Below are positions 1-64,000 of a DNA stretch of 64,000 nt, in pieces. The DNA lies in contig NZ_QVLS01000001.1 of NCBI RefSeq assembly GCF_003417535.1, forward strand, positions 434,001-498,000, in the 5' to 3' direction. A program made the position numbers and the translations under genes. The DNA comes from Hydrogenophaga borbori (GTDB taxonomy: Bacteria; Pseudomonadota; Gammaproteobacteria; Burkholderiales; Burkholderiaceae_C). The notes beneath the pieces are model-generated. The model had not been told where the DNA came from. It searched no databases and worked only from the letters and a program-made list of their open reading frames with translations. Positions within the stretch are counted from its first letter, which is position 1. Every line of letters begins with the position of its first letter.

Positions 1-408
1 CTTCACGACGAAGCGGAAATCGCTCGGCACCTGTTCGGCGTAGCGCCGGAACTGCACCTCGGTGAGGGCGCGGTAGAAGCTGCGGTCGATGCAGACACAA
101 CGCAGCAGCGGGTGCTGGCCATAGGCGGCCAGGCCTTGTTTGGACAGCGTGGCGTCGGGGTACCCGCGGTCCCAGACCAGGCCAGCCCAGCCCGGGTAGG
201 TCCAGGACGAGGTGCCCAGGCGAAGGCGCGGCGGCAGGGCGGCGGCCAGGGCGCGCAGGGCCTCGCTGTGCCCGGCGGGCAAGACGCCAGCGCCGCCTCG
301 GCGGCGCGCGGGTGGGCCATGGGCGGGCGGCGGTGCGGCGGGCGCTGGCGGCGGCGAGGGCGGCGAGGGCGGTGAGGAGGGCGGTCCGCCGAACAGGTCG
401 TCTTGCAT
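1..408 (-). CDS. DUF72 (YecE-like) family protein, 3' part missing
   Basis: Only the first 136 codons lie in the window; the gene runs off the left edge. After a Pro/Ala-rich leader of about 55 residues comes LRLGTSSWTYPGW (about residues 62-74), the characteristic start of the DUF72 TIM-barrel domain, followed by a CIDRSFYRALT segment typical of the family. DUF72 proteins are conserved and of unknown biochemical role. The ATG at 406-408 is the first in frame; it lies just upstream of the next gene's stop codon, on the same strand (gap 8 nt). The proline-rich extension before the domain is unusual and the true start could be further in. Confidence 0.75.
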   Translation of the reverse strand, partial: MQDDLFGGPPSSPPSPPSPPPAPAAPPPAHGPPARRRGGAGVLPAGHSEALRALAAALPPRLRLGTSSWTYPGWAGLVWDRGYPDATLSKQGLAAYGQHPLLRCVCIDRSFYRALTEVQFRRYAEQVPSDFRFVVK

Positions 409-416
409 CGGTGCCG

Positions 417-1388
417 TCAAACCGCGTGGAAGCGCCGGCGGTACTCGCCCGGCGTGAGGCCCACGAAACGGATGAACACCTTGCGGAAGGCGCTGGTGTC
501 GCCGTAGCCCACATCCCAGGCGATGCGGTCCACCGGCAGCCGGCCGAACTGCAGCATCTCGCGCGCCCGGCCCACGCGCAGGCGCTGGCAGTACTCGGTG
601 GTGGTCATGCCGGTGGCCTTCTGGAAGCGGCGCAGGAAGGTGCGCTCTTCCAGACCGGCCTGGGCCGCCAGCCTGGGCAGGGCGATGTCTTTCGCGTCGG
701 TGGCCTGCAGCCAGTGCTGCACCTTGAGAACGGCGGCGTCGCCGTGGCGCAGCCGGGGTGAGAAGGCGCTGTAGTAGCGCTGCTCGCGCCCCGGCGGATC
801 GACCAGCAGCGAGCGCGCGGTCTCCACCATCACCGTGGCCCCCAGGGTGCGGTCGATCAGGCGCATGCCCAGGTCGGTCCAGGCCATGGCGCCGCCGGCG
901 GTGAGGATGTCGCCGTCGTCGACGATCAGCTGGTCGGTGTCGAGCCGCACACCGGGGAAGCGGTCCTGGAAGGCCTCGGCGTAGCGCCAGTGGGTGGTGA
1001 TGGTGCGCCCGACGAGCAGGCCGGTTTCGCCCAGCACAAAGGCGCCCGCGCAGACCGAGGCCAGGGCCACACCGGCCGCGTGCCGCTCGCGCAGCCAGGC
1101 GCCGAAGGGCGCCGCCGCTTCGCGCGCCAGCGGCGGGTTCAGGCTGGGGGGCAGCACCAGCACGGCGGGCGTGCCCTCCTGGCCGGGGGCGCTGTCGAAC
1201 ACGCGCGACGGCGGGCCCTGCTCATGCAGCTGCCAGTGGCTCACGCGCAGGGCGTGGGCGGTGCCGCCCACGCGCGGGGTGGCGGTGCGCGAGGCGTAGT
1301 CGAAGAGGTCGCTCATGCCCAGCACGGCGGCCTGCTGCGCGCCGGGGTAGAGCACGAGGCCGATTTCGGTGGGGGCGGGGGAGGGCAT
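417..1388 (-). CDS. GlxA-type AraC family transcriptional regulator (DJ-1/PfpI + HTH)
   Basis: A 323-residue cytoplasmic regulator. Residues about 5-190 form a DJ-1/PfpI (class I glutamine amidotransferase-like) domain with the nucleophile-elbow-like [15 protein letters not shown]. Residues about 215-320 hold a two-helix-turn-helix AraC DNA-binding domain, including [19 protein letters not shown] and the family signature near [12 protein letters not shown]. Such proteins usually regulate a neighbouring catabolic gene in response to a nitrogenous or amide metabolite; the domain probably binds the ligand rather than catalysing. It is divergent from the isochorismatase-like hydrolase across 117 bases, so that gene is the likeliest target. 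The ATG at 1386-1388 was chosen because it opens directly onto the domain; the frame stays open further upstream by chance. Confidence 0.88.
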
Positions 1389-1505
1389 GTGTCGATTCTG
1401 CCCCTTGGAATGTCGATGACGCCACTGTGCGCCGGCGGGCACCCCAGGGATCATTCGTTCGCCCCTTTTCCGGGACGGACGACGCTTGAACCCACGGAGA
1501 ACCGA

Positions 1506-2054
1506 ATGCCCGCCAGCGCCCTGGTCGTGATCGACCTGCAGAACGAGTATTTCCCCACCGGCCAACTGCCCCTGGTCGGCATCGAGGCGGCCACCGCCAA
1601 CGCGGCACGCGTGATCGCCAAGGCCCGCGCCCAGGGCGTGCCGGTGGTCCACGTGCGGCACGAGGCCGGTCGGCCCGACGCGCCGGTGTTCAGGCCAGGC
1701 ACGCCCAACGTGCAGATCCACGCCTCGGTGGCGCCCGCCGAGGGCGAGGCGGTGATCGTCAAGCACTTTCCCAATGCGTTTCGCGAGACGCCGCTGAAGG
1801 CGCTGCTGGACGAGCTGGGCGTGCGCGAGCTGGTGATCGTGGGCGCCATGAGCCACATGTGCATCGACGCCGGCACCCGCGCCGCCGCCGATCTGGGCTA
1901 TGCCGTGACCGTGGTGCACGACGCCTGCGCCACGCGCGACCTGGTGTTTGGCGGGCAGACGGTGCCGGCGGCACAGGTGCACGCCGCTTTCATGGCAGCG
2001 CTGGGGGCGTCGTACGCCACGCTCAGCACCACCGAGGCCTTGTTGGCGCGCTGA
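1506..2054 (+). CDS. isochorismatase-family cysteine hydrolase
   Basis: A 182-residue single-domain hydrolase. The catalytic triad is visible as Asp10 in [10 protein letters not shown], Lys86 in [10 protein letters not shown] and Cys119 in [12 protein letters not shown], so it should be active. The family includes isochorismatase, nicotinamidase, N-carbamoylsarcosine amidase and other amidases; the substrate cannot be told from sequence. A CGGAGA ribosome-binding site lies seven bases before the ATG. It is divergent from the AraC/DJ-1 regulator, an arrangement often seen for inducible amide or carbamoyl hydrolases. Confidence 0.88.
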
Positions 2055-2087
2055 AGCACGCGTGGCCGGCCGCCGCGGGTCCACGGC

Positions 2088-3062
2088 TCAGCCCTCGTCG
2101 GTATCGGGCCACCAGCGCAGCAGCCAGTGGCGCCGGTGCCGGCGCGGCGCGGTTTCGCGCTGGGGCTCCAGGCCCAGCCGCGTTTCGTCGGGCGGCGGGC
2201 GGCGCTTGCGTGCCAGCCAGCGCGGCTGGCGGCGCAGCACCAGGTGGCGCTCGATGGCGTTGTCGATCACCAAGGCCAGGTGGGCGCCGTGCGCGGGCAG
2301 GCACAGGTAGTGGTAGATGAGGCCCTCGTTGATCAGTTGCTGCAGCGCCGCCGCGTCGTGCGAGGCGCTGGCCAGCACCACCGACAGGGCCGGCGTGCGG
2401 CGTTTGGCGGCCCGCACGAGTTCCAGCGTGCCGCGCGGGTCGCCGCATTGCTGCAGCACCAGCACCGCCGGCTGGCGCTGCGCGAGCAGCGTGAGCGCAT
2501 CGGCCATGTCCTGGGCCCGCAGCAGGCGGGCAGGCGCCGGGGCCCGGCGCGCGCAGGCCTGGTCGCAGGCGCGCCCCAGCTCGGCGTCGGCCTGCACGAG
2601 CAGCACTTCTTCGTGCCGGACGGGCGAGTCGGCGTCGGCGCCCGTGTCCTGGAAATCGCTCCAGGCCAGGCGCGTGAGGCGCGACAGACGGGCCGCGTCC
2701 TGCACGTGGCGGAGCAGCCGGGCGTCGTTCCAGGGTTTGCTGATGCAGCGGAACACGTCGCCCTCGTTCAGCGCGAACACCACCGAGGAAAAATCGGCGT
2801 AACCCGCGAGCAGCAGGCGCACGGTGTGCGGCGAGGCTTCGCGGGCCTGGCGCAGGAGCTCGGTGCCGCACATGCCAGGCATGCACTGGTCGGACAGCAG
2901 CACGTCGAAGCGCTGGGCCCCCAGCAGGGCGAGCGCCTGCGCGCCGTCGCTCGCCACGACCACGTCGAATTCGCCGCGCAGCAGCCAGCGCAGCGAGCGC
3001 AACAGCGGCGGTTCGTCGTCCACGCAGAGCACTTTGGGCCGATGCCTGGCTTCGTTCTTCAT
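2088..3062 (-). CDS. response regulator with a receiver domain and a degenerate second receiver
   Basis: A 324-residue protein. Residues 9-125 form a complete receiver domain: acidic pocket VDDE (about 14-17), phosphoacceptor Asp58 in LLSDQCMPGM and the conserved Lys in ISKPW. Residues about 145-265 look like a second receiver fold ending in a similar helix, but the phosphoacceptor strand reads AVLVLQQC with Gln where Asp is expected, so it should not be phosphorylated. A basic tail follows (RKRRPPP). No DNA-binding, HD-GYP or GGDEF output domain is seen, so it probably works by protein-protein contact. No cognate kinase is adjacent. An inverted repeat lies upstream at 3159-3176. Confidence 0.82.
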   Translation of the reverse strand: MKNEARHRPKVLCVDDEPPLLRSLRWLLRGEFDVVVASDGAQALALLGAQRFDVLLSDQCMPGMCGTELLRQAREASPHTVRLLLAGYADFSSVVFALNEGDVFRCISKPWNDARLLRHVQDAARLSRLTRLAWSDFQDTGADADSPVRHEEVLLVQADAELGRACDQACARRAPAPARLLRAQDMADALTLLAQRQPAVLVLQQCGDPRGTLELVRAAKRRTPALSVVLASASHDAAALQQLINEGLIYHYLCLPAHGAHLALVIDNAIERHLVLRRQPRWLARKRRPPPDETRLGLEPQRETAPRRHRRHWLLRWWPDTDEG

Positions 3063-3158
3063 GCCGTGCCTTGGGAGGAAGGGGCAGGTCGTTCGGCTGC
3101 AGCTGGAGCGCCGACGGGCTCAGGCGCGGCATGCTAGGAACGGCGAGCGGCCGACCAC

Positions 3159-3176
3159 ATACTGCCGCTGCAGTAT
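3159..3176. promoter_or_regulatory. perfect inverted repeat between the response regulator and tex
   Basis: ATACTGC and GCAGTAT are perfect 7-base arms around a CGCT centre, in the 243-base divergent region. The site is about 100 bases upstream of the response regulator start and 130 bases before tex, fitting a dimeric repressor or activator site for either gene. The binding protein is unknown. Confidence 0.4.
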
Positions 3177-3305
3177 TCGGGCCTTCTCCCGTGCCAGCGG
3201 CGCATTTCTTGATGGCTGGCAAAGGAACCGGGCGGGGCATCGGCCTGTGGCAAACTCCCGCGCTTCGTGAAGTGAGGCACCCCTTGGGGGGCCACCGGGA
3301 GACCC

Positions 3306-5645
<2,340 letters not shown>

Positions 5646-5720
5646 GCGGCGCATCAAGTTCCGCTGCCGCGTGCCGATAGGGCAGGAAGCGACAACTCCG
5701 TTGACTGGCGTGCCCTGATC

Positions 5721-5792
5721 GGGGCACCGCGGAACCGGCTGTGCCGGGCCGCAGGTGCCGCCCCGAGAGGGCGCGCGCAGTGCGGCGGGGGG
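5721..5792 (-). repeat. copy A of a GC-rich interspersed intergenic repeat
   Basis: Read on the minus strand this matches 49269-49340 over about 70 bases: a C-run plus CGCCGC start, a central CCCT...GGGGCGGCACC, then GCGGCCCGG and an AGCCGGT..CCGNGGTGCC end. Both copies lie in intergenic DNA. The copy fills much of the 186-base gap between tex and the first HDOD gene and could also act as a transcript end. Related GC-rich palindromic elements are familiar from Comamonadaceae genomes. Confidence 0.55.
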
Positions 5793-5831
5793 GTCAATGT
5801 CAGTCCGAGGTATTCATCCCCACCGCCCGCC

Positions 5832-6659
5832 ATGGATCTTGAAGCGCTCCTGAACTACCCCGGCGCCTTGCCGGCGATGTCCCGCACCGTCGCCGACCTG
5901 ATGTCGGAGATGAACAAGGACGACCCGAGCCCCAAGCGGGTGGCCGAGCTGGTGGGGCAAGACCCCTCGCTCACCACCCGGGTGCTGCGCCTGTCCAACT
6001 CCTCCTTCTTCCGCGCCAGCCGCAAGATCGGCAGCGCCCAGGAAGCCGTGGCCATGCTGGGCATGACGCACGTGCGCTCGCTGGTCATGGCCGCCGCGCT
6101 GGGCTCCAGCTTCAAGAACGTGCCCGGTGTGAACCTGCCGCAGTTCTGGCGCTACAGCCTGCGCGTGGCCGACATCTCCAAATCCCTGGCGGGCCTGCTG
6201 CGCCAGCAGGAGTCCAATGCCTATACGGCCGGCCTGATCCACGCCATCGGCGACCTGGTGATGCACATCGCCATGCCCGATGAGATCGCCCCCCTGGACA
6301 TGGGCACGCCGCCGCTGGACCTGCAGCGCGCCCAGGCCGAACGCAACCGTTTCGACTACACCTACGCCGAGGTCGGCGCGGGCATGGTGGAGCGCTGGAA
6401 CTTCCCCCCGGCCATCGTGAGCGCGCTGAAGCACCAGACCGCGCCCTTCGACGGCGACGTGTATGACCCGCTGGCCGGCATCCTGCACCTGGCGTCCTGG
6501 CGCGCGCGCGCCGAGGAAATCCAGCTCGACGATGGCGGCCTGGCCGCCACCTTCCCGGACATGGTGGGCCTGACCCTGGGACTGGACCTGGGCAGCGTGC
6601 TGGGCAAAGACCCGGCCGAGTGGGAGTTCACCGACGCGCTGTCCGCCTTCCTGGATTGA
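5832..6659 (+). CDS. HDOD domain protein (first of two paralogues)
   Basis: A 275-residue protein made largely of an HDOD domain (about residues 10-205), the catalytically degenerate HD-like helical domain found in bacterial signalling and motility control. LVGQDPSLTTRVLRLSNSSFF and FWRYSLRVADISKSLA are typical segments. No output domain is attached, so it is probably a scaffold or adaptor. The next gene is a clear paralogue (compare AYTAGLIHAIGDLVMH here with AFTAGLIHAIGELVMH there), indicating tandem duplication. The start has little upstream Shine-Dalgarno signal. Confidence 0.88.
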   Translation: MDLEALLNYPGALPAMSRTVADLMSEMNKDDPSPKRVAELVGQDPSLTTRVLRLSNSSFFRASRKIGSAQEAVAMLGMTHVRSLVMAAALGSSFKNVPGVNLPQFWRYSLRVADISKSLAGLLRQQESNAYTAGLIHAIGDLVMHIAMPDEIAPLDMGTPPLDLQRAQAERNRFDYTYAEVGAGMVERWNFPPAIVSALKHQTAPFDGDVYDPLAGILHLASWRARAEEIQLDDGGLAATFPDMVGLTLGLDLGSVLGKDPAEWEFTDALSAFLD

Positions 6660-6752
6660 TCGCACCCCATGTCGTCGATAGTTCTAAAGAAACGCCTGCC
6701 GGTAACGATAAACAAAGCAAACACCCGACGTTCCAGCCGCAAGAGGATCGCC

Positions 6753-7613
6753 ATGCATCTCGAAAAACTGCTCAAGCAGCCTCAGGCCCTTCCGTCCGTA
6801 CCCAAGGTGGTGCGGCGCCTGATCGAAACCTTCGAGCAGGCCGACGTCGATCCCATGCTGGTGGCCTCGCTGATCGAAGAGGACCCGGTCCTCACGGCCA
6901 AGCTGCTCAAGACCGCCAACTCGGCCTTCTTCGGCTTGTCGCGCAACGTGACCAACGCGCGTGAGGCCATGAACATCCTGGGCCTCATCAAGGTGCGCGC
7001 GCTGGTGGTGGCCAGCGCCCTGGGCGAGAGCTTCCACATGGTGGGTGGCGTCAACCTCAACCAGTTCTGGCGCTACAGCCTGAACACGGCCAACCTGTCG
7101 CGCTACATCGCGCTGCCCATCCGCATCGACGAGAACACCGCCTTCACCGCCGGCCTGATCCACGCCATCGGCGAACTGGTGATGCATGTGGGCATGCCCG
7201 AGGCCATGATCGAGCTGGACCGCAACATTCCCATGCTCGACCTCAAACGCGCCAAGGCCGAGCGCAGCCTGTTCGGCTACAGCTACGCCGAGGTGGGCGC
7301 GGCGCTGGCGCGCGAATGGAAGTTCCCGCGCCGCATGATCAACGCCATCGAACACCAGACGGCACCCTTCGACAACGACGTGTACGAACCGATCGCCGGC
7401 GTCATCCACATCGGCTCCTGGCGCGCCCGCGCCGAAGAGCAGGACCTGCGGGGCGAGCTGCTCATCAACACCTACCCGGACCCGGTGGGCGTGGTGCTGG
7501 GCATCGATCCGGACACCGTGGTGGCCGAGCGCATTCCCTCGATTTCCCGCCACCCGGTGGAGGACGAGGCCAAGCCGCGCGTCGAGCCGGCCAGCGATTC
7601 CGTGCCCCACTGA
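6753..7613 (+). CDS. HDOD domain protein (second of two paralogues)
   Basis: A 286-residue HDOD protein, paralogous to the preceding gene along its whole length. The HDOD region covers about residues 5-210, with LIEEDPVLTAKLLKTANSAFF and QFWRYSLNTANLSR. I chose the ATG at 6753 because it follows an AAGAGGA site and aligns with the start of the paralogue (MHLEKLL versus MDLEALL); an in-frame ATG at 6669 would add 28 basic residues. The last 35 residues are charged and not shared. The two genes are probably co-transcribed, 93 bases apart. Confidence 0.87.
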   Translation: MHLEKLLKQPQALPSVPKVVRRLIETFEQADVDPMLVASLIEEDPVLTAKLLKTANSAFFGLSRNVTNAREAMNILGLIKVRALVVASALGESFHMVGGVNLNQFWRYSLNTANLSRYIALPIRIDENTAFTAGLIHAIGELVMHVGMPEAMIELDRNIPMLDLKRAKAERSLFGYSYAEVGAALAREWKFPRRMINAIEHQTAPFDNDVYEPIAGVIHIGSWRARAEEQDLRGELLINTYPDPVGVVLGIDPDTVVAERIPSISRHPVEDEAKPRVEPASDSVPH

Positions 7614-7637
7614 TGACCGGGGGCCGCGGCGCTCGGT

Positions 7638-7643
7638 GACAAT
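7638..7643 (+). promoter_or_regulatory. candidate -10 element for a leaderless patatin mRNA
   Basis: GACAAT lies only 8 bases before the patatin ATG and there is no Shine-Dalgarno sequence between. Transcription would start at or next to the start codon. The -35 element is poor, so this is tentative. Confidence 0.35.
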
Positions 7644-7651
7644 TCGGGCCC

Positions 7652-8749
7652 ATGCGAGCCCTGCGCCTCTATGCCGGCCCTTCGGCCTTAGACCACCTGC
7701 GCGAGCGGGGCCTGCGCCCCTCGGACGTTGGCGTCGTTCCCGCCGCGGCCGGTGGACCCAAGGGCCTCATCCTCGGGCCCATCGACCGCCTGCTGTTCGG
7801 CCACTGGCTGGCCGACGCGCCGCAACCCATCCACCTGGTGGGCGCCTCCATCGGCGCCTGGCGCATGGCCACGGCCTGTCTGCCCGACGCGGTGGGCAGT
7901 TTCGAGCGGCTCGAGCACGACTACATCCACCAGCACTATGAACTGCCGCCCGGCCAGCGCCGGCCCACGGCACAGCAGGTGAGCGAACAGTTCTCGCTCA
8001 ATCTTCAATCCTTCTACGGCGGGCGCGTCGAGCCCGTGCTGCAGCACCCGCGCTGGCGGCTGCACGTCGTCACCTCGCGCGGGCGGCGACTGCTCGCGCA
8101 CGACGGGCGCTGGCGCACGCCCTTGGGTTACCTGAGCGCCTATGCGGCCAATGCCGTGCGCCGCCCGGCGCTCGGCCAGTGGCTGGAGCGGGTGGTGTTC
8201 TCGGGGCCGGACGTGGCGGCCGGCACCACCAGCGCCTTGCCCTTCGCCACCCACGATCTGCGCACGCGCCAGATCCCGATGGGACCGCACAACTTCATGC
8301 AGGCCCTGCAGGCCAGCTGCTCCATTCCCTTCGTGCTGCGCCCGGTGGTGGATATTCCGGGCGCGCCGCACGGGCCGTACTGGGACGGTGGCATCACCGA
8401 TTACCACCTGCACCTGCACTACCGGCACGACGCCGCCGCGCCCATCGTGCTGTATCCGCACTTCCAGCGGGCGGTGGTGCCGGGCTGGCTGGACAAGGCC
8501 TGGAAGCGCCGCCACCGAAGCAGCCCCGCGCTGGACCACATGCTGGTGGTGGCGCCCGACCCCGACTGGGTGAGGCAGGCCCTGCCGGGCGGCAAGCTGC
8601 CCGATCGCAGCGACTTCGGGCGCTACGGGCAGGACCTGGCCGCGCGCGTCAGGGCCTGGGGCGCGGCCGTGAAGGCGGCGCGGCAGCTGGCGGAAGAACT
8701 GGGGGAGTGGCTGGCCCGGCCCGACGTCCGCCGGGTCGAACCGCTGTGA
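7652..8749 (+). CDS. patatin-like phospholipase
   Basis: A 365-residue patatin-family acyl hydrolase. The oxyanion stretch AAAGGPKG (about 31-38) precedes the nucleophile elbow GASIGAW with Ser66. The catalytic Asp is in the WDGGITDYHLH segment, so the Ser-Asp dyad is intact. Family members cleave lipid acyl esters; the substrate here is unknown. There is no signal peptide, so it is probably cytoplasmic or peripherally membrane-bound. The ATG has no ribosome-binding site but sits 8 bases after a -10-like GACAAT. Confidence 0.9.
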   Translation: MRALRLYAGPSALDHLRERGLRPSDVGVVPAAAGGPKGLILGPIDRLLFGHWLADAPQPIHLVGASIGAWRMATACLPDAVGSFERLEHDYIHQHYELPPGQRRPTAQQVSEQFSLNLQSFYGGRVEPVLQHPRWRLHVVTSRGRRLLAHDGRWRTPLGYLSAYAANAVRRPALGQWLERVVFSGPDVAAGTTSALPFATHDLRTRQIPMGPHNFMQALQASCSIPFVLRPVVDIPGAPHGPYWDGGITDYHLHLHYRHDAAAPIVLYPHFQRAVVPGWLDKAWKRRHRSSPALDHMLVVAPDPDWVRQALPGGKLPDRSDFGRYGQDLAARVRAWGAAVKAARQLAEELGEWLARPDVRRVEPL

Positions 8750-8768
8750 GCCCCGCGAGGCCGCGCGG

Positions 8769-8774
8769 GATAAT
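8769..8774 (+). promoter_or_regulatory. candidate -10 element for a leaderless trhO mRNA
   Basis: GATAAT (five of six consensus bases) ends 6 bases before the GTG start of trhO, and the gap CCCTGG carries no Shine-Dalgarno match. The expected transcription start coincides with the start codon. Confidence 0.45.
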
Positions 8775-8780
8775 CCCTGG

Positions 8781-9830
8781 GTGACTGCACCGTACCTCAC
8801 CGCCGCGCTCTACAAGTTCGTCGACCTGCCCGACCACGCCGATTGGCGTGAACCGCTCATCGCGCTGTGCCGGGCGCATCAGGTCAAGGGCACGCTGCTC
8901 CTGGCGGCCGAGGGCATCAACGGCACCATCGCGGGGCCTGAGGCGGGCGTGCAGGCGGTGCTGGCCTGGCTGCGGCGCGATCCGCGCCTGAGCGACCTGG
9001 AGCACAAAGTCTCCTGGTCCGAGCGGCCGCCGTTTCACCGCCTCAAGGTGCGGCTCAAGCGCGAAATCGTGACCCTGCGCGTGCCTGGCTTGCGGCCGCA
9101 AGAGCACGCCGGCCGTTACGTGAAGCCCGAGGACTGGAACGCCCTGATCGCCCAGCCGGACGTGCTGCTGATCGACACGCGCAATCACTACGAGGTCAAG
9201 ATCGGCAGCTTTGAGGGGGCGATCGACCCGGGTATCGGCGCCTTCACGGAGCTGCCCGCCTGGCTGGCGAACCAGCCGGCGCTGCAAGGCCCGGCAAAGC
9301 CGCGCGTGGCCATGTTCTGCACCGGTGGCATCCGCTGCGAGAAGTCCACGGCCCTATTGCGCCAGCAAGGGTTTGAGGAGGTGTACCACCTGCAGGGGGG
9401 CATCCTGAAGTACCTGGAAACCGTGCCTGAGGCCGAGAGCCGCTGGCGCGGCGAGTGTTTTGTGTTCGATGAGCGGGTGAGTGTGGGCCATGGTTTGAAG
9501 CCTGGCGGGCACGCGCTGTGTCGCTCCTGCCGATGGCCGCTCGACGAGACCGACCGCGCCTCGCCGCTCTACGAGGAAGGGGTGAGCTGCCCCCATTGCC
9601 ACGCCCAGCGCGGTGACGCGGACCGGGAGCGCCTGGCCGAGCGCCAACGCCAGGTCACGCTGGCGCGAGAACGCGGTCTGACCCATATCGGTTCGCCCAT
9701 TCCCATGGCCGCAGCGCCGACCGGGGCCGAAGGATCCGTTGAGGGCGGGGCGGGTCCGGTGCGGCCTGCCAGCGTTCAGGGTGCCCAGAGCCAGCCGGTG
9801 TTGTCTTCGGCGGGTTCCGTCACCCGATAG
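8781..9830 (+). CDS. trhO: tRNA uridine(34) hydroxylase TrhO (rhodanese-like)
   Basis: A 349-residue TrhO/YceA homologue, normal length for the family, which makes 5-hydroxyuridine at the tRNA wobble position. The N-terminal half (about 8-105) is the ferredoxin-like domain with LLAAEGINGTIAG; the rhodanese domain (about 120-215) carries the active loop FCTGGIRCEKS with Cys180 and Cys186. A CxxC zinc-like region, CRSCRWP and SCPHCH, follows near residues 240-280. GTG was chosen as start because it fits the family N-terminus. The last 55 bases overlap the convergent regulator gene. Confidence 0.95.
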   Translation: MTAPYLTAALYKFVDLPDHADWREPLIALCRAHQVKGTLLLAAEGINGTIAGPEAGVQAVLAWLRRDPRLSDLEHKVSWSERPPFHRLKVRLKREIVTLRVPGLRPQEHAGRYVKPEDWNALIAQPDVLLIDTRNHYEVKIGSFEGAIDPGIGAFTELPAWLANQPALQGPAKPRVAMFCTGGIRCEKSTALLRQQGFEEVYHLQGGILKYLETVPEAESRWRGECFVFDERVSVGHGLKPGGHALCRSCRWPLDETDRASPLYEEGVSCPHCHAQRGDADRERLAERQRQVTLARERGLTHIGSPIPMAAAPTGAEGSVEGGAGPVRPASVQGAQSQPVLSSAGSVTR

Positions 9831-12037
9831 AACGACGGGGCCTGCACCGTGATTGGCACGCTGTGTGGCCGGCGGTGCAGTTGGCTCAGGCGAAGGCCGC
9901 TCGCCGAGCGCTGCAGCCAGGCACCGGCCTGCAGGAGGGCCTGATCAAGGGTTTGAGACGAGGCCGGCCGGCGCCACAGCATGGCGGTGGCGGCCGCCAT
10001 GGCGAGCTGGCGCTTGGCGCCCGACGAAGGCGCGGTTTGCCAGGCACGCAGGATGAGTTGGTGCGCGTGGGCGACATCGTTGTCGAGCAGGGCGATGGTG
10101 GCGTCGGTGGCCAGCACGATGGCGGTGATGCTGCGGTTGTCGCGCCGCGTGTGGCCCCCCAGTGTTTCGCGCAAACCCTGCAGTGCCGTGCGCGAGCGCG
10201 TTTGCCAGGCGATGTCGATGGCAAAGAGCCAGGCCTCGTCACGAAACCACAGGCTGCAGTGCGACAGCACCGGCAGGGCTTTCTCCACCAGTCGCCACGC
10301 TTCATGGGGCAAGCCGTTCAGCCGCAGGCGCCGCGCCAACAGCCAGTCCCGTGTGGCATTCCAGCGGGTCAGGCCGGTGAGGGGGAGGGCATCGAAGCCT
10401 TGCAGGCAGGCGCCGAGGCGCGCTTCGTCACCCAGCCGAGCGGCCAGGTCGCCCAGCGCGAGCCGGCACAGGATCCGGGGCGTGAGCCAGGGCGAGCGCT
10501 CGGCGAGCTCCTGGGCGCGCGAACACTCGCTCAAGGCGGTGTCGAGGTCGCCATCGGCATGCCGTGTCAGGCCGGAGAGGGCATGCAACAGGGCTTGCAG
10601 GCCTTCGCAGCCCGGCGAGACGTTGCTGCCGGCTTCGCTGCTGCGGTGGAAGGCCGGCCCGCCGGACGTCTCGCGCGTGATCTGCCGGTGCAGGTTGGCC
10701 AGGCGGTGCCAGCGGCGGATGCCTGCCGAGCCGTCCACCGCGGGCGCGTCGCGCAGGCTGCGCCACCACGCGGGCGGCGCCCAGTCGGCCCCCACCACCG
10801 CCATCAGGTGTTCGGCCGTCGCCCCGGCCCGCACCGCTTGAGGCGTGGTGGCGACGTGATCGAAGTGGGTCAAGGCACGGTCCACCAGATGGGCCACGCG
10901 GCGCGAGTCGCCAGCGGTCCATTCGTACACAGCCAGGCACAGGTCCGCCCAGCCTTCGTGGTGAGGGGCGTTCGAGCGGGAGGCCCGCCGCCGCAGCTCC
11001 AAGGCTTCCTGAGGTGTGCGCGGGTCACCACGCCAAGCGCTTTCCATGAGGATGTCGGCCTCGGCGTCCAGGCCGCGCTCGACCAGCGACCGGCACCACA
11101 GCGCGGGCAGGTGGAGGCTGGCGGGCCCCATCAGCGGTGGTGGGTGGCCAACCAAGGCGGCCAGCCGCTCCCAGCGGCGCTCCACCTCGCCCGGCGAGGT
11201 GGACAGCAGGATCTGGCGCAGGCGCATGGCCAGGGCGGCTGACCCGGCGGCTTGCCAGGCCGCTTTGAATGGCGAATCGGCGCTTGCGCTGACGCGCGTG
11301 CGCCAGTCGGGGGCCGAAATCTCGATGTCCATGGTGAACGCCGGACGAACCGTCTCCGCCTCGGTCGCCGGCGCTGCGTCCTTGTCCCGGGCGTCCGTCA
11401 ACCGCAGGCGGCTTTGCGCGCGCACGGCGTCGTCGACCACGGTGGTGGTTTGGTCGGTGTCCAGCGGCTGCACCCCATGCGCTTGCAGCGACAACACGCC
11501 GAAGCCCGCCAGGGCGACGGGCATCCAGGTGGGCAGATCCAGTTCATCGTCCAGGCGGGTGAGTGGCCAGCGCACCGCCAGCAGGGCGGCGCCCCGCGAA
11601 GTGTGACCGGGGGCCACGCGGCGGTGCCGCACTTCGCCCACCACGCGGTAGCCCACCCGATGCACGGTGTGCACAGGGCACTCGAAACCAGGCGCGTCGC
11701 TCAGGGCTTTGCGCACCTTGAGCACGGCCTGGGCGATGACGGAGTCGGTCACACAGCGGCGCTGCCAGACCTGTTCCAACAGCTCTTCCTTGGCGACCAC
11801 CCGGCCATGGTTCTTGAGCAAGTAGAGCAACAGGTCGAAGGCACGCCGCTCAAGGGGGCGCAGCACGCCGTCGCAGGTCAGTTCCCGGTGGTCGGAACGC
11901 AGCACGAACGGTCCGAAGGTGAATTCGTCGCCTCCGGAGGGGTGGCCGACCGGCGGAGGGGCGGCCGGGGCGCCTGTGAACTGGACAAGCGAAACCGGGG
12001 CAGCCCTGACGCGCCCCACTGCGCTGTGCTTTCGCAT
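9776..12037 (-). CDS. CadC-like winged-helix regulator with a TM segment and TPR-like C-terminal half
   Basis: A 753-residue protein. Residues about 38-135 are an OmpR/PhoB-type winged helix (ERRAFDLLLYLLKNHGRVVAKEEL then VHTVHRVGYRVVGEV) without a receiver domain, as in CadC and ToxR. A single hydrophobic stretch, MPVALAGFGVLSLQAHG, near residues 170-186 may cross the inner membrane. The remaining 550 residues are Ala/Leu/Arg-rich and look like TPR-type helical hairpins, with no sensor domain I recognise. An AT-rich 111-base region upstream should hold its promoter. The nearest candidate targets are the adjacent iron alcohol dehydrogenase and itself. Its 3' end overlaps trhO by 55 bases. Confidence 0.8.
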   Translation of the reverse strand: MRKHSAVGRVRAAPVSLVQFTGAPAAPPPVGHPSGGDEFTFGPFVLRSDHRELTCDGVLRPLERRAFDLLLYLLKNHGRVVAKEELLEQVWQRRCVTDSVIAQAVLKVRKALSDAPGFECPVHTVHRVGYRVVGEVRHRRVAPGHTSRGAALLAVRWPLTRLDDELDLPTWMPVALAGFGVLSLQAHGVQPLDTDQTTTVVDDAVRAQSRLRLTDARDKDAAPATEAETVRPAFTMDIEISAPDWRTRVSASADSPFKAAWQAAGSAALAMRLRQILLSTSPGEVERRWERLAALVGHPPPLMGPASLHLPALWCRSLVERGLDAEADILMESAWRGDPRTPQEALELRRRASRSNAPHHEGWADLCLAVYEWTAGDSRRVAHLVDRALTHFDHVATTPQAVRAGATAEHLMAVVGADWAPPAWWRSLRDAPAVDGSAGIRRWHRLANLHRQITRETSGGPAFHRSSEAGSNVSPGCEGLQALLHALSGLTRHADGDLDTALSECSRAQELAERSPWLTPRILCRLALGDLAARLGDEARLGACLQGFDALPLTGLTRWNATRDWLLARRLRLNGLPHEAWRLVEKALPVLSHCSLWFRDEAWLFAIDIAWQTRSRTALQGLRETLGGHTRRDNRSITAIVLATDATIALLDNDVAHAHQLILRAWQTAPSSGAKRQLAMAAATAMLWRRPASSQTLDQALLQAGAWLQRSASGLRLSQLHRRPHSVPITVQAPSFYRVTEPAEDNTGWLWAP

Positions 12038-12148
12038 TTTGGCTTTTCCTCACCTGAAAAGCCGATTACAGCACTCCAAAAGTCGTCATTTTTCCGTAAT
12101 TGAGAATACAAAAGGGCTAGGAAATAAGTCGACCGACCATCCTGCCAA

Positions 12149-13291
12149 TCAGACCGTTAGCGACGCTTCGAGCATGGCGCGGTAGTCCTGCGGCGAGGCC
12201 AGCCGGGGATTGGTCTTGTGGCAATGGTCGGCCAGGGCGCCTTCGATCACCCGATCGAACAGCGAGCGGTCCACGCCCATGGCGGCGAGGCCATTGGGCA
12301 GGCCCAGCCGCGCGCTCATGCCGGCCACGGCCTGGGGCACTTCGGCGCCGGCGGCCAGGCCCATGGCCTGGGCCATGCGGTCCAGGCGCTGCTCGCGCCG
12401 CATGCTGTCGGCCTCGGCATTGAAGCGGATCACGGCGGGCAGAAAGACGGCGTTGAGTGTGCCGTGGTGCAGGCGCGGGTTGATGCCGCCCAGGCTGTGG
12501 CTGAGGCTGTGCACGCAGCCCAGGCCCTTCTGGAAGGCCATGGCGCCTTGCATGCTGGCGCTCATCATGTGCAGGCGGGCTTCGCGGTCACTGCCGTCGC
12601 GGGTGGCGCGTTCGATGTGGGCCCAGCCGCGGCGCAGGCCATCGAGCGCAATGCCGTCGGCCGGCGGGTTGAAGGCCGCGCTCATGAAGGTTTCCATGCA
12701 ATGCGCGATGGCGTCCATGCCGGTGGCGGCGGTGAGCAGGGGCGGCAGACCCAGGGTGAGTTCGGGGTCGAGCAGCGCGGTGCGGGGGACGAGGTGCCAG
12801 CTGTGAAAACCCAGCTTGCGGCCGTCGTCGACGATGAGGATGGCACCGCGCGCGACCTCGCTGCCGGTGCCGGCGGTGGTGGGCACGGCGATCAGGGGGG
12901 GCACGGCGGCGCCGATCTTGGGCGAGCCGCCTTCGATGGTGGCGTAGGTTTTGAGCGGCCCTTCGTGCGCGGCGGCAATGGCCACGCCTTTCGCGCAGTC
13001 GATGGCGCTGCCGCCGCCGAGCGCGATCAGGCCATCGCAGCGTTCGCGGCGGTAGATCTCGACCGCGGCCCGGACCGCGGCCTCGGTGGGATTGGAAGGG
13101 GTCTGGTCGAACACCGCGGCGGGCGTGCCCTGCAGCGCGGCCTGCAGTCTGTCGAGCAGGCCGGCGGCGCGCACGCCGGCGTCGGTGACGACCAGCGGAC
13201 GGCGCATGCCCACGCGCTCGCACTCGGCGGGCAACTGCGACAAGGCCCCGTAGTCGATGAGGATGTTTGTCACGTAGAGGATCTGGGCCAC
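12149..13291 (-). CDS. iron-containing alcohol dehydrogenase
   Basis: A 380-residue group III (FucO/EutG-like) NAD(P)-dependent alcohol dehydrogenase of normal length. The nucleotide-binding [11 protein letters not shown] (about 92-102) and [10 protein letters not shown] (about 136-145) are intact. The four metal ligands match family spacing: Asp193 and His197 in MDAIAHCME, His261 in GCVHSLSHS and His275 in RLHHGTLN. Substrate is not predictable; maleylacetate reductase-like or short-chain alcohol roles are possible. It is divergent from the HSL-type esterase across 84 bases. The ATG fits the family N-terminus. Confidence 0.92.
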
Positions 13292-13375
13292 GTCTGTCTC
13301 CGGTTATGGTTCGGGGAAGCGAAAACTATACGGACGCGATGCGCCAGCGCGGTCGCCGAGCCGACAAGCCCACCC

Positions 13376-14359
13376 ATGTCCCACCCTTCGAACCCGCGCT
13401 CGCGCTTGACGCCGGCGATGCGCGGCGTGATCGACCGCATCGCGCGCGCCGGCCATCCGCCGTTCCACGCGCTCACGCCCGAGCAGGCGCGCCAGGCCTA
13501 TGCCGCTGGCGCCGGCGTGCTCGAGATGTCACCACCGGCGATCGCCCGCGTGCAGGACCTGCGCATTCCCACGCGCGACGGCGCCGAGCTGCCCGCGCGG
13601 CTGTTCGCACCGAGCGAGGCGGATGGCCTGCCGGTGCTGCTGTATTTCCATGGCGGCGGTTTCACCATCGGCAGCGTGGCCACGCACGAGCCCTTGTGCC
13701 GCGCGTTGGCGCACCAGGCGGGCTGCGCGGTGTTGTCGGTGGACTACCGGCTCGCGCCCGAGCACAAGTTCCCCGTCGCGGTGAACGACGCCTGGGACAG
13801 CCTGGCCTGGCTGCGCGGCCGGGCGGGCGCCCTGGGGCTGGACGCCGGGCGCATCGCCGTGGGAGGCGACAGCGCGGGCGGCACCCTGGCCATCGTGACC
13901 GCGCTGCAGGCGCGCGATGCGGGCTGGCCATTGGCGCTGCAACTGCTCTTCTATCCGGGCTGCGCGGGCCACCAGGACACGCCCTCGCACCACACCTACG
14001 CGCAAGGCTTCATCCTGGACGAGCCGACCATCCGCTATTTCTTTGGCCACTACCTGCGCACCCCGGCCGACCGCGACGATTGGCGCTTCGCCCCGCTGGA
14101 CGGACGTGACGGGCATGGCGAGCCGAAGGACCTGGACGGCGTGGCCCCGGTGTGGATGGGCCTGGCCGAGTGCGATCCGCTGGTCGACGAGGGACTGGCC
14201 TTCTGCGACCGGCTGCGCCTGGCTGGTGTGCCGGTCGACTTGGACATCTACGCGGGCGTGGTGCACAACTTCGTGCAGTTCGGCCGCGCCATTCCCGAGG
14301 CGCGCACCGCCCACCGGCACGCCGCGAACGCTTTGAAAACCGCTTTTGGAGACGACTGA
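13376..14359 (+). CDS. alpha/beta hydrolase, hormone-sensitive-lipase family esterase
   Basis: A 327-residue HSL-family carboxylesterase. The oxyanion motif HGGG is at about 92-95, the nucleophile Ser166 in GGDSAGGT, the acid Asp267 in AECDPLVDEG and the base His297 in VVHNFVQFG, so the triad is complete. Such enzymes hydrolyse short-chain acyl esters in the cytoplasm. The ATG at 13376 fits the family start; the frame is open far upstream only as a shadow of the opposite gene. Its stop is one base before the next ATG, so it is coupled to the thioesterase-GNAT gene. Confidence 0.9.
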   Translation: MSHPSNPRSRLTPAMRGVIDRIARAGHPPFHALTPEQARQAYAAGAGVLEMSPPAIARVQDLRIPTRDGAELPARLFAPSEADGLPVLLYFHGGGFTIGSVATHEPLCRALAHQAGCAVLSVDYRLAPEHKFPVAVNDAWDSLAWLRGRAGALGLDAGRIAVGGDSAGGTLAIVTALQARDAGWPLALQLLFYPGCAGHQDTPSHHTYAQGFILDEPTIRYFFGHYLRTPADRDDWRFAPLDGRDGHGEPKDLDGVAPVWMGLAECDPLVDEGLAFCDRLRLAGVPVDLDIYAGVVHNFVQFGRAIPEARTAHRHAANALKTAFGDD

Positions 14360-14360
14360 C

Positions 14361-15230
14361 ATGGGCCGACTGACACGGGACGATTTCCGCTTTTTCCACC
14401 GCCTGCGCGTGCGCTGGGCCGAGGTGGACATGCAGAAGATCGTGTTCAACGCGCATTACCTGATGTACTTCGACACTGCCATCAGCGACTACTGGCGCGC
14501 GCTGGCGCTGCCGTACGAAGAGTCGATGCACTCGCTGGCGGGCGATCTGTATGTGGTGAAGGCCACGGTGGAGTACCACGCCTCGGCGCGCGCGGACGAG
14601 CAGATCGACGTGGCCATGAAATGCGGCCGCGTGGGCACCAGTTCCATGGCCTTCACGGGCGCGATCTTCCGCGGCGACGAACACCTCATCACGGGCGAGA
14701 TCGTCTACGTCTTCGCCGACCCGGCCACGCAGCGTTCGCGGCCCGTGCCCGATTCGCTGCGCGCCATCCTGCTGGGCCACGAGGCGGGCGAGGACATGGT
14801 GGACCTGCGCGTGGGCGGTTGGGCCGAGCTCGGCGACGGCGCGAGCCAGCTGCGAGCCGAGGTCTTCGTGCGCGAGCAGGGCATTCCGCTCGAGCTGGAA
14901 ATGGACGCGGCCGACGCGGACGCGGTGCACGCCGTGGCGCGCAACCGCCTGGGCCGCGTGGTGGCCACGGGCCGGCTGCTGCGCGGCGATGCACCCGGTG
15001 TGTCGAAGATCGGCCGCATGGCCGTGCACCGCGTGCTGCGCGGCGGCAGCCTGGGCCGGCGCGTGCTCTTCGCGCTGATGGACGCGGCGCGCGCGCGGGG
15101 CGACCGCGAGGTGCAGCTGCACGCGCAGCGCAGCGCCGTGGGCTTCTACGCGCGACTGGGCTTTGCGCCCTTGGGCGAGGCGTTCGAGGAAGCCGGCATC
15201 CCGCACCAGACCATGGTCAAGACACTCTGA
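14361..15230 (+). CDS. YbgC-type acyl-CoA thioesterase fused to a GNAT acetyltransferase
   Basis: A 289-residue two-domain protein. Residues 1-140 are a 4HBT hotdog thioesterase with the catalytic-loop pattern WAEVDMQKIVFNAHYL (Asp23). Residues about 145-289 are a GNAT domain of the ElaA type: EVFVREQGIPLELEMD, RMAVHRVLRGGSLGRR for acetyl-CoA binding, and VGFYARLGF. Both halves look complete. A GGAG site nine bases before the ATG at 14361 fixes the start. The gene follows the esterase by one base and ends overlapping the convergent TANGO2-like gene by 14 bases. The fusion suggests that release of an acyl-CoA and an acyl transfer act on the same metabolite. Confidence 0.87.
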   Translation: MGRLTRDDFRFFHRLRVRWAEVDMQKIVFNAHYLMYFDTAISDYWRALALPYEESMHSLAGDLYVVKATVEYHASARADEQIDVAMKCGRVGTSSMAFTGAIFRGDEHLITGEIVYVFADPATQRSRPVPDSLRAILLGHEAGEDMVDLRVGGWAELGDGASQLRAEVFVREQGIPLELEMDAADADAVHAVARNRLGRVVATGRLLRGDAPGVSKIGRMAVHRVLRGGSLGRRVLFALMDAARARGDREVQLHAQRSAVGFYARLGFAPLGEAFEEAGIPHQTMVKTL

Positions 15231-16038
15231 TCCGCTCGCGCCGGTGCGCCCGCTCGCTCAGCGCGGGCGTGGCCGAGGCGCCGTCGTGGGTCCATTCGTC
15301 GATGCGCAGTTCGCCGTCGGCACCCCAGCGCAGGACGGTGGAGCAACGCGTGCCATAGGCGTGGTCCGGCCAATGGACGAAGGGGCTGGACAGCACGCGC
15401 TCCACGGCGTCGGGCACGCCGGTGCGCGGCAGTTCAGCGTCGGACGCGAGCGTGGTGTCGATGAGCGCACCACCCAGCGGTGGGGGCGTTTCGTCGCCGG
15501 CGTGCAGGGCCTCGCCCAGGGCCTGGGCGAGCCGGCGCGCCTTGGGCCAGGGGGTGTTCAAGGTGGCGTTGGACAAGGTGTGCACGCCCGGGCCGATGGC
15601 CCGCCAGTGGCGCTCGGGCGCTTGCTCGGCGTGGGGCGCGTCGGGGTGGCGGTTGCCGATCCAGGCCCACTCGCCGCGCCGCAGATCACCCACCACGAGG
15701 TTGAAGCCGGCGTAGGCGGCGGGGTCCAGGGTGTCGATGAAGCCGGTGCTGTCGGCACCGCTCTGCAGCCAGCGCGCCACCAGTTCGCCGCGGCTGCGGC
15801 CGCGCCGCTCGGCGCCGGGCTGGCGCACGTTGGTGAGCCAGGCGATGCGCCCTGCCGGGCTCAGGCCGAGCCAGGTGCCACCCTCTCGCAGGTCGCGTCC
15901 GCCGATGACCGGGGTGCCGTCGTCCAGGGCCCAGCGGTGCAGGGCGGCCGTGGGCCGTGCCCAGTACTCGTCGCGGTTGGCCGCCACCAGCAGGGGCACG
16001 CCGGGCGCGGCATCGATCGCGAAGGCGATCAGGCACAT
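15217..16038 (-). CDS. NRDE/TANGO2 family protein
   Basis: A 273-residue protein of the TANGO2/NRDE family. It opens with MCLIAFA and carries the name-giving ANRDEYWARP (about 20-29), then GGRDLREGGTWLG and LSNATLNTPWPK, all typical. The start exposes Met-Cys, as usual for this N-terminal-nucleophile-like fold. The biochemical role in bacteria is not settled; animal homologues have been linked to heme or lipid trafficking. Two bases separate it from ygfZ upstream, so the pair forms an operon. Confidence 0.88.
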   Translation of the reverse strand: MCLIAFAIDAAPGVPLLVAANRDEYWARPTAALHRWALDDGTPVIGGRDLREGGTWLGLSPAGRIAWLTNVRQPGAERRGRSRGELVARWLQSGADSTGFIDTLDPAAYAGFNLVVGDLRRGEWAWIGNRHPDAPHAEQAPERHWRAIGPGVHTLSNATLNTPWPKARRLAQALGEALHAGDETPPPLGGALIDTTLASDAELPRTGVPDAVERVLSSPFVHWPDHAYGTRCSTVLRWGADGELRIDEWTHDGASATPALSERAHRRERIRVS

Positions 16039-16040
16039 GC

Positions 16041-16955
16041 CTAGATGTCTTCCAGCAGGGGGTAGGGCAGGGGCAGGAGCTGCAGCTTGGCCTCGCCCGC
16101 GCGCAGCGGTGCGCCGTCGGCGGAGCCCGTCTGCATGGACACGATGGCGTTCCAGCCACCTTGTGGGTTCGGCGCGGCCTGCACGACGGTGCCCGTGGGC
16201 TGTTCGGCGTCGCTGGCGTGGAAGACGTCCTGGCCCGACTGCAGCGGCGCGTCGGCCTGCACCAGGTAGGCGCGGCGCTTGAGCGTGCCGCGGAACTGGC
16301 TGCGCGCCACGACCTCCTGGCCCGGGTAGCAGCCCTTCTTGAAGTTCACGCCGCCAACGGATTCGTAGTTGAGCATTTGCGGCACGAAGGCCTCGACCAC
16401 GGCTTGGCCGAGGGTGGCCACGCCGCTCATCACTTCCAGCCAGTCCCATTGGGCCTCGCTGAGCGCCGCGCCGGCTGGCGCGGTCCCGGCCGGCCCCACC
16501 CACAGGGCGCGCGGCGCGCCGGCGCCGGGGTACAGGCGGACCGCGCTGGTGTCGCCGTCGGCCAGATGGGTCCAGGGCGCGGCGCCGAGTCCGGCGGGCA
16601 CGGCCTGGCCGGCCAGGCCGTGCAGCGCGAACCCGTCGCTGGCATCGCGCAGCTTCACTTTGGCGCGCAGCACGAACATCTGCAGGCGCTTGAGCGTGGG
16701 TGGCAGCAGGTCGCGGCGGCAGACCAGCAGGATGCGGTCGTGCGCGCGCTTGAAGGCGATGAAGCTGGCCAGCATGCGGCCCTTGGCGGTGCACAGGGCC
16801 GCCAGGCGGGCCTCGCTGACGCCGAGCAGGGCGAAATCCTGCGTGAGCTGGCTGTGGAGGAAGGCGGCGGCTTCGTCGCCCTCGGCGGCGATGACGCCGA
16901 GCGAGCCGAGCGGGGCCACGCCGTTCAGGGGGATGAGGGGGGAGGGCTGGGACAT
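16041..16955 (-). CDS. ygfZ: YgfZ/GcvT-like folate-binding Fe-S cluster maintenance protein
   Basis: A 304-residue YgfZ homologue with the signature [12 protein letters not shown] around residues 203-214, whose Cys is the functionally important residue. YgfZ uses tetrahydrofolate and supports the repair or assembly of certain Fe-S enzymes in the cytoplasm. The ATG at 16953-16955 is divergent from mltG. A minus-strand GATAAT lies 9 bases upstream with no Shine-Dalgarno sequence, so the transcript may be leaderless or nearly so. It is the first gene of a two-gene operon with the NRDE protein. Confidence 0.93.
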
Positions 16956-16964
16956 GCGCGCTGA

Positions 16965-16970
16965 ATTATC
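16965..16970 (-). promoter_or_regulatory. candidate -10 element for ygfZ
   Basis: On the minus strand GATAAT precedes the ygfZ ATG by 9 bases, leaving almost no 5' untranslated region and no ribosome-binding site. Confidence 0.4.
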
Positions 16971-17030
16971 ATGGCCCGTCTGTCGCGCCGTCGCCGCCCG
17001 GCGCGTTCTCCCTGTCTCCAGCACGCCTTC

Positions 17031-18038
17031 ATGCGCCTGTTCAAGTATTTGGTGGTTTACCCCCTGTTGCTCCTGGGCCTGGCCACCATGGCGGCCCACT
17101 GGTGGGTCCACCATCCCCTGAGCCTGCCGGCCACGGTCAGCGACAGTGCGCCGCTCGAGTTCGAGATCCCGGCGGGCAGTTCCGCGCGCGCGGCGGCCAA
17201 CCGCATCGAAGCCGCCGGGGTAAACGCGTCGGCCGAGCTGCTGTACGCCTGGTTCCGCCTCTCGGGCGAGTCGCGCGACATCAAGGCCGGCGTGTACGAG
17301 ATCGCTCCCGGCACCACGCCGCGCAGCCTGCTGGGCAAGCTGGTGCGCGGCGAGCAGGCCATGACCCATGCGCTGATCGTCGAGGGCTGGACCTCCAGCC
17401 AGGCCATCGATGCCCTGCGCCGTTCGCCCGATCTGCGCCAGGACCTGGAAGGCCTGAACCTGGCCCAGGTGATGGAGCGCATCGGCCGGCCCGGGGTGCA
17501 CCCCGAGGGCCGCTTCTTCCCCGACACCTACCGCGTCGCCAAGCACACGCCGGTGTCCGCCGTGCTGCGCCAGGCCGCGCGCGCCATGGACGAGCGACTG
17601 GCCCAGGCCTGGGCCCAGCGCGATCCGAACGGGCCGCTGCAGTCGCCCGAGCAGGCGCTGATCCTGGCCAGCATCATCGAGAAGGAAACCGGCATGCCAG
17701 CCGATCGGGACCGCATCGCCGGCGTGTTCAGCAACCGGCTGCGCATCGGCATGCGCCTGCAGACCGATCCGAGCGTCATCTACGGCCTGGGCAATGCGTT
17801 CAACGGCAACCTGCGCCGCCAGCACCTGGACACCGATTCACCCTACAACACCTACACGCGCGCCGGCCTGCCGCCCACGCCCATCGCGCTGCCGGGAGAG
17901 GCCTCGCTGATGGCCGCGGTGCGGCCCGCGCGCACCAACGCCATGTACTTCGTCTCGCGCGGCGACGGCTCCAGCCAGTTCAGCGCCACGCTGGACGAGC
18001 ACAACGCCGCCGTGCGGCGCTTCATCCTGCGCCGCTGA
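17031..18038 (+). CDS. mltG: endolytic murein transglycosylase MltG
   Basis: A 335-residue MltG (YceG) homologue that cleaves nascent peptidoglycan strands. One N-terminal membrane anchor (about residues 5-24, [20 protein letters not shown]) is followed by a LysM-like region and the catalytic domain. The catalytic Glu217 is in [20 protein letters not shown] and QTDPSVIYG are further family motifs. I preferred the ATG at 17031 over one 60 bases earlier, which would put an Arg-rich stretch ahead of the anchor. The stop overlaps the tmk ATG by one base. The mltG-tmk-holB order is conserved in proteobacteria. Confidence 0.95.
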
Positions 18039-18688
18039 TGTCCCACGCTTCCACCGGTCTTTTCATCAGCTTCGAGGGCATCGACGGTGCCGGCAAGTCC
18101 ACGCACATCGACATGCTCGCCAAGGCCTTCGACGCCGCCGGCCGGCGCGTCGTGCTCACGCGCGAGCCGGGCGGCACACCCTTGGCCGAGAAGCTGCGCA
18201 CCCTGGTGCTAAACGACGCCATGGACCCGCTGAGCGAGTCGCTGCTGATGTTCGCCGCGCGGCGCGACCACCTGCGCCAGGTCATCGAACCCGCCCTGGC
18301 GCGCGGCGAGGTGGTGCTGTGCGACCGTTTCACCGACGCCACCTTCGCCTACCAGGGCCATGGGCGCGGCTTCGACCTGGCCGTGTTGGGCCAGCTGGAA
18401 CGCTGGGTGCAGGCGCGCGAGCAGGGCGGCCTGCGCCAGCCCGACCTCACCCTGTGGTTCGACCTGCCGGCCGCCGTGGCGGCCGAGCGCCTGGCCGGTG
18501 CCCGCCTGCCCGATCGCTTCGAGTCCCAGCCCCAGGCCTTCTTCGAGCGCGTCAGCGCGGGCTATGCCGCGCGCGCCCAGGCCGAGCCCGCGCGTTTCGT
18601 GCGCATCGACGCCAACCAGCCGCGCGAGCGTGTGGCGGCGATCGTGCGCGATGCCTTCCAGCGGCGCGGTTGGCTGCCCCCCGCATGA
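18038..18688 (+). CDS. tmk: thymidylate kinase
   Basis: A 216-residue dTMP kinase of standard size. The P-loop [12 protein letters not shown] (about 11-22), the [14 protein letters not shown] segment, the DR motif in [17 protein letters not shown] and the terminal PDRFE lid element are all present, so it should catalyse dTMP to dTDP in DNA precursor synthesis. The start overlaps the mltG stop (TGATG), implying translational coupling. Confidence 0.97.
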
Positions 18689-18705
18689 AGACCTCCACGC
18701 TCCAT

Positions 18706-18770
18706 CGCTGCGCAGGTCGCTGCCCCCCGAGGGGGCTGATCCCGCCTGGGGCGGCCCTGCGCCGGACCGC
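18706..18770 (+). repeat. GC-rich palindromic intergenic element between tmk and holB
   Basis: This 82-base gap holds CGCTGCGC, a GCCCCC-CGA-GGGGGC palindrome at 18722-18736 and a CCGCCTGGGGCGG hairpin. It resembles the GC-rich interspersed elements common between genes in Comamonadaceae and is loosely related to copies A and B, sharing the C-run/G-run centre. It lies inside an operon. Confidence 0.4.
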
Positions 18771-19778
18771 ATGAGCGATACCGCCCTGGCCCCCTGGCTG
18801 CAACGCCAGCTGCGCACCCTGCTGGGCTGGCGCGCCCACGCGGTGCTGCTGTCCGGGCCGTCCGGCCTGGGCCAGTACGAGCTGGGCCTGGCCCTGGCCC
18901 GCGCCTGGTTATGCGAGCGGCCCCAGCCGCACGGCGCCTGCGGACAGTGTCCGAGCTGCCACGCCATCGACGTGCGCACCCACGCCGACCTGTGCGCGCT
19001 GCTGCCCGAAACCCTGAGCCTGGAGCTGGGCTGGCCGCTGGACGAGTCCACCCAGCGCGAGCTCGACGACAAGAAACGCAAGCCCAGCAAAGCCATTCGC
19101 GTGGAGGCCGCGCGCCAGGCCGTGGCCTTCACCCAGACCACCAGTGCGCGCGGCGGCACCCAGGTGGTGCTGGTCTACCCGGCCGAGCGGCTCAACGTCG
19201 AGGCCGCCAACACCCTGCTCAAGACCCTGGAAGAGCCCAGCCCCAGCGTGCGCTTCGTGCTGGCCACCGAGGCCGCGCACCTGCTGCTGCCCACCATCCG
19301 CAGCCGCTGCCAGACGCACACCCTGCAATGGCCCGCCGAGGCGGAGGCCTTGCCCTGGCTGCAGGCCACCGGCGAGGTGACGCCGACCGCCGCCGAGGCG
19401 TGGTGGCGCGCGTCCGGTGGCCGGCCCGACGAGGCCTTGGCGCTGTCGCGGCGTGGTTTCACGCCCGAGCAATGGGCCGGCCTGCCGCAGGCCCTGGCGC
19501 GCGGCGACTGGAAGGTGCTGGGCGAGCAGACGCCCGCGGCCCAGCTCGACGTGCTGCAAAAGCTCTGCCACGACCTCATGGCGCGCGCGGCCGGCGCCGC
19601 GCCGCGCTTCTTCCCGGCCGAGCAACTGCCGCCGCCGCCGCCCTGGCGCGTGCTGGCGCGCTGGTCCGACGAACTCGCGCAGGCGGCCCGCAGCGTGGAG
19701 CACCCTTATCAGGCCGGCTTGCTGCAGGAGGCCTGGGCCGCGCGGGCGCGTCAGGCCCTGGCGACCGCTCGTCGCTGA
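18771..19778 (+). CDS. holB: DNA polymerase III subunit delta'
   Basis: A 335-residue clamp-loader delta' subunit. The AAA+ fold begins with GPSGLGQYELGLALAR (about 24-39), a degenerate P-loop as expected for this non-hydrolysing subunit. A zinc module follows (CGQCPSCHAIDV, about 56-67), then NTLLKTLEEPSPSVRFVL and TIRSRCQ. It works with HolA and DnaX in loading the sliding clamp. The ATG at 18771 gives the family-typical N-terminus. Position directly after tmk is the conserved arrangement. Confidence 0.95.
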   Translation: MSDTALAPWLQRQLRTLLGWRAHAVLLSGPSGLGQYELGLALARAWLCERPQPHGACGQCPSCHAIDVRTHADLCALLPETLSLELGWPLDESTQRELDDKKRKPSKAIRVEAARQAVAFTQTTSARGGTQVVLVYPAERLNVEAANTLLKTLEEPSPSVRFVLATEAAHLLLPTIRSRCQTHTLQWPAEAEALPWLQATGEVTPTAAEAWWRASGGRPDEALALSRRGFTPEQWAGLPQALARGDWKVLGEQTPAAQLDVLQKLCHDLMARAAGAAPRFFPAEQLPPPPPWRVLARWSDELAQAARSVEHPYQAGLLQEAWAARARQALATARR

Positions 19779-19860
19779 GCGGCGACCGGCCATGGCGCCG
19801 CGCTGAAAACTGCACGACCGCCGCGCTCTGTTATCGACCTTTCGACCCGGCCCTTGCCCG

Positions 19861-19866
19861 TAAACT
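19861..19866 (+). promoter_or_regulatory. candidate -10 element for pilZ
   Basis: TAAACT ends 7 bases before the pilZ ATG and no Shine-Dalgarno sequence lies between. This suggests a separate, leaderless pilZ transcript in addition to read-through from holB. Confidence 0.35.
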
Positions 19867-19873
19867 CCACCGC

Positions 19874-20245
19874 ATGAGCACCAACCCAGCCACCGCCGGC
19901 GCCGCAGCGCGGCCCAGCGTGATCCAGCTCTCGATCAAGGAGAAGGCCGCGCTGTACGCCGCCTACATTCCCTTGTTCGCCGATGGCGGCATCTTCATTC
20001 CTTCGTCGCGCGAGTACCGGTTGGGCGATGACGTCTACGTCCTGCTGAGCCTGCCCGACGACCCGCAGCGCTACCCGGTGGCCGGCAAGGTGGCCTGGGT
20101 CACGCCGGCCAAGGCCCAGGGCGGGCGCACCCAAGGCGTGGGCATCCGCTTCCCGGCGGATGAAAAATCGAAGCAGCTCAAGCTCAAGATCGAGGAGGTG
20201 CTGGGCGCCAATGTGAACTCCGATCGTCAGACGCAGACGCTCTGA
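19874..20245 (+). CDS. pilZ: type IV pilus PilZ-domain protein
   Basis: A 123-residue stand-alone PilZ domain, the size of the founding type IV pilus PilZ. GGIFIPSSREYRLGDDVYVLL and GVGIRFP are typical. The RxxxR c-di-GMP-binding switch found in YcgR-type proteins is not seen ahead of the barrel, as in canonical pilus PilZ, which acts through FimX/PilB-type partners rather than binding the nucleotide itself. Position after holB and before tatD is conserved in related bacteria. Confidence 0.93.
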   Translation: MSTNPATAGAAARPSVIQLSIKEKAALYAAYIPLFADGGIFIPSSREYRLGDDVYVLLSLPDDPQRYPVAGKVAWVTPAKAQGGRTQGVGIRFPADEKSKQLKLKIEEVLGANVNSDRQTQTL

Positions 20246-20317
20246 GCCGGGCCCGCTCCCCCAGCGCCTCGCCGCCACCGGCCGTGAGGCGCTGTGTTTT
20301 TGGGGGATCATTGGCAG

Positions 20318-21124
20318 ATGTTCACCGACTCGCATTGCCACCTGAATTTCCCTGAGCTGCGCGAGCAGCTCCCCGCCATCCTGGACGCCATGGCGGCCGC
20401 CCAGGTCGGTCGCGCCCTGTGCATCTGCACCACGATGGAAGAGTTCGACGAGGTCCATGCCCTGGCGCGCGACCACGCCCACCTCTGGGCCACGGTGGGC
20501 GTGCACCCCGACAACGAAGGCGTGCGCGAACCCTCCCTGCAGGACCTGCTGGATGGCGCGGCGCGGCCCAAGGTGGTGGGCATCGGCGAGACCGGCCTGG
20601 ACTACTACCGCCTGGGGCAGCGGACCCTGGCCGACATGGAGTGGCAGCGCGAGCGCTTTCGCGTGCACATCCGCGCCGCGCGCCAGACCGGGCTGCCGCT
20701 GGTGATCCACACCCGCAGCGCGTCAGACGACACGCTGGACATCCTGCGCGAGGAGGGCGGTTTTGGCCCTGGCGACGGGCGCGCCCCGGCCCGGGGCGTG
20801 TTCCACTGCTTCACGGAAACCGCCGAGGTCGCCCGCGCCGCGCTGGACCTGGATTTCTACATCTCCTTCTCGGGCATCCTGACCTTCCGCAACGCCGCCG
20901 ACCTGCGCGAGACCGCGCGCCTGGTGCCGCTGGAGCGCCTGCTGATCGAAACCGACAGCCCCTACCTGGCCCCCGTGCCGCACCGCGGCAAGGTGAACAC
21001 GCCGGCCCTGGTGCCGCACGTGGCGGCGCAGGTGGCTGAGCTCAAAGGCCTGCCCGTGGAGGCCGTGGCCGAGGCCACCGGCCGCAATTTCGAGCGCCTG
21101 TTCGACCGCGTCACGGCGCCCTGA
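20318..21124 (+). CDS. tatD: TatD family metal-dependent hydrolase
   Basis: A 268-residue TatD-family TIM-barrel nuclease or hydrolase. Metal ligands are visible: HxH in DSHCHLN (residues 5-7), Glu in GIGETGLDYY, His in VIHTRSA and HCFT, and Asp in IETDSPYLAP. Members have DNA 3' processing activity in vitro. The ATG at 20318 starts exactly at the barrel's first strand; an in-frame start 24 bases upstream lacks support. It is the last conserved member of the mltG-tmk-holB-pilZ-tatD cluster. Confidence 0.94.
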   Translation: MFTDSHCHLNFPELREQLPAILDAMAAAQVGRALCICTTMEEFDEVHALARDHAHLWATVGVHPDNEGVREPSLQDLLDGAARPKVVGIGETGLDYYRLGQRTLADMEWQRERFRVHIRAARQTGLPLVIHTRSASDDTLDILREEGGFGPGDGRAPARGVFHCFTETAEVARAALDLDFYISFSGILTFRNAADLRETARLVPLERLLIETDSPYLAPVPHRGKVNTPALVPHVAAQVAELKGLPVEAVAEATGRNFERLFDRVTAP

Positions 21125-21147
21125 ATCCCAGAAATTACTTGAGAAAA

Positions 21148-21816
21148 ATGAAAAAGCGCTTTGTTTTAAAAGGTCTAATGGCCTTGCTTGTTCTCAGTCC
21201 CGCTGCCTGGGCCAGTTCGTACGACGACTTCTTCACCGCGATCAAGCGCAACGACCCGGACACCCTGGCCAGCCTCGCTGCGCGCGGCTTCGACCTCAAT
21301 ACGCTGGACCCCAACGGCCAGCACCCGCTGTACCTGGCGCTGCGGGACGAGTCCGACCGCGCCGCGGCGTACCTGCTCAGCCGGCCCGAACTGAAGGTGG
21401 AGGTCCGCAACGCCAAGGACGAGTCGCCGCTGATGATGGCCGCGCTCAAGGGCAAGCTGGACCTGGCGCGCCGCCTCATCGAGCGCCAGGCCGAGGTGAA
21501 CAAGCCCGGCTGGGCGCCCTTGCACTACGCCGCTACCCACCCCAGCGAGCGCGCCGTGCCCATGGTGCACCTGCTGCTGGAGCACCACGCCTACATCGAC
21601 GCCCAGTCGCCCAATGGCAGCACGCCGTTGATGATGGCCGCGCTCTATGGCCACCCTCAGGTGGTGCGCTTGTTGCTGGATTCGGGCGCCGATCCCCTGT
21701 TGAAGAACGAGCAGGGCCTGAGCGCCATCGACTTCGCCCGTCGGGCGGGGCGGGGCGACACCGCCGAGGCCATCGCTGCGGCCATCCGCGCCAAACAGCC
21801 GACCGGTCGCTGGTAA
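21148..21816 (+). CDS. secreted ankyrin-repeat protein
   Basis: A 222-residue exported protein. A signal peptide (about 1-22, MKKRFVLKGLMALLVLSPAAWA) precedes about five ankyrin repeats, seen as PNGQHPLYLAL, AKDESPLMMAALKG, GWAPLHYAAT, PNGSTPLMMAALYG and NEQGLSAIDFARRAG. It should be a periplasmic protein-binding scaffold. I chose the ATG at 21148; an in-frame TTG three codons earlier is possible. Its AT-rich start differs from the flanks. The partner is unknown, though genes of this kind often follow tatD in Comamonadaceae. Confidence 0.85.
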   Translation: MKKRFVLKGLMALLVLSPAAWASSYDDFFTAIKRNDPDTLASLAARGFDLNTLDPNGQHPLYLALRDESDRAAAYLLSRPELKVEVRNAKDESPLMMAALKGKLDLARRLIERQAEVNKPGWAPLHYAATHPSERAVPMVHLLLEHHAYIDAQSPNGSTPLMMAALYGHPQVVRLLLDSGADPLLKNEQGLSAIDFARRAGRGDTAEAIAAAIRAKQPTGRW

Positions 21817-21844
21817 AACCGCCGGCCAGTCAGGCTGGCGTCAG

Positions 21845-21871
21845 CCATAGGTGTATCCCACATGCCTATGG
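21845..21871. promoter_or_regulatory. inverted repeat upstream of tctBA
   Basis: CCATAGG and CCTATGG are perfect 7-base arms with a 13-base spacer, about 60 bases before the tctB start. Two TGCGCA half-palindromes (21880 and 21891) and a T-run follow. The arrangement suits an operator for the tricarboxylate-type transporter; the regulator is unknown. Confidence 0.4.
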
Positions 21872-21929
21872 GGCGGCCATGCGCAGACAATGCGCAAGCT
21901 TTTTTTTGCATCCCGAGGAGACAGACGTC

Positions 21930-22421
21930 GTGAAACCAACGAGCCAGAAGGACTTCGTGTCCGGCCTCATGTTCACCGCCGTGGGCATTGCCTTCGCGGT
22001 GGGCGCCACCAACTTCGATATCGGCAGCGCGGCCCGCATGGGGCCGGGCTACTTCCCCCTGTTGCTGGGCATCGTGCTGGCCCTGCTGGGGCTTCTGGTG
22101 ACCGTGCAGTCGTTTGGCCGTCCCAAGGGCGGCGACGACGGCGCGATCGGCTCCTTCGCCTGGCGGCCGCTGGTGTTCATCCTGCTGGCCAACCTGGTCT
22201 TCGGCGTGCTGCTGGTGGGCCTGCCCTCGATCGGCCTGCCGCCCTTCGGCCTGATCGTGGCGATCTACGCGCTGGTCATCGTCGCGGGTTACGCGCGCCC
22301 CAACCACAAGGTCAAGGAATCGATCGTGCTGGCCACCGTGCTTGCGGTGGGCAGCTACGGCGCTTTCGTCTACGCCCTCAATCTGCAGTTCCCGGTTCTG
22401 CCGTGGTTCCTGGGCCACTGA
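21930..22421 (+). CDS. tctB: TctB family small membrane subunit of a tripartite tricarboxylate transporter
   Basis: A 163-residue inner-membrane protein with four predicted hydrophobic helices, matching TctB in size and in the early AARMGPGYFPLLLG motif. It forms the permease with the large TctA subunit encoded next. The GTG start was chosen because a GAGGAG site lies nine bases upstream; a more distal ATG would add 17 residues with no ribosome-binding site. No substrate-binding TctC gene lies in this operon. Confidence 0.9.
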   Translation: MKPTSQKDFVSGLMFTAVGIAFAVGATNFDIGSAARMGPGYFPLLLGIVLALLGLLVTVQSFGRPKGGDDGAIGSFAWRPLVFILLANLVFGVLLVGLPSIGLPPFGLIVAIYALVIVAGYARPNHKVKESIVLATVLAVGSYGAFVYALNLQFPVLPWFLGH

Positions 22422-22440
22422 TCACGGAGACAACAACACC

Positions 22441-23952
22441 ATGGAACTGTTCGAACACCTCTCACTGGGCTTCAGCGTTGCCTTCACCGGGCAGAACCTG
22501 CTGTACGCCTTCGTCGGCTGCCTGCTGGGCACGCTCATCGGCGTGCTGCCGGGCCTGGGCCCGGTGGCCACCATCGCCATGCTGCTGCCCGTCACCTACG
22601 GCCTGGAGCCGGTGTCGGCGCTGATCATGCTGGCCGGCATCTACTACGGCGCGCAGTACGGCGGCTCCACCACCGCCATCCTGGTCAACCTGCCGGGTGA
22701 GTCATCCTCGGTGGTGACCGTGCTGGATGGCTACCAGATGGCGCGCAAGGGCAGGGCAGGGCCCGCCCTGGCGGCCGCCGGCATCGGCTCGTTCTTCGCC
22801 GGTTGCGTGGGCACCCTGGTGCTGGCGGGCTTCGCGCCGCCGCTCACCGAAATCGCCCTGAGCTTCGGCCCGGCCGAGTACTTCTCGCTCATGGTGCTGG
22901 GCCTGATCGGCGCGGTGGTGCTGGCCTCGGGCTCGCTGGTCAAGGCGCTGGCCATGATCGTGCTGGGCCTGCTGATCGGCCTGATCGGCACCGACATCAA
23001 CTCCGGCGTGGCGCGCTTCTCGTTCGACGTGCCCGAGCTCACCGACGGTGTGAGCTTCGTGGTGATCGCGATGGGCATCTTCGGCTACGGCGAGATCATC
23101 TCCAACCTGTCGCAGGACGAATCCGAGCGCGAGGTCTTCGTCGGCAAGGTCAAGGGCATCATGCCCACGGCCGAGGACTTCAAGCGCATGTTCCCGGCCA
23201 TGGTCCGGGGCACGGCCCTGGGTTCGGCGCTGGGCATCCTGCCGGGCGGCGGCGCGCTGCTGTCCTCCTTCGCGGCCTATACCATCGAGAAGAAGACCAA
23301 GCTCAAGCCCGGTGAAGTGCCTTTCGGCCAGGGCAACATCCGCGGCGTGGCCGCGCCCGAATCGGCCAACAACGCCGGCTCGCAGACCTCCTTCATCCCG
23401 CTGCTGACCCTGGGCATTCCGCCCAACGCCGTGATGGCGCTGATGGTGGGTGCCATGACCATCCACAACATCCAGCCTGGCCCGCAGGTGATGACCAGCA
23501 ACCCGGACCTGTTCTGGGGCCTGATCGCTTCGATGTGGATCGGCAACGCCATGCTGATCATCCTGAACCTGCCCCTGATCGGCATGTGGATCAAGCTGCT
23601 GACCGTGCCCTACCGCTGGCTGTACCCGGCCATCGTGCTGTTCTGCGCCGTGGGTGTGTACTCGACCAACAACAACAGCTTCGACATCTGGATGGTCGCG
23701 CTGTTCGGCCTGATCGGCTACATCTTCATCAAGCTCGGTTGCGAGGCCGCGCCGCTGCTGCTGGGCCTGATCCTGGGCCCGATGATGGAGGAGTACCTGC
23801 GCCGCGCGCTGCTCATTTCCCGTGGCGACTGGGGCGTGTTCGTCACGCGGCCCATCTCCGCCTCGCTGCTGGTCGCCGCCTTGCTGCTGCTGGTGATCGT
23901 GCTGCTGCCGGCGGTGAAGAAGAAGAGGGAAGAGGCCTTCGTGGAGGAGTGA
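22441..23952 (+). CDS. tctA: TctA family large permease subunit of a tripartite tricarboxylate transporter
   Basis: A 503-residue polytopic membrane protein with about 11 hydrophobic helices. Family motifs include GVLPGLGPVATIAMLLP near residues 35-51, YYGAQYGGSTTAILVNLPGE, and the second-half repeat GILPGGGALLSSF with PESANNAG. With TctB it should drive sodium- or proton-coupled uptake of a carboxylate delivered by a periplasmic Bug/TctC protein. The ATG follows CACGGAGA, 20 bases after tctB. A strong terminator ends the operon. Confidence 0.95.
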   Translation: MELFEHLSLGFSVAFTGQNLLYAFVGCLLGTLIGVLPGLGPVATIAMLLPVTYGLEPVSALIMLAGIYYGAQYGGSTTAILVNLPGESSSVVTVLDGYQMARKGRAGPALAAAGIGSFFAGCVGTLVLAGFAPPLTEIALSFGPAEYFSLMVLGLIGAVVLASGSLVKALAMIVLGLLIGLIGTDINSGVARFSFDVPELTDGVSFVVIAMGIFGYGEIISNLSQDESEREVFVGKVKGIMPTAEDFKRMFPAMVRGTALGSALGILPGGGALLSSFAAYTIEKKTKLKPGEVPFGQGNIRGVAAPESANNAGSQTSFIPLLTLGIPPNAVMALMVGAMTIHNIQPGPQVMTSNPDLFWGLIASMWIGNAMLIILNLPLIGMWIKLLTVPYRWLYPAIVLFCAVGVYSTNNNSFDIWMVALFGLIGYIFIKLGCEAAPLLLGLILGPMMEEYLRRALLISRGDWGVFVTRPISASLLVAALLLLVIVLLPAVKKKREEAFVEE

Positions 23953-23967
23953 TCCCCTCCCTCCCAG

Positions 23968-23998
23968 AAAAAACCCAGTCCGCGGACTGGGTTTTTTT
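23968..23998. terminator. strong rho-independent terminator after tctA
   Basis: The palindrome CCCAGTCCG/CGGACTGGG is flanked by an A-run before and a T7 run after, so it can stop transcription from both sides: tctA on the plus strand and the chaperone-effector pair on the minus strand. Confidence 0.9.
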
Positions 23999-24027
23999 AT
24001 GGCGATGGGGGAGGGGCGGTCGCTCAA

Positions 24028-24774
24028 TCAAGCCCTTTCGCCACGCCGCTGCCTGGCCATCGCGATATGCGTCTCGAGTTGGTGAATGACCGGGTTTTCA
24101 TCGCTCTTGAGGAGGGACGACAGTCCCGCCGCCACGGTCAGATCCAGGCTTTTGGCAAACGGCGAGTACTGCAATGAGCCGCAAAGACTGTTCAGTTCGG
24201 ACAGCTTTTTCTTGAGCGTCTCAGGTTGATGTCGGAAGTGAAAACTCAATCCATCGTCGACGATGGTCCGAATGATGAATAGCTTGGCTTCATAGAGGCG
24301 CCGTCCGGCCATTGCCTCAGGCGGCAGCTGATAGACATGGTCTCGCGCCATTTTGCTCACGCGATCGATGAAGTCCCTGTCGGCATTGCTCTGCTGCAGT
24401 CCCATCTGATCGACAGCAGCCGCCACGGCCGCATGCGCTTGCATGGCCTCCACCTGATAGCCGCGCAGAGGTGCGTGGCCCCTCAGTTGAATGTTGTCCA
24501 CCGTGCCGCTGCCGTACTCTTTGCCCACCGTCTCCGAAAGAAGGTGGTTGGCCAATTGCCGTTGTTTGCGAATGGTTGCTTTGGCGCCCGCGCTGCCCAA
24601 GATCGCCAGAAATTTGGTGGTGGAAAAATGCTTCTGATAAATAACGGTCTGGCCTTCGCTATTCGTTTTTGCTCGCAGGTGATGAGAGCCGGCGAAATTT
24701 TGCTTCAGGCTGAATGTCTGCGCGATTTGGTTAAGCGGCGCCGTCGACGCAACGGATGTTTTGTTCCAGGACAT
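24028..24774 (-). CDS. candidate type III secretion substrate (unknown function)
   Basis: A 248-residue protein I do not recognise. Its first 60 residues are rich in Ser, Thr, Gln and Asn and lack hydrophobic signal features, as in many type III exported proteins; the rest is mostly helical and soluble. It follows a CesT-like chaperone gene by 29 bases on the same strand, the classic chaperone-client order, which is the main ground for the call. Codon use and base composition are less GC-rich than the surroundings, suggesting transfer. The ATG at 24774 (start MSWNKTSVAST) fits the chaperone spacing. No catalytic motif is evident and no secretion apparatus gene is in the window. Confidence 0.55.
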   Translation of the reverse strand: MSWNKTSVASTAPLNQIAQTFSLKQNFAGSHHLRAKTNSEGQTVIYQKHFSTTKFLAILGSAGAKATIRKQRQLANHLLSETVGKEYGSGTVDNIQLRGHAPLRGYQVEAMQAHAAVAAAVDQMGLQQSNADRDFIDRVSKMARDHVYQLPPEAMAGRRLYEAKLFIIRTIVDDGLSFHFRHQPETLKKKLSELNSLCGSLQYSPFAKSLDLTVAAGLSSLLKSDENPVIHQLETHIAMARQRRGERA

Positions 24775-24803
24775 GATGTATCGGTCCAATCGATGGCAAG
24801 GAC

Positions 24804-25268
24804 TCAGGCCTTCAGGGCCAGCGTATCCAGGGGTTGAGCGCAGGTCAGCGGTGAGCCGTCCAGGTTCAAAGGCCGAGCCACGATGTCTCGCCAAGCCCGG
24901 GCCTGTGTGGTGACGCGATTGAGCAGCGCCGTCAGCCCATCAATCTGCATCGGATCGATCGGCCAAGACGCCAGCAATTCGTAGCGGTGCTCCGGGCCCA
25001 TGCCGATCCGTGGCAGCTCAAAAGCCGAGGCACAGCGGACGAGCAAGTCGTTGAAGACGGCCCGGGTGTCGGCCTGGGTGATCTGGCCCAGCTTCGTGCG
25101 CAACACCAAGCGGCCACTCTCGGGGTCGTGCTCAACGTCCAGCAGGGATTCGTCTTCCAGTACGACGATCCAGGCGTCCCCATCCTCATTCTGTTCGCGG
25201 ACCACGGCCCAGACCGTGGACAGCTCGGCGGCCCGCTGAAGACAGTCTTCGATGATGTCGGCGTCCAT
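24804..25268 (-). CDS. CesT/SycE-like type III secretion chaperone
   Basis: A 154-residue acidic protein with the class I secretion-chaperone pattern: an N-terminal helix, a beta sheet around WIVVLEDESLLDVEHD and GRLVLRTKLGQI, a central helix (FNDLLVRCA), the strand pair RIGMGPEHRYELLASWPID, and a final helix with ALLNRVTTQARAWRDIV, which closely resembles the CesT family ending. Such dimers bind the N-terminus of one effector before export. The start at 25268 has AAAGGA six bases upstream. It heads a two-gene operon with the candidate client. Confidence 0.7.
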   Translation of the reverse strand: MDADIIEDCLQRAAELSTVWAVVREQNEDGDAWIVVLEDESLLDVEHDPESGRLVLRTKLGQITQADTRAVFNDLLVRCASAFELPRIGMGPEHRYELLASWPIDPMQIDGLTALLNRVTTQARAWRDIVARPLNLDGSPLTCAQPLDTLALKA

Positions 25269-25356
25269 TCGGTGTCCTTTCCAAGGTTCGGCGGCCAACC
25301 CTGGGGCGGGTGAACCGTTGGGCGTTCTGTGATGAAGCCATGAGCGTGGTTCCGTC

Positions 25357-25390
25357 GTTAGATTCCACGATGTATATTATGTTAATAATA
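25357..25390 (-). promoter_or_regulatory. candidate promoter and AT-rich palindrome for the chaperone-effector operon
   Basis: On the minus strand TTAACA (25385-25380) and TCTAAC (25362-25357) are separated by 17 bases, a plausible -35/-10 pair. The -35 overlaps a TATTAT-gtta-ATAATA inverted repeat at 25375-25390. This is the most AT-rich patch of the region. It lies about 90 bases upstream of the chaperone start. Confidence 0.45.
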
Positions 25391-25428
25391 GCTGCGCAGG
25401 CCGCACAAGCCAGGTGGGGCTGACGAAA

Positions 25429-27588
25429 CTACCGCGCCCGGCCCAACCGCAGCGCATTGGCAATCACCGAGGCCGAGCTCAGGCTCATGGCCAGCGCCGC
25501 GATCATGGGCGACAGCAGCCAGCCGGTGAAGGGGTACAGCAGGCCGGCGGCGATCGGGATGCCGATGGCGTTGTAGAGGAAGGCGAACATCAGGTTCTGC
25601 CGCATGTTGGTCACGGTCGCGTGCGACAGACCGGTGGCGATGGCAATGCCGCGCAGGTCGCCCTTCACCAGGGTGAGCTGGGCGCTGTTCATCGCCACGT
25701 CCGTGCCGGTGCCCATGGCCACGCCGACGTCGGCCCGCGCCAGGGCCGGCGCATCGTTGATGCCGTCGCCGGCCATGGCCACGATCCGTCCCTCGCGCTG
25801 CAGGCGCTCCACCAACGACAGTTTGTCCTGCGGCGTGACCTCGCCGTGCACCTCGGCGATGCCCAGCTTCTCGCCCACCGCGCGCGCCGTGGTCAGTCCG
25901 TCGCCCGTGGCCATGACGATGCGCAGCCCCGCGGCCTTCAGCGAGGCCAGGGCCTGCGGCGTGCTCGCCTTCACCGGATCGGACACGGCCAGCAGGCCCG
26001 CCGCGCGGCCGTCCACGCCCAGGTACATGACGCTGGCGCCCTGCGCGCGCAAGGGCTCGGCGTGCGGCAGCAGGTCGTCGACGGCCACGCCCTGCGCCTG
26101 CATCCAGGCCGTGTTGCCCAGCGCCAGCGCCCGCCCACCCACCCGCCCCGTCACACCGATGCCGGAGCCTGAGTCAAAGCGCTCCGGCGCGTCCAGCGCC
26201 AGGCCGCGCGCGCGGGCCGCCGAGACGATGGCGTCGGCCAGCGGGTGTTCGCTGCCCTGGTCCAGGCTGGCGGCCAGCTGCAGCACCTCGTCTGGCGTGT
26301 ACCCCGGGGTCGGCACGGCCTGCTCGAAGGCCGGCCTCCCTTCGGTCAGCGTGCCGGTCTTGTCGATGATGAGGGTGTCGACCCTGCGCAGGTTCTCGAT
26401 GGCCGCGGCGTCACGGAACAGCACGCCGCGCTTGGCGCCCTGCCCCGTGGCCACCATGATGGACATGGGTGTGGCCAGGCCCAGCGCACACGGGCAGGCG
26501 ATGATGAGCACAGCCACGGCGTTGATGAAGCCATAGGTCCAGCGCGGCTCCGGACCGAAGACGCCCCAGGCCAGCAGGGTCAGCACGGCGATGGCGGCCA
26601 CCGCAACCACGAAGCGGCCCGCCACGTGGTCGGCCAGGCTCTGCATCGGTGCTTTGGAGCGCTGGGCCTGGGCCACCATCTGCACGATCTGCGACAGCAC
26701 GGTGGATGCGCCCACCTTCTCGGCGCGCATCACCAGCGCGCCGCTGGTATTGAGGGTGGCGCCGATCAGGGCCGCGCCCACGCCCTTGGTCACGGGCAGT
26801 GGCTCGCCAGTGAGCATGGACTCGTCCACGCCGCTGCGGCCTTCGACCACCACACCATCCACCGGCACCTTCTCGCCGGGACGCACGCGCAGCCGGTCGC
26901 CCACGTGCACGTGTTCGATGGGGATGTCCTCCTCCGACCCATCGGCCCGGATGCGGCGGGCGGTCTTGGGGCTGAGCCCCAGCAGCGACTTGATCGCTGC
27001 CGAGGTCTGCGAGCGGGCCTTGAGCTCCAGCACCTGGCCCAGCAGCGTCAGCGAGATGATGACCACCGCCGCTTCGTAGTACACGCCGACGCGGCCCATG
27101 GCCCGGAACGAATCCGGGAACAGCCCCGGCGCCACGGTGGCCACCAGGCTGTAGACGAAGGCCGCACCGGTGCCCAGGGAGATCAGGGTCCACATGTTGG
27201 GGCTGCGCTGGACGATGGACGACCAGCCCCGCCGGAAAAAGGGCGCGCCCGCCCACAGCACTACCGGCAGCGAGAGCACCAGTTCGACCCAGCTCTGCAG
27301 CGCCATATCCAGGCCCAGCCAGCGGTGGCCCAGCATGGCCAGCGCGGTGACGACCACCGTGAGCGGCAGGGTCCACCAGAAGCGGCGCTGGAAGTCGTCC
27401 AGCTCGGGGTTGCCCTCCTCCAGGCTGGGCATCAGCGGCTCCAGCGTCATGCCGCAGATGGGGCAGGTGCCGGGGTGGTCCTGGCGCACCTCGGGGTGCA
27501 TGGGGCAGGTGTAGACGGTGCCGGCCGGCGCGGGCGCCTGCGGCGCCGCGGCCTGCCCATGCGCATGCCCGTGGTGGTCGTGGTTCAT
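25429..27588 (-). CDS. copper/silver-exporting P1B-type ATPase with N-terminal His-rich and YHS-like metal-binding region
   Basis: A 719-residue heavy-metal ATPase. The N-terminus is His-rich ([10 protein letters not shown]) and is followed by a heavy-metal-binding finger with CPMHPEV and CPICGM (about 28-47) instead of HMA domains. Eight membrane helices are expected; the metal-transport motif CPC is in [12 protein letters not shown] near residue 366, the phosphorylated Asp in DKTGTLTEG near residue 410, and [10 protein letters not shown] is intact. It should export Cu(I) or Ag(I) to the periplasm. It is divergent from copK across 137 bases containing a possible CopR box. A second, HMA-containing ATPase lies at 34053. 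Confidence 0.94.
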
Positions 27589-27610
27589 GGCCTCTCCTGG
27601 TCAATCCGTC

Positions 27611-27625
27611 TGACACAAACGTCAT
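27611..27625. promoter_or_regulatory. possible CopR box between the ATPase and copK
   Basis: TGACA-CAAAC-GTCAT has an inverted TGAC/GTCA core resembling CopR/CusR-type boxes (TGACA-N-TGTNAT). It sits 23 bases from the ATPase start and about 100 bases before copK. The match is weaker than the site at 30130. Confidence 0.3.
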
Positions 27626-27725
27626 GGCGCGGACGCCCTCGCGTCATGCCCCGGGGCTTACCTTCCACCGCGCACCCCCGTGCCCTGGTCCGCCTCCGCG
27701 CACCGGGAATCTCCAAGGAGTCCCC

Positions 27726-28007
27726 ATGAACGCTCGTTTCCTCGTGCTCGCCCTGTCCCTCAGCGCCGCTTCGGCCTTCGCGGGTGATGCCGCCCGGGCC
27801 ACCGCCAAGGAAATGGTCCCGCTGAAGAACGGCGAAGTCCTCTACGTTTTCGAAGACGGCCGCATGGCCCGAGAAAACCAGTACGGGCGCGCCGTGTACC
27901 TGAAGGCGGGCGAAACCCTGCAGACGGCCGACGGCCGCACGATCACGGCCAACAGCAACGAGGTCGCTCGCCTGAACCACCTGCTGCAGAAGGGGCACAC
28001 CAACTGA
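27726..28007 (+). CDS. copK: CopK-family periplasmic copper-binding protein
   Basis: A 93-residue exported protein. A signal peptide (about 1-19, ending SAASAFA) is followed by a small domain with the CopK pattern EVLYVFEDGRMARENQYGRAV, then GETLQTADGRTI and an end like CopK's, EVARLNHLLQKGH. In Cupriavidus CopK binds Cu(I) and Cu(II) in the periplasm, partly through methionines; this copy has fewer Met residues than I would expect, so its affinity may differ. A CAAGGAG site precedes the ATG. It lies between the divergent ATPase and the copSR genes. Confidence 0.85.
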   Translation: MNARFLVLALSLSAASAFAGDAARATAKEMVPLKNGEVLYVFEDGRMARENQYGRAVYLKAGETLQTADGRTITANSNEVARLNHLLQKGHTN

Positions 28008-28031
28008 GGTCCAGCGCCGCATCGGCATCCC

Positions 28032-29405
28032 TCAGGCCTGCCGGGGAAAGCTCAGGGTGACGTGGATGCGGCCGTGCTCGCACTGCACATCCACTTCGCC
28101 CCGGTGGCTGGACATGATGGCCCGGGTGATGGGCAGGCCCAGCCCCACGCCCTCGCCTTCCAGCCGCTGGCGCCCCTGGCTCAGGCGGAAGAAGCGGTCG
28201 AACATCGCCCGCCGCTGATCGGCCGACAGCGGCTCGCCCGTGTTGCTCACCCGCAGCTGCGCCCAGCGCTCGGTGAGCACCATCCGCAGGTCAACCTGGT
28301 CCCCGGGCGGCGCGTGGCGCACGGCGTTGGACAGCAGGTTGCCGATCGCGCGGCGCACCATCAGCCGGTCGCCGCGCACCCTCGCCTCGCCGCTCAGGCT
28401 GAAGCGCACGCCCTTCTCGTCGGCCACGGCCTCGTAGAAATCGATCAGCGAACGCGCTTCGGCGCACAGGTCCACGTCTTCCACGCTCGGCAGGCTGGCC
28501 ACGTTCTCCGTCTTGGCCAGGTAGAGCATGTCGGACACGGTCTTGGCCAGCCGCTGCAGCTCTTCCGAAATGACTTCCAGGCTGGCGCGGTACTCGTCGC
28601 CGCCGCGCGGCACCGCCAGCGTCACCTGGGCATTGGTCAGCAGGTTGCTCAGCGGTGTCCTCAACTCGTGCGCCAGGTCGGTGGAGAAGGCGCTCAGGCG
28701 ATCGAAGTCGCGCTGCAGGCGGTCGAGCATGTCGTTGATGGAGCCGGCCAGGCCGCGCATCTCGATCGGCAGGCTGGCCACCGGCATGCGCTCGGTGAAA
28801 TCCTGGGCGTTCACGCGCTCGGCCCGGTGCTTCATGGCCAGCAGGGGCTTGAGGCCGCGCCGCACGGCCACCGCACCCAGCAGCGTGCCCGCTGCGATGG
28901 CCAGCAGGATGCAGATCAGCAGCTTGCGCTGCAGCAGCGCCAGGAAGTGGCGGTGGTGGTGGGTGTCGACGGCGGCGAAGACCTGGAGGTCGGTGTCCCT
29001 GCTCCAGCTCAGCGGCAGGGTGAAGAACTCGCCGTAGTAGCTCATGTCGCCGTCCGACCAGGACAGGCCCTCGCTCGCGTCGCGCAAGGCCGCGGGCGGC
29101 TCGACGTCGCCGAGGCGAACCATCTCGTTGTCGGCCGCGACGATCCGCAGCAGCAGGCCTTCGTGCCCACGCAGGGCGGCGTTGAGGCGGGCCGCCAGGT
29201 CGGGCAGGTCCGCGCTGCGCTCGGCGATGCCCCGGATCAGGGTCAGCTTGTCGCGCAGCAGCGCCTGGTCCAGCTCGACGAAGTGCGCCGCCGTTTCGCG
29301 GTGGACCACATAGCCCAATCCCGAGAACACCGCGCCGACCACCAGCGCGAACAGCGCCGTCAGGCGAAACGTGAGCGACACCGCCGACGCCTCAGGCCGC
29401 TTCAT
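28032..29405 (-). CDS. copS: copper-sensing histidine kinase CopS/CusS
   Basis: A 457-residue heavy-metal sensor kinase. Two membrane helices (about 14-34 and 162-182) bracket a periplasmic sensor with a His cluster next to the second helix (DTHHHRHF, 148-154). A HAMP-like linker leads to HisKA with His246 in [12 protein letters not shown] and a HATPase with the usual N, G1 and G2 boxes near the C-terminus. It pairs with copR, whose coding end overlaps its start by 14 bases. Confidence 0.93.
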
Positions 29406-30078
29406 GGGGGTCTTCGAGCACGTAGCCCATGCCGCGCACGGTCCGCAGCAGCTTCAGGTCGAAGCCGTCGTCGATCTTGGCGCGCAGGCGGCGCACGGCC
29501 ACGTCGATCACGTTGCTGTCGCTGTCGAAGTTGATGTCCCAGACCATGGAGGCGATGAGCGTGCGCGGCAGCACCTCGCCGTGCCGGCGCATGAACAGCT
29601 CCAGCAGGCCGAATTCCTTGGCGGTGAGGTCCACGCGCTGGCCCTTGCGCGTGACGCGCCGGCGCACCAGGTCGAGGTGGAGGTCGGCCACCTGCAGCGA
29701 GGTGGCGTCCTGCACCGCCGCGCCGCGCCGCAGGATGGACTTCACGCGCGCCAGCAGCTCGGAGAACGAGAACGGCTTGACGAGGTAGTCGTCCGCGCCG
29801 AGCTCGAGGCCCTTGACCCGGTCTTCCACGCTGTCGCGTGCCGTGAGGAAGAGCACCGGCACGCGCGGGTTCTTGCGGCGCAGCGATTGCAGCAGCGACC
29901 AGCCATCGATGCCGGGCAGCATCACATCCAGGATGAGCAGGTCGTAGCCGCCTTCGGTGGCTTCGTGCAGGCCGTCGACGCCGTTGCGCGCGAGTTCGAC
30001 GAAGTAGCCCGCCTCGCGCAGGCCCTGGCGCAGGTATTCGCCCGTGTGGGCCTCGTCTTCAACGATCAGAATCTTCAT
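29392..30078 (-). CDS. copR: copper-responsive response regulator CopR/CusR
   Basis: A 228-residue OmpR-family regulator. The receiver has Asp51 in [14 protein letters not shown] and Lys in DYLVKPFSF; the winged helix spans about 130-222 with [20 protein letters not shown] and [10 protein letters not shown] took the ATG at 30078, which gives the standard MKILIVEDE start. It should activate the cop operon to the right through the box at 30130-30145, and perhaps copK and the ATPase. Confidence 0.95.
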
Positions 30079-30129
30079 GGTCGACAGGGTTGAAACGAGT
30101 GTGCCATGCGGGTCGCGAAATTCCCCAAC

Positions 30130-30145
30130 ATGACAAATCTGTAAT
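30130..30145. promoter_or_regulatory. CopR/CusR-type box
   Basis: ATGACA-AATC-TGTAAT is an imperfect palindrome (five of six arm bases) matching the CopR/CusR box form. It lies between divergent copR and the TolC-like/multicopper oxidase operon, 52 bases from copR and 76 from the downstream GTG. Confidence 0.55.
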
Positions 30146-30220
30146 GGGGTCGACAGACCGCTGTTCCCGCCCGGGCCAAAGAATCCACCCGCCGATCCCA
30201 TCCATCAAAGGAGTCGTTGA

Positions 30221-31324
30221 GTGAAGCATCCATTCAGCCAGCGCGGGCCCAGGGCTCTGGTGTCCGTGGTGGTCCTGGCCACGGCGGCCGTGGCCAGCGC
30301 CCAGCCGGCGGTCGAGCAGTCTTCGGACTGGAAGGCGGCCAACGAGGCCGTCGGGCAATTCCAGCGCGGGCACGCGGACCTGCTCAAGTGGGAGGCGACC
30401 CATGGGGCGACAGACGCCCCGGACCCCGCCGCCGCTGGCTTCCCCGTGCCCTCCCTGGAAGCGGCCACGCGCCTGGCCTGGCGACCGCACCTGGAACTGC
30501 AGAAGCTGCTGCCCCGGCTGGGCGAGGACAACGTGGCGCGCATCGCCCAGGGCCGCTGGCACGAGGTGGACGCGCGCCACCAGCGCCGCATCGACGGCGT
30601 GGGCGAGGTCTTCGAGGTGGCCGCCGAGGCGCGCCGCGCCTGGCTGCGCGCGGTGGCGGACCGGCAGGCCGCGCGACTGCAGCGCGCCTCGCTGGAGGCG
30701 GCAGAGGCCGCCGCCGAGCTGGGCCGGCGCATGGTGAAGGTGGGCAATTGGAGCGCCTACCAGCAAAGCCGCGTCGAGCTGGGCCTGGCCACCGAACGGC
30801 GCGCGCTGCAGCAGGCCGCCGTGGCCGCGCGGCAGTCGGAGCGCGCCTTGCTCCACACCCTCCAGCTCAACGGCGTGCACGAACGCCTGGCGCTGCCCGA
30901 CACCCTGCCGGACCTGCCCCGACAAACGCCGTCCCCCGCTGAACTGAGCGCCCGACTGGCCGACCTCAGAGCCCAGTTGCCCCGCGTGGAGCAGTGGAAG
31001 GCCGAGGCCAACTTCGGGCAGGCGCTCGCCTCGCGCGACGCCACCCTGGCCGTGGCGCGCGGACTGCGCGACGACGTCATGGCCCAGCGCCAGCTGATCG
31101 TGGACGAAAGCGTGCTGCAGTACAACGGCATGCTCAAAAGCGTGTGGGAGCTGCTCACCGAGGTGCAGGCCCATGCGCAATCGCAGCGCGAGACCATCGC
31201 CGCCGTACGCGACTACTGGCTCGCCGACACCGACCTGATGTGGGTGCTGCAGGGCGGCGAACCCACGGCCTTCGTCGTGCCCGGTGGCGCCGCCGCCGGC
31301 GATGCCTCCGCGGCCGGTCATTGA
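30221..31324 (+). CDS. TolC-family-like periplasmic/outer membrane protein of the cop operon
   Basis: A 367-residue exported protein with a signal peptide (cleavage near AVASAQ, about residue 27). Long amphipathic helices (about 95-260 and 275-345) resemble TolC-type coiled coils, including RMVKVGNWSAYQQSRVELGLATE, though the protein is shorter than a classic TolC (over 400 residues). Genes like this precede multicopper oxidases in betaproteobacterial copper operons, and it probably aids copper efflux or envelope protection. The GTG start is supported by AAAGGAG eight bases upstream. The multicopper oxidase follows after 19 bases. Confidence 0.7.
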   Translation: MKHPFSQRGPRALVSVVVLATAAVASAQPAVEQSSDWKAANEAVGQFQRGHADLLKWEATHGATDAPDPAAAGFPVPSLEAATRLAWRPHLELQKLLPRLGEDNVARIAQGRWHEVDARHQRRIDGVGEVFEVAAEARRAWLRAVADRQAARLQRASLEAAEAAAELGRRMVKVGNWSAYQQSRVELGLATERRALQQAAVAARQSERALLHTLQLNGVHERLALPDTLPDLPRQTPSPAELSARLADLRAQLPRVEQWKAEANFGQALASRDATLAVARGLRDDVMAQRQLIVDESVLQYNGMLKSVWELLTEVQAHAQSQRETIAAVRDYWLADTDLMWVLQGGEPTAFVVPGGAAAGDASAAGH

Positions 31325-31343
31325 CCCCCCCTTGAAGCGCAAC

Positions 31344-32714
31344 ATGAACAACCGTCGTCAATTCTTCGCCGGCGCCGCCGCCACCATGGCCGGCCTGGGC
31401 GTTGCCCGCTCGGCGCTCGCCGCGTTGCCCGAGCCCATCATCCAGACCTCCGTCGACACCGCACCGCCGCTGGTGCCCAACACCGGCCGCCCCTACAACC
31501 CCGTGGTCACGCTCAACGGCTGGAGCCTGCCCTGGCGCATGAACAACGGCGTCAAGGAGTTCCACCTGGTCGCCGAGCCCGTGGTGCGCGAGATGTCGCC
31601 CGGCTTCAAGGTCAACATGTGGGGCTACAACGGCCAGAGCCCGGGGCCGACCATCGAAGTCGTCGAGGGCGACCGCGTGCGCATTTTCGTCACCAACAAG
31701 CTGCCCGAGCACACCACCATCCACTGGCACGGCCAGCGCCTGCCCAATGGCATGGATGGTGTGGGTGGCCTCACGCAGCCCCACATTCCGGCGGGCAAGA
31801 CCTTCGTCTACGAGTTCGAGGCCCGCCGGCCCGGCACCTTCATGTACCACCCGCACGCCGACGAGATGGTGCAGATGGCCATGGGCATGATGGGCTTCTG
31901 GGTCACTCACCCCAAGGCCAGGCACCCGCACATCAGCGAGGTCGACCGCGACTTCTGCTTCCTGCTCAACGCCTTCGACGTCGAGCCCGGCAGCCGAACG
32001 CCCAAGGTCAACACCATGACCGACTTCAACATCTGGGGCTGGAACAGCCGCATCTTCCCGGGCATCGACACGCTCAACGTGCGCTTGAACGACCGCGTGC
32101 GCATCCGCGTGGGCAACCTCACCATGACCAACCACCCCATCCACCTGCACGGCCATGAGTTCCAGGTGACCGGCACCGACGGCGGCCCCACCCCGACCGC
32201 CACCCGCTGGTACGAGGTGACCACCGACGTGGCCGTGGGCCAGATGCGCCAGATCGAGCTGATCGCCGACGAGGAAGGCGATTGGGCCTTCCACTGCCAC
32301 AAGAGCCACCACACCATGAACGCCATGGGCCACGCGGTGCCCACCATGATCGGCGTGGACCACCGCGGCCTGGTGAACAAGCTGCAGCGCGTGGTGCCCG
32401 ACTACATGGTGATGGGCGAGCGCGGCATGGCCGACATGGGCGAGATGCAGATGCCCCTCCCGGACAACACCGCGCCCATGATGACCGGCACCGGTCAGTT
32501 CGGCCCCATCGAGATGGGCGGCATGTTCAGCGTGTTCAAGGTCCGCAAGGACCAGAAGCCCGGCGACTACAAGGACCCCGGTCCCTACCCGTTTCCGCAG
32601 GGCACCGTCGCTCATGAATGGACCGGCGCCACGCCCGCGGCCCCGCGCGCGGCCACGCCCCCGGGTCAGGCCGACGCCACGGTGGTGAAGCCGGGGCACG
32701 GCCAGCACCACTGA
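31344..32714 (+). CDS. CopA-type periplasmic multicopper oxidase
   Basis: A 456-residue multicopper oxidase with a Tat-type leader (NRRQFFAG at the start, cleavage near ARSALA). Copper-ligand motifs are complete: HWHG, HPHADE, HPIHLHGHE near residues 257-265, and HCHKSHHTMNAM, giving the type 1, 2 and 3 sites. It should oxidise Cu(I) in the periplasm. The C-terminal 100 residues are Met- and Gly-rich (MADMGEMQMP, EMGGMF), likely extra copper-binding sites. The ATG lies in a weak GAAG context, probably coupled to the gene before it. Confidence 0.95.
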   Translation: MNNRRQFFAGAAATMAGLGVARSALAALPEPIIQTSVDTAPPLVPNTGRPYNPVVTLNGWSLPWRMNNGVKEFHLVAEPVVREMSPGFKVNMWGYNGQSPGPTIEVVEGDRVRIFVTNKLPEHTTIHWHGQRLPNGMDGVGGLTQPHIPAGKTFVYEFEARRPGTFMYHPHADEMVQMAMGMMGFWVTHPKARHPHISEVDRDFCFLLNAFDVEPGSRTPKVNTMTDFNIWGWNSRIFPGIDTLNVRLNDRVRIRVGNLTMTNHPIHLHGHEFQVTGTDGGPTPTATRWYEVTTDVAVGQMRQIELIADEEGDWAFHCHKSHHTMNAMGHAVPTMIGVDHRGLVNKLQRVVPDYMVMGERGMADMGEMQMPLPDNTAPMMTGTGQFGPIEMGGMFSVFKVRKDQKPGDYKDPGPYPFPQGTVAHEWTGATPAAPRAATPPGQADATVVKPGHGQHH

Positions 32715-32775
32715 GCCCTTGGGCGGATCTGCCCTCTTGTCCCCTGTTTGCCGTTCAACACCACTGGAGCCTTTC

Positions 32776-33264
32776 ATGACGTTTCGCACCGCGGCCCTGC
32801 TGCTTTCCCTGGCCTCGACCACCGGCCTGGCGTTTGCCCATGGCAACGAAGACCACAAGCCCGCCGGGCCGGTCAGGATGGAGCAGAAGCCCTGGGGCAT
32901 CGCCGGCGAGGCCAAGGCCGTGACCCGCACCATCGAGATCGGCATGACCGATGCCATGCGCTTCACGCCCGACAGGCTCGAGGTGCGCCAAGGGGAGACC
33001 ATCCGTTTCGTGCACAACAACGCCGGCAAGGTGATGCACGAGTTCGTGCTGGGCACCAAGAAGGACCTCGACGAGCACGCGGCCCTGATGAAGAAGTTCC
33101 CCGGCATGGAGCACGACGAGCCCTACATGTCGCACGTGGCCCCCGGCCAGCGCGGCGAGATCGTCTGGCGGTTCAACCGCGCCGGCGAATTCGACTTCGC
33201 CTGCCTGCTGCCCGGCCACTACGAGGCCGGCATGGTCGGCAAGATCAAGGTCGTGGCCCAGTGA
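32776..33264 (+). CDS. CopI-like cupredoxin
   Basis: A 162-residue periplasmic blue-copper-like protein. The signal peptide covers about 1-21 (ending LAFA), followed by a His-rich mature start (HGNEDH). Type 1 copper ligands fit His in VMHEFVLGT and Cys, His and Met in ACLLPGHYEAGM. Homologues in copper islands are called CopI or plastocyanin/azurin family. A TGGAG site precedes the ATG. It lies within the multicopper oxidase operon. Confidence 0.88.
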   Translation: MTFRTAALLLSLASTTGLAFAHGNEDHKPAGPVRMEQKPWGIAGEAKAVTRTIEIGMTDAMRFTPDRLEVRQGETIRFVHNNAGKVMHEFVLGTKKDLDEHAALMKKFPGMEHDEPYMSHVAPGQRGEIVWRFNRAGEFDFACLLPGHYEAGMVGKIKVVAQ

Positions 33265-33302
33265 GCCGGCGGCTGTCCGATTCCCCTTTCAGGAGCACCC
33301 CC

Positions 33303-33662
33303 ATGAAGAAGATCGTCCCTGCCCTCGCGTCGGGCGCCCTCGCCGCCCTGCTCTCGCTCGCCCCGCCCGCGTTCGCGCAGGGCATGGACCACGGCAGGAT
33401 GGGCTCGGGCGCCACGATGGGCATGCAGCAGAACCACCCGCTGGTGGAGGGCGAGGTTCGCCGCGTCGACAAGGAGAACGGCAAGATCACCCTGCGCCAC
33501 GGCGAGATCAAGAACATGGACATGCCGCCCATGACCATGGTCTTCGTCGTGCGCGACAAGGCCATGCTGGACGGCATCGCCGTGGGCGACAAGGTGCAGT
33601 TCACCGCCGTGCAGGACAAGGGCCAGATGGTGGTCGAGTCCATCAAGCCACTCAAGCCTTGA
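33303..33662 (+). CDS. CusF-like periplasmic copper-binding protein
   Basis: A 119-residue exported protein with a signal peptide (about 1-25, ending PPAFA) and a CusF/CopF-type OB-fold domain. The metal-binding segment reads KNMDMPPMTMVF, retaining the two CusF methionines but with Met or Pro where CusF has Trp; His is present upstream in LRHGEIK. It probably chaperones Cu(I) in the periplasm. An AGGAG site precedes the ATG. It is the last gene of the operon, closed by the hairpin at 33669-33699. Confidence 0.87.
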   Translation: MKKIVPALASGALAALLSLAPPAFAQGMDHGRMGSGATMGMQQNHPLVEGEVRRVDKENGKITLRHGEIKNMDMPPMTMVFVVRDKAMLDGIAVGDKVQFTAVQDKGQMVVESIKPLKP

Positions 33663-33668
33663 AGCCGC

Positions 33669-33699
33669 GCCGAGGCCCGTCGCCACCACGGGCCTCGGC
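33669..33699. terminator. strong hairpin between the cop operon and copZ
   Basis: A perfect 12-bp stem (GCCGAGGCCCGT with its complement) around a 7-base loop lies between two converging genes. There is no T-run, but its position suggests a bidirectional transcript end. Confidence 0.65.
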
Positions 33700-33708
33700 G
33701 GCCACCGC

Positions 33709-33900
33709 TCAGGCCGGGGCGTAGCCGGCGTCGGCCAGGGCCTCGGCCAGCACCGCGCGGTCCTCATGGCTCTTGACCACGACCCTGCGCTGCGCCATGT
33801 CGACCTCGACGGCGCAGGCGGGGTCGGCTTGTTTCAGCGCCCGGTTGACGCGGGCCGCGCAGTGGCCGCAGGTCATGGAGGGCAGTTGGAATTCGTGCAC
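33709..33900 (-). CDS. copZ: CopZ-like copper chaperone (HMA domain)
   Basis: A 63-residue single heavy-metal-associated domain with the binding loop SMTCGHCAARV near residues 8-18. It should carry Cu(I) in the cytoplasm to the P1B ATPases. The GTG at 33900 was chosen because GGAG lies a few bases upstream and no ATG is suitably placed; an in-frame ATG inside the loop would destroy the domain. Its promoter (33932-33962) has the MerR-family 19-bp spacer, so it is likely under CueR control together with copA. Confidence 0.88.
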   Translation of the reverse strand: MHEFQLPSMTCGHCAARVNRALKQADPACAVEVDMAQRRVVVKSHEDRAVLAEALADAGYAPA

Positions 33901-33931
33901 GACAATCTCCGTGAAAGTGGATGGAGGTTTC

Positions 33932-33962
33932 ACGGTAGGCCTTGCCACCGTGGCAAGGTCAA
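33932..33962 (-). promoter_or_regulatory. CueR/MerR-type promoter of copZ
   Basis: On the minus strand TTGACC and TACCGT are separated by exactly 19 bases. The spacer contains the perfect inverted repeat CCTTGCCA-N3-TGGCAAGG (33940-33958). This long spacer with a central dyad is the hallmark of promoters activated by CueR-like regulators. Confidence 0.75.
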
Positions 33963-33987
33963 GCGGCGCGGCCCGTCGTGCACAGGC

Positions 33988-34018
33988 TTGACCTTGACAC
34001 CATGTCAGGCCTGAGCAT
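33988..34018 (+). promoter_or_regulatory. CueR/MerR-type promoter of copA
   Basis: TTGACC (33988-33993) and GAGCAT (34013-34018) are again 19 bases apart, with TGACA-CCA-TGTCA as central dyad (33995-34007). The first nine bases from the -35 match the copZ promoter except at one position, so one regulator probably drives both directions. Confidence 0.7.
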
Positions 34019-34052
34019 TGGGTTTCCACGTCAATTCATCTGGAAGACCGCC

Positions 34053-36443
34053 ATGAACTCCCTTGCGCCGCCCCTGACCGAGTACCGCCTGCCCATCGAG
34101 GGCATGACCTGCGCCTCCTGCGTGGGCCGGGTCGAGAAGGCCCTGAAAGCCGTGCCCGGCGTGAGCGAGGTCAGCGTCAACCTCGCCACCGAGACCGCCT
34201 CGGTCAGTGCCGCCGCACCGGCGGCCGCCAGCCAGCTGGTCGCGGCCGTCGAGAAGGCCGGCTACCAGGTGGCCGCGCAACAGTTTGAATTCGAGATCGA
34301 GGGCATGACCTGTGCCTCCTGCGTGGGCCGGGTCGAAAAGGCCCTGAAGGCCGTGCCCGGCGTGAGCGAGGCCGAGGTCAACCTGGCGACCGAGCGCGCC
34401 AGCGTGCGCGCCACCGGCGCCACGGCGGCGCAGTTGATGGCGGCCGTCGAAAAGGCCGGCTACGCCGCCCTGCCCCACGACGATCAGGCGTCGGCCGCGC
34501 CCGGCGCCCACAAGGGCGGTGGCGAACCCTGGTGGCCCGTGGCCCTGGCCGCCCTGCTGTCGCTGCCGCTGGTGCTGCCCATGGTGGCCATGCTGTCCGG
34601 CAGCGACTGGACGCTCAATGGCTGGCTGCAGCTGGCCCTGGCCACGCCGGTGCAGTTCTGGTTGGGCGCGCGCTTCTACCGCGCCGGCTGGAAGGCCGTG
34701 CGCGCGGGCACCGGCAATATGGACCTGCTGGTGGCCCTGGGCACCAGCGCGGGCTATGGCCTGAGCGTCTACCTGCTGCTGCGCCACCAGGGGCATGGCG
34801 CGCCGCACCTGTATTTCGAGGCCTCGGCGGTGGTCATCACCCTGGTGCTGCTGGGCAAATGGCTGGAAGCGCGCGCCAAGCGCCAGACCACGGCCGCCAT
34901 CGCGGCGCTCAACGCGCTCAAGCCCGAGATCGCGCGCGTGCGCACGCCCCAGGGCGACGTGGACCTGCCGCTGGCCCGCGTGAAGGTGGGCGACGTGGTG
35001 ATCGTGCGCCCCGGCGAGCGGGTGCCGGTGGACGGCACCGTGCTCAGCGGCGCGAGCCAGGTGGACGAGTCCCTCATCACGGGCGAGAGCCTGCCGATCG
35101 CCAAGCACCCCGGTGACAAGGTGACCGGCGGCGCGGTCAACGCCGAAGGCCTGCTGGAGGTCCAGACCACCGCCGTCGGCGCCGAATCCACGCTGTCGCG
35201 CATCGTGCGCATGGTGGAGTCGGCCCAGGCGAAGAAGGCGCCCATCCAGCGCATCGTGGACCGCGTGAGCGCGGTGTTCGTGCCGGTGGTGCTGTTGCTG
35301 TCGCTGATCACGCTGGTCGGCTGGGGCGTGCTCGCGGGCGACTGGGAGCGCGCCATCCTCAACGCGGTGGCGGTGCTGGTGATTGCCTGCCCCTGCGCGT
35401 TGGGCCTGGCCACGCCCACGGCCATCATGGCCGGCACCGGGGTGGCCGCGCGCCAGGGCATCCTGATCAAGGACGCCGAGGCGCTGGAGGTGGCGCACCG
35501 CGTGGACACCGTGGCCTTCGACAAGACCGGCACCCTGACCGAGGGCCGGCCCCAGCTGGTGTCCGCCCTGGCCGCGCCGGGCCAGGAAGACCGCCTGATC
35601 CCCTGGAGCCTGGCGCTGCAGGCCGGCAGCGAACACCCGCTGGCGCGGGCCGTGCTGGAGTCGCCCCAGGCCGCCGGCCTGACGCCGCGGCCGGCCAGCC
35701 AGGTGAGCGCGGTGCCCGGCCGTGGCATGTCGGCCGAGGTCGATGGCCACGCGCTGCGCCTGGGCAGCCCGCGCTTCATGCAGGAGCTGGGCGTGGACAC
35801 CTCGGCCCTGGCCGCGCAGGCGCAGCGCCTGCAGGACGAGGGCCGCACCGTGTCCTGGCTGGCTGATGTGACGCAGGCGCCGCGCCTGGTCGGCCTGCTG
35901 GCCTTCGGCGACGCGCCCAAGGCCAGCGCCGCCCGCGCCGTGGAACGCCTGCACGGCATGGGCGTGCGCACGGTCATGCTCACCGGCGACAACCGCGGCA
36001 GCGCGGCGGCCGTGGGCCAGCGCCTGGGCATCGGCCGCATCGAGGCCGAGGTGCTGCCCGCCGACAAGGCCGGCATCGTCGGCCAGCTCAAGCAGGGCGG
36101 GCATGCGGTGGCCATGGTGGGCGACGGCATCAACGACGCCCCGGCGCTGGCCTCGGCCGACGTGGGCATCGCCATGTCCACCGGCACCGACGTGGCCATG
36201 CACGCGGCCGGCATCACGCTGATGCGCGGCGACCCGGCCCTGGTGGCCGACGCCATCGACATCTCGCGCCGCACCTACCGCAAGATCCGCCAGAACCTGT
36301 TCTGGGCCTTCGCCTACAACGTGATCGGCATCCCGCTGGCGGCGGCCGGCCTGCTCAACCCGATGGTGGCGGGCGCCGCCATGGCCCTGAGCAGCGTGAG
36401 CGTGGTGAGCAACGCCCTGCTGCTGCGCGGCTGGCGGCGCTGA
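34053..36443 (+). CDS. copA: Cu(I)-exporting P1B-type ATPase CopA with two HMA domains
   Basis: A 796-residue copper ATPase. Two almost identical HMA domains (about residues 16-78 and 83-145), each with GMTCASC, precede eight membrane helices. The CPC motif is in [12 protein letters not shown] (about 444-455), the phosphorylation site in DKTGTLTEG (about 490), SEHPLA carries the conserved HP pair, and [16 protein letters not shown] is intact. It exports Cu(I) from the cytoplasm. A GGAAG site precedes the ATG; in-frame codons upstream overlap the promoter and are not used. It is divergent from copZ. Confidence 0.96.
34098..34466 (+). repeat. recent tandem duplication of the HMA-domain coding unit in copA
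   Basis: The stretches starting at 34098 and 34299 (201 bases apart) are nearly identical for about 90 bases, with only a few third-position changes, then diverge. This is far closer than is usual between HMA domains of one ATPase and indicates recent duplication or gene conversion. Confidence 0.8.
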
Positions 36444-36455
36444 AACCGTGAGGGT

Positions 36456-36472
36456 GCCCGATGCCCTCGGGC
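36456..36472. terminator. small hairpin between converging copA and the PhnD-like gene
   Basis: GCCCGA and TCGGGC pair around a 5-base loop in the 63-base gap between two converging genes. It has no T-run, so terminator function is only suggested by location. Confidence 0.35.
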
Positions 36473-36506
36473 GTGGGCCGGATCAAGACCTTGAAAGGGA
36501 TGGCCC

Positions 36507-37328
36507 TCAGGACCCGAGCCACTCCAGCAGGCTCAGCACGCGCGGCCCGGTGCCGGTGTCGAAGCCCTGGATGCCCAGGGTCTTGAGCACGCCGCGGCCG
36601 GCGTCGGCCTGGTCCATGGCGCGCAGTTCGGCCTGCACGGCCTGCAGCTGCTCGGCCGTCAGGCGCGGGCCGGCGACCATGGGGGAGTACGGCTGCATCA
36701 CGCTGCGGTGCAGCACGCGCAGGCCGGCCTTGTCCAGCGAGCGCGCCACGCCCGAATAGGAAGCCACGCCGCCCACGTCGGCCAGCTTGTGCTCCAGGTA
36801 GAACTGCACCGCGCCCTGCTCGCGCACGAACTGCACCTTCTCAGCCTTGAGCGGGATGCCCCGGTCGCGCAGCTCGGCATTGCAAAAGCGCGACATATAC
36901 GACACCTGCTCCGGCAGCACCCAGCGCTTGCCTTTGGCTTCCTCAAGGTTTTGCAGGGGCGAATCCTTGCGGGTGACGATCAGGCACTGGCCTTCGGGCT
37001 TGGCGCTGGCGACGAAACGGTATCCGTTGTCGCGCATGGCGCGCGCCGGGTAGTCGCTGGGCCGGGCCAGCGCCAGGTCGAAACGCTTGGCCTTCAGGCC
37101 ATCTGCGAGCAGCGCGAATTCGCGCGCGAACACCACCGTCACCTTGCCCTTCAGCGCCCGGCCCAGGGCCTCGGCCAGGCCGGCGTACTTGGCGGTGGCG
37201 CGCGCGTGGTCCAGCCCGCCCGAGGTGCCTTCGCTGACCGCCAGCGTGTACTCCGGTTCCGCGGCCCGCGCCGCGCCGGCCATCAACAGGGGAAGCACAA
37301 GGGCGATGAGTCGGGTATGCAGTGGCAT
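36507..37328 (-). CDS. PhnD-like periplasmic phosphate/phosphonate-type substrate-binding protein
   Basis: A 273-residue periplasmic binding protein. The signal peptide covers about 1-26 (LVLPLLMAGAARA). The mature protein is a PhnD/PBP-like two-lobed fold, seen in FDLALARPSDYPARAMRD, NLEEAKGKRWVLPE and KLADVGGVASYSGVARSLD. No permease or ATPase is adjacent, so it is either an orphan receptor using another transporter or a sensory binding protein. Copper islands in related bacteria sometimes carry such genes. The ATG at 37328 was taken since it opens onto the signal peptide. Confidence 0.8.
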   Translation of the reverse strand: MPLHTRLIALVLPLLMAGAARAAEPEYTLAVSEGTSGGLDHARATAKYAGLAEALGRALKGKVTVVFAREFALLADGLKAKRFDLALARPSDYPARAMRDNGYRFVASAKPEGQCLIVTRKDSPLQNLEEAKGKRWVLPEQVSYMSRFCNAELRDRGIPLKAEKVQFVREQGAVQFYLEHKLADVGGVASYSGVARSLDKAGLRVLHRSVMQPYSPMVAGPRLTAEQLQAVQAELRAMDQADAGRGVLKTLGIQGFDTGTGPRVLSLLEWLGS

Positions 37329-37527
37329 GGTGGCGGCGCGGCGGCCAGATACCCTGGCCGGTTCAGCATATTGGAATGAACGAATGTATCGCCGATGGCG
37401 CGGGCGGCGGGTTCCGTTCATGGCGGGGAAACCGCCGTCTGGCTTGCATCTTGCTGACGTCCCGCAGGCGCCACCGGCCCCGGGAAACCACGCCCTCTTT
37501 GGAGCCAGCCCCCCAGAAGCTCAGACC

Positions 37528-37533
37528 TACAAT
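37528..37533 (+). promoter_or_regulatory. candidate -10 element of the aot operon
   Basis: TACAAT (five of six consensus bases) lies 57 bases before the aotJ start in the 262-base gap after the PhnD-like gene. I see no convincing -35 element. Confidence 0.35.
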
Positions 37534-37590
37534 CCCGCCTACTTCGCACCGCCCGGATGGCCCGGGCGGGCGGCAACCGAGAGATGTCTC

Positions 37591-38436
37591 ATGAAGCACC
37601 TTGCCCTGTATTCCGCCCTCGCCGGCGCCCTGGCCCTGTCGGCCTGCGGCAAGAAGGAAGAGGCCCCCGCCCCGGCAGCCGCTCCCGCGCCCGCCGCCGC
37701 GCCGGCTGCAGCGCCCGCTCCGGCCGCCCTGCCCGAGCTCAAGGTCGCCATCGACCCGACCTACGAACCCTTCACCTTCAAGACCGCCGACGGCAAGCCC
37801 ACCGGCTTCGACGTCGACATCGCTGACGCCCTGTGCAAGGAAATCAAGCGCCAGTGCGTCTACGTCGAACAGGTCTGGGACAGCATGATCCCCGGCCTGC
37901 AGGCCAAGAAGTACGACGCGATCATCAGCTCCATGTCCATCACCGAGGAGCGCCTGAAGGTCGTGGACTTCACCGACAAGTACTACTTCACCCCCAGCCG
38001 CATCGTCGTCAAGAACGGCACCGCCTACACCGAGCCCGCCTCGCTCAAGGGCAAGAAGCTGGGCGTGCTCAAGGGCAGCACGCAAGAGAAGTACGCCCTG
38101 GGCGAGCTCAAGCCCGCGGGCGTGAGCATCGTTCCCTACGAGGCCCAGGACCAGGTCTACCTGGACATCAAGTCCGGCCGCCTCGACGGCACCGTGGCCG
38201 ATCAGGTGGAGGTCAACGGCGGCTTCCTGCGCAAGCCCGAGGGCAAGGACTACGGCTTCGTGGGCCCCGTGCTGGACGATCCCAAGTACTACGGCACCGG
38301 CGTGGGCGTGGCCCTGCGCAAGGACGACACCGCGCTCAAGGATGAGTTGAACGCCGCCATCAAGACGATCCGCTCCAACGGCGTCTACGAGACGATCGCC
38401 AAGAAGTACTTCGACTTCGACGTCTACGGCAAGTAA
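37591..38436 (+). CDS. aotJ: basic amino-acid ABC transporter substrate-binding lipoprotein
   Basis: A 281-residue family 3 solute-binding protein. The lipobox LSAC puts the lipidated Cys at 19, then an Ala/Pro-rich linker (about 25-47) precedes the binding domain: LKVAIDPTYEPFTF, TGFDVDIADALCKEI, the Arg-containing SSMSITEERLKVVDFTDKYY, and GRLDGTVADQ. These are typical of lysine/arginine/ornithine receptors. It heads an operon in the order J-Q-M-O-P seen in Pseudomonas aotJQMOP, hence the symbols, though specificity is inferred. Confidence 0.88.
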   Translation: MKHLALYSALAGALALSACGKKEEAPAPAAAPAPAAAPAAAPAPAALPELKVAIDPTYEPFTFKTADGKPTGFDVDIADALCKEIKRQCVYVEQVWDSMIPGLQAKKYDAIISSMSITEERLKVVDFTDKYYFTPSRIVVKNGTAYTEPASLKGKKLGVLKGSTQEKYALGELKPAGVSIVPYEAQDQVYLDIKSGRLDGTVADQVEVNGGFLRKPEGKDYGFVGPVLDDPKYYGTGVGVALRKDDTALKDELNAAIKTIRSNGVYETIAKKYFDFDVYGK

Positions 38437-38459
38437 GCGGTCAGCCCACCGAGCGCGGT

Positions 38460-39146
38460 TTGTCCGGCTACTACCAGTCCATCCTGCAAGGCGCCCTGCT
38501 CACGGTGGGCGTCTCACTGGCCGCCCTCGTGGTGGCCATTTTCTTGGGCCTGGCGGGCGCGGCGGCCAAGCTGTCGGGCCGCCGCGCGCTCGTGTGGCTG
38601 GCCACCGCCTACACCACCCTGGTGCGCGGCGTGCCCGAACTCGTGCTGATGCTGCTCATCTTCTATGGCGGCACCATCGGCCTGAACCACCTGCTCGAGG
38701 CCCTGGGCAGCCGCCGCTCGGTGGACATCAACCCCTTCGCGGCGGGCGTGCTGACCATCGGCTTCATCTACGGCGCCTACATGACGGAGACCTTCCGCGG
38801 CGCCATCCTGGCCATCCCGCGCGGGCAGATGGAAGCGGCCTGGGCCTTCGGCATGGGCCGCGTGCGCACCTTCGTGCGCATCACCGCGCCGCAGATGGTG
38901 CGCTACGCCATCCCGGGCTTCACCAACAACTGGCTGGTGCTCATCAAGGCCACGGCCCTGGTCAGCCTGATCGGCCTGCACGAGATGACCTACCTGGCCA
39001 AGCAGGCCAGCGCGGCCACGCGCGAGCCCTTCACCTTCTTCCTGTTCGCGGCGGCGCTGTTCCTCATCTACACCACGGTCTCGCTGTGGGCGCTGCGCTG
39101 GGTGAACCGGCGCTTCAGCCTGGGCGTCAAGCGGCTGACCCACTGA
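38460..39146 (+). CDS. aotQ: amino-acid ABC transporter permease (HisQ/AotQ type)
   Basis: A 228-residue inner-membrane permease with about five helices and the cytoplasmic EAA loop around PRGQMEAAWAFGMGRVRTF (about 120-138). YTTLVRGVPELVLMLLIFYG is typical for the His/Arg/Orn family. The reading frame begins with TTG at 38460, 23 bases after aotJ; no ATG or GTG is better placed for the first helix. It pairs with the next permease. Confidence 0.9.
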   Translation: MSGYYQSILQGALLTVGVSLAALVVAIFLGLAGAAAKLSGRRALVWLATAYTTLVRGVPELVLMLLIFYGGTIGLNHLLEALGSRRSVDINPFAAGVLTIGFIYGAYMTETFRGAILAIPRGQMEAAWAFGMGRVRTFVRITAPQMVRYAIPGFTNNWLVLIKATALVSLIGLHEMTYLAKQASAATREPFTFFLFAAALFLIYTTVSLWALRWVNRRFSLGVKRLTH

Positions 39147-39150
39147 CACC

Positions 39151-39864
39151 ATGCGCTGGGAAGTCATCTTCGAACCGGCCCACCTCGCCATGTATGGCCA
39201 GGGCGTGCTGACCACGTTGAGCCTGCTGCTGTCCTGCCTGGCCATCGGCGGCGTGCTGGCCGTGGTGTTTGCCCTGGCGCTCACCCACGGGCCGGCGCCG
39301 CTGCGCTGGCTGGTCGGCGCGTACACCTACGTGATCCGCGGCACGCCACTGCTGATCCAGATGTACATGATCTATTACGGCCTGGCCCAGCTCGAGTGGA
39401 TCCAGGCGCGCTGGGACGACATCTGGCCCTGGACGATGTTCAAGGACGCGTTCTTCTGCGCCCTGCTCGCCTTCGCCCTCAACACCGCCGGCTACACGGC
39501 CGAAATGCTCGCAGGTTCCATCCGCGAGACGGCGCCGGGCGAGATCGAGGCCGCGCAGGCCATGGGCATGGGCCGCTGGCAGGCGCTGCGCCGCATCGTG
39601 CTGCCCAGCGCCATGCGGCGCACCCTGCCGGCCTACAGCAACGAGGTGGTGATGATGCTGCACGGCACCAGCCTGGCCAGTGCGGTGCCGGCCATGCTGG
39701 ACGTGACCGCCGCCGCCAGCCGCATCTACTCCGACTACTACCTGCCTTTCGAGGCCTACATCTTCGCCGCCGGCATCTACCTCACCATCACCTTCACCCT
39801 GGTGGGCCTGTTCAAGCTCGGCGAGCGGCATTTCCTCGCGCACCTGGCGCCGCGCACGCACTGA
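39151..39864 (+). CDS. aotM: amino-acid ABC transporter permease (HisM/AotM type)
   Basis: A 237-residue permease with about five hydrophobic helices, the family motif TYVIRGTPLLIQMYMIYYGL (about 50-69) and the EAA loop PGEIEAAQAMGMGRWQALRR. It starts four bases after aotQ, so the two are coupled and form the heterodimeric channel. Confidence 0.92.
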   Translation: MRWEVIFEPAHLAMYGQGVLTTLSLLLSCLAIGGVLAVVFALALTHGPAPLRWLVGAYTYVIRGTPLLIQMYMIYYGLAQLEWIQARWDDIWPWTMFKDAFFCALLAFALNTAGYTAEMLAGSIRETAPGEIEAAQAMGMGRWQALRRIVLPSAMRRTLPAYSNEVVMMLHGTSLASAVPAMLDVTAAASRIYSDYYLPFEAYIFAAGIYLTITFTLVGLFKLGERHFLAHLAPRTH

Positions 39865-39874
39865 CGGGGAACGC

Positions 39875-41011
39875 ATGGAACGGACCGAACACCCCCTGCT
39901 GAGTCCCAGCCTGGGCCACCAGAAGCACCTGGTGTCGTTCCGCTATGGCGCCGAAGACGCCCGGCCCAAGGTCTATCTGCAGGCCAGCCTGCACGCCGAG
40001 GAGCTGCCCGGCATGCTGGTGGCGCACCACCTGCGCCCCCAGCTGGAGGCCGCCGAACGCGAGGGCCGCCTGCGCGGCCAGGTGGTGCTGGTGCCGGCGG
40101 CCAACCCCATCGGCCTGACGCAGCGGCTCAACCACCGCGCCATGGGCCGTTTCGAATTCGGCACGGCGCAGAACTTCAACCGCCACTACCCGAACCTGGC
40201 GGACGCGCTGTTCGACGAGTTGCGCGACCGCCTGGGCCCCGACCCGCAGGCCAACGTGGCCCTGGTGCGCGCCGCCGCCACCCGCTGGCTGCGCGACTGG
40301 CGGCCCGCCACCGAGCTGGACAGCCTGCGCCGCCAGCTCTTCCTGCTGGCGCACGACGCCGACGTGGTGCTGGACCTGCACTGCGACTGGGAAGCCGCGC
40401 TGCACCTGTACGCCGAGGAGGCCTGCTGGGCCCCGCTGGCGCCGCTGGCCTGGCTGCTGGGCTGCCGCGCCGTGCTGCTGGCGCGCGATTCGGGCGGCGA
40501 GCCCTTCGACGAAACCCTCTCGGGCCTGTGGTGGCGCCTGGCCGAGCGCCTGCGCGCGCAGGGCATCCACCATCCGCTGCCCCAGGCCTGCGCCAGCGCC
40601 ACGGTGGAGCTGCGCGGCGAGGCCGACGTCTCGCACGACAACGCGCGGATCGACGCCAAGGCCCTGATGGACTACCTGCTGCACCTGCGCGTGATCGACG
40701 GGCCCGCCCCCACCATCCCCCGGCCCAGTTGCGAGGCCACGCCGCTGGCCGGCTCCGAGACCCTGCACAGCCCGGTGGCCGGCGTGGTGGCCTTCTGCGT
40801 GCGCCCGGGCGATGCCCTGGCCGTCGGCGAGGTGGTGGCCGAGGTCATCGACCCCACCGCGCCTGGCGCCTCGCGCGTGCACAGAATCACCGCTGGTGTG
40901 GCGGGCGTGCTCTACGCGGCCATCGGCGAGCGCTACGTCGTCGCCGGCGGCGAGATCGGCAAGATCGCCGGCGCCACCCCGTTCCGCACCGGCCACCTGC
41001 TCGGTGCCTGA
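39875..41011 (+). CDS. aotO: AotO-like M14-family zinc deacylase (succinylglutamate desuccinylase/aspartoacylase type)
   Basis: A 378-residue cytoplasmic metalloenzyme. Zinc ligands fit ASLHAEELPG (His and Glu, about 34-43) and DLHCDWEA (about 166-173), and the proximal residues GTAQNFNRHYP match the family. The C-terminal third has a lipoyl-like beta domain (HSPVAGVVAF, GDALAVGEVVAEV). Enzymes of this group remove acyl groups from amino acids. Its place inside an amino-acid ABC operon mirrors aotO in Pseudomonas and suggests that some imported substrates are N-acylated. Confidence 0.85.
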   Translation: MERTEHPLLSPSLGHQKHLVSFRYGAEDARPKVYLQASLHAEELPGMLVAHHLRPQLEAAEREGRLRGQVVLVPAANPIGLTQRLNHRAMGRFEFGTAQNFNRHYPNLADALFDELRDRLGPDPQANVALVRAAATRWLRDWRPATELDSLRRQLFLLAHDADVVLDLHCDWEAALHLYAEEACWAPLAPLAWLLGCRAVLLARDSGGEPFDETLSGLWWRLAERLRAQGIHHPLPQACASATVELRGEADVSHDNARIDAKALMDYLLHLRVIDGPAPTIPRPSCEATPLAGSETLHSPVAGVVAFCVRPGDALAVGEVVAEVIDPTAPGASRVHRITAGVAGVLYAAIGERYVVAGGEIGKIAGATPFRTGHLLGA

Positions 41012-41026
41012 CCCTGCCCCGTTCCC

Positions 41027-41815
41027 ATGAATGCCCCCACCCCCTCTTCCACGCCGCTGCTGGCCGTGCATGACATCCACAAGCGCTTCGGCGCCAACGA
41101 GGTGCTCAAGGGCGTGTCGCTCGAGGCGCGCGCGGGCGACGTCATCAGCCTGATCGGCAGTTCGGGCTCGGGCAAGAGCACGCTGCTGCGCTGCATCAAC
41201 CTGCTCGAAAAGCCCAACGCGGGGCGCATCGTGCTCGGCGGCGAGGAACTCAAGCTCGCGCCCGACCGCCACGGCGAGCTGCACGCCACCGACCCGAAGC
41301 AGCTGCAGCGCCTGCGCACGCGCCTGGCCATGGTGTTCCAGCACTTCAACCTGTGGGCGCACATGACGGTGCTGCAGAACATCATCGAGGCGCCGGTGCA
41401 CGTGCTGGGCGTGCCGCGCGACCAGGCGGTGCAGACGGCGCGCAAGTACCTGGAGCGCGTGGGCCTGAGCGGTGTGGAAGACCGCTACCCCGCGCACATG
41501 AGCGGCGGCCAGCAGCAGCGCGTGGCGATCGCGCGCGCGCTGGCGGTGGAGCCGGCGGTGATGCTGTTCGACGAGCCCACCTCCGCGCTCGACCCGGAGC
41601 TGGTGGGTGAGGTGCTGCGCGTGATGCGCCTGCTGGCCGAGGAAGGCCGCACCATGCTCGTGGTCACCCACGAGATGGGCTTCGCGCGCGAGGTGTCCTC
41701 GCACCTCATCTTCCTGCACAAGGGCTGCATCGAGGAACAGGGCGTGCCGCGCGAGGTGCTCGCGAGCCCGAAGAGCGAACGGCTCGCCCAGTTCCTCAAG
41801 GGCAACCTGAAGTAA
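41027..41815 (+). CDS. aotP: amino-acid ABC transporter ATPase (HisP/AotP type)
   Basis: A 262-residue ABC ATPase. Walker [10 protein letters not shown] (about 41-49), Q-loop VFQHFNLW, signature [15 protein letters not shown], Walker [15 protein letters not shown] and H-loop VVTHEMGFA are intact. The insert between Walker A and the Q-loop ([12 protein letters not shown]) is typical of HisP-like proteins. It powers the AotQM permease and is the last gene of the operon, ending one base before the convergent amidase gene. Confidence 0.94.
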
Positions 41816-44305
41816 TCAGGGCGTCAGCGACAGCTCGCTCGCCCACTTGGGTGGCTTCAGGCTCAGGGTGCGGTGCTTGTTGGCCAGCCAGGTCGCGCTC
41901 ATGTCGCGGTAGCGGCTGGAGAACACGTTGCCGCTCTGCCCCGTCTGGTAGATGAAGAGCGAGCGGTCGAGGTCGGCCAGGTCGTAGATGGCGCGCAGGC
42001 TGGCCGCGTGGCGGTTGGCGAAGGGCGCGTCGGCCTTGTCCAGGTGGTACTGGCCCACGTTCACCGTGAAGGGGTCGCCGCCGGTGGGCTCGCGCACCTC
42101 GAAGAAGCGGGCCAGCGGCTTCACGTTGGACAGGGGCCGGTGCACCGAGAGCGCCGGGTGCGCCTCGCCCCAGCGCCAGGCGGCCACGTCGGCGCCATAC
42201 TGGGCCGACAGCCTGTCCAGCGCGCGCGACAGCGCCTCGCCCGCCGCGTGCGGACAACCCTGCACGCCGCACCAGGCGCGGTTGTCGCTCTCCAGAAAGC
42301 CCTCCACCGCCTGGCGGAACAGGCGCTTGCCGTACAGGGACTCGAAGCGCTCCTTGCCCAGGCGCTGGCCGATCACGCCGCGCGTGAACTCGTCGACCCA
42401 GGCGCTGTAGATCAGCGGTGCGGGCGAGTCGGCCCGCATCACACCGTCGAAGCCCTGCAGCGCGGCGCGCGCGGCCTCGGCCAGGGGGTGGGTGGACGGC
42501 GCCTTCAGCAGGTGCGGCAGCAGGCGCAGCGTGGCCTCGGCGCGCTGGTCGCCCTGGATGGCGCGCATGCTCGCCACGTCGTGCTTGGGCGTGGCCTCCA
42601 GCAGCGTCTCGATGCGCTGTTGGCGGTACGGCGGCGCCCAGTCCTGGGTAAGGAAATGCGGGTAGTCCGGCGCGTGGATGCGCTGGTTGGCGGTGGCGAT
42701 CCAGCCGCGCGCGCCATCGTCCTGCGGCGTGTCGGCGTACGGCAGCCAGCCGGTCCAGTCGTAGCGCGGCTCCCAGCCGGGTGCCGGGGCCACGCCGCGG
42801 ATGTCGTTGTCGGCCGCGCGCAGCGGCACGCGCCCGGCCGCCTTGTAGGCGATGCGCCCGGTGCGGTCGGCCATCACGATGTTCTGCATGGGCGCGCGGA
42901 AGGTGGAGAACGCGGCCAGCAGTTGCTCCACGCTCTGCGCGCGGTTGGAGGCCAGCGTGGCGGACACGTTGTCTTCGTCGTCGAGCCCGGTCCAGCGCAG
43001 CGCCAGCACGAAGCGCGTGGTGTCGAGCACCTTGCCGTGCTGGGCCTGGGCGTCGCTCAGCACCGGGCCGTGGCGCGTGGCGCGCACCAGGTGCGTGACG
43101 TCGGCCTGCCCTTTCACGCGGATGGTCTCGGCGCGCACTGTGAACCGCTCCCAGGCGGGTTCGGCGCTGGCCGAGGGCACGCGGTACTCGCCGGGGTTGG
43201 CCGGGTTGATCTGTTCCAGGTAGAGGTCCTGCACGTCGGGCCCGGTGTTGGTGAAACCCCAGGCCACGCCGGCCGTGCGGCCCAGCACCACGAAGGGCGT
43301 GCCCGGCAGGGTGGCGCCGATCACGTCCATGCCCTTGAGGCCGCCCGCGTCGGGCGCCTGCAGCCGCGCGAAGTACCAGATGGCGGGCGCGCTCAGGCCC
43401 AGGTGCGGGTCGTTCGCCAGCAGCGGCTGGCCGCTCTGGGTGCGCGAGCCGGCCACCACCCAGTTGTTCGAGCCCTTGTTTTCGTTGAAGCCGAAGCCAT
43501 CGGTCCAGTCGCGCAGGTCCAGCGCGACGCGCTCGCGCCAGCCAGCCTGCGGGGCCGCCGGGGCCTGTGAAGTGGCGGTGCCATTGGCCTTGTTGAACAC
43601 GCCCAGTTCGCGGTACAGCCGGCCCAGGTCGGCGCTCGCGGCGGGCGCCTCGCCCGGGTACGGCGGGAACAGCTCCCACAGCGCGGGCGTGTCCAGCACC
43701 TGCAGCGCCGTCAGCCGGGCGAACTCGTTGCCCCAGTTCCCGCCCAGGTCCAGCGCCATCATGATCGACCAGCCCACGCTGTCGGCCGGGTCCCACCAGG
43801 CGCCGCGCAGGGCCTCCTCGCGCGGGTTCACGCCCAGCAGCAGGAACTCGGGCGTGAGCGCCTGTTCGCTGCTGGCAAAAAAGGCGTTGATGCCGGCGCT
43901 GTAGGCCTCCACCGCGGCCTTGACGTCCGGCGGCAGCTTGGCCAGCTGGCGCTGCGCCACCTGGCGAATGCCGAGGGTGCGCATGAGCTTGTCGGTCTCC
44001 AGTGTGGCCGGGCCCAGGAACTCGGACAGCGTGCCGCGCATGACCGCGCGGTTGAAGGCCAGCTGCCAGCCGCGCTCCTGGGCGTGCACGTAGCCCAGCG
44101 CCATCCAGGCGTCGCGCGGGTTCTGGGCCAGGATGTGGGTGACGTCGCTGCCGTCGCGGTTGACCTGCACCGGTGCGCCCAGGCCGCTGACCTGCAGCTG
44201 CCCGTCGGTGCGCGGCAGGGTCTGGCGGGCGTACCACAGGCCCAGGGCGGCGGCCAGCACGAGCAGCAGACCGATGAGGGTGGCGAGGCGGCGGATCCAG
44301 CGCAT
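41816..44305 (-). CDS. penicillin acylase family Ntn hydrolase (PvdQ/AHL-acylase related)
   Basis: An 829-residue precursor. An N-terminal hydrophobic anchor or signal (about 8-25) sends it to the periplasm. Residues 30-265 form the alpha chain; autocatalytic cleavage should expose Ser279 in NENKGSNNWVV, the beta-chain nucleophile, with the oxyanion region LLANDPHLGLSAPAIWY following. The family includes penicillin G acylase, AHL acylases such as PvdQ, and other N-acyl amide hydrolases; the substrate is not predictable. Its 5' region holds an ATACCCC/GGGGTAT palindrome, and it is divergent from the candidate N-acyl signal synthase, suggesting a role in signal turnover. Confidence 0.9.
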   Translation of the reverse strand: MRWIRRLATLIGLLLVLAAALGLWYARQTLPRTDGQLQVSGLGAPVQVNRDGSDVTHILAQNPRDAWMALGYVHAQERGWQLAFNRAVMRGTLSEFLGPATLETDKLMRTLGIRQVAQRQLAKLPPDVKAAVEAYSAGINAFFASSEQALTPEFLLLGVNPREEALRGAWWDPADSVGWSIMMALDLGGNWGNEFARLTALQVLDTPALWELFPPYPGEAPAASADLGRLYRELGVFNKANGTATSQAPAAPQAGWRERVALDLRDWTDGFGFNENKGSNNWVVAGSRTQSGQPLLANDPHLGLSAPAIWYFARLQAPDAGGLKGMDVIGATLPGTPFVVLGRTAGVAWGFTNTGPDVQDLYLEQINPANPGEYRVPSASAEPAWERFTVRAETIRVKGQADVTHLVRATRHGPVLSDAQAQHGKVLDTTRFVLALRWTGLDDEDNVSATLASNRAQSVEQLLAAFSTFRAPMQNIVMADRTGRIAYKAAGRVPLRAADNDIRGVAPAPGWEPRYDWTGWLPYADTPQDDGARGWIATANQRIHAPDYPHFLTQDWAPPYRQQRIETLLEATPKHDVASMRAIQGDQRAEATLRLLPHLLKAPSTHPLAEAARAALQGFDGVMRADSPAPLIYSAWVDEFTRGVIGQRLGKERFESLYGKRLFRQAVEGFLESDNRAWCGVQGCPHAAGEALSRALDRLSAQYGADVAAWRWGEAHPALSVHRPLSNVKPLARFFEVREPTGGDPFTVNVGQYHLDKADAPFANRHAASLRAIYDLADLDRSLFIYQTGQSGNVFSSRYRDMSATWLANKHRTLSLKPPKWASELSLTP

Positions 44306-44346
44306 GGTGTTTGTCTCACGGACTTCTTATGAGGAGCCGCGAGGAT

Positions 44347-44363
44347 ATACCCCTACGGGGTAT
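44347..44363. promoter_or_regulatory. ATACCCC-TAC-GGGGTAT inverted repeat, CsoR-like operator
   Basis: Perfect 7-base arms around TAC lie 42 bases upstream of the amidase start. On the minus strand the repeat runs into TATATC, a possible -10, so binding would block transcription. The form resembles operators of CsoR/FrmR-family repressors, an inference from motif shape only. Confidence 0.45.
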
Positions 44364-44488
44364 TCAAGATGGAGGGGTGCGCGCTGGTGTCGATGAACCT
44401 TCGGACAGATCGCTCAAACAAACGCCATTTGGTCCGGACAATCTGCCGAACTGAACTTCCGCCCTACTTGAGAAAGCAACCAATCGTT

Positions 44489-45105
44489 ATGGCGCTTCAA
44501 ATCAACACTGCCCCTGCGTCTGGTGAGATGTCCCACCCAAGGGCGCGCTTCCGCACGGAGGACGTCACTCTTTGCCAACTGCGCGGAGACAAGGACATCG
44601 CCTCAGTAATGGCGCTGCGCCAGGAGATCGATTTGTCGGCCTATGTCACCCCGGATGGGGGCTTCTATTCACTCGAAAAAAAAGGGATGAGTGCGGGGTC
44701 GTCGTCGCATTCGATCTCGGCGATCGGCGCATCGGGACTATCCGAATGGTTCCGATGGGCTATGGGCTGACCCTGACTGAACAGCTGCTGCAGCCACTGG
44801 GTTCAAGCGCAGCAGTGGTTACGCCTGCCGATTGGGAGGTAGGGCGCTTGGTGTTGGCACCCGAGTTCCGCAGCGATGTCGATGCCTTGCGCCATTGCAT
44901 GCGGTTGGCGCTGCTGCATGCTTCTTCCGGAGCCCGCATTGATGCGCTTTGGGCGGCCTGTACGCATTCGCTGAGTCGCCTGTACCGCCGGTTCGGCCTG
45001 TCGCCAATGGCAAGAGATATCTCCTTACCATGTACGAAAAAAGTTTATACGATCATACGCGGGACGGCGGGTGACGTAGAGACGACGCTGAGAGGGTCCA
45101 GCTGA
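44489..45105 (+). CDS. FeeM/LuxI-fold acyltransferase (candidate acyl-signal synthase), frame shifted at an A8 run
   Basis: Two overlapping frames join into one 205-residue GNAT-fold protein if the ribosome slips -1, or one A is added, at the A8 run (44676-44683). Before it: LRGDKDIASVMALRQEIDL and GGFYSLEKK (to residue 65). After it: CGVVVAFDLGDRRIGTIRMVP, the core DWEVGRLVLAPEFRSD and LYRRFGLSPMARDI. This resembles N-acyl amino acid synthases (FeeM) and LuxI-type autoinducer synthases. Without the shift the product stops after 93 residues at 44770. The ATG at 44489 is supported by a GAGAAAG site. It sits 42 bases before a CqsS-like kinase; codon use is unlike the flanks. It may instead be a pseudogene or contain a sequencing error. 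Confidence 0.6.
44675..44686 (+). other. candidate -1 frameshift or slippage site
   Basis: In the zero frame the codons are GAA AAA AAA GGG, so A-AAA-AAA forms a slippery heptamer of the dnaX kind. A G-rich GGATGGGGG at 44653-44661, about 15 bases upstream, could act like the internal Shine-Dalgarno stimulator of dnaX. The -1 frame continues openly to 45105. Confidence 0.45.
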
Positions 45106-45147
45106 GTCCAACAGCACGACGTCGACATGGTTTGAAAGAGCGACACG

Positions 45148-47652
45148 GTGCCCGACATGGCTTCTTGGTTCGAGCGGTTGTTTGGTCATTTCAGGACATA
45201 TCACCAGCCCAGCCCGCTCTTGCTGCGGTACATGATCGTTTTCGGGCTTGTTGGGTTTCCGCTCATGTATCTGGTGCGCTTCGTACGTCCGTCGTCTGGT
45301 TTTGACGATTTCGCGCTGCGAGCGCTTGTCATGTCCCTGCTGCTGCTGCTTGCCATCCGGAACCACTGGCCCGAACGATTGCGGGCCTGCTACCTCCATG
45401 CCTGTTATGTGACGATGACAATCGCGTTGCCTTTCGCCCTGGTCTTCACTTCGCTCAAGAATGGCGGCGGGACAGCGGCCATAGGCAACACGTTCATGGC
45501 CGTGTTTCTACTGATGCTGTTGGCCGACTGGCGCAACTTCATCATCATGCTGGTCACGGGATCCGGCGCCGCCGCAGGCTTGTATGCGCTGACAGACCCG
45601 AACCCCCAAGTCCCACTCGACTACGTGTTCCGGCTCCCTGTGCTCTTGGTGAGCGTAGTGGGCGGCAACCTCTTCAAGTTCGCCCTGGAGCAAGCCACTG
45701 CAGAGCGCGTGCGTCAGGCGTACGCCTCACTGGCGGGTTCTATCGCGCATGAAATGCGCAACCCCATGGCGCAGGTGCGACACAGCCTGGAAAGGATTGG
45801 ACAAGTGCTACCCGTTTCACGACTTCAGGAGAAAGTCCAAATCGTCTCGCGTCTCGACGTCGAACGGCTGCATCGGCATGTCGCCATGGGTGAACTGGCG
45901 GTTCAGCGGGGATTGCAGGTCATTGCAATGACGCTTGACGAGGTGAATGACAAGCCACTCGACCCGCAACAGTTCGCCCTCCTCTCAGCCGCGCAGGTGT
46001 GCGTCAAGGCTGTGGAGGAGTACGGCTATGACAACGACCAGCAGCGTGCGAAAGTCAATTTGCAACTGCATAACGATTTCTTCTTTCTGGGAAGTGAGAC
46101 CACCCTATTGTTCGTGCTCTTCAACCTGATGAAGAACGCGTTGTATTACCTGCCGATTTGTCCAGATGCACGGCTGCAGATCACAGTGACCGACTGCCAG
46201 ATCGGCGTGCGCGACGATGGCCCTGGCATGACGTCCGATGTCCTGAAAAGCCTGTTCGAACCGTTCCGATCCGTGGGCAAGATCGGGGGGACCGGGCTGG
46301 GCTTGGCCTACTGCAGACGTGCGATGCGTGCGTTCGGTGGCGACATACGTTGTGAGTCAGTTGTCGGCAGCCATACGGAGTTCACGCTCATGTTTCCGCC
46401 ATTGAGTCCCACAGCGATCGGGATGAGACGCACGGCGCTAATGGATCAGGCTCGCGAGCAATGGGCGGGCTGGCGTTTCCTGGTGGTAGACGATGACGGC
46501 CTTTTGCGCACATCCACTGGCTTGCTCTTGCAGTCATTGGATCTGACCGTAGACGACGCAGCCGACGGCCTGCAAGCGCTAGACGCGCTGAAGGCGCAGC
46601 GCTACGACGGCATAGTGATGGACCTAAACATGCCGGGCATGAACGGCTATGAACTTGCCGAACGTGTGCGTCGCGGGGAAGTGCCGGTCAATCAACATAG
46701 CTGCCTCATCGCATGCACGAGCGAGCCCGGCTTTCTCACGCGATTGAAGGCAGAGAACGCGGGTTTTGACGGCCTTGTGAGCAAGCCTGTGGACGATGTC
46801 GTGCTGCTATCCGCGATAACCCAGGCCGTGCGAACAAGCAAGCACAAGCACTGGAGCGTAACTGCTTGGCTCAGTGGACATCGCGTGCTGCTGGTCGACG
46901 ACAGCTCCTGGAATCGAGCGGCTGTTGCGGAGTATCTCCGGCATGCCGGCGCCCTAGTGATCGAGGTTGACAGTGGGCCTGCCGCATTGTCTGAACTTAA
47001 TCACCACAACGAATGGCATGCCGTCATTCTGGACATTCAGATGCCGGGTATGAGCGGGATAGAACTGGCGCGCGCCATTCGAGCCTTGGACAGCCACTTG
47101 AAGACGCTTCCTATTCTGGCGACTACTGCGTATGCGTCCGACGACATCGTTGCCGAAGGGCGGGCTGTCGGAGTCGGGGGCTTTCTGATCAAGCCAGTGG
47201 AGGCACCACAACTCTGCCAACATCTGCGTACGCTGATGACCGAGCGCACCGCTTCGCCAGAGGTCGTTGCTGTTGCCGACGCGGCCCTGTCCGCCTCTAC
47301 CCTGCTAGACGCACGTCGGCTGGAGGGCTTCCAGCGCATTGGCATGGTTGAAGAGTTGTTGAAGGACTACTTGCCTCGAATCGATTTGCTGGTCGAACGC
47401 CTGACTGCCGCTGCGAAAGAGCGTGATCTGCAACAGTCGACGGATGTGTTGCATTCGCTGATGGGCATGAGCGGAGAGGCTGGCGCGAAAGCGCTGCACC
47501 TGTTCAGCCGTGGCATCTACATTCCCCTTCTGGAGCGCCAGCAATGGCCTCAGGACGCTGACTGGCTGGCCAAGCTATGGAATCTCACGCAGCTCACCAG
47601 CCGCGAACTGCGGGATTGGGTTGAGAAGCGCCGGTCGACGATCGCTGAGTGA
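45148..47652 (+). CDS. CqsS-like hybrid sensor histidine kinase (6TM-HK-REC-REC-HPt)
   Basis: An 834-residue membrane kinase. Six hydrophobic helices fill residues about 25-178; the pattern NHWPERL, ALPFALVFTSLKN and LLMLLADWRNFIIML resembles the sensor domain of quorum-sensing kinases such as CqsS/LqsS. HisKA has His201 in SIAHEMRNPMAQ; the HATPase has NLMKNAL, DDGPGM and GGTGLGLAYC. Receiver 1 has Asp492 (MDLNMPGMNG), receiver 2 Asp629 (LDIQMPGMSG), and a terminal HPt domain has His769 in VLHSLMGMSGE. The GTG start has GAAAGAG seven bases upstream. No response regulator with an output domain follows. It uses codons such as CTA and TTG more than its neighbours, hinting at acquisition. Confidence 0.87.
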   Translation: MPDMASWFERLFGHFRTYHQPSPLLLRYMIVFGLVGFPLMYLVRFVRPSSGFDDFALRALVMSLLLLLAIRNHWPERLRACYLHACYVTMTIALPFALVFTSLKNGGGTAAIGNTFMAVFLLMLLADWRNFIIMLVTGSGAAAGLYALTDPNPQVPLDYVFRLPVLLVSVVGGNLFKFALEQATAERVRQAYASLAGSIAHEMRNPMAQVRHSLERIGQVLPVSRLQEKVQIVSRLDVERLHRHVAMGELAVQRGLQVIAMTLDEVNDKPLDPQQFALLSAAQVCVKAVEEYGYDNDQQRAKVNLQLHNDFFFLGSETTLLFVLFNLMKNALYYLPICPDARLQITVTDCQIGVRDDGPGMTSDVLKSLFEPFRSVGKIGGTGLGLAYCRRAMRAFGGDIRCESVVGSHTEFTLMFPPLSPTAIGMRRTALMDQAREQWAGWRFLVVDDDGLLRTSTGLLLQSLDLTVDDAADGLQALDALKAQRYDGIVMDLNMPGMNGYELAERVRRGEVPVNQHSCLIACTSEPGFLTRLKAENAGFDGLVSKPVDDVVLLSAITQAVRTSKHKHWSVTAWLSGHRVLLVDDSSWNRAAVAEYLRHAGALVIEVDSGPAALSELNHHNEWHAVILDIQMPGMSGIELARAIRALDSHLKTLPILATTAYASDDIVAEGRAVGVGGFLIKPVEAPQLCQHLRTLMTERTASPEVVAVADAALSASTLLDARRLEGFQRIGMVEELLKDYLPRIDLLVERLTAAAKERDLQQSTDVLHSLMGMSGEAGAKALHLFSRGIYIPLLERQQWPQDADWLAKLWNLTQLTSRELRDWVEKRRSTIAE

Positions 47653-47692
47653 GAAGTGATGCCGGGAACTCGGCCCAGCGGGCTGAGCGCCC

Positions 47693-48643
47693 TCAGCGCG
47701 CGCTGGCGGCGGCGCTGCGGGCGAGCGCCATGCTGCCGTCCATGAGCTTGAAGCTCACGGTGGGGGCGCTGAAATCGGAGAAGGGCGCGCCCAGGGAGAT
47801 CTCGCCGTCGCTGTACAGCACGCAGTCCTGGCGGCGCAGCTGCACCACCGATTCGCTGCCCGCGAAGCGCACCCAGGTGCCATAGCTGCTCACGTCTTCC
47901 AGCACGTAGTTGCCGGAGACCATGCCGATGGTGGCGTGCATGCGCGAGACGCGCGGGTCGCTCACGACGAAGCTGGCCTCGGGCACGCGGCCGATGCGCA
48001 GCGGCAGGTCGCTGGAATTGAAGGTGCGCGTGGCGTCCAGCCAGGCGAGCTCGATGCCCGCGAAATCGGAGTCGTCCTTGGGCGTGATGGCGTGCAGGTC
48101 GGCCGGCACCGTGAGGAACTCGGACTGCATGTCCGCCTGCCACTCGATGCGGAACACCTCGCAGGTATCGACCTTGCCCTTGATGCGCATGGCGCCCAGG
48201 CTGCGGTTGCGCACCAGCGAGCGCGGCCCGAGCGACTGGATGACGGTGTCGCTGGCGAAGATCTGTTCCGGGCCGGCCAGGTCGCTCAGGCGCGAGGCCA
48301 GGTTCACCGCGTCGCCGAAGCAGTCGCCGTCCACCCACACCACCGAGCCGCGCGCCAGGCCGATCTGCATCAGCAGCTTGAGGTGGGCCGGCCACTGCTG
48401 CACACGTTTGGCGTGCTCCTGCTGGATCTGCACCATGGAATCCACCGCGGCGCGGTTGTCGGCGAAGGCCATCAGCACCCCGTCGCCCAGCATCTTGACC
48501 ACGGTGCCGCCGTTCGCCTGGCCGCGTGCGCCAATCCACTGCGTCAGCTTGGTGACCGCCTTGGTGGCCCGGTCGTTGCCCAGTGTCTCGAACACGGACG
48601 TGCTACCGGTGAGGTCGACGAAGGCAATCGTGAGTTCGGGCAT
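47693..48643 (-). CDS. class III adenylate cyclase fused to an FHA domain
   Basis: A 316-residue cytoplasmic protein. Residues 1-170 are a class III cyclase: metal Asp10 (FVDLTGST) and Asp54 (KMLGDGVLMAF), the purine-specifying Lys50 and Asp111, and the transition-state pair Asn114 and Arg118 in DAVNLASRL, consistent with an active adenylate cyclase. Residues about 205-285 are an FHA phosphothreonine-binding domain: LRIGRVPEASFVVSDPRVSRMHA and YGTWV. Cyclase-FHA proteins link cAMP production to Ser/Thr phosphorylation. It converges with the CqsS-like kinase gene 40 bases away and returns to GC-rich codon use. Confidence 0.88.
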   Translation of the reverse strand: MPELTIAFVDLTGSTSVFETLGNDRATKAVTKLTQWIGARGQANGGTVVKMLGDGVLMAFADNRAAVDSMVQIQQEHAKRVQQWPAHLKLLMQIGLARGSVVWVDGDCFGDAVNLASRLSDLAGPEQIFASDTVIQSLGPRSLVRNRSLGAMRIKGKVDTCEVFRIEWQADMQSEFLTVPADLHAITPKDDSDFAGIELAWLDATRTFNSSDLPLRIGRVPEASFVVSDPRVSRMHATIGMVSGNYVLEDVSSYGTWVRFAGSESVVQLRRQDCVLYSDGEISLGAPFSDFSAPTVSFKLMDGSMALARSAAASAR

Positions 48644-48779
48644 GGGGCTGGGAAAACCTGCGGGCGATTAGAGCATGGCGGTTCTCGCAGACCGTTACAT
48701 CCTCAACCGATGCAAGTGGCGTTTGTGCGCCCCGAAAGGCCGACCGGCCTGTGGCCGCCAGCCAACAATGAGTGCAAAA

Positions 48780-48802
48780 GAATTACTAAATTGAGGTAAT
48801 TC
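48780..48802. promoter_or_regulatory. AT-rich inverted repeat
   Basis: GAATTAC and GTAATTC are perfect 7-base arms 9 bases apart in the 288-base gap between the cyclase and the small downstream gene. The patch is strikingly AT-rich and could be an operator for either divergent gene. The rest of the gap shows no further feature I can support. Confidence 0.4.
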
Positions 48803-48931
48803 ATGAAACTCCCGCGCTAAGCACATGATTTGCTGTTGTTTTTTTTGCCGTATCAAGACTTGCACGATTGCATCGACATGCGTCAGGTCGTATTCTGGCC
48901 AGCCCTCCCATGTGATGGAACTCTCACGGTC

Positions 48932-49267
48932 ATGCGTTGGTTCAAGCCCAGTCTCCGCAACAGCATCTCGGCCCTGCTAGGGCCGAGCGCGCGCGCGGAC
49001 GACGAAGACGAGCTGGAGCCGGTGCGTGAGGCCATGCTGGCCGTGCTGGGTGAGGAAGGCGCTCGCCTGAACCCTTCGCTCAAGCGCCGGCTGAAGTTCA
49101 TGCACGACGCGCACAGCCTGTGGTACGCGCGCGGCGAACTGGTGGCGGTGCTCAGCCGCGTGCACGGCGAGGCGCTGGCGGTGCACCGCGTGCAAAGCCT
49201 CTCGCCGGTGTTCCAGGGCCTGGTGCCCAAGGCCCTGATCGACGCCTCGCGCATCCGGCGGGTGTAA
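48932..49267 (+). CDS. small conserved hypothetical protein
   Basis: A 111-residue soluble protein without a recognised domain. It begins MRWFKPSLRNSISALLG, has an acidic patch (DDEDELEP, about 27-34), then LKFMHDAHSLWYARGELV and a hydrophobic end. I judge it real because it keeps the GC-rich codon bias and has a sharp in-frame start; short proteins of this type occur in Burkholderiales. Function unknown. Confidence 0.65.
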   Translation: MRWFKPSLRNSISALLGPSARADDEDELEPVREAMLAVLGEEGARLNPSLKRRLKFMHDAHSLWYARGELVAVLSRVHGEALAVHRVQSLSPVFQGLVPKALIDASRIRRV

Positions 49268-49268
49268 G

Positions 49269-49340
49269 CCCCCTCGCCGCGTTCCGCGTGTCCCCCTCAA
49301 GGGAGCGGCACCGACGGCCCGGTGAGGCCGGTGCCGTGGT
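49269..49340 (+). repeat. copy B of the GC-rich interspersed intergenic repeat
   Basis: Matches the minus strand of 5721-5792 over about 70 bases with a few substitutions and one small indel. It fills the 84-base gap between two converging genes. Its inner dyad (TCCCCCTCAAGGGAG) can form a hairpin and might serve as terminator. Confidence 0.55.
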
Positions 49341-49351
49341 GCCCACGGGGT

Positions 49352-52912
<3,561 letters not shown>

Positions 52913-53021
52913 GCGGCCGGGAACCCGACGCGCGCCAGCCGGTCCCGCCTGTGGGCGGTGGCCGGGTTGAGCCGCGCCTTGGAGCGGGCGCGCCACCGGC
53001 GTGCGCCGGCGCGGGTCGGTG

Positions 53022-53846
53022 TCAGAGCTTCAGGCGCGCCGCGATGAGCTCGCGCCAGATGCCGTAACCCGTGGCGTTGAGGTGCAGTCGGTCGGCGCCG
53101 AACAGGTCGGGTCGCGGCCGCCCGGTCTCGTCCAGCATGGCGCTGTACACGTCGATGAAATCGAGCTGCGGGTGGCCTTCGGTGTAGGCCTTGACGAGCC
53201 GGTTGGTGGTCTGGATCGCGGGCAGCAGCGCCTCGCGCGCCGGGCTGGGCTTGATCGAGACGAAGGCGATGCGCGTGTTCGGCGCCGCCTGCAGCACCTG
53301 CTGCACGAAACGCTCGTAGCGCAGCAGCACCTCGGCCGGTGTGGCGCCTTCGTCCAGGTCGTTCTCGCCGGCGTAGAGCACCACCTGGCGCGCCTGGTAG
53401 GGCAGCACCAGCCGGTCGACGAAGGCCACGCAGTCGGCCAGGCGCGAGCCGCCGAAGCCGCGCTTGATCACCACCGGCTGCTGTTGAAAGGCCGCTTCCA
53501 GCTTGTCCCACAGGCGGATGGAGGAACTGCCGACGAACAGCACGCCACCGGGCGGGGGGCGGGCCAGCCGGTCCTGTTCGGCAAAGGCCTGCAGGCTGCT
53601 GCGCCAGCGCAGCTCGGCTGCCGTGACGTCGAACGGGGTGGGGTTGGGCGTGGCCCGTGGGGCCGGCACGGCACTGGCCGGCGGCGGCAGGTTCACCAGC
53701 CGCTCGACGGCGCTGGTGGTGGCGAAGCCGGCGGGCGTGGCGGCTGGCGAGGCGGGCGTGGCGCCTTGTGCCCAGGCCAGCGGGGCCAGCGCGGCGCCGA
53801 GCGCGCACACGGCCAGCCGACGAAACATCGCGGAGCGGTCGTTCAT
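53022..53846 (-). CDS. secreted SGNH/GDSL-family hydrolase
   Basis: A 274-residue exported esterase. The signal peptide ends near LAPLAWA (about residue 26), followed by an Ala/Pro/Thr-rich linker to about residue 80. The SGNH blocks are visible: GSSSIRLWDKL (block I, Ser nucleophile, GSSS instead of GDS), Gly in FGGSRLAD, Asn in AGENDLDEG, and Asp/His in DRLHLNATGY. The substrate is unknown; cell-wall or ester carbohydrates are possible. Its ATG overlaps the stop of the PaiB-like gene by four bases. Confidence 0.88.
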   Translation of the reverse strand: MNDRSAMFRRLAVCALGAALAPLAWAQGATPASPAATPAGFATTSAVERLVNLPPPASAVPAPRATPNPTPFDVTAAELRWRSSLQAFAEQDRLARPPPGGVLFVGSSSIRLWDKLEAAFQQQPVVIKRGFGGSRLADCVAFVDRLVLPYQARQVVLYAGENDLDEGATPAEVLLRYERFVQQVLQAAPNTRIAFVSIKPSPAREALLPAIQTTNRLVKAYTEGHPQLDFIDVYSAMLDETGRPRPDLFGADRLHLNATGYGIWRELIAARLKL

Positions 53847-54469
53847 GTGTCGGGGGTGCCGAGCTTGAGCCGGCGCATCCAGCCCGCCAGGGCCTGCGCC
53901 TGCTCGCCGCCCTGCTCGTACAGGCGCAGCATCGCCGCGTGGGATTCGCGGCGGTGCTGGTTGAGCTTGACCTTGCAGCGAAGTTCCAGCACCCGCAGTT
54001 CCATGGCGTGGATGCCCTTCATCATGTTTTGCTGGAAGTCCTCGGGCAGGCCGCGCCACTGCTCGGCGTAGGCCGGGTCGTGGTCGTGGATGAGGTGCTT
54101 GAGCAGGCGGTCTTTGTCCTCGAAGGACTCGATGAAACCCACCTGCACGCGCGCCTGCACCGTCAGGTAATTCCAGGTCGGCACGCGCTGAAGGTCGGGG
54201 TAGACGCGCGGCGTGAGGTACGCCTGCGGGCCATTGAACACCACCAGCGCCTGGGGTCGGGCGCGCAGGTGCTCGGCCTGCGGATTGGGCTTCGCCACAT
54301 GACCGAGCAGGGTGAGGCCGCCGCCCTCTTCCACCACGTGCAGCGGCAGCGGCGTGACGAAGGGAAAGCCCTCGTCGTCGGTGGAGATGAGCTGCGCGAA
54401 GGGGTGCGCTCGCATCAGCTCGAGCGCGATCGCGGGGTCCTTGGCGGCGAATTGGGGCGGAAGGTACAT
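53843..54469 (-). CDS. PaiB-like FMN-binding split-barrel protein
   Basis: A 208-residue protein of the PaiB family (FMN-binding, annotated as negative transcriptional regulator). MYLPPQFAAKDPAIALELMRAHPFAQLIS, LLGHVAKPNPQ and PTWNYLTVQARVQV are typical. The ATG at 54469 starts exactly at MYLPP, the family norm. It is the first gene of a pair with the SGNH hydrolase. No DNA-binding motif is seen; a flavin-binding role is more likely than repression. Confidence 0.88.
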   Translation of the reverse strand: MYLPPQFAAKDPAIALELMRAHPFAQLISTDDEGFPFVTPLPLHVVEEGGGLTLLGHVAKPNPQAEHLRARPQALVVFNGPQAYLTPRVYPDLQRVPTWNYLTVQARVQVGFIESFEDKDRLLKHLIHDHDPAYAEQWRGLPEDFQQNMMKGIHAMELRVLELRCKVKLNQHRRESHAAMLRLYEQGGEQAQALAGWMRRLKLGTPDT

Positions 54470-54613
54470 GGGGTGGGTGGGCGGGGGGCGGGCCCAGGCC
54501 CGGTCCATCCGCGGATTGTTTCATATGCAATCGGCACCGCCGCCCGGTGTGTTGCCGCTGTCACGGGGGGAAACCATGATCGGCGCAAACACCCGCCGCT
54601 GCCGGAGCCCGCC

Positions 54614-54814
54614 ATGCCGAACCCGTTCAAGTCCCTGTCGCTGACCCTGTTCGCCGGTGTGCTTCTGTGCCTGGCCTTCGCCGTCGCCGCCTGGCGCACG
54701 GGCCGGCTGGCCTGGTGGGGCGCCGAAGGCCTGGCCGTGGTGGCGCTGGTCGGCGCCTTGCGCTTGCGCCGCCGCTCCCGTCGCGTGGACCCGGAGCGCT
54801 GGGCCAGCTTCTGA
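54614..54814 (+). CDS. small membrane protein
   Basis: A 66-residue protein with two predicted membrane helices (about 9-27 and 33-49) around a short Arg/Trp loop (WRTGRLAWWG), and a basic tail (RLRRRSRRVDPERW). It keeps GC-rich codon bias and follows a CCGGAGCCCGCC context. No family recognised. Confidence 0.55.
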   Translation: MPNPFKSLSLTLFAGVLLCLAFAVAAWRTGRLAWWGAEGLAVVALVGALRLRRRSRRVDPERWASF

Positions 54815-54877
54815 GCGGAGGCCGCCGCCGAGAACCTGCGGGTGCAGACGGCCAGTTGGCGGCGGTGATCAGCGTGT

Positions 54878-56512
54878 TCAGGTGCCGCTGAACACGCCGC
54901 CGTAGCGCTTGCGCAGCTCATTCTTCTGCACCTTGCCCGTGCCACCCACGGGCAGCGCGTCGAGGAAAACCACGTCCTCCGGCACCCACCACTTGGCCAC
55001 GCGCTCGGCCAGGAACGCCAGGATCTCGGGCTTCTCCAGCGCGGCGCCGGGCTTGCGCACCAGCAGCAGCAGGGGGCGTTCGTCCCACTTGGGGTGCTTG
55101 ATGCCGATGACCGCGGCCTGCGCCACCGCCGGGTGGCCGGCGGCGGCGTTTTCCAGGTCGATGGAGCTGATCCACTCGCCGCCGCTCTTGATCACATCCT
55201 TGGTGCGGTCGCGGATGGTCATCACGCCGTCGGGCGCGATGGTGGCGATGTCGCCGGTGGGGAACCAGCCGTCCACCAGGGCCGTGCGATCGGCCTTGTG
55301 GTAGCGCTCCACGATCCACTGCCCGCGCACCATCAGCTCACCCTGGGAGGCGCCGTCGCGCGGCAGCGTCGCGCCCTGCTCGTCCACCACCTTGATCTCG
55401 ATGCCCGAGACCACCTTGCCCTGGCGCGCCACGATGGCGTGGCGCTCCTCGGCTGGGCGCTCCCAGTCGGCGGCGCTCAGGTTGCTGAGCGTGGCGATGG
55501 CGGCCGTTTCCGTCATGCCCCAGCCGTGGCGCACTTCCACGCCATAGACATCGTTGAACTTCTCGATCAGCGCGCGCGGCATGGCCGAGCCGCCCACGCA
55601 GGTGCGTCGCATGGTGGAAAAGCGCAGGCCGCCCTGCTCCACGTGCTGCAGCAGGCCCATCCAGATGGTGGGCACGCCGGCGCTGATGGTCACCTTCTCG
55701 GCCTCCATCAGTTCGTACAGGCTGGCGCCGTCCAGGCGCGGGCCAGGCAGCACGATGCGCGCGCCCGCCACCATGGCAGCGTACGGAATGCACCAGGCGT
55801 TGATGTGGAACATGGGCACCACCGGCAGGACACTCTCGCGCGTGGACAGGCCCAGCACGTCGGGCAGGCAGGCCGTGGTGGCGTTGAGCACGATGGAGCG
55901 GTGCGAATACAGCACGCCCTTGGGGTTGCCGGTGGTGCCCGAGGTATAGCAAAGCACCGCGCCGGTCTTTTCATCGAACTCCGGCCAGTCGAAGGTGTCG
56001 GGCTGGCCGGCGATCAGGTCCTCGTAGGCCAGCGGCGTCGCCGCCGCCGGGCTCGGCGTGTCAGGCAAGCGCTCGCGCTCGCTCAGGCAGACCCAGGCCA
56101 GCACCCGCGGGCACTTCGCCGCGATGGCCTGCACCAGCGGCGCGAAGGTGCTGTCGAACAGCACCACGCGGTCCTCGGCGTGGTTGAGGATGTAGACCAG
56201 CTGCTCGGGGTGCAGGCGCGGATTGCAGGTGTGCATCACCATGCCGCTGCCCGAGACGGCGAAGTAGGCCTCCAGGTGGCGGTGGTTGTTCCAGGCGATG
56301 GAGGCGACCGCGTCCCCCGGCTGCAGGCCCAGCCCGCGCAAGGCGTTGGCGAGCTGGCGCGCGCGCCGCGCGGTCTGGGCGATGCCGAAGCGCACCGTGG
56401 GGCCGTGCGTCTCGCGCGACACCACCTCTTGGGTGGCGTGCTGGGCGGCGGCGTGTTCCAACAGGCCCGAGATCAGCAGCGGGCGGTCCATCATCAGGCC
56501 GGGTTTGAGCAT
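54878..56512 (-). CDS. AMP-forming acyl-CoA ligase (medium/long-chain fatty acid or DmdB-like)
   Basis: A 544-residue ANL-superfamily ligase. The ATP-binding A3 motif is CYTSGTTGNPKGV near residues 190-202, then HGWGMTET (A5), DGWFPTGDIA (A7), IRDRTKDVIKSGGEWIS (A8) and the catalytic Lys in GGTGKVQKNELR (A10), so it should form an acyl-CoA. It resembles fatty-acid and 3-methylmercaptopropionyl-CoA ligases; substrate unproven. It lies downstream of bug and marR on one strand, so the acid imported or sensed by that set may be its substrate. Confidence 0.9.
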   Translation of the reverse strand: MLKPGLMMDRPLLISGLLEHAAAQHATQEVVSRETHGPTVRFGIAQTARRARQLANALRGLGLQPGDAVASIAWNNHRHLEAYFAVSGSGMVMHTCNPRLHPEQLVYILNHAEDRVVLFDSTFAPLVQAIAAKCPRVLAWVCLSERERLPDTPSPAAATPLAYEDLIAGQPDTFDWPEFDEKTGAVLCYTSGTTGNPKGVLYSHRSIVLNATTACLPDVLGLSTRESVLPVVPMFHINAWCIPYAAMVAGARIVLPGPRLDGASLYELMEAEKVTISAGVPTIWMGLLQHVEQGGLRFSTMRRTCVGGSAMPRALIEKFNDVYGVEVRHGWGMTETAAIATLSNLSAADWERPAEERHAIVARQGKVVSGIEIKVVDEQGATLPRDGASQGELMVRGQWIVERYHKADRTALVDGWFPTGDIATIAPDGVMTIRDRTKDVIKSGGEWISSIDLENAAAGHPAVAQAAVIGIKHPKWDERPLLLLVRKPGAALEKPEILAFLAERVAKWWVPEDVVFLDALPVGGTGKVQKNELRKRYGGVFSGT

Positions 56513-56537
56513 GGGGGTCTTGTCTCCGTAGGCTGGC

Positions 56538-56560
56538 CCCGGGCGTGCGGTGCGCCCGGG
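56538..56560. terminator. strong hairpin between bug and the CoA ligase
   Basis: CCCGGGCG and CGCCCGGG pair perfectly around a 7-base loop in the 67-base gap. There is no T-run. It could stop part of the bug transcript or stabilise its 3' end, so the two genes may be expressed at different levels. Confidence 0.5.
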
Positions 56561-56579
56561 TGGTGAGGGGTGGTGCCGC

Positions 56580-57569
56580 TCAGCTGTCCGCCGTGAACCC
56601 GATGGACTTGACGATCGGCCCCCAGATTTTGATGTCGCGTTGCAGCGCGGCGGCCAATTCCGAGGGCGTCGAAGGGCTGGACTCCATGCCCGCGCTGTGC
56701 AGGGTCTCGATCACCTCGGGCGCCTTGAGCGCCTCGTGCAGTGCCGCGTTGAGGCGGCGCACCGCCTCGTCGGGCGCCTTGGCGGGCAGGTAGAAGCCAT
56801 ACCACTCGTCGAAGACCAGGTCCTTGAAGCCCTGCTCCGCCAGCGTGGGCACCTGCGGCGAAAAGCGGCTGCGCCTGGCGCCCGAGCTGGCCAGCAGGCG
56901 CAGCTTGCTGTTGGGCGTCATGTGGCTGAGGAAGGTGCCCAGCGGCGAGCACAGCGCGGGCAGGCTGCCGCCGATGAGGTCCTGCAGCGCCGGCGTGGAG
57001 CCCCGGTAACCCACGTGCGTGACCTCCACGCCCGCCGCGCGACCCAGCGTCACGGCGGTGAAGTGCAGCGTGGAGCCGGTGGCCGGCGAGCCGATGTTGG
57101 CCTTGCCCGGGTTCGCCTTGAACCAGGCCATGAGGCCGGGGATGTCCTTCACGCTGTCCGGCACGCCAGGGCCCACGGCGATGCCGTAGTCGAAGCGGGC
57201 GCCCAGGCTCACCGGCGTCACGTCGGCCGCCGGGTCGTAGGGCAGCTTCTTGTAGGTGAAGGGGTAGACACCCAGCATGGACATGGGCGTGAGCAGCAGC
57301 TGGCTGCCGTCGGCCGGCGCGCCCTTGAGCGCGGTCACGCCGAGCTGACCGCCCGCGCCGGCGCGGTTTTCCACCACCACGGCCTTGGCATGGCCGGCCT
57401 GCACCAGCTTCTCGCCCACCTTGCGGGCCAGGGTGTCGGGCGTGGTGCCGGCGGGGAAGCCAACGAAGATGCGCACGGTGTCGGCGGCCTGCGCGCGGGC
57501 CAGGGGGGTGGCGCCCAGCAGCAGGCCGGCGCCGGCGGCACCGAGGAGGTGGCGGCGGTGAAGGGGCAT
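56580..57569 (-). CDS. Bug/TctC-family tripartite tricarboxylate-type substrate-binding protein
   Basis: A 329-residue periplasmic receptor. The leader has twin arginines (HRRHLLGAAGAG) and a cleavage site near LARAQA, so Tat export is possible. The two-lobed Bug fold shows IFVGFPAGTTPD, VVVENRAGAGG (about 64-74) and GSTLHFTA. Bug proteins bind small carboxylates, usually feeding TctAB permeases; none is adjacent, though a tctBA pair without its own receptor lies at 21930-23952. A GGAGA site precedes the ATG, and the palindrome at 57601-57616 lies just upstream. Confidence 0.92.
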   Translation of the reverse strand: MPLHRRHLLGAAGAGLLLGATPLARAQAADTVRIFVGFPAGTTPDTLARKVGEKLVQAGHAKAVVVENRAGAGGQLGVTALKGAPADGSQLLLTPMSMLGVYPFTYKKLPYDPAADVTPVSLGARFDYGIAVGPGVPDSVKDIPGLMAWFKANPGKANIGSPATGSTLHFTAVTLGRAAGVEVTHVGYRGSTPALQDLIGGSLPALCSPLGTFLSHMTPNSKLRLLASSGARRSRFSPQVPTLAEQGFKDLVFDEWYGFYLPAKAPDEAVRRLNAALHEALKAPEVIETLHSAGMESSPSTPSELAAALQRDIKIWGPIVKSIGFTADS

Positions 57570-57600
57570 GGGTTTGTCTCCGGTTGGATGGGCTTATTTT

Positions 57601-57616
57601 GTCAACCTAGGTTGAC
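57601..57616. promoter_or_regulatory. MarR-type operator upstream of bug
   Basis: GTCAACCTAGGTTGAC is a perfect 16-base palindrome 31 bases before the bug start. Two more GTCAACC half-sites follow at 57635 and 57648. The arms share TGTCAA/TTGACA with the palindrome in front of marR at 58204, so the neighbouring MarR regulator is the likely binder. Confidence 0.7.
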
Positions 57617-57696
57617 GTAATGGATTCTCAAACCGTCAACCGGACGCGTCAACCCGCCCTGGTCGCTTCGGCGCCAGGGCTTTCCCTAGTCGCCCG

Positions 57697-58158
57697 TCAA
57701 TCGCTTTCAGGCGCGGCCCGTTCCGGCCAGGGCAAGGCCAGGATGCGGCGCAGCTCCTCCACGTTGTCCTGGCCGATGTGGCGGGCCAGTTCTTCTTCCA
57801 TGCGCACGAAGGCGGCGGCCGCCTCCTCGGACATGCGCCAGCCCTTCTGCGAGAAGCGCAGCAGCTTGACGCGACCGTCCTCCTCGCTTGGCACGAACTC
57901 CACCAGCCCCAGACGCTCGGCCTCCAGCGCAAGCTTGTGCACCGCCTGGCGCGACACGCCCAGTCGCCGCGCCAGTTCCGACAGCCCCAGCGGGCGCCCG
58001 CCCAACTGCGCGAACAGGCGGTTCATGGCGGTGGTCAGCTGCGGGTAGCCCTCCAGGTGCGCCCCCTGCACCACGCGCGCTTCCATCCAGTCGGACCGGG
58101 CCATCAGCAGGTGGCGCAGCAACTGCTTGTGCGGGGTGGTGGGCGGGGTCTTGGGCAT
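57697..58158 (-). CDS. MarR family transcriptional regulator
   Basis: A 153-residue winged-helix regulator with LSELARRLGVSRQAVHKLALE as the HTH (about 59-79) and the wing in VPSEEDGRVKLLRFSQKG. MarR dimers usually repress their own gene and a neighbouring catabolic or efflux gene until an aromatic acid or acyl-CoA ligand binds. Matching palindromes lie in front of this gene and of bug, so it probably controls the marR-bug-CoA ligase set. A GAGGAG site precedes the ATG. Confidence 0.88.
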   Translation of the reverse strand: MPKTPPTTPHKQLLRHLLMARSDWMEARVVQGAHLEGYPQLTTAMNRLFAQLGGRPLGLSELARRLGVSRQAVHKLALEAERLGLVEFVPSEEDGRVKLLRFSQKGWRMSEEAAAAFVRMEEELARHIGQDNVEELRRILALPWPERAAPESD

Positions 58159-58203
58159 GGGGCTCCTCGGGGCTCGGCGGGTGAGCTTGGCAGAGCCGCT
58201 TCA

Positions 58204-58225
58204 TTTGTCAATCAGAATTGACAAA
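58204..58225. promoter_or_regulatory. MarR-type autoregulatory operator
   Basis: TTTGTCAAT and ATTGACAAA are perfect 9-base arms around CAGA, 46 bases upstream of marR. TTGACA on the minus strand could also be the -35 of the marR promoter, so binding would repress it. The divergent membrane-protein gene starts 140 bases away on the other side. Confidence 0.7.
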
Positions 58226-58366
58226 CAGAACGGCCTTCAGCCAAACGCCCGGGGAGATTGTCCACACCCCATGCCTCAGCCGCTTCCAAGCTCGCGGCGA
58301 TCGGCCCGGCCTTGCGCCTGCGCGGGCCGGTGGGATGATGGCGACCCCCGGTCCCGCCCAACCGCG

Positions 58367-59269
58367 ATGGCCAGCTTCGTTTACCACCCCGCCTTCCAGA
58401 GCCTGCTGCTGCCGGCCCTCCTGAGCCTGGCCTGCCTGGGCGCGTTGCGCGCGGGGTGGGGCCAGGCGCGCGGGCCCTGGGTCTCGCTGGGCGCAGCGCT
58501 GGGCCTGGTGCTGGCCCTGGCGGCCTGGCCCGGCCTGAACTGGCCGGCCACCACCCAGGCGCACAAGCTCCCCTGGGTGGTGCTGGCGAGCTTGCTGGCC
58601 ATGGTGCCGGCCCTGGCCAGCGCGCGCGCCGCCGCCCGCCACCATCCGCTGCGGCCCTGGCTGCTGGCGGCGCTGGTGTGGGGGGCCGCCTCGGCCTGGC
58701 TGCTGGGAATGGGCGCGCCGCTGCGCCTGCTGCTGGCGGCCGGCGGCGGCGCGCTGGCGCTGGGCGTGTCGGCCTGGTCCACCGAAGCGCCGGGCGCTGA
58801 GCCCACGGCGGCGGCCGGCTCGGCCGGGGCCTTGGCGGTGCTGCTGCTGGGCCTGGTGGGCATGGCGGTCGTGGCGGGCTCGCTGTTGCTCGCGCAGCTG
58901 GCGCTGATGGCGGCCGTCGCCACCGCCGTGCTGGGCCTGTGGGCCTGGATCGGGCCACGCGCGGGGGTGCGCGTGGGCGCCGCCGCACTGATGCCCCTGG
59001 CCAGCTCCGCCCTGGTCCTGCTCTGCCTCAACCTGCTCAGCGGGCAGGTGCCGGCGGGCGTACCGGCCCTGCTGCTGCTCGCGCTCACGGCGCCCTGGTG
59101 GCTGGCCCGCCGGGCCGGGGCCGCGCGGCACTGGCGCTGGCGGCCGCTGGTGGTGGCGCTGCTGGCGGCCATTCCCGTGCTGGCCGCGCTGGGCTGGCAG
59201 ACCATGTGGCCGGGCGATGCGGGCGCCGGCGCGGCCGGCGAGGACCCCTACTACACGCCGCGCTGGTGA
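58367..59269 (+). CDS. polytopic membrane protein of unknown function
   Basis: A 300-residue protein composed almost wholly of Ala/Leu/Gly-rich hydrophobic helices (about nine), with basic loops (RAAARHHPLRPW, RRAGAARHWRWR). The C-terminal tail GEDPYYTPRW is soluble. I see no transporter signature. The ATG at 58367 begins MASFVYHPAFQSLLLP; longer starts would run into the marR operator. Confidence 0.7.
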   Translation: MASFVYHPAFQSLLLPALLSLACLGALRAGWGQARGPWVSLGAALGLVLALAAWPGLNWPATTQAHKLPWVVLASLLAMVPALASARAAARHHPLRPWLLAALVWGAASAWLLGMGAPLRLLLAAGGGALALGVSAWSTEAPGAEPTAAAGSAGALAVLLLGLVGMAVVAGSLLLAQLALMAAVATAVLGLWAWIGPRAGVRVGAAALMPLASSALVLLCLNLLSGQVPAGVPALLLLALTAPWWLARRAGAARHWRWRPLVVALLAAIPVLAALGWQTMWPGDAGAGAAGEDPYYTPRW

Positions 59270-59327
59270 ACGGTGCCCGCGCCGCCATCGGGGCCGGCCC
59301 TGGGTAGGCGTTCGGCGATCCCGATGA

Positions 59328-59333
59328 GATGAT
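59328..59333 (+). promoter_or_regulatory. candidate -10 element for the RibD_C-like gene
   Basis: GATGAT ends 6 bases before the ATG with no Shine-Dalgarno sequence between, another case of a possible leaderless transcript. Weak. Confidence 0.3.
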
Positions 59334-59339
59334 GGCCGC

Positions 59340-60281
59340 ATGCCGTCCAGCCCCCGGTCCGCGCGCCCCGCCCCAGCCCCCAACGATCCCGGCTCGGCCG
59401 CGCTGTCGGACGTGCCGGCCGACTGGCCAGCCCTGTGGGAGCAGGTGCTGGCGGCGCGCGAGGGCCGCGCGGTGCCGGCGTCCCGGCGCGCCACGCTGGC
59501 CTGGCGGGCGGACGGCGGCTGGTGCATCCGGGGCCCGGTGAGCGCCCGCGCCGCCGCCCTTTTCGATCTTTACAAACCCTTGCTCGACGCGCGCGCCGCC
59601 CGGGGCTCGCCCTGGGTGGTGGCCCAGATGGGCCAGAGCCTGGACGGCTTCGTGGCCACGGCGACGGGCGACTCCTACTACGTGAACGGGGCGCACAGCC
59701 TGGTGCACCTGCACCGCCTGCGCGCGCTCTGCGACGCGGTGCTGGTGGGCGCCGGCACCGTGGCCATCGACAACCCCCAGCTCACCACGCGCCGCGTGCC
59801 CGGTCCGAACCCGGTGCGCGTGCTGCTGGACCCCGAGGCCCGGCTCGACGGCACGTCGCGCGCGCTGCGCGATGGCCAGTCCCCCACGCTGTGGCTGTGC
59901 GACGCGCGCCACGCGGCCCGGGCGCACGAGCGCCTGGGCCGCGGCGCGCCCGGCGCCGAGGTGCTGCCCGTGGCCGGACTGAGCACGGGGTCCGACGAAG
60001 CGCGCGGCCACGACGCGCAGCGCCTGCTCGCCGCCCTGGCCGAACGCGGCCTGCGCGTGCTCTTCGTGGAAGGTGGCGGCGTCACGGTGTCGCGCTTCTT
60101 CGCGGCCGGCGCCCTGCAACGGCTGCACCTGTCGGTGGCGCCCGTGCTGGTGGGCGACGGCCGACGCGGCCTGCGCGTGCCCGCGCGCGAGGTGATGGCG
60201 GAATGCCCCCGCCCGCCCGCGCGCCTGGTGGTGCTGGGCGACGACATGCTCTGGGATCTGGACCTCGCCGCGCTGGGCTGA
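59340..60281 (+). CDS. RibD C-terminal-like (DHFR-fold) NADPH-dependent reductase
   Basis: A 313-residue protein whose residues about 98-310 form a RibD_C reductase domain: VVAQMGQSLDGFVAT, LRALCDAVLVGAGTVAIDNPQLTTR, VRVLLDPEARLD and FVEGGGVTVSRFFAAGALQRLHL. The deaminase domain of full RibD is absent; the first 95 residues are unassigned. Such stand-alone domains reduce pyrimidine or pterin-like intermediates with NADPH. It converges with the methyltransferase gene three bases away and belongs with the cluster on the other strand. Confidence 0.87.
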   Translation: MPSSPRSARPAPAPNDPGSAALSDVPADWPALWEQVLAAREGRAVPASRRATLAWRADGGWCIRGPVSARAAALFDLYKPLLDARAARGSPWVVAQMGQSLDGFVATATGDSYYVNGAHSLVHLHRLRALCDAVLVGAGTVAIDNPQLTTRRVPGPNPVRVLLDPEARLDGTSRALRDGQSPTLWLCDARHAARAHERLGRGAPGAEVLPVAGLSTGSDEARGHDAQRLLAALAERGLRVLFVEGGGVTVSRFFAAGALQRLHLSVAPVLVGDGRRGLRVPAREVMAECPRPPARLVVLGDDMLWDLDLAALG

Positions 60282-60284
60282 GCG

Positions 60285-61136
60285 CTACGCCGGCACCGCC
60301 AGCAGCTCCAGGTGCCCCACGCGCACGCGTCCCGTGGCCGCCAGCGCCAGGCGGCGCTGCCGCCACGCCGCCACCCGCGCCGCCTGCGAGGGGGCCTGCT
60401 CGGCGGCGGCTTGCGCCATGCCGTCGATCAGCGCGCGCTGCAGGGCCAGGCCGTCGCGCCCGATGCGCCAGTCGCTGCGTGCGAGCCGCACGCGGTAGCC
60501 CTTCTGGCGCAGGCACGCGGCCAGCCGCGGCACCGCCCGCGCGCCCAGCGCGGGGCCGAAGCCCTTGTCGCCTTGTTGGTGGGCGGCGAAGAGGCGCTGG
60601 ATGGCGCCATCGTCCGCGTCCGCCGGACCCCAGTGGTGGTGGCCGTCCACGCTGAGCGACAGCAGCAGCGGCACGCGGGCCGCCGACGCCAGCGCGGCCA
60701 GTTGCTCCAGCCAGTCGGCCCCCACCAGATCGAGCAGGGCCGAAGCCGTGACCAGGTGGGCCGCGCGCCAGGGCAGCGTGGGCAGATCGCGCGCGAGGTC
60801 GGCACGCCGGCGCACGACCTCCACGCCGCCACCCCGCCATCGCAGCCGCTCGCCGGCGATCGTGTCGAAACCGGGCCACGACGCCCATTGCCGCAGCAGC
60901 GCGGCGTCGTGGTCGACCACCAGCCACTGCTGCGCCCCACCCAGGCGCGGCGCCAGCCAGCGCAGGTTGGCGCCCGTGCCGCAGCCGAGGTCGATCACGC
61001 GCCAGGGGCCGGTGGCGGGCCGGCGCGCGAGCAGGGGCGGCAGCAGCCGCGCGGCGGCCGTGTCGCGCGCGGCAGCGTCGAAGGGTTCGCGCAGCGCGAG
61101 CCAGCCGGCATCGAAACGCGCGCCGCGGGTTTTCAC
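60285..61136 (-). CDS. class I SAM-dependent methyltransferase
   Basis: A 283-residue Rossmann-fold methyltransferase with motif I VIDLGCGTGAN (about 48-57) and an acidic end of strand 2 (WLVVDHD). The acceptor is unknown. The GTG start at 61136 overlaps the stop of the glycosyltransferase gene (GTGA) and is the only start that fits the domain. It is the last gene of a four-gene set transcribed leftward. Confidence 0.85.
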   Translation of the reverse strand: MKTRGARFDAGWLALREPFDAAARDTAAARLLPPLLARRPATGPWRVIDLGCGTGANLRWLAPRLGGAQQWLVVDHDAALLRQWASWPGFDTIAGERLRWRGGGVEVVRRRADLARDLPTLPWRAAHLVTASALLDLVGADWLEQLAALASAARVPLLLSLSVDGHHHWGPADADDGAIQRLFAAHQQGDKGFGPALGARAVPRLAACLRQKGYRVRLARSDWRIGRDGLALQRALIDGMAQAAAEQAPSQAARVAAWRQRRLALAATGRVRVGHLELLAVPA

Positions 61137-62215
61137 GGCGCCAGCCCCTGCACGCGGTCGAGCACGGACTCGAAGCGCGCGGCCTGCTGGTCCCAGGACG
61201 GCAAGGCCCGCGCGGCCTGTCGCGCGGCCTCGGCCCAGCGTTGGCGCAGGGCCCGATCGGCCATGGCCGTGGCCAGCGCGGCCCGCCAGGCGCCCGCGTC
61301 GCCGGGCGGCACCAGCAGGCCCGCCCCCGCCGGCACGGTGTGCGCGAGCGCGCCCGCGCGGCTGGCCACGATGGGCAGGCCGTGCGCCAGGGCCTCGTTG
61401 ACGACCATGCCGAAGCCCTCGTGCAGCGAGGCCAGCACGAACAGGTCGGCGCTGGCGTAGCGCGCCTGCAGCGCCTCGGCGCTCAGCTCGCCGTGCCAGT
61501 GCACCCGCCCCGCCAGCGGGCCGCCCGCGGTGCGCGCGTGCAGCGCGGCGGCCAGCGCCGGGTCGCGCGCGGCGCTGCCCACGCAGTGCAGGGTCCAGTC
61601 GAGCGCCAGCAGGCCGGACAGCGCGTCCAGCAGCACGGCATGCGCCTTGCGCGGGGTGAGCGTGGCGACGCAGAGCAACTGCAGCCCGCCGCCTTGCGCG
61701 CCGGCATGGCCCGACTCGCCCGGGACGGCCACGGCATCGTTGCCCGGTTCCACCACCGTGATGCGGTCCGGCGGCACGCCCAGCTCGGCCACGTCCCGCG
61801 CGGTCTGCCCGCTCACCGCCACCACCCAGCGGGCGTGCCGCAGGGCCGCGCTTTCGCGCTCGCGCAGCGCCTGGGCGGCGGCCGCGTCCAGGCCGGTTTC
61901 CAGGTGCAGCGGGTGGTGCACCAGCGCCAGCCAGCGCAGCCGCCGCGCGTGCGGCGCCACCACCTCGCCCAGGGCGCCGAAGGCCAGGCCATCGGCCACC
62001 ACGCACTCGCCATCGGGCAGAGCGGCGATGGCGCGGCGCGCTTCGGCCAGGCTGGCCTCGTCGGGCCGGGGCCAGGCGCCGTCGAGGCGCAGCCACTCGA
62101 CCGATGCGCCGCGCGCGCGCAGCGACTCGACCAGCCGCCGGTCGTACCGGTAGCCACCGGTGAGCGTGCGCCAGTCGCCCGGGATCAGCAGCCGGCAGTG
62201 GCGCGCGGCGGGCAT
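61133..62215 (-). CDS. GT4-family glycosyltransferase
   Basis: A 360-residue GT-B glycosyltransferase. The N-lobe starts CRLLIPGDWRTLTGGYRYDRR; the C-lobe carries LLCVATLTPRKAH (about 180-192) and the nucleotide-sugar-binding EX7E motif, Glu266 and Glu274 in HEGFGMVVNEAL. It should transfer a sugar with retention to an unknown acceptor. It is coupled to the methyltransferase and lies 12 bases after the PTPS-like gene. Confidence 0.9.
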   Translation of the reverse strand: MPAARHCRLLIPGDWRTLTGGYRYDRRLVESLRARGASVEWLRLDGAWPRPDEASLAEARRAIAALPDGECVVADGLAFGALGEVVAPHARRLRWLALVHHPLHLETGLDAAAAQALRERESAALRHARWVVAVSGQTARDVAELGVPPDRITVVEPGNDAVAVPGESGHAGAQGGGLQLLCVATLTPRKAHAVLLDALSGLLALDWTLHCVGSAARDPALAAALHARTAGGPLAGRVHWHGELSAEALQARYASADLFVLASLHEGFGMVVNEALAHGLPIVASRAGALAHTVPAGAGLLVPPGDAGAWRAALATAMADRALRQRWAEAARQAARALPSWDQQAARFESVLDRVQGLAP

Positions 62216-62227
62216 GCGCGGAGGCCC

Positions 62228-62653
62228 TCAGGCGGCGGGCAGCGCCGCCTCGTACGAGGCCCTGGCCACATGCGATTCGTTCAGCGTCACGCGCATCGCC
62301 GTCAGCCCGCCCGTGGCGCTGCCCGGCACCGCGTGCGGGCCCAGCGCGCCTGCGGCAATGCGCGCCGCCAGCCGCTCGAACAGGGCGTGCGCCAGGAACT
62401 CGGTGGTGGTGTTGCGGCCGGCGAACTCGGGCGCCTCGTCGAGGTTGCGGAAGTTCAGCCGCGCCAGCTCTTCGCGCAGCAGCTGCGTGGCCAGGCCGAT
62501 GTCGACCACCAGGCCATCCGGGTCCAGCGCCGGGCGGCGCAGGGCCAGGTCCACCACGTAGGTGGCGCCATGCAAGGCCTGCGCGGGGCCAAAGACCGCG
62601 CCGCGGAAGCTGTGCGCGATCATGAAATGGTCTCGGACGGTGAGCGTGAACAT
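62228..62653 (-). CDS. degenerate 6-pyruvoyl-tetrahydropterin synthase/QueD-fold protein
   Basis: A 141-residue T-fold protein. His14 (MIAHSF) and His28 (ALHGATY) fit two of the three PTPS zinc ligands, but the third His of the usual HGH is Ala30 and the catalytic Cys four residues before it is missing (Ala24). The Asp/His relay position reads LDEAPEF, with Glu for His. The substrate-anchoring Glu is kept in [12 protein letters not shown]. It is unlikely to do standard PTPS or QueD chemistry; a pterin-like ligand is still plausible. Confidence 0.8.
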
Positions 62654-62675
62654 GCGGTGGGGTCGGGGGTGGGGG

Positions 62676-63671
62676 TCAGTCGGGGTAGTCGATGCGCTGG
62701 CACAGGGTCTCGCTGTCGCCGCCGGCCAGGCGCGTCAGCACCTGGGGCAGCTCGTCGAAGCGCGCCCGGTGGGTGATGAGTCGGTCCAGCACCGGGTCGG
62801 TCAGCAGGGACAGCGCCAGCCCCAGCCGGCGCGCGTGGTTCCAGCGCGCGCGCTGCGCGGTGGCCACCTGCCCCACCTGGGAGCTGCGCAGCGTGAGCCG
62901 CTGCGCGTGAAACCCCTGGCCCAGCGGCAGCGGCACCGCGCGGGTGCCGTACCAGCTCAGCTCCAGCACCGTGGCCTCGAAGCCGGCCAGGCCCAGGGCG
63001 GTGGCCAGGCCGTCGGGCTGGCCGCTGGCGTGGATGACCAGATCGGCCTCGGGCCGAGCGGCCCCGGGCAGGGCGAAGCCGGCGCCGAGCGCGCGCGCCA
63101 CCTCGGCGCGCGCGGGCGCGGTGTCCACCACCTGCACCTCGCAGCCTGGCAGGCGCGCCGCCAGCCAGGCCACCAGCAGGCCGAGGGTGCCGCCACCCAC
63201 CACGCTGATGCGATCGCCCACGCGCGGCGCGGCGTCCCACAGGGCGTTGATGGCGGTCTCCAGGTTGGCCGCGAGCACCGCGCGCGCGGGCGGCACGCCC
63301 TCGGGCAGCGGCGCCACGGCGCTGGCGGGCACCTGGTAGAGCGTCTGGTGAGGGTGCAGGCAGAACACGGCGCGGCCCCGCAGGTGCGCCGGGCCGGCCT
63401 CGACCACGCCCACGCTCACGTAGCCGTACTTCACCGGCGCCGGAAACTCGCCGACCTGGAAAGGCGCGCGCATGCGCCGGGCCTCGCTGGCGGGCACCTC
63501 GCCGCGGAACACCAGGGTCTCGGTGCCCCGGCTCACGCCGCTGTGCAGGGCGCGCACGCGCACCTCGCCTTCGCTCAGGGCGGGCAGGGCCTGCGCGCGG
63601 ATCTCGGCGCGCGAGGGCCCGGTGATCCAGCAGGCCTGGGCTGTGGCGGTGTGGACGGTGGTGGGGTTCAA
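62676..63671 (-). CDS. MDR-family dehydrogenase lacking the catalytic zinc Cys
   Basis: A 331-residue medium-chain dehydrogenase/reductase. The NAD(P)-binding fold begins [21 protein letters not shown] (about 152-172). Where zinc enzymes have Cys, this reads SGVSRGTE with Ser47, and the structural-zinc Cys cluster is absent, as in BchC-like relatives. It is the first gene of the leftward set with the PTPS-like protein 22 bases on. The substrate is unknown. Confidence 0.85.
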
Positions 63672-63797
63672 GGGGTCGGGCGGACGGGTTCGGCCGGATC
63701 GAGCCAGGGGGCGGGGAAACAGGGCTTGCGCGCGCAGGCCAAGACGAGGAACCTCAGGGTTCGCCAGCCATCTTAGAGGCCCCCTCGCGCCAACGCC

Positions 63798-64000
63798 ATG
63801 AACCCCGCCGCCGCGACCCTCGCCCCGCCGGCCCCGGACCCGGCCCTGCGGCAGCAGGCCGCCCGCGCCCTGGCCGGCGCGGGGCTGGCGTTGCTGCTGG
63901 CGGCCGGTGGCCTGGGCCTGTGGGGTGGCCTGGGCCTGGACTACCCGCTCAAGGCCCTGCTGGCCTACGCCCTGGGCGCCGCGCTGGTGTGGCGCGGCCT
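63798..64000 (+). CDS. membrane protein, 3' part missing
   Basis: The first 67 codons are seen before the right edge. After a Pro/Ala-rich start come two hydrophobic stretches (ALAGAGLALLLAAGGLGLWG and PLKALLAYALGAALVW). It is divergent from the dehydrogenase across 126 bases. It could be a CDP-alcohol phosphatidyltransferase or another membrane enzyme, but too little is present to decide. Confidence 0.5.
   Translation, partial: MNPAAATLAPPAPDPALRQQAARALAGAGLALLLAAGGLGLWGGLGLDYPLKALLAYALGAALVWRG

Follow-up and report, generated by a model that had tools for sequence, protein, structure and literature searches.

A FeeM-type acyltransferase gene written in two frames across a conserved A8 run beside a CqsS/LqsS-type hybrid kinase: a putative acyl-signal synthase-receptor pair in Burkholderiales

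The window, that is, the whole stretch of 64,000 nucleotides of Hydrogenophaga borbori DNA analyzed here, carries on its forward strand an acyltransferase gene followed by the gene of a hybrid histidine kinase. The acyltransferase is encoded in two reading frames. Its N-terminal part lies in the zero frame, from ATG 44489 to the codons GAA AAA AAA (44489..44683, +), and is matched at 50 bits by a profile of the N parts of the other A8 loci. These codons hold a run of eight A residues, the A8 run (GAAAAAAAAG; 44676..44683, +). Past the run, the zero frame continues as a tail of unconserved length (44684..44770, +) up to a stop at 44768-44770. The C-terminal part, RDECGVV...WEVGRLVLAP...RLYRRFG..., is carried by the -1 frame (44683..45105, +, stop included), as indicated by a Pfam FeeM match (E 2.6e-5) and by alignment. 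A sequence-only reading of this DNA had described the acyltransferase as a single open reading frame from 44489. The motif that it pointed out, WEVGRLVLAPEFRS, is present, and so are the two proteins, side by side; the single frame, however, has to be given up: the WEVGRLV region belongs to the -1 frame ending at 45105, and a conserved frameshift had been overlooked.

Profile comparisons place the acyltransferase in the FeeM/LuxI superfamily. The window's C-terminal part alone scores 24.5 bits against Pfam FeeM (PF21926), below the cut-off of 27, and an in-frame relative (L027/L022) scores 35.3 bits, above it; overall, 23 of 26 rows match this family at E<=0.001. In the scan of these 26 rows, only FeeM and three GNAT families were found, with no match to the Pfam LuxI family. 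The acyltransferase profile also matches the AHL synthase 3p2f (E 3e-5) in an alignment that includes the W-E-x-x-R region; the window fragment by itself, used as a PDB query, gave nothing below E 0.1. In the AlphaFold2 model of the in-frame L027 protein, the strand order is GNAT-like, and the junction falls inside the helix ahead of the second strand.

The kinase is an intact protein of 834 amino acids of the CqsS/LqsS type (45148..47652, +; GTG 45148, with an alternative start at ATG 45157). A six-helix membrane sensor occupies about residues 1-190 (45148..45717, +), for which the AlphaFold2 model (pLDDT 88.4) shows six long hydrophobic helices. The sensor is followed by a HATPase_c domain (residues 317-417; 46096..46398, +), a first receiver domain starting near residue 443, a second one (residues 580-693; 46885..47226, +) and an Hpt-like domain (residues 736-815; 47353..47592, +). 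The HisKA match is weak (15.3 bits, cut-off 26.9), as is that of Hpt (18.2 bits, cut-off 24.6), which lies above the Pfam cut-off in the homolog L043. The FeeM-linked sensor aligns with sensors adjoining CqsA-type synthases over 191 columns (hhalign probability 100, E 4.1e-41), and a PDB search with the sensor profile returned no match. The earlier assignments of the enzyme to the FeeM/LuxI fold group and of the kinase to six-helix hybrid kinases with a CqsS/LqsS-like sensor are therefore sustained, the former by Pfam FeeM and 3p2f, the latter by the modeled helices, the intact kinase and the profile-profile match.

The two sensor groups differ at positions that are informative in CqsS. W104 and S107 of Vibrio cholerae CqsS are described in PMC3376566 as reading the head group of CAI-1; they were placed on our alignment columns by motif and helix, V. 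cholerae CqsS itself being outside the alignment. The window kinase has Ala111 and Asn114 (45478..45489, +) in the TM4 columns that hold Trp and Ser in CqsA-linked sensors. Trp is found in 14/14 CqsA-linked and 0/71 FeeM-linked sensors. Ser is kept in one of the 71 (two rows are gapped), and Asn is present in 63/71, none of them with the CqsA-linked Trp. The change at these head-group positions in the FeeM-linked group is in keeping with a different ligand.

To count adjacency, run and frame, we used 72 distinct homologous loci, collected with no other query than the acyltransferase profile. Before counting, we removed duplicates (recognized by identical first 100 residues of the C part), the second fragments of broken hits (L051 and L054, with their copies L165 and L162), short first-look loci (L001-L017, L055-L111), and weak matches of E 1e-5 to 1e-3 (L056-L063, L208, L210) that came from the order, Paraburkholderia-type and class samples. 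The tree omits L051 and L054, which are short; both belong to long-read-like genomes with extra breaks.

A same-strand kinase of this family follows the acyltransferase in 71/72 loci, at a median gap of 65 bases, so that the adjacency foreseen by the sequence-only reading extends across genomes. CqsS/LqsS receptors are expected beside CqsA or LqsA; here 71/72 are linked to a FeeM-type enzyme, and no PLP synthase is found among the window's neighboring genes. Exceptions exist on both sides: L026/L032 is an acyltransferase without kinase, L023/G029 is a kinase of this family without adjoining acyltransferase, and no adjoining acyltransferase was found for the L024/G011:C64 kinase. Rfam, promoter and terminator scans found nothing, nor did a plasmid search. 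The penicillin acylase gene upstream (41816-44305), considered as a part of the system, was rejected, as it is present only in the window among the 72 loci.

Pairing is thus well founded as regards adjacency and homology; that the kinase senses the product of the enzyme, the other half of what had been proposed, is suggested rather than observed. The kinase might be functionally unrelated to this product and sense, for example, the alpha-hydroxyketone made by the genome's own CqsA, adjacency reflecting shared regulation. The genome does encode an alpha-hydroxyketone-type autoinducer synthase (556 bits, cut-off 428), and solo kinases exist, but this CqsA has its own LqsR-like neighbor, FeeM-linked sensors have lost the Trp/Ser pair of the CqsA-linked ones, and adjacency is near complete. 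We regard this explanation as unlikely.

In 51/72 loci spanning several genera, with 40-60% protein identity, the N and C parts lie in different frames across an A run whose codon position and frame offset are identical. Fifty of the runs are A8 and one is A9 (L160), where compensating bases preserve the offset. G followed by A8 is invariant in 51/51 loci, with about 1.3 expected from codon usage elsewhere in the same genes, and runs of this kind are absent from other conserved codons of these genes, where the longest measure 2 to 7. In 238 kb covering 21 named loci, this run makes up 21 of the 23 A/T runs of at least 8. The zero-frame stop comes 3 to 84 codons past the run. Natural in-frame versions exist as well: L139 and L159, separate members inside the A8 clade, and an 18-row sister clade. 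They have neither gained nor lost residues with respect to the split genes, which indicates that the fusion is the working product. The locus thus shows two marks of a recoding gene, a shift-prone motif and offset common to diverged species (51/51) and in-frame forms of the fused protein. In Ramlibacter montanisoli (L051), A8 is kept, the gene is in frame at the run, and another break occurs further on.

The N and C parts could instead be translated separately and act as subunits. A -1-frame start codon does lie upstream of the run in 14/51 loci, the window included, and others lie 3 to 52 codons past it. However, 37/51 loci have no such start between the last -1-frame stop and the run, the conserved R and D just past the run precede any downstream start, and the relatives are single in-frame genes. 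Two separate proteins consequently appear improbable. Even less credit can be given to phase variation, in which the run would be a contingency tract where DNA slippage toggles the synthase on and off: it is a homopolymer within coding sequence, and the synthase is off in all assemblies seen, but run length is constant between distinct loci, the single A9 keeps the offset, and no A8-clade locus was found on through run length alone. We rejected it on this single run length. A pseudogene or a sequencing error in the window, broken at a homopolymer, is scarcely conceivable: the frame is off by a single base at an A8, and such errors occur most often in runs of this kind, the locus has an unusual GC content (0.608 versus 0.700-0.724 in adjoining 4-kb blocks) and the long-read-like genomes have extra breaks, but invariant residues are kept in both halves, and the frameshift is neither error nor decay, because the same run and offset are conserved throughout the 51 loci, far above the codon-usage expectation, which refutes error or decay as a general explanation.

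We are left with a synthase that, judging from its sequence, would need slippage to be made full-length, either transcriptional or by an unaided -1 ribosomal shift. A Shine-Dalgarno-like AGGAG is found in 0/51 A8 loci. A structured stimulator was rejected: downstream RNA folds have mean z-scores of -0.33 and -0.42 across the A8 loci. The consensus fold, with an energy of 0 for real and shuffled alignments alike, is uninformative, the alignment being too diverse. As the usual -1 helpers were not found, any ribosomal frameshifting would be expected to be weak, and for transcriptional slippage A8 is short as well. In favor of slippage, frameshifting at A runs is known: PMC3711429 gives 10% at A7, 40% at A9 and 63% at A11 in E. 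coli tests.

Our main reading, to which we give a probability of roughly 0.7, is that the locus encodes a self-contained pair of acyl-signal synthase and receptor, and that the synthase, split between two frames that meet at the conserved A8, depends on slippage. The acyltransferase would attach a fatty acyl chain to an amine, in all likelihood an amino acid, and the adjoining hybrid kinase would sense this product through its CqsS/LqsS-family sensor with altered ligand-reading positions. When no slip occurs, only an N-terminal fragment of about 60-110 residues with an unconserved tail would be made, devoid of most of the enzyme fold; a slip of one nucleotide at the run, whether RNA polymerase realigns or ribosomes move to the -1 frame on A_AAA_AAA with none of the usual stimulators, would give the full enzyme. 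Recoding would therefore set, and perhaps regulate, signal output. A broader proposal, which we favor only slightly, is that Burkholderiales have an undescribed signaling system where programmed slippage gates the production of a new acyl signal: A8 would have arisen once and been kept across genera, and would set or adjust how much active synthase is made relative to dead fragment, while the receptor would derive from the CqsS family, with its specificity changed to suit the new ligand.

Several known systems share features with this pair. In Vibrio, the AHL synthase LuxM adjoins the hybrid kinase LuxN, so that an acyltransferase-type synthase beside a multi-helix hybrid kinase has a precedent. 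LuxN is even the top NCBIfam match of the window kinase (249 bits, cut-off 1550, residues 186-548), but this match spans the kinase and receiver portion rather than the sensor, which is of the CqsS type here, and we know of no frameshift in luxM. With CqsA-CqsS and LqsA-LqsS, the pair has in common a homologous six-helix sensor and a receptor gene beside the signal synthase gene (14/18 regions in the order sample). It differs in its synthase, an acyltransferase of the FeeM/LuxI superfamily where those systems have a PLP enzyme, in the replaced head-group Trp/Ser pair, and in the frameshift that this synthase would need. FeeM N-acyl amino acid synthases share the family match; unlike the present pair, the known FeeM genes found by literature searches are tied to biosynthesis, with no receptor kinase, and the frameshift is a further difference.

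Resemblance to the Phc system (PhcB-PhcS-PhcR-PhcQ), compared by domains only, concerns a response regulator gene encoding a REC-HisKA-HATPase protein, found downstream in 37/51 A8 loci; this is the make-up described for PhcR in PMC10653808. In the window this gene is absent downstream, although a copy with 67% identity is located at a distance of 70 kb. No PhcB methyltransferase is seen in the FeeM-kinase pair, in contrast to Phc. Lastly, dnaX of Thermus, Mg chelatase and Citrobacter tssM each have two frames of a single protein linked by a conserved A run, as described in PMC3711429 and PMC4256274. The same arrangement is found here, with the difference that the gene encodes a putative signal synthase; the sections considered of PMC3711429 and the abstract of PMC4256274 name no such cluster, and the supplementary tables of PMC3711429 may list one. 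The titles and abstract openings listed by literature searches contained neither a FeeM-kinase pair nor a recoded autoinducer synthase. The pairing, presented earlier as not known to be described, therefore appears new as a FeeM-kinase pair and less so as an acyl-synthase beside a hybrid kinase, given LuxM-LuxN.

If the main reading is true, the dose of a signal would be set by recoding of its synthase, a layer of quorum-type control that our literature searches did not encounter. The two groups of receptors would also constitute a natural experiment on ligand change within one family, because two head-group positions cleanly separate the CqsA-linked sensors from the FeeM-linked ones. Genes of this kind are likely annotated as broken or as two fragments, and the synthase family may thus be overlooked in genome surveys. 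Their hosts, relatives of Hydrogenophaga and Ramlibacter, are bacteria of soil and water.

In the window, which covers positions 434001-498000 on contig C1 (genome size 4.58 Mb), the sequence-only reading had seen an acyltransferase gene followed by a CqsS-like hybrid kinase gene (44489..47652) and proposed them as a signalling pair. The observation is partly right: the kinase frame is intact (45148-47652, 834 aa), but the acyltransferase coding is split over two frames. Its N part runs in the zero frame from the ATG at 44489 to a GAA AAA AAA that holds a run of eight A (A8, 44676-44683), this frame stopping at 44768-44770, while the conserved remainder, or C part (RDECGVV...WEVGRLVLAP...RLYRRFG), is read in the -1 frame up to 45105. 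Beneath the reported pair is a stronger feature, a putative signal-synthase gene whose conserved form would give the full enzyme only through slippage, the slippage itself being predicted from sequence.

A FeeM-type profile run against named genomes picked out 28 loci, which belong to Hydrogenophaga, Ramlibacter, Paraburkholderia and related bacteria. Among them, L034-L054 carry an exact A8 at the same codons in 21 of 21 cases and change frame there in 20, the exception being L051. Further loci were added from a sample of the family, in which 12 of 399 genomes matched (own included), and from one genus, probably Ramlibacter (43 of 60); removal of copies left 72 distinct loci. The loci were picked by protein profiles, with neither the run nor the kinase as a search criterion. 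The run is present with the N part in another frame in 51 of them (50 with A8 and one, L160, with A9 and an unchanged frame offset), one has A8 yet is in frame (L051), and 20 are without the run. G plus A8 is invariant in the 51 loci with the frame change, whereas the Glu and Lys codon usage in the rest of these genes predicts GAA AAA AAA in 1.3 of them. Of 23 runs of at least eight A or T in 237,936 bases of the 21 named loci, 21 are the acyltransferase A8. In R. montanisoli (L051), A8 is retained in frame and a break occurs further on; R. terrae (L054) has additional breaks in both the acyltransferase and kinase genes.

A tree of 70 C parts places the A8 loci in a single clade of 52 rows (support 100/99), inside which the in-frame L139 and L159 stand at separate places; the remaining 18 in-frame rows form a second clade (100/99). 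The run/in-frame label needs three changes on this tree, a number that a single gain plus two losses could account for. At the junction, E-S-I-R-D in L139 and E-R-R-K-D in L159 stand where fusion in the others would give E-K-K-R-D, so that the fused product would have the same length. An AlphaFold2 model (pLDDT 81.6) of L027, an in-frame relative, places the junction in a helix ahead of the second strand, so the zero-frame fragment would be without most of the fold. In 37 of the 51 loci the C part is unlikely to be translated on its own, as a -1-frame start codon upstream of the run is absent; 14, the window included, have one.

A one-base RNA polymerase slip at the run would yield the full-length acyltransferase, and a -1 ribosomal slip on A_AAA_AAA would give the same protein. 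A Shine-Dalgarno-like AGGAG or GGAGG occurs within 18 bases upstream of the run in 0 of 51 loci, and the downstream sequence folds no more strongly than its shuffled versions (mean z -0.33 and -0.42); together these tilt the prediction, undecisively, towards transcriptional slippage. For E. coli tests with another gene, PMC3711429 gives frameshifting of 10% at A7, 40% at A9 and 63% at A11.

As far as sequence can carry it, the interpretation as a signalling pair is largely borne out, the product of the putative synthase and its sensing by the kinase being predicted. Membership of the acyltransferase in the FeeM/LuxI group is supported by sequence: 23 of the 26 rows scanned match Pfam FeeM, and the profile finds AHL synthase PDB 3p2f (E 3e-5), the alignment taking in the W-E-x-x-R region. 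The proposed adjacency is conserved across genomes, with the kinase following the acyltransferase in 71 of the 72 loci, all but L026, at a median distance of 65 bases. From the kinase side, nine matches arose in 59 Hydrogenophaga-type genomes: six adjoin an acyltransferase, two (G029, G011:C64) had no such neighbour found, and the ninth (G011:C59) sits where its contig ends.

Searching 399 genomes of the order with the FeeM-linked sensor profile gave sensors in 17 (own among them), and a CqsA-like gene adjoins the sensor in 14 of 18 fetched regions; the other four are two short contigs (L190, L192) and two regions without a CqsA-like gene (L201, L205). The CqsS likeness is confirmed by a profile-profile match between FeeM-linked and CqsA-linked sensors (probability 100, E 4.1e-41, 191 columns). 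At two columns, however, CqsA-linked sensors have W (14/14) and S (13/14), whereas FeeM-linked sensors have W in 0/71 and, at the second, N (63), D (5), S (1) or a gap (2). From motif and helix, these columns probably correspond to V. cholerae CqsS W104 and S107, which, according to PMC3376566, recognise the C3 group on the head of the ligand. L201 has a CqsS-type hybrid kinase (3065-5641, minus strand) with a 438-aa ORF upstream (5670-6986, minus). In the window's own genome, L205 (contig C36; 4866-7515, minus) has two weak CqsS-type sensors in tandem and an adjoining LqsR-like gene, and L168 (contig C6) has an alpha-hydroxyketone-type autoinducer synthase (7897-9138, minus; 556 bits, cut-off 428) together with a regulator of LqsR-like type (6878-7864, plus).

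Among the 51 A8 loci, where short contigs may hide some cases, a haem-oxygenase-like gene (PF14518; for example L036 6482-7138, L045 5105-5785) lies between or just upstream of the pair in 15, a possible tailoring enzyme for the signal, and a REC-HisKA-HATPase gene lies downstream in 37. Neither stands beside the window pair. A REC-HisKA-HATPase copy, 67% identical, is at 408137-409300 of the window's contig (L211), between the genes that, by reading of the sequences, flank the whole module in L043. This position, together with the fact that the window pair is low in GC (0.608; 0.66-0.70 at third positions versus 0.94-0.96 in flanking genes), suggests that the module was lost at the old site, leaving this gene behind, and arrived at a new one.

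Strong acyltransferase matches were confined to Burkholderiales among the genomes sampled: 9 of 399 genomes matched in the order sample (own plus eight weak), 3 of 144 in the Paraburkholderia-type genus sample (one weak) and 2 of 369 in the class sample (own plus one weak).

Divergent from the window acyltransferase is a penicillin amidase (41816-44305, minus; PF01804, 685 bits) with a weak PvdQ match (76 bits versus a cut-off of 950), found beside the pair only here among the 72 loci; penicillin-amidase-type enzymes can cleave N-acyl amides. An adenylate/guanylate cyclase with an FHA domain (47693-48643, minus) converges with the kinase gene. A second, in-frame acyltransferase-kinase module (L018, 416568-419360 of contig C1) lies 60 kb from the window pair, and in-frame and A8-type modules are 13-16 kb apart in G852, G845, G863, G896 and G581.
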